A DNA stretch of 60,300 nt from a bacterium (GTDB taxonomy: Bacteria > Vulcanimicrobiota > Xenobia > Xenobiales > JADMJV01): assembly GCA_030149525.1 (NCBI GenBank), contig JASBRJ010000039.1, positions 1 to 60,300 on the forward strand. The letters are read 5' to 3'. Positions 1 to 60,300 of this stretch are shown one piece after another. Under the pieces are notes generated by a model. That model was not told the origin of the DNA, did not search any database, and was given only the letters and a program-made list of their open reading frames with translations. How positions within the stretch are numbered: position 1 is the first letter of the stretch; every line of letters begins with the position of its first letter. The position numbers and the translations under genes are program-made.

Positions 1-1779
1 TTCTTCTCCGTTGAGGCTCATTTCGTAGGCTCTGTAACCGATAGTCACTCCTGCCAGGTCGCCGATGTTCTCCCCCAGGGTAAGCCGGCCGTTAACATGG
101 AGTCCATCGAGAGGGGCAAATTCGTCGTACTGTTTGGCGAACTTGTCCCCCAGCGCGTCGAAAGCTTTGCGGTCTTGCGGAGTCCACCAGCTTCGGAGAT
201 TCCCGCTGCCGTCATACTTGGAGCCCTGGTCGTCGAACCCGTGACCGATCTCATGTCCGATAACTCCTCCGATTCCACCGTAATTTACGGCGTCGTCGGC
301 GTCCATGTTGAAGAAGGGCGGTTGAAGAATAGCGGCAGGGAAAACGATTTCGTTGCGTGTGGGACTGTAGTAAGCGTTGACAGTCTGGGGGGTCATTCCC
401 CAGTCGACCGGATCCACGGCCTTTCCAATTTTGTTGATGTCGTAGTCGAGTTCGAAGGCTGCCGAGCGCTTTGAGTTGCCCACAACGTCCTGCTCAGAAA
501 TGGTTAGGCCGGAGTAATCTCGCCATTTGTCGGGGTAGCCGACTTTAGGCTTGAAGGCGGCAAGCTTTTCCAGCGCCTTCTTTTTCGTTTCCTCCGACAT
601 CCATTCCAACTCTCTTATGCTGGCCGCGTAGGCTTTGATAAGATTTTGAACCAAGGTTTCCATTTTAGCTTTGGCTTCAGGCTTGAAGTGGCGGGCCACA
701 TACTCCTGGCCCAGCACCTCTCCCAGGGCGTCGCTGGTAAGATTGACTCCTCGTTTCCATCGCGGTTCTTGCTCCGGAACACCGTTGAGAGTCGTGGAGT
801 GGAAACCGAAGTGGAGGTCTACGAAATTTTTACTCAGGACAGGAGCATAGTTGTCCACCAGGTGGAAGGCCAAATAATCTCTCCACTGCTCGACCGTGAA
901 ACTTCCGAACAGTTCTCCCAAGGCCTCGAAGTAAGGATAGTTGCGAACGATGAGTTGTTCCGGTTTTTCCAGGCCTGCAGCCTCAGCGTAGGCATGCCAA
1001 TTGAAGTCTCCCATCAGCGCTCGCACTTGAGAAGCGTCTCTTTTGTTGTAGTTCTTCTCGGCATCTCGCGCTTCCACGCGGGATATCTGTTTCTCGGCAA
1101 TAGCTTTCTCTATGGCCATCACGTTTTCCGCGGCCTTCTCGGCGTTGGCGTATTGGACAAGGTTCAGAAGACCGGCGACGTATTTGTTTAGAGCAGAACG
1201 GTAGTTTTGATACTTCTCTTCATCCTTGAGGTAGTAATCACGGTCGGGGAGGGTGAGGCCGGATTGGTAGAGCCACAGGCCGTAGACCTGGGGGTTCTTG
1301 GCGTCGGGATAAACATAGAAACCGAGCGGAGCACCAACCCCTTGTCTCCGAAGCCGGCCGAATTCTGCCGCGACATCGTCATAAGAATCCAGACCGGAAA
1401 TCTGCTTCAGATCCTTCTCAATCGGTTGAGAGCCAAGCTTTTCGATCCGATCGATGTTCATGAAGCTTCGATACATATCACCAAGCTTCTGCTGATTGCT
1501 ACCCTGGGGAGCCTCTTCTTTGGAGGCGTCGAGGATGATCTCTTTGAGATACTCTTGAGTCTTGTCGTTGAGGACACTGAACATGCTGTAACGAGACTTG
1601 TCGCCTGGAATCTCGGTGGTATCGAGCCAATGCCCGTTGACGTAGCGGAAAAAGTTGTCCTGGGCTCGAGTTTCGCGGTCCATGGCGCCGGTGTCGATCC
1701 CCGAACTCAGAGGCTTTGCATGGGCTCCCGAGACGGTGATGACAAGCGCGAGACCAACGAGAAAATTTCGTAATTTCAT
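1..1779 (-). CDS. M13 family zinc endopeptidase (neprilysin/PepO-like), C-terminus cut by window edge
   Basis: Secreted zinc metallopeptidase of the neprilysin family, expected to cleave peptides in the periplasm or outside the cell. The N-terminus is a Sec signal peptide (about residues 1-22, ending GAHA). The body carries the family VNAYYSP segment, then the zinc site HEIGH at residues 509-513 with catalytic Glu510. The third zinc ligand region, GENIGDLAG, follows with Glu570 and Asp574. 593 codons are visible; the family usually runs about 650-700 residues, so only the C-terminal tail lies beyond the left edge. The start is the ATG directly before the signal peptide. Large open frames on the opposite strand here are antisense shadows. 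The family call is firm; the substrate is unknown. Confidence 0.95.
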   Translation of the reverse strand, partial: MKLRNFLVGLALVITVSGAHAKPLSSGIDTGAMDRETRAQDNFFRYVNGHWLDTTEIPGDKSRYSMFSVLNDKTQEYLKEIILDASKEEAPQGSNQQKLGDMYRSFMNIDRIEKLGSQPIEKDLKQISGLDSYDDVAAEFGRLRRQGVGAPLGFYVYPDAKNPQVYGLWLYQSGLTLPDRDYYLKDEEKYQNYRSALNKYVAGLLNLVQYANAEKAAENVMAIEKAIAEKQISRVEARDAEKNYNKRDASQVRALMGDFNWHAYAEAAGLEKPEQLIVRNYPYFEALGELFGSFTVEQWRDYLAFHLVDNYAPVLSKNFVDLHFGFHSTTLNGVPEQEPRWKRGVNLTSDALGEVLGQEYVARHFKPEAKAKMETLVQNLIKAYAASIRELEWMSEETKKKALEKLAAFKPKVGYPDKWRDYSGLTISEQDVVGNSKRSAAFELDYDINKIGKAVDPVDWGMTPQTVNAYYSPTRNEIVFPAAILQPPFFNMDADDAVNYGGIGGVIGHEIGHGFDDQGSKYDGSGNLRSWWTPQDRKAFDALGDKFAKQYDEFAPLDGLHVNGRLTLGENIGDLAGVTIGYRAYEMSLNGEE

Positions 1780-1875
1780 ATCTGTATAACTCTCACTTCT
1801 CCTAAAGCGTTTCGGAGCCAGATTATTGCCTACCCGGCAGTAGATCCTCTTCCTGGCCAAGAAGCACTCGACCTT

Positions 1876-2751
1876 ATGAAGAATCATTATCTGGTACCTC
1901 TTGATGGCTCTCCCCTGGGGGAGCACGCCCTTCCCTGGGCTCGCGCACTTTCCCATCGAACAGGGCGCCCTGTGGAATTGATTCGCTGCTATGAGTCTTT
2001 AGCGAACCTCTATATGCTTCCTGAATTCGCTTCCCCGGGCGTCACCAGCCTGGACGAAGGGGCGGTGACCGAACAACTGGATGAGTATTTGGCCGAGCAA
2101 GCCCGAAAGTTTCCCGCCGACAAAGTGGCTACCGCTCGCTACGAGGGGGACCCGGCCAGTGTGATTTTAGAGCGCGGCAAGCTATCCGAGGTGGAGGCGG
2201 TGGTGATGGCCAGTCACGGAAGGGGAGGTCTAGGTCGTTGGCTGTTGGGTTCCGTGGCAACGAAGGTGGTTCGAGGAAGCCAGTTTCCTGTGCTGGTGGT
2301 CAATGCCAGTGCTCAAGTGGACGAGAATCCAAGCCCCAAGAGAATTCTCGTTCCACTAGACGGTTCAAGAGTAGCCGAAGTCGCCCTGGAGGAGGGGGCC
2401 AAGTTGGCCAGGATTTTCGACGCCGAGCTTTTGATTTATCAGGGGATCACTTTCACTCCGATCGGTCATCCTCACCTGGATGCCGCAGTGGCGTTGGAGT
2501 TGCAGAATGCCCGTGAATATCTGGAGGAATTGAAGACGCGATTCCCTGACATAAACGTTCGAGTAGAGGCTAAGATTGCCGGTGTTAGCACTGGCATTTT
2601 GGAGAAGGCTGCCGACTGTGATCTGGTGGTGATGAGTAGCCACGGTCGGAGCGGGGTCAAGCGTTGGTTGTTGGGGAGCGTGGCTGAGCGGATCTTGCAA
2701 GAGATAGACAAGCCTCTTATGGTTGTCTACGGCGGTGGAGCCGAGGATTAG
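1876..2751 (+). CDS. Tandem-domain universal stress protein (UspA family)
   Basis: Cytoplasmic stress protein of 291 residues made of two UspA domains (about 1-145 and 153-290). Each begins with the typical strand and Asp (VPLDGS). Each keeps the ATP-binding signature near its end: SHGRGGLGRWLLGS in the first and SHGRSGVKRWLLGS in the second, so both halves look able to bind ATP. Tandem Usp proteins of this length are common. The gene stands alone between the divergently read M13 peptidase and a receiver-domain gene about 100 bp downstream. A specific stress or partner cannot be named from the sequence. Confidence 0.93.
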   Translation: MKNHYLVPLDGSPLGEHALPWARALSHRTGRPVELIRCYESLANLYMLPEFASPGVTSLDEGAVTEQLDEYLAEQARKFPADKVATARYEGDPASVILERGKLSEVEAVVMASHGRGGLGRWLLGSVATKVVRGSQFPVLVVNASAQVDENPSPKRILVPLDGSRVAEVALEEGAKLARIFDAELLIYQGITFTPIGHPHLDAAVALELQNAREYLEELKTRFPDINVRVEAKIAGVSTGILEKAADCDLVVMSSHGRSGVKRWLLGSVAERILQEIDKPLMVVYGGGAED

Positions 2752-2849
2752 AGCCATTCTCTAGCTTCTTCGTGATTCCTAAAAGTGAAAAGTCGCTTTT
2801 TGGGCAATAATCATGTTCGGATAGGGAACCCCGGGGGGAAAGAACTGAT

Positions 2850-3203
2850 ATGTCTAAGATTCTTTTTGTCGACGACGAACCGGTCATCTGCCGTACCGCC
2901 AAACGGATATTAACCAGGCTCGGTTTCGATGTCGTGCTGGCTCACAACGCTGAAGAAGCCCTTCTCGTCTACGACGAGACGGAATTCCAAGCCGTTGTTT
3001 CCGATGTTCGTATACCCGGTATGGGAGGGCTCGAACTGACTAACGAACTTAAGAGTCGAAATAAGGAAGCGGTCATCTTTCTTTGCAGCGGCTATATGGA
3101 CAGCTTGCCTGAGGGTTTCCCTGTGCGGGGATTTCTGGCCAAACCATACGATTTCAAGGAGTTGGCGGCTCTTCTGGAAGCCGCACTCCACAGCGCTGCT
3201 TAA
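2850..3203 (+). CDS. Stand-alone response-regulator receiver domain protein
   Basis: CheY-like receiver of 117 residues with no output domain. The acidic pair Asp8-Asp9, the phospho-acceptor Asp52 (in SDVRIPGMGG), the switch residue Ser80 and the conserved Lys98 (AKPYDF) are all present, so the domain should be phosphorylated by a histidine kinase. No kinase gene is in the window. A purine-rich stretch (GGGGGGAAAG) lies before the ATG. Its stop codon is one base from the stop of the convergent gene at 3205. Single-domain regulators usually act by protein-protein contact; the partner is unknown. Confidence 0.9.
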   Translation: MSKILFVDDEPVICRTAKRILTRLGFDVVLAHNAEEALLVYDETEFQAVVSDVRIPGMGGLELTNELKSRNKEAVIFLCSGYMDSLPEGFPVRGFLAKPYDFKELAALLEAALHSAA

Positions 3204-3204
3204 G

Positions 3205-3885
3205 CTACCAGTTGTCGAAGTGATTGGTGCCGGCGTCGTATTGGAACAGAACGTCGGGTCCCGGCCGGTCGACCTTCACACCGTGGTCGTTGAACTCCAT
3301 GGTGACCGGTCCGGCTTGAATCTTGTCCGCTCCAACTTGTTCTACCTGAAGAATCCCATGCTCCCCGTTGGGGATAAACACCAGGCTATCGGTCACGCAG
3401 TCTCCACCTAAGTCCATGGCTTGTTCGCAGAGCGATTCTCCCAGTTGATTCATTCCGGCTTTGGCCGCTCCGGGGGAGTCGTAGATCTTGTTCTCTGCGG
3501 GATTGACCACCGTATCACCCTTGCCGAACTGAACCACCACGTCACCGTCTTGCTGGCGAGTCAGCTGGAAGGCAAGGGTTCCGTAGTCCACGTCGTCGTG
3601 AAAAAGATCGTCGGCCACATCGCAGGGGGTGGTGTAGCAAGCCACTGCCGGTGGCGCCGTAGGCGGGGCGGAGACGGTCGCCGCCCCCATCAGGCCAATA
3701 GCCCCCACCACGAGTACGGCCATTTCTCCAGGGGTGAAAAGGTCGGGTTTATCCTGTCCCACTCGAGCTTTAGCGTGGTCGTGAGTCTCAGGGGTTCCTA
3801 CGCCGGTTCGAGTCTGGCAGGTCATGCGTGGCGGGCTTGCCAGGGTTCGTCGAGTGAGGCTGGTTAAGGATGAGGGTCCGCTCAT
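3205..3885 (-). CDS. Hypothetical protein with one membrane segment and an exported domain
   Basis: Not recognised. I start it at the ATG at 3885 because GGAG lies eight bases upstream; a GTG ten codons earlier is possible but has no such site. The 226-residue product has a polar, Arg/Thr-rich N-terminal tail of about 45 residues, one hydrophobic segment (about residues 50-70), a short Pro/Ala linker (APPTAPPAVA), and a C-terminal domain with four cysteines (CYTTPC, then a CEQ...GDC pair). This domain probably lies outside the cytoplasm. The C-terminal half is acidic and beta-rich by eye. No catalytic motif is seen. Confidence 0.7.
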   Translation of the reverse strand: MSGPSSLTSLTRRTLASPPRMTCQTRTGVGTPETHDHAKARVGQDKPDLFTPGEMAVLVVGAIGLMGAATVSAPPTAPPAVACYTTPCDVADDLFHDDVDYGTLAFQLTRQQDGDVVVQFGKGDTVVNPAENKIYDSPGAAKAGMNQLGESLCEQAMDLGGDCVTDSLVFIPNGEHGILQVEQVGADKIQAGPVTMEFNDHGVKVDRPGPDVLFQYDAGTNHFDNW

Positions 3886-3962
3886 GGTTATCTCCGATAG
3901 TGAATTCTTATCCACACTCTACGATGGAAACATAAAGGAAACGTTAAAATAGTGCCCAGCCC

Positions 3963-4745
3963 TCAAGGGAAGTAGAGTGTGAAGTTGTCGGGCGCTTGGT
4001 AGGCCACCGTGTCCAGCGGTTCTCCGATACTTTCGTATTTCTTAATGATGTCTTGACCAACCGTATTAAAAGTGTGACAGCCAAGCTGCCTGGGGTCGAG
4101 GTCTTCTTGGGCGACTTCCCCTCGACGATCGGTCATCATGCGGGCAAATCCCCGCACTCCATTCGGTAAGAACTCGTCTTTGGGATAGAGATAAAGCTTG
4201 CTTTCGGCCACCTCTCGACCTTCGTAAGTTAGAGAGAGCAAAGCTTCCGGACGATGTTCGTCCAGGGTGTAGTCGCCTGCCAATCTTAAAAAATCGGAGT
4301 GAAGCGTCGTCCAGTCGAGCGTTCGGAAGTAGACCTTGAACTGCTCCTCCTCCACATCCCAGCCGAGTCCGTAGAACCGGGTCCGGCTCAGTAGTGAGGC
4401 CGGCAGCTCGATAGCTCGATGCTGGACCACCGGTTCGGCTGCGGCGAAGGCCTCATCGGGATGAGCCACCGAGCCGTAAGCGATGCGGGAAGAGTTGACG
4501 GAGTTTCCTTTGACCCGGTGACTGTAGGTGTAATAACTGAAGTGTTCGTAGCCACCTTCGGAGACCTCTTTGTAAGTGCTGGGTAAGCGAAAACAGTGTT
4601 CTAGGTAGTCTTTCTCCAGGCGATGCAGTTTTCGGCGGAAGTTGAAAAAGTGGCGACAATGCCATTGAAAGAGGGTTCGGTGATAAGTTAGCAGTTCCGC
4701 GCTCATAGGTAGTGGCTTTTCAATTTCCACGGTGCGTACCTGCAT
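3963..4745 (-). CDS. Hypothetical protein, 260 residues, no recognised motif
   Basis: Not recognised with confidence. The open frame reaches back to 5042, but that part is antisense to the convincing gene that starts at 4785, so I start at the ATG at 4745. The protein is soluble and rich in aromatic residues and His/Arg, with beta-type stretches such as WDVEEEQFKVYFRTLDW and AESKLYLYPKDE. This pattern faintly recalls ABBA-type aromatic prenyltransferases, but I would not assign that. It is divergent from the cysteine-cluster gene at 4785 with only 39 bp between starts, so the two must share or overlap promoters. Confidence 0.65.
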   Translation of the reverse strand: MQVRTVEIEKPLPMSAELLTYHRTLFQWHCRHFFNFRRKLHRLEKDYLEHCFRLPSTYKEVSEGGYEHFSYYTYSHRVKGNSVNSSRIAYGSVAHPDEAFAAAEPVVQHRAIELPASLLSRTRFYGLGWDVEEEQFKVYFRTLDWTTLHSDFLRLAGDYTLDEHRPEALLSLTYEGREVAESKLYLYPKDEFLPNGVRGFARMMTDRRGEVAQEDLDPRQLGCHTFNTVGQDIIKKYESIGEPLDTVAYQAPDNFTLYFP

Positions 4746-4784
4746 CACCAGGGGAGAGTTCTCGTGAATGACGTAGAATGAGAG

Positions 4785-5876
4785 ATGTCTGTCTGCGAGC
4801 CCACCATTCTCAATCCGATTGCCCAAAACTTTAGCTGCAATAACTGTGGCAACTGTTGCACCCGCGCCTGGAAGGTAAAGGTCGACCCGGAGAAGGTCTC
4901 GCCTCTGGAGAGGAGTCGGATTTTTCAAAGTCTGCAGTCGGAGGGTTTTGTTCCTCTTCCTGTGATTGCGGGAGAGACTCGCGTGGGTCGCCGGGGGAAC
5001 GGGGCGTGTGGCTTTCGCCAGGACGGCGGCTGCGCTATCCACGCAGAATTAGGACCGTTCGCAAAACCGGTGGTGTGTCAACTGTATCCCTTCAGCGCGG
5101 TCAACACTCCCGACGGTTATTATTTGTCGCTTTCCTTTTCCTGTCCCACGGTGCTGGAAAATTCCGGACAGGAGGTGTCCTCCCAGATCCCCGACTTGAA
5201 GCGAGCACTCGGAGAGTCTTCCTTCTTTTCAAACCATGCCATGTCCGCCGATACCAGAGTGCCCCTGTACGGTCAAGAGAGTTTGCCCTGGGTGGAGTAT
5301 CTGGCTTTAGAGGATGAGCTTTGGAAGGTTGTCACGGGTGAAAATCCCATGAAGGAACTCCTCCAAGCGGCCACCATGGTGCTCCATCAAGGGCGATTTG
5401 AGATGGAGACTTTCTCCGCTATTGTTTCCGAATTTTCTTTCTTCACGGCCTACGGAATCGCCGCTTTAGAGCATCCCAAAGACGGTGACAAGAGAGAGAA
5501 GATGTGTCTGGCTCTGCAAGCCGAGGAGCAACCCTATTCTGGTCTTCTAGGGGCGAAACTTCCGGTTTTTTTGCCTAGTAAGCCGGGGCATGAGGTGACT
5601 CGTCGCCTCTTTCATCGCTACATGGAGAACCAAATCCGAGGAAAACAGCTCATCTCCGAGGGAACGCTTCTCTCCAGGGTCTTGATGCTGGCTGTCTCTT
5701 GCACCATCGCTCTCTACTATCTGGGAGCTCGTACGGAGGAGAAAGAGCCTACAAAAGAAGACCTCGCCTGGGTCTTTCATCTAGTAGAGACGGCCATCTC
5801 CGGCCATAGCAATGTTTTTCATGATCTCTTTAGGCAGTACGAGGCCGCCGTACTTCGAGAATTAGCAAGAGCATGA
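4785..5876 (+). CDS. YkgJ-type CxxCxxCC cysteine-cluster protein
   Basis: Soluble 363-residue protein with the zinc/iron-chelating cysteine cluster of the YkgJ (PF03692-type) family: FSCNNCGNCC with Cys18, Cys21, Cys24 and Cys25. A second conserved block follows, CGFRQDGGCAIHAELG then KPVVCQLYPF. In this family the cysteines bind a metal cluster, and some members are linked to flagellin lysine methylation (FliB). The C-terminal two thirds are helical and have no motif I recognise; the protein is longer than the minimal domain (about 100-150 residues). It is divergent from the unknown gene ending at 3963. Its substrate is unknown; the domain call is firm. Confidence 0.88.
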   Translation: MSVCEPTILNPIAQNFSCNNCGNCCTRAWKVKVDPEKVSPLERSRIFQSLQSEGFVPLPVIAGETRVGRRGNGACGFRQDGGCAIHAELGPFAKPVVCQLYPFSAVNTPDGYYLSLSFSCPTVLENSGQEVSSQIPDLKRALGESSFFSNHAMSADTRVPLYGQESLPWVEYLALEDELWKVVTGENPMKELLQAATMVLHQGRFEMETFSAIVSEFSFFTAYGIAALEHPKDGDKREKMCLALQAEEQPYSGLLGAKLPVFLPSKPGHEVTRRLFHRYMENQIRGKQLISEGTLLSRVLMLAVSCTIALYYLGARTEEKEPTKEDLAWVFHLVETAISGHSNVFHDLFRQYEAAVLRELARA

Positions 5877-5878
5877 AA

Positions 5879-5914
5879 GCCGGCTCCGACTCCTCCCAGG
5901 AGAAATCGGAGCCG
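5879..5914. terminator. Long GC-rich hairpin between convergent genes
   Basis: A 9-bp arm (CGGCTCCGA at 5881-5889 and TCGGAGCCG at 5906-5914) encloses a second inner stem (CTCCT/AGGAG). It sits directly after the stop of the cysteine-cluster gene and just before the 3' end of the convergent htrA-like gene. There is no T run on either side, so it is terminator-like by position and stem strength only. Confidence 0.45.
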
Positions 5915-5921
5915 TCCAAGG

Positions 5922-7289
5922 CTAATCGATGGTGACGAACAATCCCTGACCCTGTCGAGTCACGAGAAGTCCCAACTCACCAGCAGGAGCCTCCTTAACT
6001 GCCGAGACAAAGTCGGACGCACCTTGAATGGTCTTAGTGCCGACTTTCTGGATTACATCGCCTGGTCGAAGTCCCGCTTTGGCTGCGGCCGATCCCGGAA
6101 GAATCTGTGCGATGAGCGCTCCTGAGTCGGCGGGATTATCCTGCACGGCGACCCCGACTCGGTAACGTTGTTGAGGGGCCGGAGCAGGTTGGTTCATCTC
6201 GCTTCGTTCCTCGCCGGGGCGTTGGCCGAGGACCACCTGTGTTTCCTTTTCAGTTCGATCTCGGAGGAAGGTGATCTCCACCTTTGAGCCCGGCTCCAGG
6301 GCGGCGACTTGCCTCAAAAGCTCGCGATCAGAGCGAACTTCCAGGTCGTTGAGATGGGTCACCACATCACCGGCCTGAAGCCCTCCCGAAGCCGCCGGGC
6401 CTTGAGGCTGAACGGAGGCAACTATGGCTCCCTGAGTCTCCGGAGCCAGAGAGAGTGATTTTTTGAGCGCAGGTGTGAGAGGCTGGATTCCGATGCCCAG
6501 GTAGCCGCGGGTCACCATGCCCTTACTTCGGAGCTTTTCGCTAATCTGCTTCGCTAAATTGACCGGGATGGAAAAGCCGATGCCCTGACCTTGCTTCAGA
6601 ATGGCGGTGTTAATGCCGACCACCTCACCCTTAATATTGAACAATGGTCCCCCGCTGTTTCCGGGATTGATTGAGGTATCGGTTTGCAGGAAGTCGTCGT
6701 AGGGTCCGGCGCCGATGACGCGGCCTTTGGCCGAGAGAACGCCCACGGTCACAGTTTCTTCCAGACCGAACGGATTGCCGATAGCCATCACCCATTCGCC
6801 CACTTCCAGAGCTTCGGAGTCGCCTAGAGTGACGGCCTGGAGATCGCTGACGTTTTCCATCTTCAACAGGGCAAGATCGGTGGTGGAGTCCGTCCCCACG
6901 ATATTCGCGGGGATTTCTCGACCGTCGTGGAGCTTGACCACGATTTCGCTGGCTCCGTCCACCACGTGGGCGTTAGTCAGAATCTCGCCGTCGGAGGTGA
7001 GAATCAGCCCCGAGCCCTGACCGTCGAGTTCGAAGCTACGGCCGGGATAAAAGGGGGCGGAGCCGCGCTTCACCACCGAAATGTTGACCACGGAAGGTTT
7101 GAGTTGTTTTGCCAGTTGATTGAAACTGGCCAGGTCGCTTTGGGGGGAGACTTGCTGGACGACCTTGTTGACGGCGTTTTCCAGGCCTCCGGCGGGTTGG
7201 GAGGTGTCAAAATGGGACGACAGGGTGCCCACGGCAAGACCTGTCACAAAGAGAGTTGCTGCGAGTACTGGTTTGCTCGATTTCAACAT
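5922..7289 (-). CDS. HtrA/DegP-type periplasmic serine protease with two PDZ domains
   Basis: Protein quality-control protease of the envelope. An uncleaved anchor or signal segment lies at about residues 8-24. The trypsin-like domain has His108 (TNAHVV), Asp138 (STTDLALLKM) and Ser212 (NPGNSGGP). Two PDZ domains follow, roughly 265-355 and 370-455. The length, 455 residues, is normal for DegP/DegQ. The ATG is preceded by AAGGAG at the right distance. It is divergent from the TolB-like gene. Proteases of this group degrade or refold misfolded exported proteins; a particular substrate cannot be inferred. Confidence 0.95.
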   Translation of the reverse strand: MLKSSKPVLAATLFVTGLAVGTLSSHFDTSQPAGGLENAVNKVVQQVSPQSDLASFNQLAKQLKPSVVNISVVKRGSAPFYPGRSFELDGQGSGLILTSDGEILTNAHVVDGASEIVVKLHDGREIPANIVGTDSTTDLALLKMENVSDLQAVTLGDSEALEVGEWVMAIGNPFGLEETVTVGVLSAKGRVIGAGPYDDFLQTDTSINPGNSGGPLFNIKGEVVGINTAILKQGQGIGFSIPVNLAKQISEKLRSKGMVTRGYLGIGIQPLTPALKKSLSLAPETQGAIVASVQPQGPAASGGLQAGDVVTHLNDLEVRSDRELLRQVAALEPGSKVEITFLRDRTEKETQVVLGQRPGEERSEMNQPAPAPQQRYRVGVAVQDNPADSGALIAQILPGSAAAKAGLRPGDVIQKVGTKTIQGASDFVSAVKEAPAGELGLLVTRQGQGLFVTID

Positions 7290-7410
7290 GAAGGCTCCTT
7301 CGGTGAGAATGTGTTCATGCTGATCAATTGGTGAGCCCGAAGAAAGTTTCTAGATTCTTTCAGAGCACGAGTTTAGTATGTAACAATCATCAATGGATAG
7401 GGTCCTAACA

Positions 7411-8601
7411 ATGGTCAACACACGACTCACAAATAGAACGCCTGGACTCATCTCGCTAAAGCGCCAGAATCGACCGGCCGCTCATGTCGAGCAGCCTGAA
7501 GCTCCGCCCCTGAGCGATCGCGTCAAGCTACAAAATCTTGAGCCTCTGGAAACACCCAAGAAAGCCATCGAAACACTGGTCGACGACCTAGGCTACTCAG
7601 AGTTTCCGCAAGTATCACCGGACGGCAAAACCCTCATTTTTAACGTGGTTGGCGACTACTCCACGTCGCAACTCATGAAAGTCTCCTCCGACGGCGGCAA
7701 AGTGACTGCTCTGGATAACGGTCAGGAGATTGACCTGGATAATGTTCAGGCGTATTTGTCCGATCACCGAGGTAGCATTCGTGAACAAGCCACCTGGACT
7801 CACGACGGAAAGGGGCTCCTTTATCGAACCAACGAAAATGGAACTTTTGATATCGGTCGTTACGACCTGGAGTCGGGTAGCAATACGTTGGTGGCACAGA
7901 ATCCCCAACTCAACCTGAAGCACCCGGTAGAACTGGAAGACGGCAATATTGTTTGTTACGGAGGGCCGCCCGGCGACCAGTATCCTACCACCGATAAGTA
8001 CTCCAATCTTTTCCTCATCGATGCAAAGACCGGTGACCAAAGACAGTTAACCGATTCCACAGGAGAGGTAGCCTACAAGCACCCTGCTCCTCTTCAGGGG
8101 GCCATTATCGCCCACCTGGAAGACAAAAATCAGGAAGGCATCGCCGACATTATTCGTCTTGATCCCAAGACCGGAGAGCAGACTAAGCTCACCGAGACTC
8201 CTCAGGCCGATGAGAGGCACCCGTTCTTCAACGATAAGGTGGGTCTGGTCGTCTATCATCGAAAAGAGGATGGCGATAAAAACCTTGTTTTGAGTACGCC
8301 CGAGGGTGACAGAACCGCCCAACTCACCTTTTACGGTCGTCCCGCCCAGTCGCCCTGTTGGTCGCCTGACGGCAAGAAGATCTACTTTATTAAAAAAGAG
8401 ATGCGGCAACCTGACGGCGAGCCGTTTTACAACCGCAAAGCTGATGTGAGGGTTATCGATGTGAAAGACGCCCTCAAAGATCTTGAGAAACAAGCCGAAA
8501 AACGGTTGAAGAAGCTCGAGGACGATGCGCCGGCTGAAGTTCGTGAGTTGGCCGAGCGGCAGTTGGAAAACTATCAGTACTTTCTGCGCCGTTACCAGTA
8601 A
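7411..8601 (+). CDS. TolB-like WD40/PD40 beta-propeller protein
   Basis: A 396-residue protein built from TolB-type propeller repeats. Successive strands read FPQVSPDGKTLIF, TWTHDGKGLLYRT, HPFFNDKVGLVVY and SPCWSPDGKKIYF. No signal peptide or catalytic domain is seen; the first 45 residues are polar and probably disordered, and the last 50 are a charged helix. I start at the ATG at 7411, which has AGGG upstream, rather than at the ATG at 7393, which has none. Propellers of this type mediate protein or polysaccharide contacts, so the role is open. It faces the alpha/beta hydrolase gene in the same direction across a 51-bp gap. Confidence 0.85.
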   Translation: MVNTRLTNRTPGLISLKRQNRPAAHVEQPEAPPLSDRVKLQNLEPLETPKKAIETLVDDLGYSEFPQVSPDGKTLIFNVVGDYSTSQLMKVSSDGGKVTALDNGQEIDLDNVQAYLSDHRGSIREQATWTHDGKGLLYRTNENGTFDIGRYDLESGSNTLVAQNPQLNLKHPVELEDGNIVCYGGPPGDQYPTTDKYSNLFLIDAKTGDQRQLTDSTGEVAYKHPAPLQGAIIAHLEDKNQEGIADIIRLDPKTGEQTKLTETPQADERHPFFNDKVGLVVYHRKEDGDKNLVLSTPEGDRTAQLTFYGRPAQSPCWSPDGKKIYFIKKEMRQPDGEPFYNRKADVRVIDVKDALKDLEKQAEKRLKKLEDDAPAEVRELAERQLENYQYFLRRYQ

Positions 8602-8652
8602 AAATGACCCCCCAGGCAGGCTAATTGCCTTGCCATCGGTATACCAGGTTTT

Positions 8653-9372
8653 ATGTTTTGTGAAAGAACGAGCCTGGCCGGTGCTCCGGTTTTGTTATGG
8701 GGACAGGGCGCTCCGTACCGGGGAACGGTATTTCTTTACCACGGGCTAGGAGCTTCCAAGGAAACCAACGAGAAAGAACTTCGTGCCCTGGCCAGTCGAG
8801 GCTTTCTCGCCATCGGCGTGGATGCGGTGAGTCACGGAGACCGTCGTTGTCCCGATTTCGAGAGTCGGATGAGCGGACCCGACAGTCATCAAGAATTTCT
8901 TACTATGGTGAGAGCTACCGCTGATGAGCTTCCCTTGCTTTGGAGCGATCTTCGCTCCAAATCGGGAGGTCTTGGCGAATTGGGTGTCTGTGGCATTTCC
9001 ATGGGCGGCTGCATCACGTTCGCAGCCGCCTGCAATAGCACTCTGATCAAGGCGGCAGCTCCCATTCTAGGCTCACCCGACTGGAGCCTAGGTGGGCTCC
9101 GACCTACCTCAAAGGAGTGGTGGCAGGACAGCCCTCATCACACTCCGGAGTGGTTCCCGCCGGTGGCTCTTCTGGTTCAGAACGCCGGGTTGGATGTCAA
9201 CGTTCCGCCCCAGCCGGCTCGTGATTTTATTCGAGAAGCTTCCCGCTACTACGGTCACGCTCAGGAGCGTCTGAAATACTTCGAATACCCGGACTCCGAT
9301 CACTTCATGAACGCCATGGACTGGGAAATCTTATGGGCCCGCGTTGTGGGTTGGTTTGAGCGGTTTCTCTAG
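8653..9372 (+). CDS. Alpha/beta hydrolase (dienelactone hydrolase/acyl-esterase type)
   Basis: A 239-residue hydrolase with the oxyanion strand YHGLGAS (about 29-35), the nucleophile elbow GISMGG with Ser116, an Asp-containing segment QNAGLDVNVP, and the late His in the DSDHF motif near residue 223. This makes a complete Ser/Asp/His triad. No signal peptide, so cytoplasmic. The layout resembles the YitV/dienelactone hydrolase group, which acts on esters; the substrate is not evident. It follows the TolB-like gene in the same direction and could be co-transcribed. Confidence 0.87.
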   Translation: MFCERTSLAGAPVLLWGQGAPYRGTVFLYHGLGASKETNEKELRALASRGFLAIGVDAVSHGDRRCPDFESRMSGPDSHQEFLTMVRATADELPLLWSDLRSKSGGLGELGVCGISMGGCITFAAACNSTLIKAAAPILGSPDWSLGGLRPTSKEWWQDSPHHTPEWFPPVALLVQNAGLDVNVPPQPARDFIREASRYYGHAQERLKYFEYPDSDHFMNAMDWEILWARVVGWFERFL

Positions 9373-9427
9373 CGGTTTAACGTTCTCATAACGGCCATGG
9401 ATGAAAGTGCTCCGGATACCAATCCTC

Positions 9428-9434
9428 GGAGGAG
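9428..9434 (+). promoter_or_regulatory. Strong Shine-Dalgarno site that sets a GTG start
   Basis: GGAGGAG lies five bases before the GTG at 9440. It decides the start of the repeat protein over the ATG at 9401, which has no such site. Confidence 0.8.
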
Positions 9435-9439
9435 CGCTC

Positions 9440-10297
9440 GTGAATATCAAAACCTATGTACGTTGGGAGAAGTCCGACTCTCAAAAACTTCGATTTGCCG
9501 TTGGTGACGACGATCAGAGTTTCGGTTCGGTCGGAGTTCGCTTCACACCCGGTGCAGAAGATATGAACATGGACGTGAGCGTGGGATTGGGAGATGGGTT
9601 GAGCTATTCGCCCACCGACGGTGTAACACTTACTCTCGGTGGAGAATATCAGGGAGTCACTATCTATCAGGACGCCAGAGTCTCATACTCTTTCGACGGA
9701 GCAGGTGAGGTCGATCCCTCGGGATCTCGAAACTCCACCGACATTGAAGTAACCGATCAAGGCATAGAGATTCGCCCCTACTCTCGCTACGATCGGGTGA
9801 GTGTTGCTGCCGATGCAACCGGTTTCTCTATCGATCCGGTTGGCCCTAATAATCGTTTGGAAGTTCGCCAAGAGGAAGGCCGACTGATTTTCGATCCTTT
9901 CGGCTTACACAATAACGTTGTCATCACCGGTGATGAAAATTCTGTCACCATCGACCCTGAGAGGACCGGCAACAGCACACTTATTACCAGAGATGGAAAT
10001 ACCATCACCATCGATCCGTTCGGTCCGGCCAATTCTACAACGATTGTGAGAGATGGGAACACGATCACTATCAATCCCCCATCATTTCGAGATCATAGCA
10101 CCATCACCAGTGACGAGACCGGGTATTCCGTGGATATCCCCGGCTGGAATAACAGTACACGAATAGAAGCTGGTAACGGTTCGATTTCGGTTGACCCTTC
10201 CGGTTGGGGCAACAGTACCTCCATAAAGACTAAAGGCTCTCAGACTGTCATCGACGTCCCGGGCCTGGGCAAGAATTTGAAAATCAACCGAGATTAA
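9440..10297 (+). CDS. Repeat protein with about 20-residue Asn-Ser-Thr/Asp-Pro repeats
   Basis: Not a family I can name. Translation starts at GTG 9440 behind GGAGGAG, giving 285 residues with no signal peptide. The first 100 residues are beta-rich with alternating polar/nonpolar strands. From about residue 105 to the end, roughly nine copies of a 20-residue unit follow, with the pattern NSTxIxxDGNTITIDPFGP. Clear copies include ANSTTIVRDGNTITINP and GNSTLITRDGNTITIDP. Such periodicity suggests a beta-helix or beta-roll. It lies alone between the hydrolase and a secreted unknown. Confidence 0.8.
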   Translation: MNIKTYVRWEKSDSQKLRFAVGDDDQSFGSVGVRFTPGAEDMNMDVSVGLGDGLSYSPTDGVTLTLGGEYQGVTIYQDARVSYSFDGAGEVDPSGSRNSTDIEVTDQGIEIRPYSRYDRVSVAADATGFSIDPVGPNNRLEVRQEEGRLIFDPFGLHNNVVITGDENSVTIDPERTGNSTLITRDGNTITIDPFGPANSTTIVRDGNTITINPPSFRDHSTITSDETGYSVDIPGWNNSTRIEAGNGSISVDPSGWGNSTSIKTKGSQTVIDVPGLGKNLKINRD

Positions 10298-10381
10298 ATT
10301 CGTCGAACAAACTTTCCCTCTTCGTCGAGGAAAGCCGGTTTTCTGGAATAACCTTCAAGCGTGGTGGCCATTCTATTCAAG

Positions 10382-11113
10382 ATGGGCCGCCGGAAAGGTA
10401 GTAAATTGCGAAAAACCGGTTTTTTTCTTCTTGTAGGATTTTTATTGATGTCTCTCCCCGCCTGGGGTCAGGAGATGGTGGCTTCCGAGATCAACGAAGC
10501 GGACCTTTTGAAGACCAAGCTCAAGCGTCTGGTCGTGGGGAATCAAGGGGCCATTTTGAAGGTATGGAAGGCCGATGGTGATGCCGAGCCTGCCTACTAC
10601 CGCGGCCTCGATGACAGAGATACGGCCCCCTACAGCAAAGAAGACCAGGAAGCCCTCACCGCAAGTCTTGAAATGACGCGTGAGGAGCTGGAAAAGGCAG
10701 CCATCGAAGTGATGGACGGTTATGATACCCTTCCTAAAAAGAACGCCATTGCGTTTCTGGGAATGATCTACTCCATCGCAGACGACTCCCCCCTTGAGCC
10801 CTCCGACGAAGTTGATGCCAGGGTGAAAGCATTCCTTCTGACCCGACTCAAAGAAGATACGAGTGTTATTATGCGCCGTCAGGCGTGCCTGGCACTGGCC
10901 GTTTGTGATAAGGCCGACGACGAGGTGATCGAAGCCGTTCTCAACTTCTACTCGAGTAGCGAGAATCTTTGGGAAACCTTCCCTGTCCAACAGTTCTTCG
11001 AGTACCACTCCAACGAAATCAAATCCAATGCGGCGTTCCCCCAGATTCGGGAAAGAGCTGCGGCGGTCAACAGTCTCTACACCAACAACATTCTCAACTA
11101 TCTCGACCAATAA
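10382..11113 (+). CDS. Secreted hypothetical protein, helical repeats
   Basis: The product of 243 residues has a clear Sec signal peptide: basic MGRRKGSKLRK, a hydrophobic core, then cleavage near PAWGQ. I use the ATG at 10382 because it gives this clean signal; GTG codons at 10361 and 10364 are possible. The mature part is acidic and helical, with ALAVCDKADDEVIEAVLNFY recalling a HEAT-type helical pair, but no family is assigned. A strong terminator follows at 11170. Confidence 0.75.
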   Translation: MGRRKGSKLRKTGFFLLVGFLLMSLPAWGQEMVASEINEADLLKTKLKRLVVGNQGAILKVWKADGDAEPAYYRGLDDRDTAPYSKEDQEALTASLEMTREELEKAAIEVMDGYDTLPKKNAIAFLGMIYSIADDSPLEPSDEVDARVKAFLLTRLKEDTSVIMRRQACLALAVCDKADDEVIEAVLNFYSSSENLWETFPVQQFFEYHSNEIKSNAAFPQIRERAAAVNSLYTNNILNYLDQ

Positions 11114-11129
11114 TCGACAAATGAAAAGC

Positions 11130-11153
11130 TTAACAGGATGTTCGTCCTGTTAA
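11130..11153. other. Perfect 9-bp inverted repeat
   Basis: TTAACAGGA and TCCTGTTAA flank a six-base loop (TGTTCG). It lies 16 bp after the stop of the secreted unknown and 16 bp before the true terminator. There is no T run, so it may protect the 3' end of the mRNA or be a protein site; the role is not shown. Confidence 0.5.
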
Positions 11154-11169
11154 TCCATCAACACCAGTT

Positions 11170-11197
11170 GCCGCCCCGTCACGGGGGCGGCTTTTTT
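11170..11197 (+). terminator. Rho-independent terminator
   Basis: A GC-rich stem (GCCGCCCC...GGGGGCGGC, loop around GTCAC) is followed by six T residues. It ends the transcript of the secreted protein gene that stops at 11113. Confidence 0.92.
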
Positions 11198-11202
11198 GTA
11201 AT

Positions 11203-11235
11203 AAAAAAGCCCTCACCGTTTCGGGCAGAGGGCTT
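11203..11235 (-). terminator. Rho-independent terminator for the convergent lipoprotein gene
   Basis: Read on the minus strand, AAGCCCTC and GAGGGCTT form a stem followed by a T run (six A residues at 11203-11208 on the plus strand). It lies 30 bp past the stop of the DUF4397 gene and back to back with the plus-strand terminator. Confidence 0.9.
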
Positions 11236-11264
11236 AGGCTCGGTCCGAGTTCTGCATCAGCCCG

Positions 11265-12146
11265 CTAGGCGTCGTTGGCTTGCAGTGAAATGACCGACTG
11301 ATTTCCGTTGTTGGCATCGTCTACCAGAACAAGGAGAGCCGTTACGCCGGTGGCCTGGTGACAAACGATAACGGTGAGATTGTTACCGGCGGCCGAAAAA
11401 AGGTTGCCCAGAGAACTGACGATGGGCGATGCGGTTCCCTGAGCCTGGGTGAAGATTCTAGAGAAAGCATCGTTGCCAACGGCATCCAAGAATTGGGCGC
11501 GCAGCGAGGGACTATTTTGTAGGTCGGTAGCGGCTACCGCCTCGTAGGGACCCGCGGCGTTCTGAGCGACGGGGCCAAGGAGGCGTGTTCCGGCCTGGTT
11601 CTCAAGTTGCACCGGGTTACGGAATTCTTCAATGTTCACGAGTCGCGCCCTCAAAGTGTTCGCAACCGTCACGACGTCGTCGGTGACAAACAGGACATCA
11701 GTGTCACCGGGGAGTTGGGCGGCGCGAATTTCTTCAGATCGGGCCGCCACCTTGGTGGCGGGACGAATGATGAAGCTCGCATATTGATTCGCAGTGGTGG
11801 TGACCTGGCGTTCCAACACGGTCGTGGTGGCCTGGCCCGCTGCCACAGTAGCGGTTGCTATTCTTACGGTATGTTGACCGGGATTGAGCTCAATGTATTG
11901 AGTTGACTCAAGGCCGTCGAGATCGCCATCGACCTGCGCGCCGTCAATGGACACGATAAAGTTTTGAGTTGTACCGACACCGTTGACGATTCTAAGGTGA
12001 CTCTTGGTCGTAGGGACCACAGGCGGGGGCACAAGAACCTGGGTGTTGCCCTGTTGTCCCGAAGGACCCTCGGTAAAAGAGCTGCCGCATCCAATAGCCA
12101 GCAGCGTCAGTGTGGCAAGCATGAGTTGCCGATAATATTTCTTCAT
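11265..12146 (-). CDS. DUF4397 domain lipoprotein
   Basis: Envelope lipoprotein of 293 residues. The signal peptide ends in the lipobox LAIGC (Cys at residue 20), so it should be lipidated. After a Pro/Gly linker, a DUF4397-type beta domain starts at about residue 48 (LRIVNGVGTTQNFIVSIDG...) with the family's pattern of a short strand, a small carrier phrase and ELNPGQHTVRI. The C-terminal half (RARLVNIEEF onward) looks like a second divergent copy. AGGAG lies before the ATG. The function of DUF4397 is not known. Confidence 0.85.
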   Translation of the reverse strand: MKKYYRQLMLATLTLLAIGCGSSFTEGPSGQQGNTQVLVPPPVVPTTKSHLRIVNGVGTTQNFIVSIDGAQVDGDLDGLESTQYIELNPGQHTVRIATATVAAGQATTTVLERQVTTTANQYASFIIRPATKVAARSEEIRAAQLPGDTDVLFVTDDVVTVANTLRARLVNIEEFRNPVQLENQAGTRLLGPVAQNAAGPYEAVAATDLQNSPSLRAQFLDAVGNDAFSRIFTQAQGTASPIVSSLGNLFSAAGNNLTVIVCHQATGVTALLVLVDDANNGNQSVISLQANDA

Positions 12147-12263
12147 AATGTCTCCTGATTCGGAAGTTACTCAGAACCGTTACCTTCTGTTGTTGAGGAG
12201 ACAGCAACCCCACAGTTCTTAGCCCGATTTTTTAAGCCGAATGAGCCCTCCAGTTCTCAGGAA

Positions 12264-12289
12264 TAAAAAAAAGTCCCTTCTCGGGACTC
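12264..12289 (-). terminator. Rho-independent terminator
   Basis: Minus-strand hairpin AGTCCC/GGGACT with a GAGAA loop followed by eight T residues. It directly follows the stop of the HPr-kinase-like gene. Confidence 0.9.
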
Positions 12290-13021
12290 TCATTGGACCG
12301 GCTTTTTCGCACTACCGGCCGCACGAAAGCCTTCTTGAAGTATCCTGCCTACTGTCTTGATTGCCGAGTCTCGACGACCCGACAGACGCAATCTCGTCCC
12401 CTCGCACAGTTTGGCCAGTTTGGGCAAGATTTCGGCGCCTTCATAGGGCCGGGCAGTCGTCTGAATCAGGTTCAATAAGGCAGCCCCAGGGGTCTGTTCT
12501 TGAACGTCCCAGACTTCCCCGGGTTCGTAGTTAAGGTTGAGCACGGTCGACACGGGGAGTCCACTCCTCGGAAGCTCGCTAGAGGGGTAGGGTAAGAGAT
12601 TACCGTCAGGGTCAACAACCGCAAGAAATTGAGACAAGCGTGAGGAACCTTCTCTGGCGAAGGCGTCGGCTAGAAACGTTTTTCCGGTAAAGGTGTTACC
12701 GGCTATCAAGATGGTCTCGCCCGAGGGGGTGACGACCGCGTCGCCCCTTAGAAAAATCGGTCCTTCGGTGGCACCGGATACGGTTTCGTGAATTCTGGAT
12801 GAGAGAATCTCTGCAAGCAGAGGGAGAGTCTGGTCGGACGACAACTTTATCTCCCCTTCAAACAGATCGAAGAACGACTCCTTAGCTTTAAGAGAGAACG
12901 CCGCCTCTATCACGGGCGCTTCCTCGGTGACCAATTCAAAACCCTTCTCTTTAAGGAGGGGTACAATCGAACTCGGGCCCTCTACGGAGATGTATTTTCC
13001 ATAGCACTTCACTACAAGCAT
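12290..13021 (-). CDS. HPr-kinase-like P-loop protein, probably degenerate
   Basis: A 243-residue protein with the fold signature of HPr-kinase-related proteins. A strand FLRGDAVVTPSGETILIAG runs into the Walker A loop GNTFTGKT (108-115), then SRLSQFLAVVDPDGNLLPYP. In active relatives this last segment carries a catalytic Asp (LSDE); here it reads LSQF. The His often seen before the P-loop strand is Arg92. So nucleotide binding looks intact but phosphotransfer is doubtful. It is divergent from the MauE-thioredoxin gene; such kinase-like proteins occur near peptide-modification genes, but no precursor peptide is seen here. The ATG at 13021 is the only good start. Confidence 0.65.
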   Translation of the reverse strand: MLVVKCYGKYISVEGPSSIVPLLKEKGFELVTEEAPVIEAAFSLKAKESFFDLFEGEIKLSSDQTLPLLAEILSSRIHETVSGATEGPIFLRGDAVVTPSGETILIAGNTFTGKTFLADAFAREGSSRLSQFLAVVDPDGNLLPYPSSELPRSGLPVSTVLNLNYEPGEVWDVQEQTPGAALLNLIQTTARPYEGAEILPKLAKLCEGTRLRLSGRRDSAIKTVGRILQEGFRAAGSAKKPVQ

Positions 13022-13067
13022 GCGGCGGCAGGGTTCTCAACTCTTGAACCAAAACCTGGTTCCGCCC

Positions 13068-14063
13068 ATGGACCTTCACTTTTCAATCGTCATAAATAGC
13101 GTCTGGGAGCAAACGGCTGCCAACCACGCATCGCACTTAAACGGAGTTTTGAGAGTCGGACTAGGGCTCGTTACCCTTGTTTCCGGTGTTGGAAAACTTC
13201 TGGATCCCGCCGGGAGTCGACAGGCCATGAGCGACTTCGGTGTTCCCTCAAAGTACGTTGTTTCGGCCACCAGGGCGCTTCCGATCATCGAACTCATCTT
13301 GAGCGCTACTATCATCCTTGATGCCACGAGTCGCTTGTCCTCGCTCGCCCTGGCATCGCTCTTCACCTTTTTTAGCCTTAGTATCGCCAATCTGCTTCGG
13401 CAAGACAAGGCGCCCCCGTGCAACTGCTTTGGTGCCGTTCACTCCGATGAAGTCTCCAAGTGGACCCTCTTGAGATCGATCTCATTGGCTGCTTTGGCAT
13501 TCCTCGTTCACCGCTTACCTACCTACGCCCTAACGCCCGGCTTCAAGAGCGCAACCCTTGCAGCCACTCTTTTTGGGGCTGTGAGCTATGCAGTCGTCCT
13601 GGGCGTGAGACGACGACGGCGGTTGACGGCGTCTAAGCCCGCAAAAAGACTTTCCAAGGGTCAACGCGTTCCTGCTACACGTTTATGGGACGGACGATGG
13701 ATCGAGGAGCTTCTCGCTGAGGATAGGCCCACTCTCCTTCTGCTCACGTCCACGGACTGCGGCCACTGCGTCTTGTTGAAGCAGTGGCTCAATCCGTGGC
13801 GCGATAGGGTTCAGGAGAACCTGCACATCGTGGAGTTGCAAACTCTAGACTCGAAACAGTTCAACGATCCTCCACAAATCGAAGGCTTGGGTCGCTCCGT
13901 TTTCTACTTTAGCCCCAAGGAGGCAGGGCGCTTCAAATCGGTCACTCCCGGAGCCTTCCTGGTGGATGAAACCGGAACGTTGTTAGCGACACCGGTTGCT
14001 GGACGCCTAGAAATAGAAGCGTTGGTCAGGCTGACACTCCGACAGACTGCCGTCGCTACTTGA
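13068..14063 (+). CDS. MauE/DoxX-type membrane protein with C-terminal thioredoxin-like domain (CGHC)
   Basis: Four to five hydrophobic segments make the N-terminal half, which resembles MauE: a helix with LVSGVGKLLDPAGS, then a PPCNCFG cysteine pair typical of that family. The C-terminal half is a thioredoxin-like fold with the redox motif DCGHC (about residues 230-234) in a stretch reading LLLLTSTDCGHCVLL, and a cis-Pro-type loop near VTPGAFLVD. It is thus likely a membrane disulfide carrier passing electrons between its halves. I place the start at the ATG at 13068; an in-frame ATG at 13020 would overlap the start of the divergent gene. The 3' end overlaps the convergent gene by 8 bp. Confidence 0.8.
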   Translation: MDLHFSIVINSVWEQTAANHASHLNGVLRVGLGLVTLVSGVGKLLDPAGSRQAMSDFGVPSKYVVSATRALPIIELILSATIILDATSRLSSLALASLFTFFSLSIANLLRQDKAPPCNCFGAVHSDEVSKWTLLRSISLAALAFLVHRLPTYALTPGFKSATLAATLFGAVSYAVVLGVRRRRRLTASKPAKRLSKGQRVPATRLWDGRWIEELLAEDRPTLLLLTSTDCGHCVLLKQWLNPWRDRVQENLHIVELQTLDSKQFNDPPQIEGLGRSVFYFSPKEAGRFKSVTPGAFLVDETGTLLATPVAGRLEIEALVRLTLRQTAVAT

Positions 14064-14553
14064 GGTAGCGAGTGACGTCTCTGAAGCGGCGGTCGTCAGG
14101 CGACGGATTGTAAGTGAGTTCTTTGATGACCAGCGTTGCTCCATCTCCCGTGTTCACAGTCAACTCCTCTTGGGTTTGGCCGCCGAAGGCCCGTTCTTTC
14201 TCAAGATAGCTGTCCAGAGATTCCAGGAAATAGTGGGGCAGCCGAGGGTTGTCCAATCGGTAGAAGTAGGATACCCCTGCACGGGTGACCAGGACTTTAT
14301 CGGGTCGCTTGGACTTTTGATATTGATAGACGGTCACACCGTCGCGGTCCTTGCGCTTCATTAACTTGAAGTCGTCAGAGCAGTAATAAACAGCGGAAAA
14401 TTCCCCTCCGGCATCCTGACCTGTCAGCATGGCAGCATAACTTTGCCCAGCGGCTGGAGCGTCATTCAGGTCGGTTATCCCCGTTTGAGCGAGACCTGAA
14501 TGGAACAAGACCAGGGTAAAGCACGTGCAGAGGAAAGTAGCAAGACGAGACAT
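14056..14553 (-). CDS. Secreted hypothetical protein
   Basis: A 165-residue exported protein of unknown function. The ATG at 14553 has AAGGAG upstream and gives a signal peptide (MSRLATFLCTCF..., cleavage near GLAQ). A longer frame would run into the inverted-repeat element and is rejected. The mature part is a mixed alpha/beta domain with a pattern of strands (FSAVYYCSDDF, VTVYQYQ, KVLVTRAGVSYFYRLD). That pattern recalls outer-membrane lipoprotein-sorting-type proteins, but no family is assigned. Confidence 0.72.
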   Translation of the reverse strand: MSRLATFLCTCFTLVLFHSGLAQTGITDLNDAPAAGQSYAAMLTGQDAGGEFSAVYYCSDDFKLMKRKDRDGVTVYQYQKSKRPDKVLVTRAGVSYFYRLDNPRLPHYFLESLDSYLEKERAFGGQTQEELTVNTGDGATLVIKELTYNPSPDDRRFRDVTRYLK

Positions 14554-14592
14554 ACAGCACTCCTTCGTTTTCTCGGGAGGCGCCCGCCGTGA

Positions 14593-14761
14593 TCTAGAGC
14601 CTGTCACTATTCAGTCTTTGGAGCCCAGAATTGTCCATTTCCGCGCTCTGGAGGCGTCTTTTCGTTAAAATACATCCAGTATTCCGCTCTCAAATCCGCC
14701 TCCATAGCACAAAAATGTCCTAATTATGGGCTCCAAAGACTGAATAGTGACAGGCTCTAGA
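14593..14761. repeat. Near-palindromic MITE-like element with 34-bp perfect inverted repeats
   Basis: The 34-bp arms at 14593-14626 and 14728-14761 are perfect inverted copies (outer end TCTAGAGCCTGTCACTATTC). Inside them the two halves stay related: for example CTCTGGAGGCGTC near 14650 pairs with an inverted copy near 14695, so the whole 169 bp could fold into one long hairpin. The bases outside both arms also look alike for about 10 bp. It fills most of the 400-bp space between two divergent genes, and no open frame lies inside it. This form fits a non-autonomous transposable element; no transposase is in the window. Confidence 0.75.
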
Positions 14762-14955
14762 GTCAGACGCGCCCCGTTGGGTTTCGTGTCCTTGAATTCC
14801 TACTCCGCGCTGAGTCGCGGAGAAATCTCTCTACTTACCAATATAATAAGTCCGTTTTGGATTTTCAAGACTCTTTTTCGAGTCTTGGGGTCAATCGTCA
14901 CTTACAGGGCCTGGCCTGGGTCTGCTAGGGTTTTTCCGAGGAAGAGGGTAGCTCT
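14762..14955 (+). other. Upstream region of the six-gene operon
   Basis: About 190 bp between the inverted-repeat element and the first gene of the operon. A short open frame here merely starts inside the repeat. An AGAGGGTAG Shine-Dalgarno-like stretch lies about six bases before the ATG at 14956. No promoter could be placed with confidence. Confidence 0.4.
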
Positions 14956-17724
14956 ATGATAGTGGACACCGAGTGTAGAGAAAAAAAGGTCGTGGAGATC
15001 ATCGAGGGTCTCTCTGCCGAACTCAATCCCCACCAGCCACCGGCTGTTGGGCCCACCACTCACCTGGAGTGGGATCTTGGTTTAGGGAGCATTGAACGGC
15101 ACGAATTGCTGTTGCGTCTGGAGCGTGGTCTGGGGGAAAGTCTCTCCAGTCAGGGTGTCTTTCAGGCGAGCACCGTGTCCGATCTGCTCAACCTTACTCC
15201 GGGCATTGAGAAAGAGCGAAACATTCGTGTGTTGGACCTGGCCGAGGGGGAAGTCCCGCCTCATCCGGCTCACGCGACGAATTTGATCGAAGCTCTTTTG
15301 TATCAGGCGGAAAATCAGCCCACACGCAAGACCCTTCACTTCATAGAGGAAGGTGACACGGTCTGTCAGTGGGCTTATCCCGACCTCCTGGCGGCAGCCC
15401 AAAAGGCGGCTGCGGGCCTTGCCGGACTTGGTGTGAAGCGCGGTGACCGGGTCGGTGTTATGCTCCCTTCCGGCCCCGATTACGTGGCCGCTTTCTACGG
15501 AATTCTGTGGTTGGGCGCAGTCCCGGTGCCCCTCTATCCACCCTTTCGTTTGGATCAATTGGAAGACTACGTCCAGAGACAGGCTGCCATCCTCAAGCTT
15601 GCAGGGGTGGAAATTCTTATCAGCTTCGACCGGGCCAAGCCGGTCATGCCGCTCCTCAAGTTACACAGCCCGGGTCTGAAGAAAATCGTCACGGTGGGCG
15701 AGTTGGAGGGGGAGGCTCCTCCTTACAGCGTCCATCCCCAGGCCTTAATCCAATTCACCTCGGGAAGTACAGGTCTTCCAAAGGGGGTGGTCCTGACCCA
15801 CACCAACTTGATCCATAATATTCGTGGCTACGGATTTGGGATGAATCTTACCCCGCGCGACGTGACCATCAGTTGGCTACCCCTTTATCATGATATGGGT
15901 CTCATCGGCACCATGCTGGGCAGCATTTATCACGGACAGCCTCTCGCTCTTATGGGACCTCAAGACTTTTTGGCTCGACCGTCCCGATGGCTTTGGGCCG
16001 TTCACCAGTATCGGGGGACAGTTTCCCCTGCTCCTAACTTCGCCTACGAGATTTGCGCCCGAAAGATTCCCGACGAAGAACTTGAGGGCTTGGACCTTTC
16101 CAGCTGGCGCATCGCTTTGAACGGAGCCGAAGCTGTTCGTCCTGAAACTCTGGAGCGGTTCAGTGAGAGATTTGCTCCCTACGGCTTCAAACCCGAGGCC
16201 CATTTCCCGGCCTACGGATTGGCTGAGGCCAGCCTAGCTGTGACCTTTCCGCCTCCCGGCCGTGGTCCGCTGGTGGAGACTTTGAGTCGTGAGACGTTGG
16301 AATCCGAAGGCGTGGTCGCAGCCTGTGGTGCGGGGGAGACTCCTATGACCCTGGTGGCCTGCGGACGGCCTTTGCCCGACATGGAAGTTCGCATCGTAGA
16401 CAATCACGGCAAGGTTTTAGAAGATCGTCGCAGAGGTTTAGTGGAGTTTCGGGGGCCTTCGAGTCTTGAGAGCTACTACAACAATCCCGAAGCGACTGCG
16501 GCGGCCAAAGATGCCGATGGTTGGGTGAAGACCGGCGATCTCGGCTACCTCTCCGAGGGTGAACTCTATCTCACCGGGCGTATCAAGGACATAATCATCA
16601 AAGCCGGTCGCAACATTCAGGCCGAAGACGTGGAAGATATCGTGGCTTCGGTCAAGGGTGTTCGGCGCGGATGCGTGGCCGCTTTCGGTGTGGAAGATGA
16701 TAAGGAAGGTACCGAACTTCTGGTTATCGTGGCTGAGAGTCGCCTTAAAGACGAGGGGGCCAAGAACGAACTGGCCGGCAAGATCGAGAAGGAAGTTGCC
16801 CGTCGTCTTGGGGTTCCACCGGATCGGGTGGACGTGGTGAAGTCTCATACGGTTCCCAAGACGCCCAGTGGAAAGATACGCCGCTCCGAGTGTAAGAAGC
16901 GTTGGATTGACGGAAGTCTCAAGGCCTCAGGCGGTACCATCGCTCAGCTTCAAAAGGTTGTTTTTCATGGTCTCTCCCAACGGCTGAAGAAGCTGGTGGG
17001 AATGCCTCGTCAACTGGTGCGATCAGCCTGGTGTTACGCCTGTCTTGGAACCTCGATCATGGCTCCAACGGTGTTCGCCCTGATCTCAAAGAGTGGGGCC
17101 CAGAAATTGATGGGGCCGGTGGCAAGATTCTACCTCAAGTTAGTGGGAGTCCATCTGGACGTGCGAGGCGAAGCCTCCTTTTCCGAGCCTTGCATTGTGG
17201 TTTGTAATCACTGCAGCACCCTGGATGCTCTCGTGCTCACCGCCACCTGGAAATCGCCACTTACTTTTCTGGTGGCTCCCTGGGTCACCGAGCATCCCCT
17301 GCTGAAGCGTCTCATCGCCCGAACCGGTCACATTCCAGTTCATCGAGGTGACCCGGAAGTGGCGGAACAGCAAGAAAAAGAGTTCGTGGAGCGTCTGGCT
17401 CGTGGAGAGAGTCTGGCGATCTTCCCCGAAGGCGGTATTGAAGTCACACCAGGGCTTCGCCCCTTTGCCCTGGGAGCTTTCCGACTGGCAGCCCAGAACG
17501 GCGTGCCGATTATCCCGGTGGCCCTCACCGGGACCAGAAAAGCCCAGCCTCATCCCAAGATGATTCCTTTTCCCACTCCCGTGCAGGCCATCGTGGGTTC
17601 TCCTTTGTACGCTGAGGGAGACGAATGGCAGCATGTGCTGGAGCTTTCCAATCAGTCCCGAGAGTGGATGGCCGAGTATTGTGGCGACCCCCTTTCTCAC
17701 CGTCGCCTGAGAAGAAACGACTGA
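14956..17724 (+). CDS. Three-domain fusion: acyl carrier protein, fatty acyl-AMP ligase, PlsC-type acyltransferase
   Basis: A 922-residue cytoplasmic or membrane-associated enzyme. Residues 1-85 are an acyl carrier domain with the phosphopantetheine site in DLGLGSIE (Ser45). Residues about 105-650 are an acyl-adenylate-forming domain of the fatty acyl-AMP ligase type: P-loop FTSGSTGLPKG at 267-277, a YGLAEAS segment, KTGDLGYL, and a late Lys in TPSGKIRR. Residues about 690-910 are a PlsC acyltransferase with NHCSTLD (His752, Asp757) and FPEGG. The order suggests that a fatty acid is activated as acyl-AMP, loaded on the carrier in cis, and moved to an acceptor by the PlsC domain. It leads the operon; the next gene begins 4 bp after its stop. 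Confidence 0.9.
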   Translation: MIVDTECREKKVVEIIEGLSAELNPHQPPAVGPTTHLEWDLGLGSIERHELLLRLERGLGESLSSQGVFQASTVSDLLNLTPGIEKERNIRVLDLAEGEVPPHPAHATNLIEALLYQAENQPTRKTLHFIEEGDTVCQWAYPDLLAAAQKAAAGLAGLGVKRGDRVGVMLPSGPDYVAAFYGILWLGAVPVPLYPPFRLDQLEDYVQRQAAILKLAGVEILISFDRAKPVMPLLKLHSPGLKKIVTVGELEGEAPPYSVHPQALIQFTSGSTGLPKGVVLTHTNLIHNIRGYGFGMNLTPRDVTISWLPLYHDMGLIGTMLGSIYHGQPLALMGPQDFLARPSRWLWAVHQYRGTVSPAPNFAYEICARKIPDEELEGLDLSSWRIALNGAEAVRPETLERFSERFAPYGFKPEAHFPAYGLAEASLAVTFPPPGRGPLVETLSRETLESEGVVAACGAGETPMTLVACGRPLPDMEVRIVDNHGKVLEDRRRGLVEFRGPSSLESYYNNPEATAAAKDADGWVKTGDLGYLSEGELYLTGRIKDIIIKAGRNIQAEDVEDIVASVKGVRRGCVAAFGVEDDKEGTELLVIVAESRLKDEGAKNELAGKIEKEVARRLGVPPDRVDVVKSHTVPKTPSGKIRRSECKKRWIDGSLKASGGTIAQLQKVVFHGLSQRLKKLVGMPRQLVRSAWCYACLGTSIMAPTVFALISKSGAQKLMGPVARFYLKLVGVHLDVRGEASFSEPCIVVCNHCSTLDALVLTATWKSPLTFLVAPWVTEHPLLKRLIARTGHIPVHRGDPEVAEQQEKEFVERLARGESLAIFPEGGIEVTPGLRPFALGAFRLAAQNGVPIIPVALTGTRKAQPHPKMIPFPTPVQAIVGSPLYAEGDEWQHVLELSNQSREWMAEYCGDPLSHRRLRRND

Positions 17725-17728
17725 GACC

Positions 17729-19102
17729 ATGGTAAAGAAACCCCGACTGACTCTAGTCCATCCATGCGTTGGGCGGCATCGCAACGAGCCCTATTTAAGG
17801 AGTTGGCAGATGGAGCCCCTGGCGCCCGCTTTGCTCTCGGCTCTCACTCCCGACACCTGGGAGAAATCGTTCTACGACGATCGCCTGGAGTTGATCGACT
17901 ACGATCATCCCACCGATCTTGTGGCTATCTCGGTGGAAACCTACACCGCGCGTCGCGCCTATCAGATCGCCAGTGAGTTTCGTAAGCGTGGCGTGCCGGT
18001 GGTCATGGGCGGCTTTCACCCCACCCTTGTTCCCGAGGAGGCCGGAGAGTTTGCCGAGGCCGTGGTTGTGGGTGAGGCTGAGACGGTGTGGGAAAAGCTC
18101 CTCACCGATTTCGAGAACGGACGACTGGAAAAATACTATCGTTCAGCCAGTGGCCGGGACCGCGCTCAATTGCAGGCGGTGCGCCCCGACCGAAGCCTGT
18201 TCAAAGGGAAGCGCTATCTCCCCATTCGTCTAGTGGAGGCCGGGCGAGGCTGTCATTTTTCCTGTCGCTTCTGCGCTATCGCAAGCTTCTTTGAGAGCAC
18301 TCAGTTGAGGCGCCCTGCTGAAGCTATCGTGGCCGAACTCGAAGAGCTTCGAAAGAACGTGATTTTCTTTGTGGACGACAATGTGACGTCTCGTATGAAC
18401 GAGGCCAAGGAACTGTTTCGAAAGCTGATTCCCCTAAAGCTTCGTTGGATCGGTCAGGCCAGTATCACCGCCGCCTGGGATGAAGAGTTCTTGCAACTTC
18501 TGAAAGCCAGCGGTTGTCAAGGTCTTCTGGTGGGTTTCGAGAGCCTGGAGCCTGAGGTGATCGAGAGCATGGGAAAGAACTTCAACATGGCCAAAGGGGG
18601 CTACGGTCCGGCCATCGCTCAGTTTCGAAAATACGGAATCCGTCTCTACGGAACGTTCATCATCGGCTACGACGGCGACTCCGAGCAAACGGTGGAGCGG
18701 GCCCTTGAGTTTGCTCTGCAAGAACAGTTCTTTCTGGCCGCCTTCAATCACCTCACCCCTTTCCCCGCCACGCCTTTATATCGGGAGTTGGAAGCCGATG
18801 AGCGCCTGATCTATCCCCAATGGTGGCTGAGTGAGAAGTATCGCTACGGCGAGGTGCCGTTCAAGCCGATCGGCTTAGAGCGGGAGAAGATCCAGGAACT
18901 TTGCCATTGGGCCAGGCGCCGATTTTATGGCACCTCTGGCTTATGGCAGAGGGCCAAAGCCGCCACCTGGAACCTTCGTTCCCCTTTCATGACCTGGCAG
19001 TTTTTCGCTATCAACGCCATGATGGGTCGAGATGTGTCCGGCCGTGACGGACTGCCCCTGGGGGATGCGGGTTGGGATGGGAAACTTCTCCCTGTTTCAT
19101 GA
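17729..19102 (+). CDS. B12-binding-domain radical SAM enzyme
   Basis: A 457-residue radical SAM protein. The N-terminal 150 residues form a cobalamin-binding-type Rossmann domain (DLVAISVETYTARRAY, VVMGGFHPTLVPEEA, VVVGEAE). The radical SAM core holds the cluster motif GCHFSCRFC (Cys175, Cys179, Cys182). The C-terminal part has segments typical of the BchE/HpnJ-like group (LLVGFESLEPEVI, LYGTFIIGYDGD, LTPFPATPLYREL). Such enzymes often methylate, cyclise or rearrange unreactive carbons, in lipids and pigments among others. Within this operon a lipid-type substrate is a reasonable guess. The stop overlaps the next start (ATGA). Confidence 0.9.
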   Translation: MVKKPRLTLVHPCVGRHRNEPYLRSWQMEPLAPALLSALTPDTWEKSFYDDRLELIDYDHPTDLVAISVETYTARRAYQIASEFRKRGVPVVMGGFHPTLVPEEAGEFAEAVVVGEAETVWEKLLTDFENGRLEKYYRSASGRDRAQLQAVRPDRSLFKGKRYLPIRLVEAGRGCHFSCRFCAIASFFESTQLRRPAEAIVAELEELRKNVIFFVDDNVTSRMNEAKELFRKLIPLKLRWIGQASITAAWDEEFLQLLKASGCQGLLVGFESLEPEVIESMGKNFNMAKGGYGPAIAQFRKYGIRLYGTFIIGYDGDSEQTVERALEFALQEQFFLAAFNHLTPFPATPLYRELEADERLIYPQWWLSEKYRYGEVPFKPIGLEREKIQELCHWARRRFYGTSGLWQRAKAATWNLRSPFMTWQFFAINAMMGRDVSGRDGLPLGDAGWDGKLLPVS

Positions 19103-20112
19103 TTTTTCGTGAGGCTCAAGAGAAAGACGATGCTCAACTGACTGAGCTTTTCGCCAAGCCCATGCCGGGGGATTTGAGTCTCTCTTTCACTCGGACGCCC
19201 GGCTACCTGGAGTCGTGCGCCAGGTTTGGTCCTCGACGCAGGGTTCTTTCGGCGGTTGAGGGTGACGAGGTGTTGGCTCTTTGCAGTTTTTTTCTGTGGC
19301 CTTACTCTGTTGTCGGGAAGCGGGTGGAAGTCTGGACGGTGGCCGATTTCAGAGCTTTGGACAGCGCGGCCCATCGCAGTGTGACCGGTCGAGGTTGGAA
19401 GGCCCTCCGGGGCTTATTAGAAGGGCGACCAGCGATGATAAGCGTTGTCGACGACAATCCCATTTCCGGTCGCTTGTTCGCAAAGCGTCGGCGGGGATGG
19501 CCGGAGCTTCGTCCGGTTGCTCGGCTCCAGACTCTTATGTTTCCTTTGCTGGGAGAGTATCAGGATGAGATAGGTGTGGTTTGCCCGGCAGCGGAGAGGC
19601 TTTGTGAGTTTTTGAATGTGGATGAGCGCGAGTTGGCTCCCCATATTTTGCCCGGCCATCTTGGCCGCGTGGCGCCGGATCCGGAAGATTTTCTGGGGGT
19701 GACCGACGGGGCCGGGCTTCGTGCTTGTGGGGCTCTCTGGGACCCTTGTCGGTTTCGCCAGACCAGAGTGGCGGATTATCGAGGTTTTTACGCCTCTTTA
19801 CGACGATGGTCTCAGAAGCTGGGACTGGATGTGATGCCGGAACCGGGGAGTAAAGTGGCTGTCGGTTTTGCCTCCTTTCTTCGGGGCGAAGGAGAAGCGG
19901 TGGAGCGAGTGGCTCGCGCTCTATGTCATCGGGCCAGGCGGCGGGGATTGTCGTTTCTGGTGTGGGGAGGGGATGCTCGTGAGAAGCCGCCCTTCCCTCG
20001 GCACTGGCCTCGTTTCAATTATCCCAGCACACTTTATCAACTGGTTTGGGAGGGCGACGACAATCTCGAGGTCGGTTCAGGTCTCTGTGGATACGAGGTG
20101 GCCTGGTTATGA
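19099..20112 (+). CDS. GNAT-like acyltransferase, substrate unknown
   Basis: A 337-residue protein starting at the ATG of an ATGA overlap with the previous gene. The N-terminus (FREAQEKDDAQLTELF...) has the opening strand and helix of GNAT N-acyltransferases, and the following segments (LALCSFFLWPYSV, VWTVADFRAL, ISVVDDNPISGRLF) fit the acyl-CoA-binding half. A second, less clear domain of similar size follows from about residue 170. Translational coupling with the radical SAM gene and the next gene suggests a shared pathway. GNAT assignment is by pattern only. Confidence 0.65.
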   Translation: MIFREAQEKDDAQLTELFAKPMPGDLSLSFTRTPGYLESCARFGPRRRVLSAVEGDEVLALCSFFLWPYSVVGKRVEVWTVADFRALDSAAHRSVTGRGWKALRGLLEGRPAMISVVDDNPISGRLFAKRRRGWPELRPVARLQTLMFPLLGEYQDEIGVVCPAAERLCEFLNVDERELAPHILPGHLGRVAPDPEDFLGVTDGAGLRACGALWDPCRFRQTRVADYRGFYASLRRWSQKLGLDVMPEPGSKVAVGFASFLRGEGEAVERVARALCHRARRRGLSFLVWGGDAREKPPFPRHWPRFNYPSTLYQLVWEGDDNLEVGSGLCGYEVAWL

Positions 20113-20789
20113 GGACGCGAGTCGATCGTCCGGAGGATTTGTCCACTGAGGATGTCGATGAACTCTACCGGTTTTTCTGTGGAAGTTTTGAGGCGGAGCG
20201 AGTCGGCTTTGAGTTGGACCTACGGGAGAAAGATCGGGTCTTGAGAGTCTGGGGTGACTCGGGCTTAGCCGCATTCTCCACTCTTCTTCTCTTTCGTCCG
20301 GAACCTCGCTACAGAGTCTTCTACTCAGGGGATACTTTGACGCGCGGGGAGGCCAGATTGGGTCATCATTTGCCCTCGCTCTGGGCCCGATATGTTTTCC
20401 AGGAAGTGGCCCCCGAAAAGGGGGTAGAGGACTACTGGCTGCTGCTGTGCTCAGGATTTCGGACTTACCGCATTCTGCCCACATTTTTTCAACGCTTCTA
20501 TCCCGGCCCCGAGGGGTCATTGGAGCTTCAGGGGCTTCGAGACGATTGGGCTTCCGTACGGTTCGGCGAGGCCTATTCCAAGGGAATCGTGAGACCGCGA
20601 TTTGCCACAGTCTTGAAAGATCCCGAGCCTCCGGCGCGCCTTGTGGGCGACCCCCATGTACGGTTCTTTCGGGAAGCTAACCCCGGCTATGCCCGAGGTG
20701 AGGAGTTGGTTTGTTTGGTCTCACTGGACCCGAACTATCTTAAGCCTGCAGGTCGGAGATTGGCCTTCTCCAAGACCACGGTATCATGA
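20109..20789 (+). CDS. Acyltransferase-like unknown in the lipid operon
   Basis: A 226-residue soluble protein, started at the ATG of an ATGA overlap (a longer upstream frame lies inside the previous gene). It is not clearly a known family. The run of segments (VLRVWGDSGLAAFSTLLLF, RVFYSGDTLTRGEARL, DYWLLLCSGFRTYRILPTFF) resembles the core of distant GNAT-type proteins, with a strand, a turn, then a helix. It is coupled to genes on both sides by 4-bp overlaps, so it is expected to act in the same pathway as the GH3-like enzyme that follows. Confidence 0.65.
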   Translation: MRTRVDRPEDLSTEDVDELYRFFCGSFEAERVGFELDLREKDRVLRVWGDSGLAAFSTLLLFRPEPRYRVFYSGDTLTRGEARLGHHLPSLWARYVFQEVAPEKGVEDYWLLLCSGFRTYRILPTFFQRFYPGPEGSLELQGLRDDWASVRFGEAYSKGIVRPRFATVLKDPEPPARLVGDPHVRFFREANPGYARGEELVCLVSLDPNYLKPAGRRLAFSKTTVS

Positions 20790-22204
20790 ACCTTTGGGCG
20801 GCTCTCGGTAACAGGCTCTGGCAGCTGGTCAGTTGGCCGGAGTATCGGCGTTTCGGGGCGGGCTTGGGAGACTTGCACGGGGAGCAGTTGTCCTGTTTGG
20901 CGCGGGTGCTCGGCAGAGCGGAATCTTCGGTTTACGGGCTCCGCCACGGTTTGAAGAGAGGCTGGAGCTACTCAAAATTTGCCGACGAAGTTCCTATTAT
21001 CACCTACGATGAGATCTTGCCCTATCTCAAGTTGACCCACGGTCTTATCACGGAAACTGTTCGAGTGTGGGAGCCCACCGGTGGGTCCACAGGTGGATGC
21101 AAGTGGATACCCTGGACAGGCGGTTTGCAACAGGAGTTTCGGAGCGCCGTTTCGGCCTGGATTTTCGATCTCTACCGGCAGTTCCCCGAGGTGAGAAACG
21201 GTCGCAGTTACTGGCAGCTCACTCCCACCGCCGACGTACAGCCTCCCGATTGGTTGAGCGGAGCAACCACTGGTTTCGAAAGTGACGGTGACTACCTGGG
21301 TGCGGCGGGACGCTTGCTTGAGCGCGCGGTGCTTGTGTCGGTTGACAAGAGCCCACAGAGGTTCTGGGAGCGCACCGTAGAGCGATTGGTGACCACGACC
21401 GACCTTCGCCTCATCTCCTGTTGGAGTCCGACCTTCCTGAAGCTCTTGAAGTCCAAGTGCGAAGAGCTTGTGGGTTGTTGGACACCCGAACAGTGGTGGC
21501 CGTCTCTTGGAGTGGTGAGTTGCTGGACCGACGGGCCCTCCTTGCCTTATCGATCAGTTCTGGCGGAGATTTTTCCCACTGTCACAGTCCAGGGCAAAGG
21601 GTTGCTCTCCACCGAGGCTGTCACGACCATCCCCTTTCGAGGTCACTATCCGTTGGCTTACCGAAGTCACTTTTTTGAATTTCAAGACGACTACGGGGGA
21701 TTGGTCCCGGCCTGGGGCGTGGAGAACGGGAAGACCTACGAAGTGATTCAAAGCACCTCGGGTGGGCTGCTCCGTTATCGCAGTGGTGACCGGGTCCGGG
21801 TGACCGGTTTTCTGGGTACGGTGCCCTGTTTTGAGTTTTCCAATCGGAGTGGCGTGGTCGATCGTTTTGGGGAGAAGTTATCTCTTGATTTTCTGCAGAA
21901 GGTGATCGGTTCTTGTGGGGTCGAGGCGGCTCTGGGTTATGAAGATGGAAGTTACGTCCTGTTTCTCAGCCCCATGTCGGAGTCGAGGGCTCGGGAGCTG
22001 TGGGATCAGGTGAATGAGGCGCTGGAGTCGGTCTACACCTATCGAGACTGTCTCGCTCTGGAGCAGTTGGGTCGGTTACGGTGCTTTGTTTTGAGGAGTG
22101 AGGACTGCTGGGAGTTCGCCCGAGAAGACTACGGTCGGCGAAAATTGAATGCGGTCTTGCCGGTGGGAAAATGGAGTCAGATTTTTGGAGGTTCTTTTCT
22201 ATGA
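20786..22204 (+). CDS. GH3-family acyl-adenylating enzyme
   Basis: A 472-residue protein of the GH3 family, known best from plants as acyl-acid amido synthetases that join carboxylic acids to amino acids through an acyl-AMP. The ATP/AMP-binding loop reads EPTGGSTGGCKWIPWT (about residues 95-110). A central LSTEAVTTIPF segment and YRSGDRVRVTGF are at the positions of the family's adenylate-contacting motifs. Bacterial GH3 proteins exist, but most have no assigned product. The gene is coupled by ATGA to both neighbours. It gives this operon a second adenylate-forming enzyme besides the fusion at 14956. Confidence 0.85.
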   Translation: MNLWAALGNRLWQLVSWPEYRRFGAGLGDLHGEQLSCLARVLGRAESSVYGLRHGLKRGWSYSKFADEVPIITYDEILPYLKLTHGLITETVRVWEPTGGSTGGCKWIPWTGGLQQEFRSAVSAWIFDLYRQFPEVRNGRSYWQLTPTADVQPPDWLSGATTGFESDGDYLGAAGRLLERAVLVSVDKSPQRFWERTVERLVTTTDLRLISCWSPTFLKLLKSKCEELVGCWTPEQWWPSLGVVSCWTDGPSLPYRSVLAEIFPTVTVQGKGLLSTEAVTTIPFRGHYPLAYRSHFFEFQDDYGGLVPAWGVENGKTYEVIQSTSGGLLRYRSGDRVRVTGFLGTVPCFEFSNRSGVVDRFGEKLSLDFLQKVIGSCGVEAALGYEDGSYVLFLSPMSESRARELWDQVNEALESVYTYRDCLALEQLGRLRCFVLRSEDCWEFAREDYGRRKLNAVLPVGKWSQIFGGSFL

Positions 22205-22479
22205 GTGAGGTCAGACTGGAAGCCACGGTTTCTGGAAGAGTTCAGGGGGTCTCTTTTCGTTACTACACTCAGCGGACGGCCTTGTCTTTAGGTGTTGTGG
22301 GTTGGGTGCGCAATGAGTTCAACGGTGATGTTCGGTTAGTGGCTGAGGGAGAGCGGGAGAAGTTGGAAGAGTTGCTGGCGTTTGTTCATGAGGGGCCGTC
22401 GTATGCGCGAGTCAGTGGGGTGGAGTTTGAGTGGGGGGAAGCCACGGGGGAGTTTGGGCGGTTTCAGATCATCCATTGA
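22201..22479 (+). CDS. Acylphosphatase
   Basis: A 92-residue acylphosphatase, the normal size. It has the phosphate loop GRVQGVSFR with the catalytic Arg, and the catalytic Asn in GWVRNEFNG. The enzyme hydrolyses carboxyl-phosphate bonds. The start is the ATG within an ATGA overlap with the GH3 gene. Its place as last gene of a lipid-like operon is unusual and may mean that it removes an acyl-phosphate side product, or that it was simply captured there. Confidence 0.93.
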   Translation: MSEVRLEATVSGRVQGVSFRYYTQRTALSLGVVGWVRNEFNGDVRLVAEGEREKLEELLAFVHEGPSYARVSGVEFEWGEATGEFGRFQIIH

Positions 22480-22626
22480 GGCCTTCTTGGCCCGAGACCT
22501 CAACCTCTCTCAAGATAGGCCGCAACTCTGGTGCTGTCCTGGAACCGATTTTTTCGACCGATTGCTCGCCCGACAAGGTCTCAATTGGCCTTCGAAATCC
22601 CCGGCGGGGATTACGTCGATTGAGCC

Positions 22627-23217
22627 TTATTCATCTAGAATCCCTAAAAAGATCTCGCTGAGCTGGAACTCCACTCCCTCGAACTTGACGACATCCTCCG
22701 GCCCGTGCAACTCGAGCCCGGAATAGCTCCATCCGTAGGGGCTCTCCGGGTCGGCTTTGGGTTCTCGTCTGACCTCGACAGCCATATCGACCAGATTGAC
22801 AATCCAGTATTCAGCAACGCCCGCCTCGGCATACAGTCCAGATTTTTCTAGCCTGTCATAGTTCAGCGACGTCCTTGCCACTTCTACGATGAGTTCGGCC
22901 CTGGCCGGATGCACTCTACTTCTTTTGCAGTCTAGAGCGTACTCTTTGTCCAGTATCACGGCGTCGGGCTCCGGTTCTGAGTTGTCCGGTGCGGTGAAAG
23001 GCAGCTGAATTCTGATGCTCTTCTGACTGCCAAGTTTGGCGAACAGCAAAGAACTCAAATTCTCGACGGCACCGGAGTGGAGAGGATCCTGAGGGCTCAT
23101 AGAAACGATTTCCCCTCGAAAAAGCTCGACCCTGTCCCTCTCGAAAACGCCGGATTTAGCCAGGCGTTGATATTCCGAGCGGCTCCACGTTCTTGGGCTT
23201 ACGCTGATGAGAGTCAC
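22627..23217 (-). CDS. Uma2-family (DUF820) restriction-endonuclease-fold protein
   Basis: A 196-residue protein of the Uma2/DUF820 family, which has a PD-(D/E)XK nuclease fold and is plentiful in cyanobacteria and other groups. Visible marks are the RDRVELFRGEIVSMSPQ opening, the EPEPDAVILD motif, and ELIVEVARTSLNYDRLEKSGLYAEAGVAEYWIV given here in parts: ELIVEVA supplies the E-x-K-type acidic site and AEYWIV the closing strand. The family's biological role is not settled. It stands alone; about 150 bp with no visible feature separate it from the operon before it. Confidence 0.9.
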   Translation of the reverse strand: MTLISVSPRTWSRSEYQRLAKSGVFERDRVELFRGEIVSMSPQDPLHSGAVENLSSLLFAKLGSQKSIRIQLPFTAPDNSEPEPDAVILDKEYALDCKRSRVHPARAELIVEVARTSLNYDRLEKSGLYAEAGVAEYWIVNLVDMAVEVRREPKADPESPYGWSYSGLELHGPEDVVKFEGVEFQLSEIFLGILDE

Positions 23218-23260
23218 AACGCTATTATATACAGCTCTCTATCGATTCGCCAGAGTTTCG

Positions 23261-24580
23261 CTAAGCCGCAATAATCTCAGCTCCACAGGTATAGAACTTA
23301 TCCAGGTTATAGCCGTAGAATCGATACCCCAAATTGGCCGCCATAGCCTTGAGCAGCATCCGCCGACTCCCCACCAGGCGCCGGGCGATGTTGGCCCAAC
23401 TGTAGGTGTTTTTCCAGGCCGTTTCCACCCCGAGGCGCAGCTGTTCCGCGCTCATAGCGGCCGGTTGATAGACCACATGCTGGCCGTCGTAGAGTTCCCA
23501 GTTGGTGGTAAGTATTCGGTTATCCGAGGCCAGCCGGCGGTGGAGCGGTGTGCCGGGGAAAGGAGTGAGGATGGAGTAACGAGGGAGATCGATCTTGTGC
23601 TTCACCACGAACTCGGTGACCCGGTCGAAGATGTCCGGATTGTCGGCATCAAAACCGAAGACGAAGGTTCCCATGATGGCGATTCCGGCGTCGTGGAGTT
23701 TTCGAATGACCAGGTCGTAACTTTGATATGTATTGAACTTCTTGGCCGATTCAGCCAGGGACTCCATAGAAACCGTCTCAAAACCCACCAGCAAACCGCG
23801 GCACCCACTTTTACGAGCAAGGGCCAACAGTTCGTCGTCCCAGGCGATCTTGGTGGTGGCAAGGCCTGCCCAGCGTATCTTAAGTGGCGCCAACTCTCGA
23901 AATAAAGCCTTTGCATAATCTTCGTCGGCGATAAGATTGAGATCGAGAAAGATGACCGATTTAGCCCCCATCATCTCGATGTCTTCAATCACTTCGCGAA
24001 TGGGCTTCTGGCGCGGCCTTCCCCAGGCGCTCGGCACCACACAGAAGCGACAGTGATGAATGCATCCACGGGTGGCCTCCACGGTGTATGGAGTGAAATA
24101 CCTGTCCAGACCGATAAGGTCCCGGCGCGGTCGGGGGCGGCCGCCCAGGTCGAGGTTGGGGTCTTGCGTATAGCGAGGCTTCAGATCGCCTGCTTTGAAA
24201 TCTCGAAGCAGTTGAGGCCAGGTGTCTTCGGCGTACCCGGTGACTACGCAGTCGGCGTGTTGCTGGGCTTCATCAGGGCAAAGAGTTGGGTGAACTCCGC
24301 CTAACACTACCTTGATGCCGCGGTTTCTCAACTGTCCGGCCAGTTCATAACTTCGGTTGGCGGTCCCGGTGATAGCAGATATTCCCACCAGGTCGGCCTG
24401 CAAGTCGCAAGGGACTTCCTCGATGCCCTCGTCGAAGAGCGCAAGCTCGATATCAAGTTCCGGCGGCACCAGAGCAGCCAGAGTCGACAGAGTCAGCGGG
24501 GCATACCTCAGCGATTTGCCGAAGATGCCGGAACGGTGACGGTAGAGTGGTCCTCGTGGACTCAACAGTGCGACTCTCAT
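23261..24580 (-). CDS. B12-binding-domain radical SAM enzyme (second copy in the window)
   Basis: A 439-residue radical SAM protein with an N-terminal cobalamin-binding-type domain (MRVALLSPRG start, VLGGVHPTLCPDEA) and the cluster motif GCIHHCRFC (Cys173, Cys177, Cys180). Later blocks (LLVGFETVSMESL, IMGTFVFGFDADN, LTPFPGTPLHRRL) match those of the copy at 17729, so the two are paralogues of one subfamily. I start at the ATG at 24580 because it gives the usual N-terminus; the longer frame runs into the divergent gene. Substrate unknown. Confidence 0.9.
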   Translation of the reverse strand: MRVALLSPRGPLYRHRSGIFGKSLRYAPLTLSTLAALVPPELDIELALFDEGIEEVPCDLQADLVGISAITGTANRSYELAGQLRNRGIKVVLGGVHPTLCPDEAQQHADCVVTGYAEDTWPQLLRDFKAGDLKPRYTQDPNLDLGGRPRPRRDLIGLDRYFTPYTVEATRGCIHHCRFCVVPSAWGRPRQKPIREVIEDIEMMGAKSVIFLDLNLIADEDYAKALFRELAPLKIRWAGLATTKIAWDDELLALARKSGCRGLLVGFETVSMESLAESAKKFNTYQSYDLVIRKLHDAGIAIMGTFVFGFDADNPDIFDRVTEFVVKHKIDLPRYSILTPFPGTPLHRRLASDNRILTTNWELYDGQHVVYQPAAMSAEQLRLGVETAWKNTYSWANIARRLVGSRRMLLKAMAANLGYRFYGYNLDKFYTCGAEIIAA

Positions 24581-24666
24581 CCTCAACAGTTGGGCAAAGA
24601 CCGGAAGCTGTCCTCGATCTGCAGCACAGTTTTCTCGGAGGCGGCCTTCACTCAAGCGCCGAAGAC

Positions 24667-25968
24667 ATGCTGACCGTCATGCTAGAGCTCGACAGATATC
24701 TGGAACAGCATCGCGCCGAAGGAGTTCATTGCTCCGAAGGGTCTTTCTCTTTGTCGGCTCGCAAGGCGCTGGAGAAGTTTGCCCAGTATCAGCTTGAATT
24801 TCCCGGGCTGTGGCTGGTGAAGCTCGTTCAGTGCGGTGTCGCTCTCGGCGTCGAGCAGATTATCATCACACTCAAGAAGAATACGCTTGAGGTCACGCTT
24901 CCCCGGGACATCGGCTTGACGGCTCAGGGCCTGTGGGACGGCGTGGTCACAGCCCCTCCTCTGACTCCCGCTCAGCAACATCTGGTCACCGGTCTCCGGG
25001 CTCTCTACGGCCAGCACAACGGCCTGGCCTGGATCTGCCAGGGGGCGGAGGGCACAAGTGCTCTTTCCTTGAGCGACGACAAACTCTCAAAAACGGAGAT
25101 AGATCAGGTGGGGAGTGAGTTTAAGCTCATTGTTGAGCGTCGAAACTCAGGCATCGGGGCAGGGCTCTGGCTCTCTCGTTCTTTGGACGAATTGCAGGCG
25201 GTGAGACGTCTTTGCTGGCTTTCTCCAGTCCCTATCATTCTCGACGGCCGAACTCTTGCCTACAGTGTTGATCCCTGTTCCACAACACTTGCCCGCTGGG
25301 AAGTGGCCCGCCGAAGTGATGGTGAAGAGTTCTTGAGAGTCTTTCGTGATTCCGGGGGGCTGACACCCTCCTCTTCAGATGATAATCCCGTGTTCTTCAC
25401 CAAGTCACCCCCAAAAAAGTTCCCCTATTACCAACGCTGGTCAGGTCGTGAGCCTGGATTCGCCCCGGTCCCGGCACTTTTGACTTTGGAAGCCGGCGAG
25501 GGGATGAAGAGTCAGCTGAGATACGTTCTGGACGGCGCTTTGATCGAAGGTCCGGAACTCCATCTACCGCTTGTTGCGGGAGTGGCGCTTCGCGCTTACT
25601 TATCTGTTCAAGAACTTCAAGTGGACCTGTCTCAGTTTCAAACCAGCATCAAACTGAGCGGCACTCGAGAAGAAGCTTTTCGTAGGCAAGCCCGGGAGTT
25701 CTTTAAAAGTCTGATTGAGCATCTGGACTCGAGTCTTCGAAACACCACAAGTTACGATCCTCAGATGAAAGGGGCAGGAGCGACTGTGGCCACTGCCGCC
25801 ACTTTCCTCAAGTCCAAAGCTCTCTTTCTGGCTCTCGGTCTTCCGGCAGGTCTGCTAGTGGGCGGGAGCGTCGCCACGGCTGTGAAAATGAGAGATTACA
25901 ACCGCCGAATGCAACGGCTCGATCTTCAGAACGCTTGTCGTGCGGGCTTGAGGCAACTGGGTCACTGA
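24667..25968 (+). CDS. Hypothetical protein with possible degenerate GHKL-type ATPase domain
   Basis: Not a family I can name. The 433-residue product starts best at the ATG at 24667, clear of the divergent gene; earlier GTG codons at 24547 and 24556 are possible. The N-terminal stretch with YQLEFPGLWLVKLVQCGVA followed by EQIIITLKKNTLEVTL has the helix-strand order of GHKL (Hsp90/histidine-kinase) ATPases. But the usual Asn and Asp nucleotide ligands are not seen. A single membrane-like segment lies near the C-terminus (LFLALGLPAGLLVGGSVATA). Its 3' end overlaps the coiled-coil gene by 7 bp. Confidence 0.6.
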   Translation: MLTVMLELDRYLEQHRAEGVHCSEGSFSLSARKALEKFAQYQLEFPGLWLVKLVQCGVALGVEQIIITLKKNTLEVTLPRDIGLTAQGLWDGVVTAPPLTPAQQHLVTGLRALYGQHNGLAWICQGAEGTSALSLSDDKLSKTEIDQVGSEFKLIVERRNSGIGAGLWLSRSLDELQAVRRLCWLSPVPIILDGRTLAYSVDPCSTTLARWEVARRSDGEEFLRVFRDSGGLTPSSSDDNPVFFTKSPPKKFPYYQRWSGREPGFAPVPALLTLEAGEGMKSQLRYVLDGALIEGPELHLPLVAGVALRAYLSVQELQVDLSQFQTSIKLSGTREEAFRRQAREFFKSLIEHLDSSLRNTTSYDPQMKGAGATVATAATFLKSKALFLALGLPAGLLVGGSVATAVKMRDYNRRMQRLDLQNACRAGLRQLGH

Positions 25969-27806
25969 CCGAACACCTGCAGTTCCTTCAGCCGTTTTTG
26001 ATCGGAGTCGTTCAACCGGGTGCCTCCCCGGCGGAGTCTCTGAAGCAGGGTGCGAGCGACATCGGCGTCTTGATTGCCCTCGGTGTCCAGGCTCACACCG
26101 GGCCTGTGCAGTTCGACTTTGTCGCCACGGGTGCTGCCACCGGCGCCAGGAAGGCTATCAGGTTTCGGGCCGGATTCTCCAAGGCTTTTTCTTAAAGCTC
26201 CCACACTGTCGGTTGAGGACAGCAAACGGGAGCGTCGCAAGACCTTATCGAGCTGCTTCAAAGCGCCTCTGGCCTGATTCACAGAGCGACCTCCCCGGGC
26301 AATCTGGGTTTCCAGATCGGTTCTCACTTGATGCACATTACGCCCGAAGGCTCTCTCCAGATCGACCACCGAGTCGACGGAGTCGGTATTGAGGTTCTCC
26401 AGAGTGCTTCGTGTTTGTTGGATCGACTGGGTATCAAGATCTTCAACGGCTTTCTCTAAAGGCTCGCTGTTCTGGCCCGCCAGCCCGGCTCGCTTTTGCT
26501 TAGCTTCAAGAAGAGTCTCCACTTTACGTTGGCGATCATCCTGAGACTTTCCGGCCAGACCTTGGGTGGCAGTCCTCGTCTCTCTTGCCGTCAGGTCGCT
26601 GAATTGCTGGTGGAATTTTTCCTCCAAGTCTCGCGCGGCTGCAGGAGACGCATTGGCCAGAGGTTCAAGTTGCTGTTGAACCAGACTTCCACGAGCATCA
26701 GGAGCAGCGCTCTTCACCTTCTCTCTGAATGTTTCTCCGGCTAGCTCTTTCCTGAGCTTCTGCTCTAGTTTGAGCTGCCGTTTCTGGGACCGCTCGGTTT
26801 CCGACAAGCGCTTTCTCTTCTCCGGTTTGGCGCACACACAGTGGTCTCGCTTGTCTTGTCCTGCGTCGGTCTCTTCTCGCTCTTCGCTGTCTTCCACCGG
26901 ATTTTTCGGCTTACTCTCTTCGTGGAGACGATTGAGTCCGATGTCCGACTTGAGCAGACGGCGCGCTTTCTCTTCTAGCTTCAGATGATCGTTTCGAGTC
27001 GAGGCATCCTTGTTGATGCTGGGGCGAAGCTTGGCCATGAGTTGATCCCGGAGCTCCGGGGAACAGGAGTCCAGTCGTTGAGCAAGCTTGGACTCTGCAG
27101 CCTGTTTTTCGTTTTCAAAGGTCTGCTTTTGCTGTCTATGCAGTTCTTTCTCCAGGGTGACGGTGCCTCGAGCGCGATGCAGTCGGCCCTCGGCTTTGGT
27201 GAGTTGTTCCTGTTCCTTCTCGGCTTGTTTTTCAAGCGCTTCCGGGACCTTGACATCGTTCATTTTCGCTTCAACGATATCGTCCATAGTCTTGTTCACT
27301 TTGTCTTGAGCTTGAGTCAACTGGTCGGAAGCAAGATCCAGGTGCTCTAACTTTTTCTGAGTCTGACAATTGAAGGCACGGGAACTGGTGTCGGAATAAC
27401 GATAATTGTCTGCGGACTCAAAAGAGCTGTAGGTCCGACCAGAGCTGGACTCCGATCCCTGCCTGTAGGTCGAGTCGTAGTCGGAGGAGGTCTCTCCGGT
27501 GTAGGCCTTGACCAAATTGTCCACCAGGCGCGTGCTGCCGTCGGTGCTCAATCCTTTGCTTTCACTGCTGAAACTATATCCATCTTTAGAGGTGGTGCCG
27601 AGTCGGCTCGTGCCGCTGTTACTGTCCACATTCGTTTTGTTCAGCTCATGGCCGGGAGGCGGGGTCACCTTGGCCGCCTCTTTGGAGTTCTTCGAGGGAG
27701 GAGTCGGCTTGGGCCCGTCATTCTTGACCGGCTTTGGCGCGGGTTTAGGCTTGGGAGCCGGCTTGGGTGCCGGTGACGATGATTTGAGTCCTGATGAGTT
27801 GGCCAT
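25962..27806 (-). CDS. Large coiled-coil protein with proline/lysine-rich N-terminus
   Basis: Not recognised. The 614 residues begin with a low-complexity PKPAPKPKPAPKP tract. A Ser/Tyr/Gly-rich, probably disordered stretch follows to about residue 150, then long charged heptad-rich helices rich in Glu, Lys, Gln and Arg (for example EKQAEKEQEQLTKAEGRLHR). Only two cysteines close together (CVCA) are seen in the coiled-coil region. No signal peptide or membrane segment. The make-up fits a structural or scaffold protein. AAGGA lies before the ATG. Confidence 0.75.
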   Translation of the reverse strand: MANSSGLKSSSPAPKPAPKPKPAPKPVKNDGPKPTPPSKNSKEAAKVTPPPGHELNKTNVDSNSGTSRLGTTSKDGYSFSSESKGLSTDGSTRLVDNLVKAYTGETSSDYDSTYRQGSESSSGRTYSSFESADNYRYSDTSSRAFNCQTQKKLEHLDLASDQLTQAQDKVNKTMDDIVEAKMNDVKVPEALEKQAEKEQEQLTKAEGRLHRARGTVTLEKELHRQQKQTFENEKQAAESKLAQRLDSCSPELRDQLMAKLRPSINKDASTRNDHLKLEEKARRLLKSDIGLNRLHEESKPKNPVEDSEEREETDAGQDKRDHCVCAKPEKRKRLSETERSQKRQLKLEQKLRKELAGETFREKVKSAAPDARGSLVQQQLEPLANASPAAARDLEEKFHQQFSDLTARETRTATQGLAGKSQDDRQRKVETLLEAKQKRAGLAGQNSEPLEKAVEDLDTQSIQQTRSTLENLNTDSVDSVVDLERAFGRNVHQVRTDLETQIARGGRSVNQARGALKQLDKVLRRSRLLSSTDSVGALRKSLGESGPKPDSLPGAGGSTRGDKVELHRPGVSLDTEGNQDADVARTLLQRLRRGGTRLNDSDQKRLKELQVFGQ

Positions 27807-27958
27807 AGTTTGAGTCCTTCAAGCGAAGTCTGACACAACTTTAGGATTCCATGGATGCGGTTTTAGTTGTAGGGAAATGATGATTGTGAACAGAGTATTT
27901 CCGTCATGTAAAAGTCTTTGGTCGGGAACTTTTTGATTGGAAATGGTATAAAGAGAGT

Positions 27959-28774
27959 ATGAAAAACTTCTTTCTCCGCATGTCGATTCTGCTGTTTCTG
28001 GCCACTGCCGCTTGGGGACAAACCCTGGGCTCAACTCTCGAATCGGTAGGAACCGAGGCGGGCTCCATAGTTTCTCGCTACCAAAACGGTTCTTCTTGGG
28101 GAGAGAGAACAGCGGTCGAAGACCTCAAGCGGTTGGTCACGGTGAGTCACCAGCTTTCTGCGGCCTTCTCGGGCCAGGATGCTCGCCAGGTGGAAACCCT
28201 CCAGCGCGAATTGATGACGGCAGCACGAAGAGTAGGAACTTCTTCGGTTCTTCTTCCCGAGTCGGAGCAGCCAAAGATTCAGGAGCTTGTGGACAGTGTC
28301 GAAGAGGTGGATGAGCGCCTGACTGAACTACGTCTCCGTTTCGGAAGCAAAGCCAATCTCGTGCCAGGTTCCCTTGCCGATGTGTCTCTTGAGTCTTCCG
28401 GCGAAGGCACTTACACGAACATTCAGGATCTTCTCATCGACGTGAGAGCCGCTCGAGAGCTGGTTCAGTCACTCCGAGTGAGTCGAACCTCGCCATTCGG
28501 GTACGGATACGGGTTTGGAACCGGGCCTAACGGACCCAACGCCATCGATCCGTTGCAGCTGAGAAGAACAGTTCAGGCCAGCTGGGAGTTTCAGCGCACC
28601 CTTCAAGGTCAAGTCGCCGACGTGAGCGAGAGCTACCAGGCCTGGCGGAAGTTTGAACGGGAATACAACCGTTTGGGCTACGTTGGTTCCGGCCGAGTGG
28701 TGACACGGTTGGAGCGGGTCATGGGGCGGCTGGGCCACTTTTACGACAGGTACGAAGGGGAGTTTGAGAAGTAA
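27959..28774 (+). CDS. Secreted hypothetical protein, helical
   Basis: A 271-residue protein with a signal peptide (MKNFFLRMSILLFLATAAWG, cleavage near WGQ). The mature part is mostly helical, with a short Gly/Tyr-rich turn (FGYGYGFGTGPNGPN) in the middle. It has no motif I recognise. A TATAAA-like box sits just before the short GAGAG ribosome site. The convergent small membrane gene ends 8 bp after it. Confidence 0.72.
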   Translation: MKNFFLRMSILLFLATAAWGQTLGSTLESVGTEAGSIVSRYQNGSSWGERTAVEDLKRLVTVSHQLSAAFSGQDARQVETLQRELMTAARRVGTSSVLLPESEQPKIQELVDSVEEVDERLTELRLRFGSKANLVPGSLADVSLESSGEGTYTNIQDLLIDVRAARELVQSLRVSRTSPFGYGYGFGTGPNGPNAIDPLQLRRTVQASWEFQRTLQGQVADVSESYQAWRKFEREYNRLGYVGSGRVVTRLERVMGRLGHFYDRYEGEFEK

Positions 28775-28782
28775 TGACGACG

Positions 28783-29067
28783 CTAAAAACCCTTTTGCAG
28801 GAGTAGCAGCGTAACGCTCGCGCCTAAGACCGCCACCACTCCAAAAGTCTGGTTCACCGTCTTGTGAGCCGTCAGCCCGGCACCGACCGCTGCTGCCAGC
28901 GACGCCCCGAGAGCTTGAAACTGGAGTGAGGGGATAGGTAGCGCTAAAAGCGGTGCGAGAAAAGCCGCCCAGACTTTGCCTCGATGAGGGCAGGCTTGTC
29001 GAGCGCGTGCGATAGGAGTTCCGATGAGGACGCCGAGCAGACTGAGAATCAAAGGTAAAGCCGCCAC
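28783..29067 (-). CDS. Small hypothetical membrane protein
   Basis: A 94-residue protein with a GTG start and three hydrophobic stretches (LPLILSLLGVLIG, AAFLAPLLALPIP, VAVLGASVTLLLL), so probably an inner-membrane protein. It lies 25 bp downstream of the M1 aminopeptidase gene on the same strand and may be co-transcribed with it. No family is assigned. It could also be a shadow, but the strand and spacing favour a gene. Confidence 0.6.
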   Translation of the reverse strand: MAALPLILSLLGVLIGTPIARARQACPHRGKVWAAFLAPLLALPIPSLQFQALGASLAAAVGAGLTAHKTVNQTFGVVAVLGASVTLLLLQKGF

Positions 29068-29092
29068 GACCCTACTAACAGTTGTTCAGGCT

Positions 29093-30571
29093 CTAAAGTT
29101 CCCGAAAGTCGTGATAGGCCTCTTTCGACGGTTCTATGGGCGGAGCATCGGCCTCGGTGAGAAAAATGGAGCCGCGGACCCAGGGGTTGTCTAAAGGCAC
29201 TTCCGGCAGTTCCGAACTGTAGATCCACTCGTTAAAGAAGGGCTGCATGTCTTTGCCCGCCTTCTCCGTGGAGATGGCGATAAGATCGGCTGTCGTAGCT
29301 GTGCTATCTCGGTGCTCGGCTCCATAGGAGCGGAGGATATCGAAGAACGTTTCGTCTCCCACTTCTTTTCTGAGAGCGTGAACAGCCAGCGCTCCACCTT
29401 GATAAATCTTGGAGTCGAAGAGTCCGTCGGGAGCGGGCTCACCAATGGGATTCTTAGAGCCGTAGCGCTTAACGATTTTTTCGGCTCGTGCTAAATAGCG
29501 GTCGCGAGCTTCCACACCCTGATCATGCTCAATCCAGAGAGCTTCCGAGTAGGAGGCAAGGCCCTCATTGAGCCATATATCTTTCCAGTCTCCCGGGGAA
29601 ACACTGTTGCCGAACCAGTGGTGGGCCAGCTCGTGGACGAGAACACGTTCGGTTCTCCGGTCGCCGGTCACCATTCCGCGGTCGTAGAGGGGAAGTGTTT
29701 GGGTCTCAAGAGCCGCGGCTCCCCCCAAGTTGGCGTCCATGACGATGTTTCCATATACTTCGAAGGGATAAGGACCGAACTTGTCGGCGAAGAATCCCAT
29801 CATTTCAGGAACTCGGCCGAAGTCGTGCTCGGCTTCCTTGAGAATATCCGGCGGGAAGTAGTTTCTAATGGGGATCCCGTTGGGGCTGACCGAGTCGGAG
29901 CGCACGTAGTCGCCCACATGGACTGTGCTCAAGTAGCTCGCCATTTCGTCTTTGGCGTCAAAATGATAGGTGCGGGAGTTGTCGTTTTCTTCGATTCCTG
30001 TCAGCTTTCCGTTGGCGGCGGCCACCAGCGGTTTGGGAACGGTGATGTGGAAAGAGTAGGCGGCCTTGTCGGTGGGGTGATCGTTGACCGGCAACCAGGA
30101 TCGAGTCCCGTCGGGCTCGGAGACAACATAGCTTCCGCCGGGAAACTTGTTCCAGCCTAAAGCGACCGGAGCGTGTTTCGAAGGAAACGGCTTGGGATCG
30201 CCGTTGTAGTCCACGCTGACCTGGAATTTCTCTCCCTTGCCGAGGGCTTTGGAGGGCTTGATGATAAGCTCGCCGTCTTCGCGTTTGTACTCGGCTTTGG
30301 CCCCGTTGACTTTGACCGCTTCAATGTCGAAGCCCACGAAGTCGAGGTTCAGCTGCTCAAGCGGCTGAGTGGCCACCGCGGTCATCACCGAGGTAGCGTC
30401 CAGGGCACCTTTGGCGTCCACCACGATGTTGGCATCATAGTGCTTGGCGTCATATCCACCGTTTCCGATCCCAGGAATGCGACTGTCGCCTGCCGTGCTC
30501 CCACCTTTGGTCGGCGGTGGCTCGAAGCGAGGTCGGTGGTTGTGGGCTCTGGCTAAATGGTGAATACACAT
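29093..30571 (-). CDS. M1-family zinc aminopeptidase
   Basis: A 492-residue peptidase with the M1 zinc site HELAHHWFGN (His313, Glu314, His317) and the third ligand Glu336 in WLNEGLASY. The usual GxMEN substrate motif is replaced by AALETQT. The first 25 residues (His- and Arg-rich, not a signal peptide) look extra. The size fits short M1 members that lack the long C-terminal helical domain. It should trim N-terminal residues from peptides. It is followed by the small membrane protein gene. Confidence 0.9.
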   Translation of the reverse strand: MCIHHLARAHNHRPRFEPPPTKGGSTAGDSRIPGIGNGGYDAKHYDANIVVDAKGALDATSVMTAVATQPLEQLNLDFVGFDIEAVKVNGAKAEYKREDGELIIKPSKALGKGEKFQVSVDYNGDPKPFPSKHAPVALGWNKFPGGSYVVSEPDGTRSWLPVNDHPTDKAAYSFHITVPKPLVAAANGKLTGIEENDNSRTYHFDAKDEMASYLSTVHVGDYVRSDSVSPNGIPIRNYFPPDILKEAEHDFGRVPEMMGFFADKFGPYPFEVYGNIVMDANLGGAAALETQTLPLYDRGMVTGDRRTERVLVHELAHHWFGNSVSPGDWKDIWLNEGLASYSEALWIEHDQGVEARDRYLARAEKIVKRYGSKNPIGEPAPDGLFDSKIYQGGALAVHALRKEVGDETFFDILRSYGAEHRDSTATTADLIAISTEKAGKDMQPFFNEWIYSSELPEVPLDNPWVRGSIFLTEADAPPIEPSKEAYHDFREL

Positions 30572-30646
30572 GTCCTGATTACTATGCGACAGATCGAGGG
30601 GCTATGAGTAAAGGGTTTGTAACAATCCCTCCAGGGGGAGAACTCC

Positions 30647-31948
30647 TCACCGTCGCATGGACGGTGCGGTCAGGTGGAGAACGGCGCCGTAGGCGAATTC
30701 ACTGTAGTGTTTTCGGGTCAGGCCCCACAGCACTCTGTACGGAGGGGGAGCGGCAGGATAGCCGATCATGCCGTCGGTTAAAACGATGACCGACTCCACC
30801 TGGGGGTCTTCGGCCAATTGAAGCATGGCAGGCGTCATATCGCTTCCTCCAAACCCTTTGACCTTGTAGTCCGTGAGATCCTCGGGGGTTACCCGTTCAT
30901 CAACTGTGACCTGAACGTCGCACTGAACGATCCTCACATCCTCCACGTTGGCCGAGCGGCAGAACCCGCTAAGGAGTCCAAGCAGGTAGGGGAGGTCGCG
31001 GTACATAGAGCCGCTGGTATCGATGACGAGGTTGAGCGTCCATCCTTGCCGGGAGCGTCCCGGCAGGGCTATTTCAGGGCTCGGGCTGGGGCGGCGGGAG
31101 GCTCTGGCCCAGCTCCGACCGCTAGGGGCCTGATTCTCGATCCACTTTTGTAAAGCCATCTCCCAGGGAGGAGTGTAGGCTATTTTTAGAGCTTCCATGG
31201 ATTGCTCGGTGAAGCCGGGCGAGTCGCCTCTTTCCCAGGTGGAGAGGTCCTTTAGCAGCTTGGCCGTTGTGGTCACCCGGTCGGCCGCTTCTTTCATCTC
31301 TTCCAGACGTGCTCTCTTTTGGGGTAGAGGTTGCGGGAACCACTCTTGTTCCGTCTCCTCATCGATGAGATCGGGGCCGTCGTTTTCGTCGGGAACCTCT
31401 CCGTTATCGGCCGATACCTTTCGTTCTGGGGCAAGGCCCGCTTCACGGAGCTGTTTCTCCATCTGAGTCTCCTCAGGTGGGGCTTTCTTAGGATATCGTG
31501 TTCGCCACACGTACATCTCAGGGCACGTGGTGGTCTTCAGTCTCTCTAGAACCTGCTCAAGGCTCAGGTGGCGGGCTCCGAAGAGGGCGTAACCCCCGCG
31601 AGGAACCGCTAGTCGCAATTCCTCGCAAAGCATATCGTTGATCACGCAATCGGCAGCGATGTTGCACATTCTTCGGTCTTGGGCAGTGGTAAATCTCTGA
31701 TGGTGGCGAAAGGCCAGGTGAAGAAGTTCGTGGGCCATGACGAAGGTGGCGTCGGCAAGGTCCAGAGTTCCGTACCAATCCGGATTGAGAAGGACCCGGC
31801 CCCCGGGAGTGACGGCAGCCGTCGACACCCTTTTGTCCACGATCAGTTCCACCTTGTAGGCCAGTTCCACCAGGTGGGGTAGGTTAGCGCACACGCAACG
31901 AAGAGCGCGCTTGCCCAGGAGCAGGGTATCGTCTGAGGTGCTCGTCAA
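30647..31948 (-). CDS. VWA-like-domain metallopeptidase (DUF2201 type)
   Basis: A 433-residue protein with a zincin-type motif HELLHLAFRHH in its N-terminal half. In the C-terminal half is a VWA-like metal-ion site, LNLVIDTSGSMYRDLPYLL, with the DxSxS motif. This pairing (a putative metallopeptidase followed by VWA-like) is the DUF2201 family, often encoded next to MoxR ATPases. The middle is charged and probably disordered. It starts with TTG inside a TTGA overlap with the MoxR gene. In MoxR systems the VWA partner usually carries a substrate for the ATPase to remodel. Confidence 0.88.
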   Translation of the reverse strand: MTSTSDDTLLLGKRALRCVCANLPHLVELAYKVELIVDKRVSTAAVTPGGRVLLNPDWYGTLDLADATFVMAHELLHLAFRHHQRFTTAQDRRMCNIAADCVINDMLCEELRLAVPRGGYALFGARHLSLEQVLERLKTTTCPEMYVWRTRYPKKAPPEETQMEKQLREAGLAPERKVSADNGEVPDENDGPDLIDEETEQEWFPQPLPQKRARLEEMKEAADRVTTTAKLLKDLSTWERGDSPGFTEQSMEALKIAYTPPWEMALQKWIENQAPSGRSWARASRRPSPSPEIALPGRSRQGWTLNLVIDTSGSMYRDLPYLLGLLSGFCRSANVEDVRIVQCDVQVTVDERVTPEDLTDYKVKGFGGSDMTPAMLQLAEDPQVESVIVLTDGMIGYPAAPPPYRVLWGLTRKHYSEFAYGAVLHLTAPSMRR

Positions 31949-32961
31949 GGAAGCCCGACGGCCTCGCGAAGGGAGGCGAGCATGGCCTCATCCGCTCCCA
32001 GTTTTCCCCATTTTTCTACCAAACCGACAAAAAGGCTAAATCTGTGCTCTTCCGGCACGGCCATCAAGAATTTATGGACGGTCTGGGGAGGGAGGTCCGG
32101 AAACTGATCCGTGGCCACGAGAATCCGAATTCTATTAAGAATAAACCAGCGAGCGGTGTCTTGCTGGGGCAGAATACTCGGGGCTTTGAGGTAGTCGACA
32201 ACAGGGCGTAGATCGGTGATGGACTGATCTATCATGGCGCAAAAGACAGCGGCATCGCTTGCCGTCACCCGACCGAAAGCAAGTGCCGCCAGAATTTCCG
32301 GTCGTAAGAGGCCTTCACTTTCCACTCGATCCAAAGCCCGAGATAGAAGTGTCCACGATCTCGGTGTGGAGAACGGTACGGGCGCAGAGGGAACCGGACG
32401 GGCCAGCGCTTCCGGCATGAAAAGGATAAAGGCGATGATCTCCGGGCGGATCTCGTTCTCCTGAGCCCAGAATAGCCACTCTTTTGTGTCCACTCGAACA
32501 TTGAGGATGCAAACGCGATTGACCAGGGCCGAACTCATGCTTCGGACCAGCGCTCGATCTTCGGTTCTGTTGCCGGCAGCGACCACCCAGGTCCCGCGAG
32601 GTAGGCTGTGCTCGCCCAGTCGCCGCTCCAAAAGAAGCGAATAGAACGCTTTCTGGACGTCGGGTGAGGTGGCCGGGAGTTCGTCTAAAAAAAGGCAGAA
32701 CGGTTCGGGATTCTCGGGAAGTAAGACTCTGGGAGGGCAGAACACCGAGCGCTCCCCCACGATTCTTGGTATGCCGCTCACGTCTTCCGGAGCGATTTGT
32801 GTGCCCAGGAGAGAGCGAAGGGGGAGCCCGGAGTCTTGAGCGGCCTGACTGATGACCTCGGATTTTCCCACTCCCGGTGGCGAGAGCAGCAAGATGCTCT
32901 GGTCGGAGGCCAGGGTTTGAATCAGGGCCCGGGCCTGGCTGAGGGTTACGGTGGTTTCCAA
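31945..32961 (-). CDS. MoxR-type AAA+ ATPase
   Basis: A 338-residue AAA+ ATPase of the MoxR group: Walker A SPPGVGKS (27-34), Walker B FCLFLDELPA (about 88-97), a sensor-1-like AAGNRTED, and a later arginine-finger-type region. MoxR proteins act with VWA proteins as chaperones for metal insertion or complex assembly. The TTG start immediately follows the in-frame TAA of the gene at 33936, and the stop overlaps the start of the VWA gene. Coupled translation of all three is likely. Confidence 0.92.
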   Translation of the reverse strand: METTVTLSQARALIQTLASDQSILLLSPPGVGKSEVISQAAQDSGLPLRSLLGTQIAPEDVSGIPRIVGERSVFCPPRVLLPENPEPFCLFLDELPATSPDVQKAFYSLLLERRLGEHSLPRGTWVVAAGNRTEDRALVRSMSSALVNRVCILNVRVDTKEWLFWAQENEIRPEIIAFILFMPEALARPVPSAPVPFSTPRSWTLLSRALDRVESEGLLRPEILAALAFGRVTASDAAVFCAMIDQSITDLRPVVDYLKAPSILPQQDTARWFILNRIRILVATDQFPDLPPQTVHKFLMAVPEEHRFSLFVGLVEKWGKLGADEAMLASLREAVGLP

Positions 32962-33936
32962 TTAAGTGTGCTCCGTCCAATATCTTGGGTGGGTGAGAGG
33001 GGAGTTCAGGGAGACTGGGGCATCCCAGGTAGCTGCTTCGAGGAAGAATGGGTAGGTGATAGAGTCGCTCATTCTCAGAGCGATCTCCCAGGCCCTGGTG
33101 GATGATGTGGTGGAACTCCATCTTGTTTTTCGATATCGCTGACCGTCCCAAGCCGACCATTCGGGCCTTCGTTCAGGAGTCGTAGGCGCGCCTTTACGCT
33201 TAGCCAGGCCTTCGTAGTAGATGCAGAGACTGAGGCTTCCGATGGGATGAAAATCGGACTCCGACCAATCGCCTAGAAGACGAGGCTCTTCCTCCATCAG
33301 GATGGCCAGCGCTTTCAGAACCGCATTCTGGCCTCGAATCAGTTGCCAGACTTTGTTGATGGTCTTTCGGCGACCCACAATCCAGCCCCGTTTCCCCAAT
33401 TCCGACGGAGCGCAGCCGGTTAAGATGTGGCGCCAGGCCGTCACGGCGGGCCCGGTCTCTTTCTCAAGGTCGACCACCCTGAGGTAGTCGTCGAAGACGA
33501 GAGCTCCCCAAAAATCGAAAGCTTTCAGGGTCTTGTTTTTTAGGAGTGCTCGGAGGCGCTCTGCCAGAACTCTGGGTTCAAATTGATGCAACTCTTTGAG
33601 CCAGTCCTGTGTCTCTCCCAGTTCCGCGAGAGGAGTGAGTGCGTGGTCTCTCAGGAGAGCGCTGGAACGAATGCGTTTGCCGATTTCATCGGCCCGAAGG
33701 GAGTTGTTAGGTTTGCGGCTCTTGCCCTGAGGTCTAACCACGACCTCCTGCTCTTCGGTGGGATCGCGAATCTCGGCCAGGGCATGCCACATGTCGCCAA
33801 TAGCCCAAGGATCTTCATGCCATTCGTAGCGGGAATCAGGGTCGAGAATTCCCAGCCGATAGAGATCGTCGATCTGCTGGTCACTCAGCAGGCCACAGTT
33901 TATCAGGTGCCGGCTGATTTCGTTGAGAACGCTCAA
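32962..33936 (-). CDS. Hypothetical protein, first gene of the MoxR/VWA module
   Basis: Not recognised. The 324-residue soluble protein starts at TTG 33936, 15 bp after the in-frame stop of the sugar-dehydrogenase gene upstream. It has helical parts rich in Leu, Arg and Glu and an aromatic-rich end (TYPFFLEAATWDAP). No catalytic motif is seen. Its adjacency and direct coupling to the MoxR gene suggest it is a third component or substrate of that module, as unknown genes beside MoxR often are. Confidence 0.72.
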   Translation of the reverse strand: MSVLNEISRHLINCGLLSDQQIDDLYRLGILDPDSRYEWHEDPWAIGDMWHALAEIRDPTEEQEVVVRPQGKSRKPNNSLRADEIGKRIRSSALLRDHALTPLAELGETQDWLKELHQFEPRVLAERLRALLKNKTLKAFDFWGALVFDDYLRVVDLEKETGPAVTAWRHILTGCAPSELGKRGWIVGRRKTINKVWQLIRGQNAVLKALAILMEEEPRLLGDWSESDFHPIGSLSLCIYYEGLAKRKGAPTTPERRPEWSAWDGQRYRKTRWSSTTSSTRAWEIALRMSDSITYPFFLEAATWDAPVSLNSPLTHPRYWTEHT

Positions 33937-33948
33937 TCTACCGGAAGC

Positions 33949-35199
33949 TTAGTTCTCAAAAAAGTTCCAGATATCCACCACGATCTTATCTTCGGGAAAC
34001 TTCAGTTCCTTATAGACACGGTGAGGAGCCCCAAGAATGAGAATATCTGATCTTTCCACGACTTCTTCTAAAGGTTTGAGGGCTTCGTCTCGCACGTAGG
34101 GGTCGGTACACAAGACTTCTCGGCTTTGAAACTCTAAGACCTTCTTGAGTTTATAAGACAGCGAACTGCGAGCGTCGTCGATGTTGCCCTTGAAGGCCAT
34201 GCCCAGAACCCCCACAGTTTTGTCTCCCAGTTCGACTTTTTCCTTGAGATCGTTGACGATGAATTGGGGCAGCCCTTCATTGATGAGCATGGCCGAATGG
34301 CCTAAGAAAAATCGATTGTCGGAGAAAGACGCTAACTGCATGGTGTCTTTGAAGAGACAGGGGCCGGCGGCAAATCCGGCTTTAGGAAAGCCTTGTGTTC
34401 GGGGATACTCCCAACGCATAGCGTTGTAGATTTTGTAAAAGTCCAATCCGTGCTCCTGGGCCAGCATGTAGAACTGATTGGCGGTGGCGAACTGGATATA
34501 ACGCCACGAATTTGTGAAAAGCTTGGCCAGTTCAGCTTCCAGAGGCGACAATTCCAGGATTTTGGTGTTGAGCTTAGAGAAGAGAGCGCTGGCTCTTTTG
34601 ACCGCCTGATCGGATGTTCCTGAGACGAGCTGGGGTAAACTGGAAATCTCCTCCAGTGCCAGGCCCTCGGCCACCCGCTCGGGGCAGAAGCTTAGGTCTA
34701 CGTTAGGGTTGTATCGGGCGATAAGTTCTTGAGTTCTCGCTGTCGTGCCTGGATAGACCGTGCTGCGAAGGATCACCATCTGGCCGTCCACCAGTTTGGG
34801 GCCGATACTGTCGATGAATTTTGTGAAAGAGCTGAAGCCTGGATTGAGGTGCTCATCCACCGGCGTGCCGATAATGACCACCACATGTTCTGCCTGGCTG
34901 ATAATGTCCAGATCAGTGGTCGCGGTCATTTGCTCAAGGCTCAGAGTCGCCATCAATTCTTCGGCGCCTCTCTCGAAGAACGGCATCACTCGAGAGTTGA
35001 CCGTGTCCACGGCCTTCTGATTAATATCATAAATGGCGACCTTCAAGCCCACCCTGGCAAAACCCATCGCTAACGGGAGCCCAACGCGCCCGCAGCCGCC
35101 TACTACACAAACATCTTTTACAAAGCTCATGGGGTTGGGTTTTTTCGAGGATTCGCTTTGACCTTCAGTTGTGGCGACTTGTGTCATAGGAAGAGCCAT
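33949..35199 (-). CDS. UDP-N-acetylmannosamine dehydrogenase-type nucleotide-sugar dehydrogenase
   Basis: A 416-residue NAD-dependent oxidoreductase that makes a uronic acid from a nucleotide sugar. It has the Rossmann loop [17 protein letters not shown] and a catalytic Cys in [10 protein letters not shown]. The [10 protein letters not shown] block is typical of the WecC-type UDP-ManNAc dehydrogenase branch rather than UDP-glucose dehydrogenase. The start is uncertain (ATG at 35199, 35187 or 35130; none has a clear ribosome site); the conserved core begins at MSFVKDV. It is divergent from the GDP-mannose dehydratase gene, and together they supply surface-polysaccharide precursors. Confidence 0.9.
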
Positions 35200-35281
35200 G
35201 GATAGGAGATCTTCTAGAGCAGTCCGTGGCAGGAATTGGGTCAGCCTGATTCGTACCCGACTGAACCGAAAGGACGACAAT

Positions 35282-36343
35282 ATGAAGCGCGCATTAGTTA
35301 CAGGAATTACAGGGCAAGACGGCTCTCATTTGGCAGAGTTGTTACTCGAGAAAGGGTATGAGGTTCACGGCCTGGTTCGCCGAGCCAGTACTTTTAATCA
35401 CGAACGGATCCGGCATCTGTTCGAAACCCCCTACACTTCCGGTGACAAACTGACACTTCACTACGGCGACATGACCGACGGCACAAGTTTGGCTGTTATC
35501 GTGGACAGAGCCAGTCCCGACGAGGTTTACAATTTGGCCGCTCAATCCCATGTGAGAGTCTCTTTCGACGCTCCAGAATACACGGTGGACTCTGGAGCTA
35601 TGGGAACGCTTCGTCTGCTTGAGGCGGTGAGGGCTCAGCAGGCCAAAACCGGCAAACAGATTCGCTTTTATCAGGCTTCGAGTTCCGAGATGTTCGGTTC
35701 CACGCCGCCTCCCCAGAACGAGCAGACTCCGTTTCACCCCCGAAGCCCCTATGCGTGCGGAAAAGTCTTCTCTTTCTGGCAAGCCGTCAATTACCGGGAA
35801 GCGTACGACATGTTTTGCTGTAACGGTATTTTATTCAATCACGAAGGCCCTCGTCGTGGCGAACATTTTGTGACGCGAAAGATCACCCGCGCGGCAGCTC
35901 GGATCAAAGTCGGCCTTCAGCAGAAGCTTGCCCTGGGCAACCTGGATGCCAAGCGCGACTGGGGTTATGCCGGCGACTACGCTCGGGCTATGTGGATGAT
36001 GCTTCAAGCCGACGAGGCCGACGACTATGTGGTAGCCACGGGAGAAGCTTACAGCGTGAGGGACTTTCTGGTTGCCGCCTTCGGGTATTTGGAGCTCGAC
36101 TACGAAGAGTTCGTGGTGATTGACCCCGCTTTTATGCGTCCTTCCGAGGTCGATCATCTCCAGGGAGATGCCACCAAAATTCGTGAGAAACTGGGATGGA
36201 AGCCCGAGGTGAGCTTCAAAGAGCTTGTCGCCATGATGGTGGAGGAAGACCTGGAGCTCGCCAAACGAGAGAAAGTCCTCAAAGACGCCGGCTTTAACGT
36301 AGGTGCCAGAGGCACTTCCCGCAGCTACGTTCCTTTCTCCTAA
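35282..36343 (+). CDS. gmd: GDP-mannose 4,6-dehydratase
   Basis: Converts GDP-mannose to GDP-4-keto-6-deoxymannose, the first step to fucose, rhamnose or perosamine sugars. The 353-residue product has the NADP loop [12 protein letters not shown], the dinucleotide and SSEMFG block with the catalytic Ser/Glu, the Tyr-xxx-Lys pair in YACGK, and the family signature FNHEGPRRG followed by a VTRKITR motif. The start is the ATG at 35282, giving the family's usual N-terminus; a longer upstream frame overlaps the divergent gene. No downstream reductase is visible. The stop overlaps that of the DUF1501 gene by 4 bp (CTAA). Confidence 0.95.
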
Positions 36344-37569
36344 CCTCTCAAGACGGACATGGGCTCACCCGACCATCGGGGAAAGAGTTGTCGGCCGGTT
36401 GGGATTTTGAGATGCTGACCGGCAACCCCGGCAAAGAGGCGTCGGAAGTCCGTGGTGACCGGTAGATCACGGCCGTCTTCCAGGGAATCCTTGGTGAGCG
36501 AGCCGACCTCTCCATAAACCTTGCCGCCGTTCACCTCACCGCCTAGTACGAACATACAAGAACCGCGCCCATGATCGGTTCCTCCCGAGCCGTTCTGGGC
36601 AACCGTACGCCCGAATTCGGTCATGGTCATCAAGACAACGCGGTCTTGATAGGAGCCGAGATCGGTCCAGAAGGCGTGGATGGACTCGGAGAGATCCCTG
36701 GCTCTTCTTGCGAAAGCTCCCTGATGTTTTCCCTGTCCGCGATGGGTATCCCAGCCGTTGGACTCGGCGAAGGCGATCTCGAGCCCCACTCCGCTCTTGA
36801 TAAGAAAGGCGATTTGGCGCAATGACCGACCCAAAGGAGAGTTGGGATAGTTCGCTTCGTGGGCGGGTTTGTAAGCCTGGTACCGTTTAGCGCTGAGGAT
36901 GTCGGCGGCTTCGAACGCCTCCGAGCCTCGCCTTTGCAGGGCTTGTTGGGTGGCGGATTGATAGAGCTTTTCTAGACTGTCCTCCGTCTCTTTGGAAGAG
37001 GCTTTGAGCTTAAAGTCGTCCAGTGAAGAGATGGAAAGGGTAGGGCGTTCGCCGTAAAGCGACTTGGGAGTGGATTCGGTCATAGCCACACTCTGGAACG
37101 GTGTGGACTCGTGTCCAAGGAGTCCCGTGGCACGATTGAGCCAACCGGAGGCAGCCCCTTTGCGGTCCACGATGCCGGTTTCCATGTAGTCCTGGGCGTC
37201 GAAGTGAGACCGGGTGGTGTTTGGAGAGCCGATACCGTGGACGATGGCGAGTTGGCCCTCGGTGAAGTGTTGATGGAGAGGTTGGAGTCCGGGATGAAGG
37301 CCAAATCGACCGTCCAGAGTGAGCAGTCCGGTGTCGCCCTGGGCGGGGAGGAGAAGTTGAGGTCGAAGTTTGCTCAAGCTTTCGTTGCCTATGGGTTGGC
37401 AAGCCATGAGTCCATCCATGGCTCCTCTTTGAAAAAGACATACCAGAGTCTTGGTCTTGCCGATAGGTTCAGCTGAGGCGGTGCGGGCAAGAAATGATGG
37501 GAGTCCTCCCCAGCCGCAAGACAAAACCGCCAGGGCACCTCCCCTTAAGAACGCTCTCCGTGTCCACAT
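36340..37569 (-). CDS. DUF1501 protein with twin-arginine signal
   Basis: A 409-residue exported protein of the DUF1501 (sulfatase-like-fold) family. The Tat-type signal has RRAFLRGG and cleavage near TASA. Family segments seen are [35 protein letters not shown], and [15 protein letters not shown], where the Asp/His residues form the metal-like site. It follows the DUF1800 gene by 3 bp; these two families are found paired in many genomes and are assumed to act together at the cell surface. The function is unknown. Confidence 0.92.
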
Positions 37570-37572
37570 ATT

Positions 37573-39339
37573 CTATCTCCTCTGAAATTCGGGTGTGCCG
37601 ATGATAAGGCCCACCAGGGTCGCTGCTCGTTGTTGGTCCGGTGTGAGGGTCATTCGAGGGATCTCTTGCCCGTCGATTCGCCCTCCCAGGTTCGGTCGTG
37701 CTTCGAATTTGGATATTCTTTCCAGCTTGAGGTTTTCCGGGTTGGCCATAAGGCTTTTGATGGTCTGCTCGGTCTTGGCGTCATGGCGCTCGGGTAAAAG
37801 AAGGTCCAGGGCACGGTACATGTCGGAGTTCTCCCGGGCCGGATAAGTGAAGCCCGGCACCCAGCCTCTGGCCGCGTGAAGACCAAAATTGACTCGGTTC
37901 AGGACGGTGGAGGAACTCACCCAAAATTCCGCTTTGTCTGGGAATCCGGTAGGGGCCTGGTAGTTGTAAAGGGGGTGTCCCATTTTGGCGAGCCAGCCAT
38001 AGAGGGCAAAGGAGGGATAAAGTTCGCCTTCCAGGGCGCGACTGGCGCTGACCACCAACTCGAACGGTGTCTTGACTTTGGCGTTCAGATTTTTCCTGTC
38101 CCAAAATCCGTCGGTACGTGCGAGAGCTTTTACGACCGTTTTTATGTCGCCGTTGGAAGAGCGGAAGGCTTTTTCGATCTCTTTGATATCGGCTTCCGCA
38201 GGGCTGTCGGAAATAAAACGGACCGCAAGCTTTTGTGCGATGTGGTGAGCGGTGCTAGGGTGGCGGGTTAGGATGTCCAAAACCCGTTCTCCCTCCTCAA
38301 CGCCCCCACCGGCCGGGAAGTCGTGGCCCAAGATTTTTTTACGGCCTGCGTCGTGGGTGAGTGCTGCAAAAAGGAATCCGCCCTCTTGCTCCATCCCCAG
38401 GGCCTCTCCCATAGCCCGGTTATCCTCTACCATCTTTTGCATTCTGGGAGCCAGTATGGTCCATCCGGTGAAGGCACGTGCCACTTCCACTACGTCCTGT
38501 TGGGTGTAGCCACCATCCACGCCAAGAGTGTGGAGTTCCATGAGTTCACGGGCGTAGTTTTCGTTGAGACCTTTTTTGCGCCGATTGAATCGCTTTTGAA
38601 GATTCTTCTTCCGCTCGGGGGGCACTGACATTTCACCCATTTTCATCTCGGCTGTCGTCATCTGGTCTTTGTTGGCCGTAGAGTTGGCGTTGTCGAGATA
38701 TAGGAGCATGGCTGGATGCCTGGCGGTTGCCCCCAGAAGCGTTCTGAAGTCGCCCAGGGCGTTGGGTCGTATGGCGTCTCGTTCGTAGCCCAGCATGTAA
38801 CGCCGGGCGCGGTTGTTCGAGGCGGCCACATTGAAGTGATTGAACCAGAAGTCGGTGAGAACCTCGCGAAGAGTGTTTTCGCTGTATCTTGCGTGGAGTA
38901 GTCGTTGACCAAAAAGGGTCAGCAAGAGTTCTCGAGGCGGTCGAAAGCCTGCTTCGACAAGCATATCTTTCGCTTTTTTGTAGTCGGGCTTACCATCGTC
39001 TTTGGTGAAGCCTTTCTCTTGCAGCATCTTGCGAACTTCGTTGGGATTGGGATAGGTGGCCAGAAGTTGCTTTTCGTCCATGCCATAGGCGGGTGGGAGT
39101 ATAGCCAGTTTCTGGTTCAATTCCTCTTCGGGTAGATCCGCTCGAAGCTGCCGATCTAACCACTTTTCCAGTCCCATTCGGGCAACTTTGTCCACTTCAC
39201 CGGGGCGAGCGCCGTAAGAAAACCTCGCCAACATGTGGGCGGCAGCTTCTCTTTTGCTGAAACCGTGTTCGGCGTAGGGGAGTTCGGCCAGGGCGATTTG
39301 GGCCATGAGGAAGATGATCCCGACAAGTTTCCACTTCAT
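37573..39339 (-). CDS. DUF1800 protein, exported
   Basis: A 588-residue protein of the DUF1800 family with a signal peptide (MKWKLVGIIFLMAQIALA). I use the ATG at 39339; a TTG six codons upstream is the alternative. Family blocks visible are HMLARFSYGARPGEV, WFNHFNV, RRYMLGYERDAIR, NENYARELMELHTLG, and QQDVVEVARAFTGWT. It is the upstream partner of the DUF1501 gene in a two-gene operon. DUF1800 proteins are thought to be exported and linked to cell-envelope or secretion tasks, without proof. Confidence 0.92.
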   Translation of the reverse strand: MKWKLVGIIFLMAQIALAELPYAEHGFSKREAAAHMLARFSYGARPGEVDKVARMGLEKWLDRQLRADLPEEELNQKLAILPPAYGMDEKQLLATYPNPNEVRKMLQEKGFTKDDGKPDYKKAKDMLVEAGFRPPRELLLTLFGQRLLHARYSENTLREVLTDFWFNHFNVAASNNRARRYMLGYERDAIRPNALGDFRTLLGATARHPAMLLYLDNANSTANKDQMTTAEMKMGEMSVPPERKKNLQKRFNRRKKGLNENYARELMELHTLGVDGGYTQQDVVEVARAFTGWTILAPRMQKMVEDNRAMGEALGMEQEGGFLFAALTHDAGRKKILGHDFPAGGGVEEGERVLDILTRHPSTAHHIAQKLAVRFISDSPAEADIKEIEKAFRSSNGDIKTVVKALARTDGFWDRKNLNAKVKTPFELVVSASRALEGELYPSFALYGWLAKMGHPLYNYQAPTGFPDKAEFWVSSSTVLNRVNFGLHAARGWVPGFTYPARENSDMYRALDLLLPERHDAKTEQTIKSLMANPENLKLERISKFEARPNLGGRIDGQEIPRMTLTPDQQRAATLVGLIIGTPEFQRR

Positions 39340-39442
39340 ACTCCTAATATAGGACAACCGTTTAAAACCGGCCTTTGAGAAAGCTTAAGATTTTTTAAAA
39401 GTCGTTCAGACCGTTTTCAGGCTTCGGCTCTAGAATAGTCCC

Positions 39443-40837
39443 ATGCAGGTTCGCTCACATCAACCCAAGCTCGTGGTAACGAGTTCCAACACGTTCTGGG
39501 ACTCGAAAGAGGCTGTTGAGGGACAGTTGGTCCAGGATGATTTTCTTGGACTCAAAGACTCCAAGGCGGACCAGGTGGAAATTGGAGCGGCTATTTACAA
39601 TGAGCCTCTTGCGGCCAAGCTTCGTCGCAAGGCGCCCGGGGCGGTAGGAACCGGAGTTGGCGCAGGCCTGGTGGCCGGCGCCGTGGCTTTTACCGTGGGT
39701 ATGTCTTTGCCCGGGGCGTTGTTTCTGGGCGGGGCGTTGGCTCTCTCTCGAGTTGTCGGTATGGGTCTTGAGGCTCTGGCCGAGCGCTGGAAATTCAAGG
39801 ATATACCCGAGGGACTGGCTCTTCCACACACATCCCAGCAAGGTTTCACTCTCAAGAGTGACGGAAGTTCCCCTTCGGATGCTTTGCAAGCTTTGGGAGC
39901 GTATCACCTCAAGGAGTACCCTTCCTCGTTTCAGGTCCTTCACATGAACGGCCACGGCCACGGCGCCAAAGCGGTGGCTGGACTGAGTGGCGACGAGGCC
40001 CGAAAGGCTGCCTTAGAAGCGGTGGCCGCGGGTGGACGGAAGTTCGATGTGGCTTTTTACGAGACTTGCTACGGGTCGAACTTTGAATTTCTCTATGGAC
40101 AGGCCGGAGCCGCTGACTTTGCTGTGGCTTTTGAGGATCAGGCGCCGAAGTCGAACAGTTACACGAAGAGAGTGCCGGTAGACGAGATTCTGGCCGTGCC
40201 TCTCGAGTTCACGTCCCCTCGAGAGGCGGCCCAAGGTATGGCGGCTCGAGCCGGCGCGCACTTCGAACGGGATGAGCCACCGGCGATCTCCAAGGTGCCC
40301 CTGGCTGATCGTCTTATGCCGGAACACAGGGACAAGTTTTTTCTCAATACCGATAGCACCGTTGTGGCTGTCGATCTCCAAGAGCTGCAAGCGGACCTGG
40401 CCCCACAGTTGGATAAAGTGGGTCGTCTTTTGGTCTCGGCTTACCGAGAGTCGCCCGAGGTCAAAAACCTCGTACACCAAGCACGAAGAAAGAACAAGGT
40501 TGATGAAGTCGGAGACCTGGTTGATATGGGTGGGTTTTTGACGGATATTCGCAAAGGCTTGGGAGAGCGGGAGCCGGAACTGGCGGCGGCCATCGGCTCA
40601 GCGGAGCGAGAACTCGGGGAAACGATTATCGGGAAGCGTACCGGCAAAGATTTTCCTCTCAGTGGTCTGACCTTTCATACCAGGCCCAACGCTATCACTT
40701 TCCGTCGCCCCGCTTCCTCGGCTTATGAAAACGAGGGTTTGCCCAAGAATTGGGTAGGCTTCGTCGAGGAGGCATTTCTTGGCCTTCCGGTGGCTTTGAG
40801 TGATGCCATGACCAATTTGAGAAGCCGTTCTATTTAG
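39443..40837 (+). CDS. Putative clostripain/caspase-like (C11-type) cysteine peptidase with membrane segments
   Basis: A 464-residue protein. Two hydrophobic segments lie at about residues 68-107 (GVGAGLVAGAVAFTVGM and ALFLGGALALSRVVG). Then a core resembles the clostripain/caspase fold: a strand ending LHMNGHGHG (His171, His173), and after a helix FDVAFYETCYGSNFEFLY with Cys209, where C11 peptidases have the motif D-x-C-L-M-x-x-x-E. A following AAADF-type strand and acidic loop fit the same fold. The C-terminal 230 residues are unassigned. I infer the family from this His/Cys pair and spacing only; a non-enzymatic use is possible. Confidence 0.6.
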   Translation: MQVRSHQPKLVVTSSNTFWDSKEAVEGQLVQDDFLGLKDSKADQVEIGAAIYNEPLAAKLRRKAPGAVGTGVGAGLVAGAVAFTVGMSLPGALFLGGALALSRVVGMGLEALAERWKFKDIPEGLALPHTSQQGFTLKSDGSSPSDALQALGAYHLKEYPSSFQVLHMNGHGHGAKAVAGLSGDEARKAALEAVAAGGRKFDVAFYETCYGSNFEFLYGQAGAADFAVAFEDQAPKSNSYTKRVPVDEILAVPLEFTSPREAAQGMAARAGAHFERDEPPAISKVPLADRLMPEHRDKFFLNTDSTVVAVDLQELQADLAPQLDKVGRLLVSAYRESPEVKNLVHQARRKNKVDEVGDLVDMGGFLTDIRKGLGEREPELAAAIGSAERELGETIIGKRTGKDFPLSGLTFHTRPNAITFRRPASSAYENEGLPKNWVGFVEEAFLGLPVALSDAMTNLRSRSI

Positions 40838-40903
40838 CCGGACTTCTAGGATATCTGAACAAGGACGCTGAAACGGCCAGGGCCGAAAGGAGCGTCCATT
40901 TTT

Positions 40904-42250
40904 ATGCGCGTTGGAATTATAGGAACGGGGTACGTCGGACTCGTCACGGGAGCGGGTTTGGCCGAGATGGGGAATCAGGTCGTTTGTGTCGATCTCGATG
41001 AAGACCGGATCCGAAAGATCAAGAAGGGAGTGATCCCCTTCTATGAACCCGGACTTCCGGAGTTGGTCGACAGCAATCTGCGAGAGGGCCGACTACGTCT
41101 GACCACAGACATCAAATCCGCGGTGGAGAACTGCCGAATACTCTTTCTCGCGGTGGGTACGCCGTCTAATCCTGACGGGACCGCAGACCTCTCTGCCGTC
41201 CACCAGGTGGCCACGTCTATAGGCAAGTACATGAACGGGCCCAAGTTAGTCGCTACCAAGAGTACGGTTCCCGTCGGTACGGCCAACGTTGTAAAGGACC
41301 TCATAGAGGCCGAGACCAACCATAAGGTTTCCGTTGTGGCCAACCCGGAGTTTCTGGCTCAAGGTAGTGCGGTGAATGACTTTCTGCGCCCCAATCGTGT
41401 GATTATCGGCTCCGACGACGAGGAGGCTTTGAGTCTCATCAAGGAACTTTACTCGCCTTTTCTGAGAACCGGCAACCCGATTATCACCATGGATCTGGCG
41501 TCCGCCGAGATGACCAAATATGTCTCGAACGCTTTTCTAGCCACTAAGATCAGCTTTATGAACGAAATGAGCCGCCTTTGTGAGCAGGTTGGAGCCGATG
41601 TGGAGTCGGTGCGAATCGGAATCGGCTCAGACCCCCGGATCGGCAAGAAATTCATGTTCCCAGGCGTGGGTTACGGCGGTTCATGCTTGCCGAAGGACAA
41701 TCGGGCGCTTCTCCATATGGGGCGAGAACATGGCGCCAATCTCCCGATGGTCGAGGCTGCGCTTGAAAATAACGAACTACAAAGATCGAATTTTATTAAG
41801 AAGTTGTTCGGTCTTTTCGATAACGACTTGACGGGTAAGAGGGTCGCTTTATGGGGCCTTTCATTTAAGCCGCAGACAGACGATACTAGGGAGGCTCCTT
41901 CGCTTGAGATCGTGGAGAAATTAGTGCAGGCCGGGGCCACTGTCTGGGCCTATGATCCTCAGTCTTCCAATCAGCCCTTCGAGAAGCATGGAAAGTCTTT
42001 CCGTCGGGTCGATAGCTCTTATGCTGCCTGTGATGGAGCCGATGTTCTTTGCATTCTAACAGAGTGGCACGAGTTCCGTCGGCCAAACTTTGACCGGATT
42101 CTCAAGCTTCTCAAGAATCCGTGGGTTGTCGACGGACGAAATCTCTATGATCCCGTTCGAATGACGCAGCGTGGCCTGTTGTATCTTGCTATGGGACGCA
42201 GCAACGAGCAGGACATGGCTCAGAAGTCTGAGGTTGAGAGCGTTTCGTGA
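40904..42250 (+). CDS. UDP-glucose 6-dehydrogenase
   Basis: Oxidises UDP-glucose to UDP-glucuronate for surface polysaccharide. The 448-residue protein has the NAD loop GTGYVGLVTGAGLAE, the catalytic Cys261 in GYGGSCLPKD, and the conserved Lys and Asn blocks (NPEFLAQGSAV, KYVSNAFLATK). The length is typical. AAAGGAG lies 11 bases before the ATG. Its stop overlaps the start of the phosphatase gene that follows by one base (TGATG), so the two are translationally coupled. It is distinct from the WecC-type dehydrogenase at 33949. Confidence 0.94.
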   Translation: MRVGIIGTGYVGLVTGAGLAEMGNQVVCVDLDEDRIRKIKKGVIPFYEPGLPELVDSNLREGRLRLTTDIKSAVENCRILFLAVGTPSNPDGTADLSAVHQVATSIGKYMNGPKLVATKSTVPVGTANVVKDLIEAETNHKVSVVANPEFLAQGSAVNDFLRPNRVIIGSDDEEALSLIKELYSPFLRTGNPIITMDLASAEMTKYVSNAFLATKISFMNEMSRLCEQVGADVESVRIGIGSDPRIGKKFMFPGVGYGGSCLPKDNRALLHMGREHGANLPMVEAALENNELQRSNFIKKLFGLFDNDLTGKRVALWGLSFKPQTDDTREAPSLEIVEKLVQAGATVWAYDPQSSNQPFEKHGKSFRRVDSSYAACDGADVLCILTEWHEFRRPNFDRILKLLKNPWVVDGRNLYDPVRMTQRGLLYLAMGRSNEQDMAQKSEVESVS

Positions 42251-42678
42251 TGTTGCCGGTTTTGCAAGTGAGTGAAAAGCTTTTTCGCTCTCCACAGCCT
42301 GATTTTGAGGATTTTCTGGCATTTCGTGGTCGCGGAATCAAGGCGGTCGTCAATCTTCGAGAAGAGGCTACAGAGAGCGCTTTTTTTGCTAAGCAGGCGA
42401 AGCTTGAGTACAAGTACTTGCCCGTTACAGACTGGCAGTTACCGACCTTTGAACAGGTCGACGAGTTTCTAGCGTTCGTGGAGTCCTCCGGGCCCGCGCT
42501 TGTCCACTGCGCTGCGGGCGTCGGACGCACGGGCACGTTCGTGGCCTGTTACAGAATTCGTCAAGGGATGGGTGTTGAAGAAGCCCTGGATCTGACGAAT
42601 CAGGAGACGCCTCTAGAGGGAGTCACGATGAACGGCATTCAGATAGATTTTGTTAAGGATTTCGCGGCTAGACTTTGA
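42250..42678 (+). CDS. Dual-specificity/tyrosine protein phosphatase
   Basis: A 142-residue phosphatase with the cysteine signature HCAAGVGRTG (Cys87, Arg93) and a general-acid Asp61 in VTDWQLPT, so the catalytic set is complete. The size fits the small cyanobacterial/archaeal DSP-like group. Start ATG at 42250 overlaps the last base of the UDP-glucose dehydrogenase stop. In many bacteria UDP-glucose dehydrogenase is controlled by tyrosine phosphorylation, so this placement points to a regulator of that enzyme or of the polysaccharide locus downstream. A strong terminator follows. Confidence 0.9.
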   Translation: MLPVLQVSEKLFRSPQPDFEDFLAFRGRGIKAVVNLREEATESAFFAKQAKLEYKYLPVTDWQLPTFEQVDEFLAFVESSGPALVHCAAGVGRTGTFVACYRIRQGMGVEEALDLTNQETPLEGVTMNGIQIDFVKDFAARL

Positions 42679-42683
42679 CAAAA

Positions 42684-42722
42684 AAAAAGAACGAGTCCTC
42701 ACCCGGCAGACTCGTTCTTTTT
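42684..42722. terminator. Bidirectional terminator
   Basis: A 14-bp stem (AAAAAGAACGAGTC and GACTCGTTCTTTTT) with an 11-base loop. It has a T run on the plus strand within the arm and a longer one on the minus strand. It serves the phosphatase gene and the convergent export-protein gene. Confidence 0.93.
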
Positions 42723-42728
42723 GGTGGG

Positions 42729-43919
42729 CTATAGAGTGAATAGCCTGGCGATTGAGAAGACGCCTAGGATGTCCTGGAAGAAGGGGCCGAAGAGGCTTCC
42801 CTTTTTGTTCTTGGGAGGGACAAAGACCAGGTCGCCGTCGCTAATCGGTACGACAATGTCAGCCTTGCCCTCCTTGAAGTATTCTTCCAAGTTGTACTCT
42901 TCCCGGTTATCCCTGTTTTTCTTGACGTCGGCGGCCCGAACGACAAGGATCTTGCGGATATCTGAGTCAGCACTGACCTTTGCAGGCAAGATATCGATAA
43001 GTGTCTCGTTCCCCCTCAGTGGGATAGGGCCCGGATCTGTAACGGCTCCAAGTAAGACCGCCTGCCGGGCAGGAACGGTGAGGATGTCTCCGGCCTGCAG
43101 TTGCTGGGCCTCCTCAGGAATTGGTTCGGTGGAGTCTGGAGTGAGATCGAGAACGATAGGTTCCGGCAGCGTGGCTCTGATCAGCCTCACTCTTTTCAGG
43201 GAGGCAACTTCTTTTGCTCCTCCCGCTGCCAGGATCGCTTGACGCGGATCGCCATTGACTCGGCTGACTGAATAAACGCCTGGTGAGGTCACTTCACCGG
43301 AGACGCTCACCGGTGATCCGGCGAGTATGTAAAGTATGTCCCCCGACCGCACCTTGGTGAGGCCTCCGCCTTTCTCCGGCCGAAGCGAGACTTCAACTCG
43401 TTCCTCTCCTCGAAGAAGGACGGCGCGGTCTGAGTCGGCTTTCTCCGAGAGTCCACCGGCGGCAGCAATGACGTCCAGAACGGAAGCTCCGACGCCAACC
43501 TGGAAAGTTCCTTGCCGCTTGGCTTCTCCCAGGACGGCCACCGAGTGTTGGGCAACTCTTATGATACCTAGTCTGAAGGCAGGGTTTCTCAGTTCCTTGC
43601 TCAGACGATCCTCTAGCACTCCTCTGAGGTCTTTCAGGGTTCGGCCCGAGGCTTCCACGTCTCCAACGAGAGGATGGTAGAAGTGCCCGTCCACGCGGAT
43701 GTCGTAAATCGTTGGCACTTCTGGGAGGGCTGCGATGTTGAACTCAATCCGATCACCTGGTCGGAGAATGTGCTCTTCACTGCTCAGGGTCGTAAGCGAG
43801 CCACCGTCTATAGATGGGAGCGTGGCCGGAAGATTGCCGCCTCCGTCAGGTTGTGCCCAGCTAGGAATAACCTGAAAGATGAGAAGAAAAATAAGTAGGA
43901 TGGCAATTCGATTCTTCAT
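42729..43919 (-). CDS. Polysaccharide export protein (Wza-type, SLBB domains)
   Basis: Outer-membrane/periplasmic polysaccharide exporter. The 396 residues begin with a signal peptide (cleavage near SWAQ). A Poly_export domain follows (ILRPGDRIEFNIAALPE, IRVDGHFYHPLVGDVEASGR), then three SLBB-type repeats (VAVLGEAKRQGTFQVG, VSVSGEVTSPGVYSV, VLLGAVTDPGPIPL) and a hydrophobic C-terminal helix. No lipobox Cys is seen, unlike classical Wza. It heads the minus-strand half of the polysaccharide locus, downstream of the FecR gene. A Wzc-type kinase is not in the window. Confidence 0.93.
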   Translation of the reverse strand: MKNRIAILLIFLLIFQVIPSWAQPDGGGNLPATLPSIDGGSLTTLSSEEHILRPGDRIEFNIAALPEVPTIYDIRVDGHFYHPLVGDVEASGRTLKDLRGVLEDRLSKELRNPAFRLGIIRVAQHSVAVLGEAKRQGTFQVGVGASVLDVIAAAGGLSEKADSDRAVLLRGEERVEVSLRPEKGGGLTKVRSGDILYILAGSPVSVSGEVTSPGVYSVSRVNGDPRQAILAAGGAKEVASLKRVRLIRATLPEPIVLDLTPDSTEPIPEEAQQLQAGDILTVPARQAVLLGAVTDPGPIPLRGNETLIDILPAKVSADSDIRKILVVRAADVKKNRDNREEYNLEEYFKEGKADIVVPISDGDLVFVPPKNKKGSLFGPFFQDILGVFSIARLFTL

Positions 43920-43981
43920 ATTGCGGAGGCTCCTCTATCCTCGGATGATCTCCTGCCCGTTTTGGCCGCTTTCAAACATAG

Positions 43982-44010
43982 AAAAATACCGGCCCGAGTG
44001 GCCGGTATTT
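43982..44010 (-). terminator. Rho-independent terminator for the FecR gene
   Basis: Minus-strand hairpin AAATACCGGCC/GGCCGGTATTT (11 bp, 5-base loop) followed by a T run. It lies 25 bp after the FecR stop and before the export-protein gene, so these two genes probably have separate transcripts or only partial read-through. Confidence 0.9.
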
Positions 44011-44034
44011 CAAAAGTCGTCTTCTAGACCGAAT

Positions 44035-44904
44035 TTAGGGCAGTGACGGAGAAGGTACGTTGTCGTCCCCGTTGTCGCTGGCCAGAATGATGATCGCAGC
44101 GATGCCGCCCATTCCACCAAGTACCCAGGGCATGTAGTTAGGGCCCTTCTCCTCGGGAGGAATGTCGCCACCCTTGTCCTCGTCGTCATCGTTCTGCTCA
44201 CCCTGGGCGAGCAGGGCTTCGCCTTCGTCGGAACTGGCGCTGGGGTTTTGGCCCGGACCCATCATGTCTTGGTTGGGAGCAGCGTCGTTGACTTGTACAT
44301 CAGGGATGTCATCCTCGAATGCGACTTCCGGCTGGTCGTTGCTGACAGACTGAAGCGCTACGAGATTCTGAAAGCTGGCTAGAGTGACTTGAGCCAACTT
44401 CGGCAGGTCTTTCAGCGATTCAAGGGTCGCGCTCTCGCCGGTTGTCGACGCAATTCTTGCATCGCCGGAAAGAGTTTGGAGTTCAGCGCCACTCGGACCG
44501 GTCTCGAATACAAACTCACCGCCTGAGGCGGTTGCCTCTGCTTGGTAAGCGTTCACTTTGATATCGGTGTTAGCCGCAACCAGAGCCTTGCCGGTCAGGA
44601 GATAAACTTCAGGCTGGCCTTTCGCACTCTTGGTGAGTCTGAACTCAGATTGAGGAGAAAAGCGAACTCTGTTCCCGTTGTCAAAAACGAGCGTCAAGTG
44701 GCTTTCCTCGCCCAGAGAGACTGCCTCGTCAAGAGGAAGCTGATCAGAGGCGATGGTGCCTCCATCTCTCATTGTGATCTTTCCAACGGAAGCTTCGACG
44801 GCTACCGAAGGTGCTTTCTCGCCGCTCGGAGCTGCGAGAACCGGTGAGGCCCCTAAGCTCAGAAACGCGAAAAGCGTAAAACTTGCTATTACTTTCTTAC
44901 TCAT
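44035..44904 (-). CDS. FecR-domain protein with C-terminal membrane segment
   Basis: A 289-residue exported protein. A signal peptide (cleavage near VLAA) leads into a FecR-type beta domain (VGKITMRDGG, SHLTLVFDNGNRVRFSPQSEFRL, GEFVFETGPSG). The C-terminal third is acidic and low in complexity (DDEDKGGDIPPEEKG), ending in a hydrophobic helix (PWVLGGMGGIAAIIILAS). Domains of this type bind extracytoplasmic ligands. Its position between the export protein and the polymerase/ligase suggests a part in polysaccharide export. Confidence 0.88.
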   Translation of the reverse strand: MSKKVIASFTLFAFLSLGASPVLAAPSGEKAPSVAVEASVGKITMRDGGTIASDQLPLDEAVSLGEESHLTLVFDNGNRVRFSPQSEFRLTKSAKGQPEVYLLTGKALVAANTDIKVNAYQAEATASGGEFVFETGPSGAELQTLSGDARIASTTGESATLESLKDLPKLAQVTLASFQNLVALQSVSNDQPEVAFEDDIPDVQVNDAAPNQDMMGPGQNPSASSDEGEALLAQGEQNDDDEDKGGDIPPEEKGPNYMPWVLGGMGGIAAIIILASDNGDDNVPSPSLP

Positions 44905-44931
44905 ATCCCTACCCCAGTCTCTTTTCTGAAG

Positions 44932-45444
44932 TTATTTCCATTTACCGGAGTTTACCACATTTTCCATGGTTCCTGCGTACTTCGCAAATGGAATATGGTC
45001 AGCGACCCCGTGAATTATGTAGAAGGAGTCACCTCTCTCTACAACCGTTCGCATGAACTTTCTGCGGCCCTGGGCTGAATTCCTGGACCTACCCTCGTAG
45101 ACAAAAGAGTGAGCGGGGGCACCGTCGAGCTTCACTTTTCGCTCGAATTCAAGGACCCCGTCCATTTCTTTTATGATAAATCTTCTGGTTGCCGAACTGA
45201 AGGCTTCGAGGCTTCTCCCCTTTTTGGGGACAATGGAGAACATCATGACCGCTTGCTTATCGGCCGGTTGATTGCTGGCGATGACCGCTCTTGTGTTGGG
45301 TTGGCCTTCAGGAACGGGTACGCTGTACCAGCCTTTAGGTGTTGAGAACTGCATATCACCCACAGAGAAACTCGAGTTCTCAGCAAGGCAAGGTGCGAGC
45401 ATCAGCAAAACAAGAAGCGTTGTTAGCCCGGGCAGGCGTTTCAT
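44932..45444 (-). CDS. Secreted hypothetical protein, PsbP/DcrB-like
   Basis: A 170-residue protein with a signal peptide (MKRLPGLTTLLVLLMLAPCLA). AAGGTGG lies five bases before the ATG at 45444. The mature domain has the order seen in PsbP/DcrB-like proteins: a strand at FSVGDMQFSTPKGWYSVPV, a long helix (SLEAFSSATRRFIIKEM), a strand pair with HSFVYEGR, and a closing strand FYIIHGVAD. This is a structural guess, not a firm match. It shares its strand with the neighbours and could be in their operon. Confidence 0.7.
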   Translation of the reverse strand: MKRLPGLTTLLVLLMLAPCLAENSSFSVGDMQFSTPKGWYSVPVPEGQPNTRAVIASNQPADKQAVMMFSIVPKKGRSLEAFSSATRRFIIKEMDGVLEFERKVKLDGAPAHSFVYEGRSRNSAQGRRKFMRTVVERGDSFYIIHGVADHIPFAKYAGTMENVVNSGKWK

Positions 45445-45508
45445 TTCAGCCACCTTTTCGAAAGATTTCTAGGCACGTTAATATAGTGATGTAGCAGTGT
45501 CAACTGCA

Positions 45509-47935
45509 CTAGAACTTTTTAACAAGTTCGGCGAGCTTTGCTTTGGCCACTGCGTTGTCAGGATTGACTTTAACCACTTCTCTATAATAGCTGAGAGCCA
45601 GGTCGATCGAGCCTTCTTGTTCGTAGTGTCTTGCCATGGCCATGTTGAGGTCTTCGTCGTCAGCCGAATTAGTGAGCCCTTCCCGAATGATTGAAATGGC
45701 TTCGTTCTTGCGTCCGCTCTCTCTGAGTATCTCGGCCAGTACCGCGCGAGCCCAACCGGCGTTGCTTCTAAGTTCCAGATATTGGCGCAGTCTGTCTTCA
45801 ACCGTTTTGTGACTACCCTCTTCCAGTTTGAGTCGGGACCAATAGGAGAGAAGTTCGCTGTAGCATCCACCCAGTTCGGAAGTTTCGGCTGCTACGGCCT
45901 TATCGAGATAGCCGGAAGCTCGGGCTTTGTTGCCGGTCTTAACTAAGGCCTTAGCGTACTTAAGTTTCAGGCAAAAGTCGTCAGGCTTCTTCGCTGTGAG
46001 GACCTCGAGGATGGAAACCTCCGCCGCGGAACTCTGGTTTTTCTCTGCTGTGTCCGCAGTGATGGTCGCGGCCTGATATCCGCGCTCATCGGGGTGGTCT
46101 GTGAGCCACTGCTCAAGGACTTCCTGGCCGTCGGCCGGATGAACCAGGAATAGCGAATAGAGGATACCGGCGAACTGAGGCGTGTCCTCGGGATGGCCAT
46201 AGGTCCATTTCGACATCTTCGTTGCGGCTTCTTTGAGTTTGCCCCGCTTGATGAGAAACTCGATTTGTGCCTGGAATACTTCTCTCTCGTAGGGGACGAG
46301 GTCACGAGTTCTGTCCAGGACCTCCTCGGCTTTTTCGTTCTGACCGCCCCTCTCTAACACTTCTGCAAGAGCTCTCAAAAGTCGCACATTTTTCGGGCTC
46401 GTTTTGAGATTGTTTCGCACGAGTTCCTCTTGCTTTTCCAGGTTGTCGACGTCGAAAAAAAGCCGTTGCTTTTCCAATAATCGGAGATGCCGTAAGGTGA
46501 AATCGTCGTTCATAGGGCCCATAGACTCAGCTCGACTATAGGCCTTCTCTGCTTTTTCTAGTTCAAGTTTCTGTTCGGCTATTATAGCCTCGGCGTAAAG
46601 CGAGTCTGCCTTCGCCGTCCGTGCTCCGGTATAGACCGACCAGCCGCCCAGGACCGCTAGGATAAGGCCGCCGGCAACGGTACGAGCTTTTGAGAACTCT
46701 TTTGTCAACCGGGAGCTTGGAAACGAGAAAGCAAGTCCAAAAACCCACATTTGCACCCACAAGGCCGGGCGTTGCACGATAATAAAATTGAATAGAGAAA
46801 AGGTTGCAAGAGCCAATACACATGCGGCAATCGCAGCAGCTTCCGTCGGTCGCCGACCTGTTTTTGCGAGGTGAAAAGGAGTCGTGAACCCGAACACTGT
46901 CAGCCCGAGCCACATGATGAGCCCGGGAAGTCCGCATTCCGTAGCGACTTCCAAAAAGTCGTTGTGCGCAATATTGATGAAGTGAAATTCGTGATTCGGT
47001 GGCCTGACTGTTTGGTAGGCAAAGCCGAAGGCCCCTGGGCCACACCCCAAAATAGGGTTTTTGAGAACAGCTTTCCAGCCGTTCTGTAGTAGCTCAAGCC
47101 GGATATTCTCAGAATCCGTGACCTCGGTCTCTGTCACTCGCTGCCACTTGTGTGATGTTTCGAAGTTGTACCCGAGGATGGGGGTTACCAGAATAACGAC
47201 AGCTAAGGGAACTGCCACCGTCATCTTGGTTTTTCCGAGAGTCTTGGGGTGAAACCTGTGAAGTGAGATAGCGAAAAACAGGCCTCCCACAACCAGGCCC
47301 ACCATGGCCGCCCGGCATCCAGTGGCGAACAAGGTGAGGATAAGGAAGGCGGCCGAGACGAGATAGTAGCCGGTGGCTCCGTTAGAGGCTTTCTCTATGA
47401 GGCCGATAGTAAGAAAAAGACCCACCATGGGAAGCACGGCGAAAGTGTCGGGGTTGTTGAAGTTCCCCATGAGGGCCGGTAAGCTCCCGTTCTCTTTGAT
47501 CGAACCCAGGGCAGGGAGCCACGCGAAGAGCGATGAGAGAGTGCAGAAGGCCAGGAGCCCGTAGGTGCTGATTCGCCACTGACGCCGGCTTTGTATGCTC
47601 CAGGCGCAAGCCAGCAACATAGCTGTCCCACCCCAAAATGACGCCGCGTAGCGCCAACTGAGGTAAGAGTCGAGTGTAAAGAACGAGCTAAGGAGCATCC
47701 AAACAGAGAGAGCGAGAGAGAGAAGAGAGGCCGGCCTGAAGTATCTTCCGGGTCCAGTGAGAACAAAGCCTGCTCCGACGATGAGAGAAAGTGCGCCACC
47801 CAGTAAAATGGGTATTCCCGGATTGAGAGTTGTGGGGAAAATGACCATGGTAAGGCCGAGGGTCAAAAACTGCAGCAGGACGGCCAGGATGAATTGTCCC
47901 CATTTTCGATCCTCTTTCTGCTCTTTTCTGGTCAT
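45509..47935 (-). CDS. O-antigen ligase/polymerase-type membrane protein with TPR domain
   Basis: A bipartite 808-residue protein. Residues 1-440 have about ten membrane helices with the O-antigen ligase/Wzy_C signature HNDFLEVATECGLPGLI (about residues 325-341) in the large loop. Residues about 445-808 are TPR-type helical repeats (for example KAEKAYSRAES and NAVAKAKLAELVKKF), which bind proteins. Fusions of this kind are common and are thought to join or ligate glycan units in the periplasm. The ATG at 47935 lies 13 bp after the stop of the glycosyltransferase gene upstream. Confidence 0.9.
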   Translation of the reverse strand: MTRKEQKEDRKWGQFILAVLLQFLTLGLTMVIFPTTLNPGIPILLGGALSLIVGAGFVLTGPGRYFRPASLLSLALSVWMLLSSFFTLDSYLSWRYAASFWGGTAMLLACAWSIQSRRQWRISTYGLLAFCTLSSLFAWLPALGSIKENGSLPALMGNFNNPDTFAVLPMVGLFLTIGLIEKASNGATGYYLVSAAFLILTLFATGCRAAMVGLVVGGLFFAISLHRFHPKTLGKTKMTVAVPLAVVILVTPILGYNFETSHKWQRVTETEVTDSENIRLELLQNGWKAVLKNPILGCGPGAFGFAYQTVRPPNHEFHFINIAHNDFLEVATECGLPGLIMWLGLTVFGFTTPFHLAKTGRRPTEAAAIAACVLALATFSLFNFIIVQRPALWVQMWVFGLAFSFPSSRLTKEFSKARTVAGGLILAVLGGWSVYTGARTAKADSLYAEAIIAEQKLELEKAEKAYSRAESMGPMNDDFTLRHLRLLEKQRLFFDVDNLEKQEELVRNNLKTSPKNVRLLRALAEVLERGGQNEKAEEVLDRTRDLVPYEREVFQAQIEFLIKRGKLKEAATKMSKWTYGHPEDTPQFAGILYSLFLVHPADGQEVLEQWLTDHPDERGYQAATITADTAEKNQSSAAEVSILEVLTAKKPDDFCLKLKYAKALVKTGNKARASGYLDKAVAAETSELGGCYSELLSYWSRLKLEEGSHKTVEDRLRQYLELRSNAGWARAVLAEILRESGRKNEAISIIREGLTNSADDEDLNMAMARHYEQEGSIDLALSYYREVVKVNPDNAVAKAKLAELVKKF

Positions 47936-47948
47936 GAAAACCCTCCCC

Positions 47949-49031
47949 TTATTTCTGCACCCTACTGTGTAGGGTCTCCGTTAATGCTGTTTCGATGCGT
48001 TTCAAGTGGGCGTGGTAGGTGTTTTGTTCCGCGAATTCGATTCGCTGCCGAGCGAGGCTTTGGTCGTTGTTCTGCAAGATTTTCCCCAGTGCTTGACAGT
48101 AGGGGTCAGGATCGTCGTGAACTTCGAGTAAGTTAGAAATTTTATCGTATTCCCGAATTCGTGTGGTCAGGATGGGAGTCCCACTGCCCAAATACTCCAT
48201 CATTTTATGTGAGTTCTCGACCACGTACTCGGTGAACGGATCGTAAAAAAGCAAAAGAACATCGGCTGATTCGTAGACGGAGGCGAGAACATGAGGAGAA
48301 ACAGAGCCTTTGATATGGGCGTTGGGGTACTCTCTCAGCTTCTTCACAAGTTCGCACTCTTCGCCTCTACCCAAATTTCCTGTACCGGTATCCCCGAAGA
48401 AGTGAAAATGGACGCTTGGGTATTCTCTCACGAGTCGAAGAATTCTCTCGTGATCGAGAATGGAAAAGGCGAGGTTGCCCGCGTAGACGGCTCTGGGGGC
48501 CGGCGTTTCAAAGTCGTAAGGGAAGGTCTCTCGCTTAAGGTAGCCGTGGTTCACGAACATGGTGTTTGGGTTAACCGACTTTAAAAGCTGAAGAATTTCT
48601 GTTGAGCAGCCGAGGCAAAGATCGGCAGACGCAGCCGCCAACTTCCAAGGAAGCTGTTCGGTCTTGTCTGCTAGAAAGAAAATGGAGAGTCCGCTGGTGA
48701 GTCGGTTGACGCTCATGAATCTGGAAGGGTCAAAGCTCCAAACCAGATCAAAGCTCGTTCCAGCTTCTTTTTCCAGTTCTTGACGTATCTTGCGGTGAGC
48801 GGCGTCGCGCACCAGCCTGGGGAGGAAGCGAAGGCCTCGGGGACTTTTGGGCTCGGAGAGTAAGGTCACGCCGTCGGAAGGAGTTGGCTTTTCTCTCCAA
48901 AGGCACGGGCCCAGAAAAAAGACTCGGTTCCCTCTGTCGGCAAGAATCTGGGCATAGTGATGTTTAGAGAGCCAGCAATCACCCCAGTCTTCCGGAGAAA
49001 TGATCAGTATGTTTTTGTCGCGGAGTTGCAT
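47949..49031 (-). CDS. Glycosyltransferase, GT-B fold
   Basis: A 360-residue glycosyltransferase of the GT4-like GT-B group, cytoplasmic. The N-terminal domain opens with NILIISPEDWGDCWLSKHH; the C-terminal donor domain has the usual VYAGNLAFSILD strand, an ESADVLLLFYDPF segment, and NSHKMMEYLGSGTPIL, which carries the acidic residue that contacts the sugar nucleotide. It precedes the ligase gene in the same operon and is divergent from the next glycosyltransferase. Donor and acceptor are unknown. Confidence 0.9.
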   Translation of the reverse strand: MQLRDKNILIISPEDWGDCWLSKHHYAQILADRGNRVFFLGPCLWREKPTPSDGVTLLSEPKSPRGLRFLPRLVRDAAHRKIRQELEKEAGTSFDLVWSFDPSRFMSVNRLTSGLSIFFLADKTEQLPWKLAAASADLCLGCSTEILQLLKSVNPNTMFVNHGYLKRETFPYDFETPAPRAVYAGNLAFSILDHERILRLVREYPSVHFHFFGDTGTGNLGRGEECELVKKLREYPNAHIKGSVSPHVLASVYESADVLLLFYDPFTEYVVENSHKMMEYLGSGTPILTTRIREYDKISNLLEVHDDPDPYCQALGKILQNNDQSLARQRIEFAEQNTYHAHLKRIETALTETLHSRVQK

Positions 49032-49145
49032 GTGTGTTTGATCCGGGCGTCCGCAGGGTTCTGAAATAGGTCAGGGACATCCTTTCAGGGCAATCTGTCG
49101 AGGCAGGGACTCACCAATTTGCTGCGTAGCACACCAACCTTCCTT
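49032..49145. promoter_or_regulatory. Divergent intergenic region between two glycosyltransferase genes
   Basis: 114 bp between divergent starts in the polysaccharide locus. It must hold promoters for both directions, but no clear boxes were found by eye. Confidence 0.35.
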
Positions 49146-50282
49146 ATGTTGAAAGTTCTCTACATTTGTGACCCGAATAGCACCCATAATCTGCAGTGGA
49201 TTGGCGACGGCAAATATGTCGAGCCGTTCTTGCTGGCAAATAATGAAACGCGCGGGGTGTCAGGTGAGCCCGAAGAACACTTTGCTCGCTCAAATATTCA
49301 CTACTTGGGCAAGATTCCGCTGTTTTCTCTGGTGCGATTTTGGAGAACGCTTGCCACGATTCGCTTTATTAAAAAGATGGTGGGCCGTCATAAGATAGAC
49401 CTTATTCATATTCTGTTCGCGGAGCCTGAGGCTCTTTGGGTTTTGGCGAAAAGCTATTTTGGGGTCCCCATGGTGGTCACCACGAGGGGAACGGACATTC
49501 TCAAAACGATTCCAAGCTTTTTTCAACGAAAAGATCTCCTGGGCCGAGCCGTGGCTCAGTTGTATCGATGGGCCTTTGCACGCACAGATGCCGTGACGTC
49601 AACTTCCCTCTCTCAGCAGCAGTCTCTGGAAAAGATTATGCCAGGCATCACGACCGAAAAAATCTTGATTCGAACCGGCATTGATCTGGAGCAGGTTGAG
49701 ATGGAAGCTTCGGGTCAAGTCCCTTTCCCGACGGATAAACCCTACTGCCTCTTTCCGAGAATGATGAAGCCCCTCTATAACCATGAATTTGCAATTGAGG
49801 CGATTTCAAAATTGCCCCCCGAGATTAGGAGCGGCTACCGCTTTGTTTTCGTTCATCGAGATGCTCCGGATCGTGAATACGTAGAGAAAATCGAGGGTCT
49901 GATGGAGGAAGCCTCGGCCGACTTTCTCTTTTTGGACCTTCTGACTCCCTCAGGGCTTCACGCGGCCATCAAGAGTGCGGCACTCACGGTCATGACGCCC
50001 AAATCCGACGGTTCTTCTGTCACGGTGGCGGTCTGTCTCTATTTGAAGTGCCCCGTACTGGTTCCGCCGCTCGACTACGATGAGGATATTTTTGCTAACG
50101 GCATCAACATGTTTGAGCATTGGGAATCCTCGTGCTTGGCGAACGCTATGGAGTCGATTCTGAGTGGAGAGAGTTCCGCCAAACCCGAGGCGGGTCGCCT
50201 TGATGTGGCCACTCATTTTGACAGAGCCAAAGAAATGGCCCGGTTGAGAGAGCTGTATTACAGGCTCACCGGTAGGGGTTAG
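49146..50282 (+). CDS. Glycosyltransferase family 4-type protein
   Basis: A 378-residue GT-B glycosyltransferase. The ATG at 49146 gives the usual opening MLKVLYICDPN; an earlier in-frame start would add nine residues. Visible blocks are HILFAEPEALWVLA, VVTTRGTDIL, a donor-domain start at YCLFPRMMKPLYNHEFAIEA, and SAALTVMTPKSDGSSVTV near the acceptor loop. The donor-site Glu of the classical E-x7-E motif is not obvious. Its stop overlaps that of the asparagine-synthase gene by 4 bp (TTAG). Confidence 0.9.
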   Translation: MLKVLYICDPNSTHNLQWIGDGKYVEPFLLANNETRGVSGEPEEHFARSNIHYLGKIPLFSLVRFWRTLATIRFIKKMVGRHKIDLIHILFAEPEALWVLAKSYFGVPMVVTTRGTDILKTIPSFFQRKDLLGRAVAQLYRWAFARTDAVTSTSLSQQQSLEKIMPGITTEKILIRTGIDLEQVEMEASGQVPFPTDKPYCLFPRMMKPLYNHEFAIEAISKLPPEIRSGYRFVFVHRDAPDREYVEKIEGLMEEASADFLFLDLLTPSGLHAAIKSAALTVMTPKSDGSSVTVAVCLYLKCPVLVPPLDYDEDIFANGINMFEHWESSCLANAMESILSGESSAKPEAGRLDVATHFDRAKEMARLRELYYRLTGRG

Positions 50283-52150
50283 TGCGGTCTCCCCAGGTTT
50301 CGAGCCCACAACTCTAAACAGAGCAAAGACCAGAGAGAATCCGTTCGCCCCTCGGAATGAAGGTGCCATTTCCAAAGACTCTCCACCGCCTCATATCGGA
50401 AGTATCCGTATATCCAAGCGTTGCGGTCCAATAAAATATCTTCCGTGAAGCTCTTGAGTTCGTTTCGAAGCCAATGGTTGAGAGGGATTCCGAAACCTTG
50501 TTTCGGCCTTTGGAAAATGTTCTTGTCAAACTTTCTCTGAGCGATACGCTTAAGGAGATACTTAGATTGATTGCCCTGGAACTTCAGAAGAGGTGAAATC
50601 TGGAAGGCCGTTTCGGCAAGTTCGCGGTCGAGAAACGGTGAGCGGACCTCAAGCGAGTTTGCCATGGAAGTCCGGTCGACTTTCACAAGATAATCGTTCA
50701 CCAATCGGGTGCCGAGTGAAGCTCGCATGAGTCGGTCGCTGAGCCAGGCTGAAGGATGTTGAGACCATTTTTGCTCCAGGAAATCTTCTGCCGTGGAGTG
50801 CTCTCCTCGCCTCAACTCCGGCCGCCACAAATTCTCCCTGTCGGCGGGGGTGAGACCCATATGACGAAACATTCGCTGTGCTCCGCTTTGCCGGGTGTAC
50901 TCCTGAAGGGAGCCCAGGTTTTCTCGCTTGTGGACTCGAGAGGCGACTTTGTCCAAAAGAACGCGAATGTCGGCGAATCGACCGCTTCCGTGAGTTCGGA
51001 GGAACTGATCAGCCCGAAAGGCCTTCAGATAGTCCTTGTAGCCACCAAACATTTCGTCTCCGCCGTCGCCGGAGAGGGCCACCCTCACATGTTTTGCGAT
51101 CTCTTTGCAGACAAAATAGGACGGAATCAAGCTGGAGTCGGCAAACGGTTCTCCGCAGTAGCTAATCATCTGCTCTGTTATTTCCCTGATATCGGGGCGG
51201 ACGGTCAGTTCGGCGTGGTCGGTTTGGTGTCTTTCGGCGACGATTCTGGCCAAAGCGCTTTCGTCCATCTCGTAGCCGCTCATGCCCACGGTGAAAGTCT
51301 TGACCGGCGTGTCCGTCTGTTCAGCAAGCAGCGAGACTACCAGTCCGGAGTCTACGCCTCCGCTGAGAAAACAGCCGATCGGCACATCGGCGATGGTTCT
51401 CTTTTTTATCGCTCGCGCCAGTTTCTCTTCCACGATCTCTAGAGCCGTTCTCTCGTCGTGAATAGTGGCCTGTGTGGGGAGAGTCCAGTAGGTTTGCTCA
51501 CTCCAGTGGAAGTTGTTTAAAGAGATCTTTCGGTAGCTCGCAGGAGCAACTTGTTTGATCTGCTTCCAGATTGAGTGAGGTTGTGGGGTGGACAGTTCCG
51601 TGAGGTAGTAGTCCAGGGCAAATAGGTCGATTGTGAGCTCCGGGCCCTTTAGGTGGCGAATGACTCGGATATCGCTGGAAAAGACAAGCTCTTTGTTCTC
51701 TTGGTAGACATAGAGAGGTTTCTGTCCGAACGGATCGCGCCCAAGGAGAAGCGAGTTTTCACGCCGGTCGAACAGGGCAAAGGCGAACATCCCATCGAGT
51801 CGATTGACAACGCTTGCTCCCCACTCTAGATACCCTTTAGCCAAGACTTCCGTGTCTGAGGTCGTGGAGAAAGAGTGTCCGAGTCGCTCCAGTTCTCTTT
51901 TGAGCGCTTGGAAGTTGTAAATTTCCCCGTTGTACGTCAGAGCGATCAGGTCTTCGACCAGGAACGGCTGATTCGAGCGTGGATCGAGATCGATGATGCT
52001 CAGTCGTGTATGACCCAACCCAACGTTCCCTTCGATCCATACTCCCTGATGATCCGGTCCGCGCTCTTCGAGTAATGACAGGCAGTCGGTTATTTTGTTT
52101 CGACGTTCCTCAGGCCCGCCGGGTCCCACGATTCCAATGATGCCGCACAC
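50279..52150 (-). CDS. Asparagine synthase-type glutamine amidotransferase
   Basis: A 623-residue, two-domain enzyme. The N-terminal class II glutaminase starts MCGIIGIVG, where Cys2 becomes the nucleophile after Met removal; this fixes the start at GTG 52150, behind AGGAG. The synthase domain has the PP-loop LSGGVDSG and SGDGGDEMFGGY. Enzymes of this shape within polysaccharide loci often amidate sugar carboxyls rather than make free asparagine; that use is an inference from the neighbours. Full length for the family. Confidence 0.92.
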   Translation of the reverse strand: MCGIIGIVGPGGPEERRNKITDCLSLLEERGPDHQGVWIEGNVGLGHTRLSIIDLDPRSNQPFLVEDLIALTYNGEIYNFQALKRELERLGHSFSTTSDTEVLAKGYLEWGASVVNRLDGMFAFALFDRRENSLLLGRDPFGQKPLYVYQENKELVFSSDIRVIRHLKGPELTIDLFALDYYLTELSTPQPHSIWKQIKQVAPASYRKISLNNFHWSEQTYWTLPTQATIHDERTALEIVEEKLARAIKKRTIADVPIGCFLSGGVDSGLVVSLLAEQTDTPVKTFTVGMSGYEMDESALARIVAERHQTDHAELTVRPDIREITEQMISYCGEPFADSSLIPSYFVCKEIAKHVRVALSGDGGDEMFGGYKDYLKAFRADQFLRTHGSGRFADIRVLLDKVASRVHKRENLGSLQEYTRQSGAQRMFRHMGLTPADRENLWRPELRRGEHSTAEDFLEQKWSQHPSAWLSDRLMRASLGTRLVNDYLVKVDRTSMANSLEVRSPFLDRELAETAFQISPLLKFQGNQSKYLLKRIAQRKFDKNIFQRPKQGFGIPLNHWLRNELKSFTEDILLDRNAWIYGYFRYEAVESLWKWHLHSEGRTDSLWSLLCLELWARNLGRPH

Positions 52151-52176
52151 AGTGATGTCTCCTGGAAAAGGTCGGT

Positions 52177-52956
52177 TTAGCCGTTGCCTTCGGCAACGGC
52201 TCTAGCAGTCTGAGAGCGTCTTCCCAAGAGAGTCGCGAGAACTGCGCAGACAAAATAGTAGACGGCCAGGATGGGAAACGGACTGAGTTGACCGTCGAGA
52301 GCTAGCGCAAGGGCGAGAGGTAGAGGCAGGCTGTAGTAGAGCAGTCGGAACTCTGAAGATTTCCTGTTGGGGAGAAATAGAAGTTCTTTGCTTTCCAGGT
52401 ATCCAAGCAAGCGAAAACCGGAGTAAAGGATGGTTCCTGCGACGAGCAACTCGGTAAGGACCTGTCTTTCGATATGCCAGATCGTTGAACAAACAAAGCG
52501 ACAAATCGATAGCCAGTAAAAAGTGCAGACTTTGAACTCTTTTCTCTTGAGGAGATTGTGGGCTGCGAAGATAATTGATAAAAAGGCGAAGAATAACCAA
52601 TATCCGGCGCCTGCCCGGGGGGCTAAATAGAGACTGACGAGGTAGAAGGTTACCAGTCTGGAGGTGGTCCATAGAGCCAGAAGCAGAGGGGTTGCCTCCA
52701 TGACTCCCCGAAGTCGGGGTTTGTTCTCCCACCTTATGGAGACGTAGTCGTTGACCAAATATCCGATCTCGTAAATGGAAATAAAGGCAAGGAAGCTCAA
52801 CAGGTAGGACGCTACGTTCTCCATGACAGCAAGCTCGCCGAACAGGACTGTCACCAGGAACGCCGGGGCGTACTCTATGGTGAGATAGAACGGCATGTCT
52901 TCTCTGTATCGAGAGAGGAATGCGTAGCTAAACGGTATTAGGAGAAGTGCGGCCAT
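52177..52956 (-). CDS. UbiA-like polytopic membrane protein
   Basis: About eight hydrophobic segments. A loop near residue 60 reads YEIGYLVNDYVSIRWENKP, which resembles the first Asp-rich site of UbiA-type prenyltransferases (N-D-x-x-D), but the later Asp residues are missing. The start is uncertain: I use the ATG at 52956; a TTG at 53019 would overlap the HAD gene by 28 bp. It follows the HAD phosphatase gene on the same strand. UbiA/HAD pairs are known from decaprenyl-phosphate sugar pathways, so a lipid-carrier role is possible. Confidence 0.55.
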   Translation of the reverse strand: MAALLLIPFSYAFLSRYREDMPFYLTIEYAPAFLVTVLFGELAVMENVASYLLSFLAFISIYEIGYLVNDYVSIRWENKPRLRGVMEATPLLLALWTTSRLVTFYLVSLYLAPRAGAGYWLFFAFLSIIFAAHNLLKRKEFKVCTFYWLSICRFVCSTIWHIERQVLTELLVAGTILYSGFRLLGYLESKELLFLPNRKSSEFRLLYYSLPLPLALALALDGQLSPFPILAVYYFVCAVLATLLGRRSQTARAVAEGNG

Positions 52957-52991
52957 GGTCAGGCGGATTTTGTCTGAGGAAGCTGGAAATC

Positions 52992-53681
52992 CTACGCGTC
53001 GTAGGGTCGGATTTCCCAAAGGTTCAGGTATTTAGCACCATTGAGTCGCCATCGTTTTCGATGCTTAGGTTTGTGGAGAACAACAGTCTGATAGCGGCAA
53101 AGGTGAAGAAGAGGTTCGTCGCTGAAGTTGTCCGAGTATCCATGGCACACGCCATTGAAGAGGTCTGGATCGACCGCCTTTAGGAGTTGCTCGACTTTTT
53201 GGCCCGAAAGATCCCTCTCCAGTTCGCCTGTGAAGGAATCGTCCCGGGTCTCCAGCCGACTGCTGACGTACTCCACCTGAAAACGTGATGCGAGTTCCTC
53301 AATGACCGGCTGAATCGAGGCGGAGGCCAATATCACCCGCTGTCTGGCCTCCAAGGCTTGCTGCAGGTTGGTAAAAATCGGTTCGATTCGACGTTTCTCG
53401 AGAAGAAAATCGACGTATTCTCGAGCGGAGCGACAAGCTGAATCCTCACTGACGCCTTTGAGAGTGCTGAAGGCCAGATGCTTGGCGAGATGCTTTCCGG
53501 TCAACCGTTCCAAAACTTTGACCAGGAAGTTTCCAGGGCTTTCCGGTGAGAAAACAAGCCAGAGCAGCAGAGCTTTGGCTTTTTGACCGGTGCGTCTCTG
53601 ATGCCATCTTATAAAGCCCACGGTGGTGTCGTCCCGGAAGAGGGTGCCGCAGACATCAAAAATGTGGATTTGTTGACTCAA
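52992..53681 (-). CDS. HAD-family phosphatase with DxC in place of DxD
   Basis: A 229-residue HAD-like hydrolase. Motif I reads FDVCGTLF: nucleophile Asp9 is kept but the second Asp is Cys11. Motif II is ILASASIQP (Ser), motif III a Lys in SGQKVEQLL, and motif IV GYSDNFSDEPLL with the metal-binding acids. Loss of the general acid may lower phosphatase activity or change the substrate; related HADs in glycan loci show similar changes (such as DVFDTL). It is the first gene of a pair with the UbiA-like protein and is divergent from the gene at 53797. Confidence 0.85.
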   Translation of the reverse strand: MSQQIHIFDVCGTLFRDDTTVGFIRWHQRRTGQKAKALLLWLVFSPESPGNFLVKVLERLTGKHLAKHLAFSTLKGVSEDSACRSAREYVDFLLEKRRIEPIFTNLQQALEARQRVILASASIQPVIEELASRFQVEYVSSRLETRDDSFTGELERDLSGQKVEQLLKAVDPDLFNGVCHGYSDNFSDEPLLHLCRYQTVVLHKPKHRKRWRLNGAKYLNLWEIRPYDA

Positions 53682-53796
53682 GCTTTATATTCCAAGGATA
53701 AATACGGCTCAATCAAAACACTTCTCTATCGAACTGATACTTGCCATATTAAGTCTTTATCTGCCGATTGCCTACTGTAAAGTTCGTCGCCTGCCA
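53682..53796. promoter_or_regulatory. Divergent intergenic region between the HAD and membrane-protein genes
   Basis: 115 AT-richer bases between divergent starts. A TATTAA hexamer at about 53757 could be a -10 box for the plus-strand genes, but no matching -35 box is clear. Confidence 0.35.
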
Positions 53797-54975
53797 GTGC
53801 AGCCGTGGGTGTTCGTGGTTATCTTCCTGGTGCAGCAAGCCGCCACGATCATTCATCTCTACGTTTATTTTCTACCGGTCGTGGGCGCGGACTCCGATGC
53901 CTTTCACTATGGGGCCTATTTCCTTCTCAATAAAGGATCGACCCCCTTAGAGAACACCCCCTACGTTCAGATGTTGGGCTTCTTCTATTCTCTCTTCGGT
54001 ATTTCCAAGGGGATAGGGTGTCAGTTGACTCATTTGGCCTTCGGCTTTTGCGCCGTTCTGTTTGTCGAAATGACAAGCTTGCTGGGTTTTTCCCGTCAGC
54101 GCATCCAGGCGGGCTTGCTTATCTTCGGACTCTTGCCTTCCTGCGCCCTTCACGCGGCAGTAACAATGCGGGAAACCTACCAGGCAGCAGGTTTCCTACT
54201 GTTTGTGTATGGAGCTTTGCGCCTCAGAATTAAGGGTATGGACATTGGGTTTTTCTCAATAGGGCTAGGAGCCTTATGGCTCATCTTTTTCCACAAAGGG
54301 TTCGCGCTCTTTCTTCTTCTAGCATTGCCACTCAGTCTCACCTGGGCAACCGGGACCCGGATCAACAGAATGTTGGCCACCGGAGCGGTAGTGTTTGTGG
54401 TCTTGTTTCTTTTCGGCGACAACCTCTGGCAATTGATGTTGGAAAAGTCTTACAGTCTCCAGGTTATCGTTGAGGGTCAAGGGATTGAGTATATCGACAA
54501 CTACGCGGACCAGGTGGAGCGGGGCCGGTCCGACTTCGATGTAAACTTGAAACTGAATTCGTTCTATGGCTTCATCTCCACAGCGCCTGTCGTCTTCATC
54601 TATTACTTATTTTCGCCTTTGCCCTGGCAGATCGGTTCATCGCTCGATATCGAGGGTTTCGCGGAGTCGCTGCTCCGTATGTACCTCCTCCTCAAATCTT
54701 TAGTTTTCATCCGCAAGAGTAGCGGGGAAGAGCGCAAGATTAGAACCTTCTTGGTGGTTATCTTTCTTCTCATGGAGAGCACATGGGCTGCCGGCACATC
54801 TAACTGGGGGACTGCGGTGAGGCACAGGCTTGTTGCTTGGCCGCTTCTTGTCGTCATGGGGCTGTGGCAGTCTGAGGGGCAGGCTGAAGTCAAGATCAAG
54901 ACGCTGACCAAACGACAAAAAATGCGTGAAATTCGCAAACGACATCGTGAGAAATTGAGCGTGAATCCTGACTAG
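53797..54975 (+). CDS. Polytopic membrane protein, possible polysaccharide polymerase
   Basis: A 392-residue protein with a GTG start and about nine hydrophobic segments. A periplasmic loop (about residues 225-250, with EGQGIEYIDNYADQVERG) separates two bundles. The C-terminal tail is short and basic (KTLTKRQKMREIRKRHREK). The arrangement recalls Wzy/EpsG-type polymerases, which have little sequence conservation, so this is an inference from topology and neighbours. It leads the plus-strand operon of two glycosyltransferases and an epimerase. Confidence 0.65.
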   Translation: MQPWVFVVIFLVQQAATIIHLYVYFLPVVGADSDAFHYGAYFLLNKGSTPLENTPYVQMLGFFYSLFGISKGIGCQLTHLAFGFCAVLFVEMTSLLGFSRQRIQAGLLIFGLLPSCALHAAVTMRETYQAAGFLLFVYGALRLRIKGMDIGFFSIGLGALWLIFFHKGFALFLLLALPLSLTWATGTRINRMLATGAVVFVVLFLFGDNLWQLMLEKSYSLQVIVEGQGIEYIDNYADQVERGRSDFDVNLKLNSFYGFISTAPVVFIYYLFSPLPWQIGSSLDIEGFAESLLRMYLLLKSLVFIRKSSGEERKIRTFLVVIFLLMESTWAAGTSNWGTAVRHRLVAWPLLVVMGLWQSEGQAEVKIKTLTKRQKMREIRKRHREKLSVNPD

Positions 54976-55020
54976 ATGCCTGTCGAAGGAATACCTGGCT
55001 CGACCAAACAAGGCGGAGCC

Positions 55021-56274
55021 ATGAAATCTGTTTTAACAGTGAGTATTGCGTTTCCCCCGAAGTTTGACTCCGAGGGGCTGGTGGTCTCTAAGTACTTCAA
55101 GTATCTGATTCCGGCCTGTCAGGGGCGCTATGCTCTGGACGTTGTTACTTCAGCGATCCCAACGCTTAATATGCACTACGACCCTGCCCTGGAAGGTTCT
55201 GCCGACGGGATACGTCAGGAAGTTGCCATTCCGATCTACGAGAACAAGTATGTCAACTATATCCTGCGTCGTGTCTGGCCGACTCTGGTTTTTAATCCCG
55301 ATTCCAAATTCACATTTCACTGGCAGTGGCGGCGGGTCGTGAGGCAACTCAAGCATAAGCCTGACCTCATCTACTCTCGGGCGTTCCCGTCAAGCTCGAC
55401 GCTCATGGCTCAGAAGCTCAAGCGATACTACAAAGTTCCTTGGATCCTGCATCTCAGCGATTTATGGGCCGATTGCCCGGATTCCGACTATCGAGGTGGA
55501 GCCCAGGCGCACAATGAGAAGCTTGAGCGTTCGGCTTTCGCCGAGGCGGATATCATCAGTGTGACCTCCCATTCTACAGCCGACTTCTTTCGCCGGAAGT
55601 ATCCCGAGATGGCCGACCGGGTTGTTTTCTATCCGAATGTTTACGACCCTGTGGACGTGGTGGAGCCGACCCGGCCTGCGCCCACCAAGAATCGCAAGCT
55701 GAGGATCGTTCATACCGGAGGCTTGGCGGGCACGAGAAATCCGGAGCCGTTTATGAAGGCCCTGGCGAGTCTTAGCGAAGAGTCTCAGTCGGAGTTAGAG
55801 GTCATCTTTGCCGGTTGGGTGGACAGAGAGTCCACTCGGATTATCAAGAAGTACGAATGTCCCTGTTTTACCTATCTGGGTCCATTGGAGTCCTACAAAG
55901 ATGCGGTGGAGCTGCAAAGAACGGCGGACGTTCTTCTGCTGGTTGACTTCCCCGTGGCCGTTCCGGAACATCGAGTCTATTTTCTTTCCAAATTACTAGA
56001 CTATCAGATAACCGGCAGGCCGATTTTAGGGATCACCGATGCTGGGAGTGAGTGCCAACGTTTTATCGAGAGCGAAGGCGGACACTGTTTTGAGCGCTCC
56101 GATGTGGAAGGCATCAAGAAATATCTAGAGTGGCTGATTGAGATAAAGAAAGAAGACGAGCCCAAGTATTTTGAATTGCGCCCGTTGCAAACAGAGTATG
56201 ACGCGAAATACAACGCTGAGAGATTGGCAAATCTCTTCGATCAGGTCTTGGCGGAGACGGGAGTGCAGTCTTGA
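55021..56274 (+). CDS. Glycosyltransferase family 4-type protein
   Basis: A 417-residue GT-B enzyme. GGCGGAG lies just before the ATG at 55021, so I drop the 15 extra codons of the longer frame. Blocks are SKYFKYLIPA, WILHLSDLWADCPDSD, a donor-domain start LRIVHTGGLAGTRNPEPFM, and a YFLSKLLDYQITGRPILG loop. It probably adds one sugar in repeat-unit assembly. It ends in a TTGA overlap with the next gene. Confidence 0.9.
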   Translation: MKSVLTVSIAFPPKFDSEGLVVSKYFKYLIPACQGRYALDVVTSAIPTLNMHYDPALEGSADGIRQEVAIPIYENKYVNYILRRVWPTLVFNPDSKFTFHWQWRRVVRQLKHKPDLIYSRAFPSSSTLMAQKLKRYYKVPWILHLSDLWADCPDSDYRGGAQAHNEKLERSAFAEADIISVTSHSTADFFRRKYPEMADRVVFYPNVYDPVDVVEPTRPAPTKNRKLRIVHTGGLAGTRNPEPFMKALASLSEESQSELEVIFAGWVDRESTRIIKKYECPCFTYLGPLESYKDAVELQRTADVLLLVDFPVAVPEHRVYFLSKLLDYQITGRPILGITDAGSECQRFIESEGGHCFERSDVEGIKKYLEWLIEIKKEDEPKYFELRPLQTEYDAKYNAERLANLFDQVLAETGVQS

Positions 56275-57527
56275 GCGAGAAAAAAATCATCATCTACTTT
56301 TACAATCGCCTCTTTGATCCGGTGATCCAGTCGAACTTCTGGCTCTACATTCAGGAGTTGCTCGACGACCCCCAGAATCCATACTCTTTTCATGTGGTGA
56401 CCTACGAGGACAATGAGGCTCCCCTGACTCCGGCCCAGCAAGACCTTGTGCGTCGATGGAAGGCGCAAGGGGTTGGTTGGACCGCCCTTGAGTGGCATCG
56501 AGGAGCCAGTTTGTCCAAGAAGCTGCAGGATTTGCTGGCGGGCTTTCTGGCCGTACTCAAACTTAGGATGCAGGGTTACCGGTATATCACTTCCCTGAAC
56601 TCGGTTGCGGGGGCTTTCGCCTATCTGTATTCACTGGTCTTAGGTCTCAGGCTCTACATGTATCAGTATGAGCCTCACAGCGAATACGCTATTGATAACG
56701 GCATTTGGGCGAAGGAGAGTCGTCAGTTCAAGATTACCAACTTCCTGGAAAGGAAGTCTGCCCATTTTGCCTCGGTGATCTCGTCCGGGACAAGATTCAT
56801 GGAGCAGAGGTTGACCAAAGACTGGAAGGTCTCGGGAAAGTTCTTCAAGATTCCATCGGTGGCAAACTCCGATAAATTCAAGTTCGACCCTCTCGTTCGC
56901 GAAGAGATGCGAAAGAGTTTGGGGATCGAGGACCGATGGGTGCTGCTCTATCCCGGTAAGTTCGGGGACCTCTACTACAAAGAAGAGTTTGCCTACATGT
57001 TTCGCTGGTTGCTGGATCTTGAGCCGAAGTTGTTTCTGCTCATCGTGACCCCTCACACCGATGAGGAGGTGCACAATCTTCTGGCTGTGGCGAATATTCC
57101 GCGAGATGCCTATTGTGTTTGCCATTCAGGATACGACGAGATTCAGAGATACTACTTCGCTGCGGATTTTGGAATCATTTCGGTGCCGCCCGGACCGAGT
57201 AAGAAATTCATTTCGAACATCAAAGTGGGCGAGTATCTTTGTGCGGGATTGCCGTATCTTGTGACGCGGGGAGTCTCTGAGGATTACATTTACGCCGAGG
57301 AGCAAAATGTAGGTGTTGTTGTGGACGACTTTGTTGAGGATGAGGTGGTGGGGGTCTGGCCTAAGATGAAGGAGTTGCTCACCCAGGACCCTGAGGCGCG
57401 TCGAGCGCATTGTCGCCAGGTCGGTCTGGAATACCGCGGTTTCGAGAATCTCTATCCGCGGGTCAAAGCCGCCTTTGCAGCTCTGGTTGATGAGGCGCCA
57501 AATAGTTTTCGAGGAGTGTCCAAATGA
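56271..57527 (+). CDS. Glycosyltransferase, GT-B fold
   Basis: A 418-residue glycosyltransferase starting at TTG within a TTGA overlap, a sign of coupled translation. The donor-domain strand VLLYPGKFGDLYYKEEFAYM and the later SNIKVGEYLCAGLPYLV loop, with its acidic contact residue, fit GT-B enzymes of the GT4 kind. The N-terminal half (WLYIQELLDDPQNPYSF) is less usual. The stop overlaps the start of the epimerase gene (ATGA). Its sugar is unknown. Confidence 0.88.
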   Translation: MSEKKIIIYFYNRLFDPVIQSNFWLYIQELLDDPQNPYSFHVVTYEDNEAPLTPAQQDLVRRWKAQGVGWTALEWHRGASLSKKLQDLLAGFLAVLKLRMQGYRYITSLNSVAGAFAYLYSLVLGLRLYMYQYEPHSEYAIDNGIWAKESRQFKITNFLERKSAHFASVISSGTRFMEQRLTKDWKVSGKFFKIPSVANSDKFKFDPLVREEMRKSLGIEDRWVLLYPGKFGDLYYKEEFAYMFRWLLDLEPKLFLLIVTPHTDEEVHNLLAVANIPRDAYCVCHSGYDEIQRYYFAADFGIISVPPGPSKKFISNIKVGEYLCAGLPYLVTRGVSEDYIYAEEQNVGVVVDDFVEDEVVGVWPKMKELLTQDPEARRAHCRQVGLEYRGFENLYPRVKAAFAALVDEAPNSFRGVSK

Positions 57528-58462
57528 CGAAAATATTAGTGACCGGAGGGGCAGGCAATGTTGGCGGAGCTCTGGTGCGTCGACTTGTTCAAAACCCCGA
57601 TTACGAGGTAACGGTCGCCGACAATTTCTCCACCGGGGAGAAATGGAAGCTTCCGGACCAGTCTTTGCCGAACTTTCGCTTTATCAAGGCGGATGTCAAT
57701 GTGGTTAAAGACATCGGTGCTGTCATGACGTCTTTTCAGTTCGATTACGTCTTTCATTATGCCGCTGTAGTGGGAGTGAAGAGGACGCTCGAGAATCCGA
57801 TTGCCGTCCTTAATGACATCGACGGAATAAGGAATATTCTCACGCTCAGTAAGAATACCGGAGTCCGTAGAGTCTTCTTTTCTTCTTCTTCAGAAGTCTA
57901 CGGTGAACCGGTTGAGATCCCTCAGAATGAAGAGACGACCCCACTCAATTCTCGACTCCCCTACGCTATCGTGAAGAACCTCGGGGAGGCCTACTTCAGG
58001 GCGTTTCACCAGGAACACGAGCTCAACTACACCATTTTTAGATTTTTCAATACCTACGGTCCTCTCCAAAGTGAAGACTTCGTGATCACCAAGTTTGTGC
58101 GGCAAGCTCTGGCCGGGGATCCGATCACAATTTACGGAGACGGAAGTCAGACCAGAACCTTCTGCTACGTGGATGACAACATAGAGGCGACAGTCAAAGC
58201 CTTTGAAGAGGGCAAATTCGTCAACGACGTGATCAATATCGGGAGCAGCAAGGAGATCACGATCAAAGAACTGGCCGAGAAAGTTATTGCCGCTGTGGGC
58301 TCGTCCTCGGAATTGATCCATCTTCCGCCACTGGCTGAAGGGGATATGAGGCGCCGCTGTCCTGACAACAGCAAAATGTTGGCGCTTCTTGGTCGCGAGC
58401 CTCTCTCTCTAGAAGAGGGGCTGGGCAGGACGGTCGAGTTTCTGAAGAGTCAGGACTCGTAG
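57524..58462 (+). CDS. NAD-dependent sugar epimerase/dehydratase
   Basis: A 312-residue extended short-chain dehydrogenase acting on nucleotide sugars. It has the loop TGGAGNVGGALVRRL, the SSSSEVYGEP block with the catalytic Ser/Thr position, the Tyr-xxx-Lys pair in YAIVK, and the substrate segment RFFNTYGPLQ. The likely reaction is 4-epimerisation or dehydration of a UDP sugar, without being able to say which. It is coupled to the glycosyltransferase before it and ends 13 bp inside the convergent amidotransferase gene. Confidence 0.92.
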   Translation: MTKILVTGGAGNVGGALVRRLVQNPDYEVTVADNFSTGEKWKLPDQSLPNFRFIKADVNVVKDIGAVMTSFQFDYVFHYAAVVGVKRTLENPIAVLNDIDGIRNILTLSKNTGVRRVFFSSSSEVYGEPVEIPQNEETTPLNSRLPYAIVKNLGEAYFRAFHQEHELNYTIFRFFNTYGPLQSEDFVITKFVRQALAGDPITIYGDGSQTRTFCYVDDNIEATVKAFEEGKFVNDVINIGSSKEITIKELAEKVIAAVGSSSELIHLPPLAEGDMRRRCPDNSKMLALLGREPLSLEEGLGRTVEFLKSQDS

Positions 58463-59601
58463 CTGGCAAAGGCTACGGAGCGTGTCTGATTAAACACTTT
58501 TCGATAGCTTCCGTAGATAAACTTCAGAAGTTTCTCGTTGTTCGGGTAGTCCCGGTAGCTCTTTGGTGGCGAGTCCAGAATTTCATTGAACTCCTGGAGG
58601 GTAATGCCGAACTTGCGAGCGACATACTCTTTCTCTTGTTCTATGATGTCGGGATTGTAGGGAAGAGTCTTCATCTCTTCCAGGGCTTCTTCCCGCGTTT
58701 TGACCCCCATGCAGATCTGCGACGAGCAAACAGCCCGTCGATAATCGACTCCGAATTTCACGGGTTGGATGTAGTTTAGGACGATTTTCGTGTATTTGGA
58801 CTCGTGGTGCTTACCACCATAGTCGATCCAACCAAGTTCGTCGATGAGGAACTGCTTGACTTCCTCCTTGTCGTAGGAGACATAGTTCAAGGGGTACAGC
58901 ATTCTGATACCTTTAACAAACTTGAAGAACATTTCGTGGGGGTAGTCAAAAAACGGGAAGCTCTTGATCTTTTTGGGGCCGAACTGCTTGCAGATGCTCC
59001 GAACAAGCTTCGAGTCTTTGGGGTAGTAGAACCAACAACGCGGCATGACGCCCTCGGTGGCGAGATTGCTACCGCTAATGACGTATTTGACGTTGTGCTC
59101 GGCCGCTACGCGATGGAGGGCTCCGGGAATGGCGACGTCCGTGGGAATCTCCATTTCGATGATGGAGGCTCTGAGGAAAGCCAGTTGGATCTGTTTGAAT
59201 TCTTCCCAGTCGAGAACGTAGCTCTGATAGTCGATGCCGAGCTTTGTACAGACGGTTTTGATGTTCTTGACCGCCTCTTCCGAGTTCCAGCCGTTGTCCA
59301 TGTGGACGGCGAGAATTCTGAGCCCCATACGTTGAGCAATGTAGGCCATATAGCAACTGTCGACTCCGCCGCTTATCCCCATCACGCAGTCGTATTCAGA
59401 ATTCTTTCCTGCTTCTTTGACCCGCTCCACGGCCTCCTCAAGCTCTTTGTCGCTCTTCTCACCCTGATAGGTGATGTCTTTGATCTTGGCCAGGTAGGCG
59501 GTGCAATGGTTGCAGTGGCCTTCCGAGTCGAACCGAATCTCGGGATCGGAGGTGTCCATAATGCAGCGTACACACTGCTGATATTCTCGCTTCTGCCACA
59601 T
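58450..59601 (-). CDS. WbpG/PseA-type N-acetyl sugar amidotransferase
   Basis: A 383-residue ATP-dependent amidotransferase. The zinc-type pairs CVRC (Cys10, Cys13) and CNHC (Cys30, Cys33) precede the PP-loop ISGGVDSC, both typical of the WbpG/PseA family. It works with a HisH/HisF-type ammonia source to turn an acetamido group into an acetamidino group on a sugar. The next gene upstream is such a HisF-type protein, which supports the call. The family is well known from LPS and flagellin glycan loci. Confidence 0.93.
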   Translation of the reverse strand: MWQKREYQQCVRCIMDTSDPEIRFDSEGHCNHCTAYLAKIKDITYQGEKSDKELEEAVERVKEAGKNSEYDCVMGISGGVDSCYMAYIAQRMGLRILAVHMDNGWNSEEAVKNIKTVCTKLGIDYQSYVLDWEEFKQIQLAFLRASIIEMEIPTDVAIPGALHRVAAEHNVKYVISGSNLATEGVMPRCWFYYPKDSKLVRSICKQFGPKKIKSFPFFDYPHEMFFKFVKGIRMLYPLNYVSYDKEEVKQFLIDELGWIDYGGKHHESKYTKIVLNYIQPVKFGVDYRRAVCSSQICMGVKTREEALEEMKTLPYNPDIIEQEKEYVARKFGITLQEFNEILDSPPKSYRDYPNNEKLLKFIYGSYRKVFNQTRSVAFASYES

Positions 59602-59679
59602 CTTTACAGGCTTCTCTTTCCTCTAGTGGGGGTCATACTAATAAAAAAACCTTGTAGCGGCAAGTTCTTCTGCCTGGGT

Positions 59680-60300
59680 TCAAGAGTTTTTCAGGAACAT
59701 CTCCTGAATCTCGTGGCGCTCGGGGTAATTGATCAGAACGCCTCTTCGGGGACCATGAAAAACAAAGATGCTTCCGGCGGCCAGGCCGCTGGCGTGCCCT
59801 TCCCGGTAGGCTTGCCGAAGGTGTTGGAGATTCCCGGCTCCCCCTAAGGCGATAACCGGTATGGTCACCGATTTGGAGATTTGGGAGACGAGCTCCAGAT
59901 CGTATCCCTGCATCATTCCATCTCGTTCAATAGACTGAATGACGAGCTCTCCGGCTCCCATGCTTTCCATCAGTTGAGCGAACTCGAGCGGGCTATACTT
60001 ACCGGCTTTTTTTCCGCTGTGAGACCATACCCGTTGGCCGGAAAATAGCTTTTTCTTAACATCGATACAGACGGCGATGGTTGATGTGCCAAACTCTCTG
60101 GCTGCTCGCTCGACGAAAGAGGGGTCCTCTACTGCGGCTGTGGTGATGACAACCCTCTCGGCACCCGCACCAATGATCGCCCGGATGTCGTCCAGGCTTC
60201 GGATTCCGCCGCCCACGGCGAAGGGCATATTGGCTTCGGCACCCACGTCTTTCACGAAATCGATGGGGATCAGACGCCTGTTTTTGGATGCTTCGATATC
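59680..60300 (-). CDS. HisF-type cyclase subunit of sugar amidino pathway, N-terminus cut by window edge
   Basis: A TIM-barrel protein of the HisF family, at least 207 residues, whose N-terminal start lies beyond the right edge. Visible marks are VGGGIRSLDDIRAIIGAGAERVVI, here in parts (GGGIRSLDD and AGAERVVI), then IAVCIDVKK, IQSIERDGMMQGYDLELV, and ALGGAGNLQHL, close to HisF. A second HisF next to a WbpG-type amidotransferase is the known pattern for acetamidino sugars, with a HisH glutaminase probably further upstream outside the window. Confidence 0.9.
   Translation of the reverse strand, partial: DIEASKNRRLIPIDFVKDVGAEANMPFAVGGGIRSLDDIRAIIGAGAERVVITTAAVEDPSFVERAAREFGTSTIAVCIDVKKKLFSGQRVWSHSGKKAGKYSPLEFAQLMESMGAGELVIQSIERDGMMQGYDLELVSQISKSVTIPVIALGGAGNLQHLRQAYREGHASGLAAGSIFVFHGPRRGVLINYPERHEIQEMFLKNS

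Follow-up and report, generated by a model that had tools for sequence, protein, structure and literature searches.

A gene core of GH3, GNAT and radical SAM enzymes recurring across bacterial phyla, with a possible role in making an acyl-amide or amino-lipid

Six tightly packed genes in an uncultured bacterium raise the question of whether they form one pathway and, if so, what it makes. The window analysed (60,300 nucleotides) covers one contig entirely; the draft genome it comes from measures 8.27 Mb, with 97% completeness and 4.5% contamination. Those relatives of the gene cluster that carry names are Candidatus Eremiobacterota (Vulcanimicrobiota) records, which makes this the probable phylum. 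In the window six open reading frames, A to F, lie head to tail on the forward strand (14956-22479). The arrangement described in an initial annotation was confirmed in all its coordinates, i.e. ATGA overlaps at the B/C, C/D, D/E and E/F junctions and a 4-bp gap between A and B. Codon-position GC lies in the same range in all six genes, the middle position being lowest, and the signature motifs of A, B, E and F, and of a further gene termed here radical-SAM 2, are intact. The features are as follows.

Gene A, 14956-17724, forward strand: ACP, fatty-acyl-AMP ligase and PlsC domains; a local member outside the conserved core
Gene B, 17729-19102, forward strand: B12-binding radical SAM enzyme; core
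Gene C, 19099-20112, forward strand: tandem GNAT, its fold predicted to be that of N-myristoyltransferase; core, though missing from almost all cyanobacteria
Gene D, 20109-20789, forward strand: single-domain GNAT; the most widely shared member
Gene E, 20786-22204, forward strand: enzyme of the GH3 acyl-adenylating amido-synthetase type; core
Gene F, 22201-22479, forward strand: acylphosphatase; probably a passenger
Radical-SAM 2, 23261-24655, reverse strand: second B12-binding radical SAM enzyme; core elsewhere, here detached and convergent

Upstream of the six genes the window holds a fusion of a MauE/DoxX membrane domain with a thioredoxin-like domain (13020-14063), adjoined by a divergent gene (12290-13021, reverse strand) with a weak ATPase-like match.

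Which genes belong together was judged from neighbourhoods in other genomes. A scan of a collection of species genomes with an alignment of D gave 339 relatives, of which the best 80 were kept, so that the proportions given here describe the loci most like D rather than all carriers; many of these loci are metagenome bins whose single taxon labels may be wrong, although no single locus is decisive for the breadth across phyla. A neighbour confined to one lineage was not counted as core, and reverse-strand reading frame families were dropped from the neighbourhood clustering as shadows of real genes. Among the 39 non-cyanobacterial loci in the best 80, GH3 and C genes are each present in 38, a B gene in 35 and a radical-SAM 2 gene in 31, and several of the loci lacking some core gene are short contigs. 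All five could be placed in 27 loci, and 26 of these keep the order radical-SAM 2-B-C-D-E on one strand; neighbouring genes mostly overlap or stand a few bases apart, although some loci have 4-5 kb inserted between two of them. Across the five families, pairwise distances are correlated (r = 0.59-0.89, a level reached in none of 999 permutations), implying largely one common history, to which host relatedness contributes. Such loci occur in more than ten phyla, including Acidobacteriota, Verrucomicrobiota, Chloroflexota, Deinococcota, Gemmatimonadota, Vulcanimicrobiota, Thermodesulfobacteriota, Bacillota, WOR-3, Synergistota, Melainabacteria, Lentisphaerota and Pseudomonadota. Carriers of the gene set outside metagenome bins include Chthoniobacter flavus Ellin428 and strains of Calothrix and Nostoc. 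Of 17 carrier genomes, 15 have a single GH3 gene.

The true membership is thus a five-gene core of radical-SAM 2, B, C, D and E, and not the six genes A to F that had been put forward as the pathway, since relatives have A at other sites, F is not regularly found beside the cluster and radical-SAM 2 belongs to the set. Scattering of the genes in relatives, which the initial annotation had named as grounds against its claim of novelty, is found for A and F only, the core keeping its order. It is the window that departs from the arrangement of its relatives, in that radical-SAM 2, directly upstream of B in other genomes, lies here on the opposite strand beyond F and a Uma2 gene, with a likely start at the ATG at 24580. 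In Eremiobacterota relatives (L010-L014) the cluster also holds a cytochrome P450 gene; L010-L013 have one more B12-radical-SAM gene, the third, and most of them also encode small proteins of YHS-domain and Yippee-like type.

Both radical SAM proteins combine the radical SAM and B12-binding domains (PF04055 and PF02310; 60 and 34 bits for B, 59 and 53 bits for radical-SAM 2) with a CxxxCxxC cluster motif, CHFSCRFC in B and CIHHCRFC in radical-SAM 2, that is retained in 36 of 36 relatives of the former and 28 of 28 of the latter. They are assigned on this basis to the B12-radical-SAM enzymes, B12 binding itself being a prediction; a DxHxxG motif is absent from both. Compared with copies in other phyla, B is mostly 50-58% identical and radical-SAM 2 42-64% identical. 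Neither is recognised as one of the named B12-radical-SAM equivalogs in NCBIfam (HpnJ, BchE, PhpK and others), B reaching at best 89 bits where the cut-off is 600, and radical-SAM 2 at best 83 bits where it is 481.

C and D themselves have no Pfam or NCBIfam match, but 18 of 41 C relatives match Acetyltransf_1 and 22 of 55 D relatives match Acetyltransf_9. These matches to relatives, together with the folds of confident AF2 models (pLDDT 91 for C and 93.6 for D), place both proteins, as predicted members, in the GNAT superfamily. The description of C as GNAT-like was therefore right, and of the description of D as an acyltransferase-like unknown the acyltransferase part holds, D being the second GNAT. 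For the C model, all 50 PDB fold matches listed are N-myristoyltransferases (E about 1e-12 to 1e-10, TM 0.59-0.64, about 10% identity). At the level of sequence families C has no N-myristoyltransferase match, only two of its 41 relatives match NMT_C (best E 0.16), and a C profile found no match among PDB sequences. N-Myristoyltransferase is a long-chain N-acyltransferase, and the predicted fold suggests that C may likewise transfer long acyl chains. The D model matches GNATs in the PDB (best E 5e-5, TM about 0.4) at a general GNAT level with no close structural relative; a search of PDB sequences with a D profile returned a chance match only (E 0.2).

E matches GH3 (PF03321, 58.0 bits) and GH3_M (PF23571, 54.7 bits) well above the cut-off of 23.6, the profile of its family finds the structures of plant GH3 enzymes (E 1e-30), and nucleotide-binding motifs I (EPTGGSTGGCK) and III (GGLLRYRSGD) are present, as read from the alignment, simple motif patterns having matched only some relatives. 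GH3 enzymes adenylate acids and form amides; those of plants conjugate hormones and small acids. In a tree of 63 relatives E groups with the Eremiobacterota copies (support 91/93) on the longest branch of all, 1.99, in contrast to B, which stays 55-58% identical to most copies. Given this branch and a score of 19.2 bits against a cut-off of 620 for the model of the bacterial GH3 enzyme OlsH (NCBIfam NF052613), E may have changed substrate, differing in this even from its relatives.

Taking substrates, order of steps and class of product from the gene content and order, the conservation, the motifs, the predicted folds and the two architectures of the locus, we infer, with a probability of about one half, that the product of the core, by an uncharacterised route, is an acyl-amide or amino-lipid, the most economical candidate. 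E would adenylate a carboxylate, with fatty and hydroxy-fatty acids the likeliest, and join it to an amine or hydroxyl acceptor; D and C would form the other acyl bond or bonds, C being the likelier long-chain N-acyltransferase; and the two B12-radical-SAM enzymes would modify an unactivated carbon without oxygen, a role for which cyanobacteria would use Rieske and diiron enzymes instead. In this genome A may feed acyl groups into the pathway. The reading draws on the GH3 enzyme, whose family has a bacterial member that makes N-acyl ornithine (PMC12493201), the N-myristoyltransferase-like fold of C, the second GNAT and neighbours in relatives that are of lipid type, i.e. fatty acid desaturase, PAP2 and fatty acid hydroxylase genes, and on the same grounds the suggestion of an acyl or lipid pathway, perhaps to an acyl-amide, is upheld as probable. 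Against it, neither GH3 nor GNAT enzymes are specific to lipids, the GH3 enzymes of plants use small acids, most cyanobacteria have no C, and the structural matches of D stay at the general GNAT level.

The cyanobacterial loci provide a second architecture. In the 41 that hold D among the best 80 of 339, the GH3 gene is mostly several kb downstream, typically about 8 kb, and the interval contains up to three Rieske proteins, a ferritin-like protein, a ferredoxin, a fatty acid hydroxylase (a weak OlsE match, 54 bits against a cut-off of 475) and a hexapeptide transferase; a CylC/AurF-like diiron protein is also present, its AurF-like match of 19 bits being below the Pfam cut-off. In eight cyanobacterial genomes with D and GH3, C is absent from seven, so C is not universally needed, and a close B orthologue is absent from all eight (best 32% identity, versus 53-57%). 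Planktothricoides is mixed, combining C and a desaturase with D, GH3 and a Rieske protein. Elsewhere in the genome analysed here, contig C136 (4360-6640) has adjacent genes resembling those for Rieske proteins, fatty acid desaturases and PAP2; of these, the desaturase and PAP2 types often neighbour the radical-SAM version in other genomes. The two modules, radical-SAM and Rieske/diiron, may do equivalent chemistry, much as chlorophyll synthesis has an oxygen-independent and an oxygen-dependent enzyme in the BchE/AcsF pair. We tentatively suggest, at clearly less than even odds, that more than ten phyla make a single, uncharacterised lipid class from a D and GH3 core that they share, the tailoring modules being exchangeable, with B12-radical-SAM enzymes for chemistry that does not need oxygen and Rieske/diiron enzymes in cyanobacteria. 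By gene content the cyanobacterial loci match, and are probably the same as, the 'Rieske-containing' CylC-homologue clusters, of which PMC8406957 counts 36, without a known natural product.

A different product has to be considered, namely a secreted small molecule, e.g. an N-acyl amino acid signal, a siderophore-like compound or another natural product, rather than a membrane lipid. The patchy distribution of the set would fit: D and GH3 are found in the same 8 Eremiobacterota genomes (149 searched for D, 98 for GH3), and the cluster occurs in 20 of 194 genomes sampled from the cyanobacterial phylum, whose version is treated among natural-product clusters in PMC8406957. A complete version is also carried by a mobilizable IncF plasmid of Citrobacter portucalensis (NZ_CP134684.1, 51417-63512), comprising D, GH3, radical-SAM 2, B, C, two further radical SAM genes, PAP2, a gene of unknown function, a fifth radical SAM gene and a desaturase; no other near copy was found in plasmid or E. 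coli collections. Acinetobacter baumannii (NZ_CP104448.1, positions 11021-15903 of the locus) has divergent homologues of D, GH3 and C, the last two separated by an outer-membrane efflux gene. Upstream are genes for MFS and HlyD proteins, and an amidase and a LuxR-type regulator are encoded nearby; no radical SAM gene was recognised in this locus. NZ_CP104448.1 is listed as a 4-Mb plasmid and looks like a mislabelled chromosome. It is chiefly this association with efflux genes that keeps the secreted product in play, at odds we put at well under even. Neighbourhood clustering recognised no transporter or PKS/NRPS among the annotated families that recur across phyla, the annotated recurrent neighbours being lipid-type and radical SAM enzymes, which argues against the secreted product.

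The proposal that all six genes form one pathway, with A and F as essential steps, draws on the ATGA coupling from B to F and the 4-bp A/B gap, on the intact acyl-loading and acyl-transfer domains of A, and on PlsC-like genes near the cluster in four Eremiobacterota relatives, where they lie on the strand opposite GH3. A comprises an ACP (residues 27-79; PF00550, 26.7 bits, cut-off 20.8), an AMP-binding domain of the fatty-acyl-AMP ligase type (about 108-655) and a PlsC-type acyltransferase (735-857), as assigned with Pfam and NCBIfam, with the motifs GLGS, TSGSTGLPK, NHCSTLD (of H-x4-D type) and FPEG intact. However, its full-length orthologues (49-52% identical), in relatives G001, G002 (two copies), G004, G005 and G006, and its paralogue are on contigs other than that of the cluster, adjoined by no core genes, and G006 has A while lacking D and GH3. 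In relatives outside Eremiobacterota the GH3 gene is present in the cluster with no A-type ligase/carrier gene, and hence the pairing of two adenylate-forming enzymes with one carrier, from which a single acylated product had been suggested, is not a defining feature. F is a clear acylphosphatase (PF00708, 87 bits; RVQGVSFR), but none was found beside the cluster in L010-L016 and L017-L096, other than one in a cyanobacterial locus (L056), and F is probably an incidental passenger. A single six-gene pathway is accordingly very improbable; A and F may still be co-transcribed with the core and contribute locally in this genome. The second ACP-ligase-PlsC gene of this genome (contig C232, 59463-62108) is 45% identical to A; short genes upstream of it appear pilin-like by their N-termini alone. 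Also improbable, if slightly less so, is that E stands in for OlsH in a variant of the OlsH/OlsI ornithine-lipid pathway. E is a GH3 enzyme with a weak match to the model for OlsH, which makes N-acyl ornithine (PMC12493201), and the cyanobacterial hydroxylase has its low-scoring OlsE match. Yet the 19.2 bits of E fall far short of the OlsH cut-off, and the described OlsH pathway has no radical SAM or GNAT partner. Neither an OlsI-type alpha/beta hydrolase nor an OlsG methyltransferase is found among the six genes and radical-SAM 2, the alpha/beta hydrolase at 8653-9372 lying upstream, separated from A by about 5.6 kb in which there are other genes.

The only reports found to be relevant to the gene set were PMC8406957 and PMC12493201, and the view that no described pathway has this exact set agrees with our finding no characterised pathway in the libraries and papers searched. 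Of other candidates, PMC8841776, in which GH3 denotes a glycoside hydrolase, and PMC13345540 are not relevant to the cluster, and a possible match to the alkyldiamine lipids of Truepera found no support in the literature search. The set is an orphan, and from a cluster in one uncultured genome it extends to a cross-phylum gene set with a defined core and two architectures. Its product may turn out to be either a natural product of scattered occurrence or a lipid of a widespread class, one whose biosynthesis would so far be undescribed.

The nearest characterised system is the OlsH/OlsI(/OlsG) ornithine-lipid pathway of Singulisphaera acidiphila (PMC12493201), which resembles the window cluster in having a GH3-family enzyme and an acyltransferase gene in a compact operon and in forming a fatty-acid amide bond, as predicted here. 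Of its defining features, an OlsH-level score for the GH3 enzyme and the OlsI and OlsG genes are absent here, where two B12-radical-SAM enzymes and two GNATs are present instead. E shares its fold family and recognisable motifs I and III with the plant GH3 acyl-acid amido synthetases, e.g. JAR1 and GH3.12, but the sequence similarity is distant and the plant substrates are hormones or small acids. In the same way the predicted tandem-GNAT fold of C resembles that of N-myristoyltransferases, from which C differs in its low identity and in having no sequence-level match in the PDB search. The Rieske/CylC-homologue clusters, as characterised in PMC8406957 by two to four Rieske proteins with a CylC homologue, resemble the cyanobacterial loci in gene content (D, GH3, Rieske, CylC/AurF-like diiron and fatty acid hydroxylase genes) and in occurring in similar cyanobacteria. 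No such Rieske and CylC-type genes are among the six genes and radical-SAM 2; by contrast with the cyanobacterial clusters, the window has radical SAM enzymes and C in their place. The Rieske/CylC-homologue clusters would gain from this comparison a GH3-GNAT core and radical-SAM counterparts, and related products are predicted for the two.
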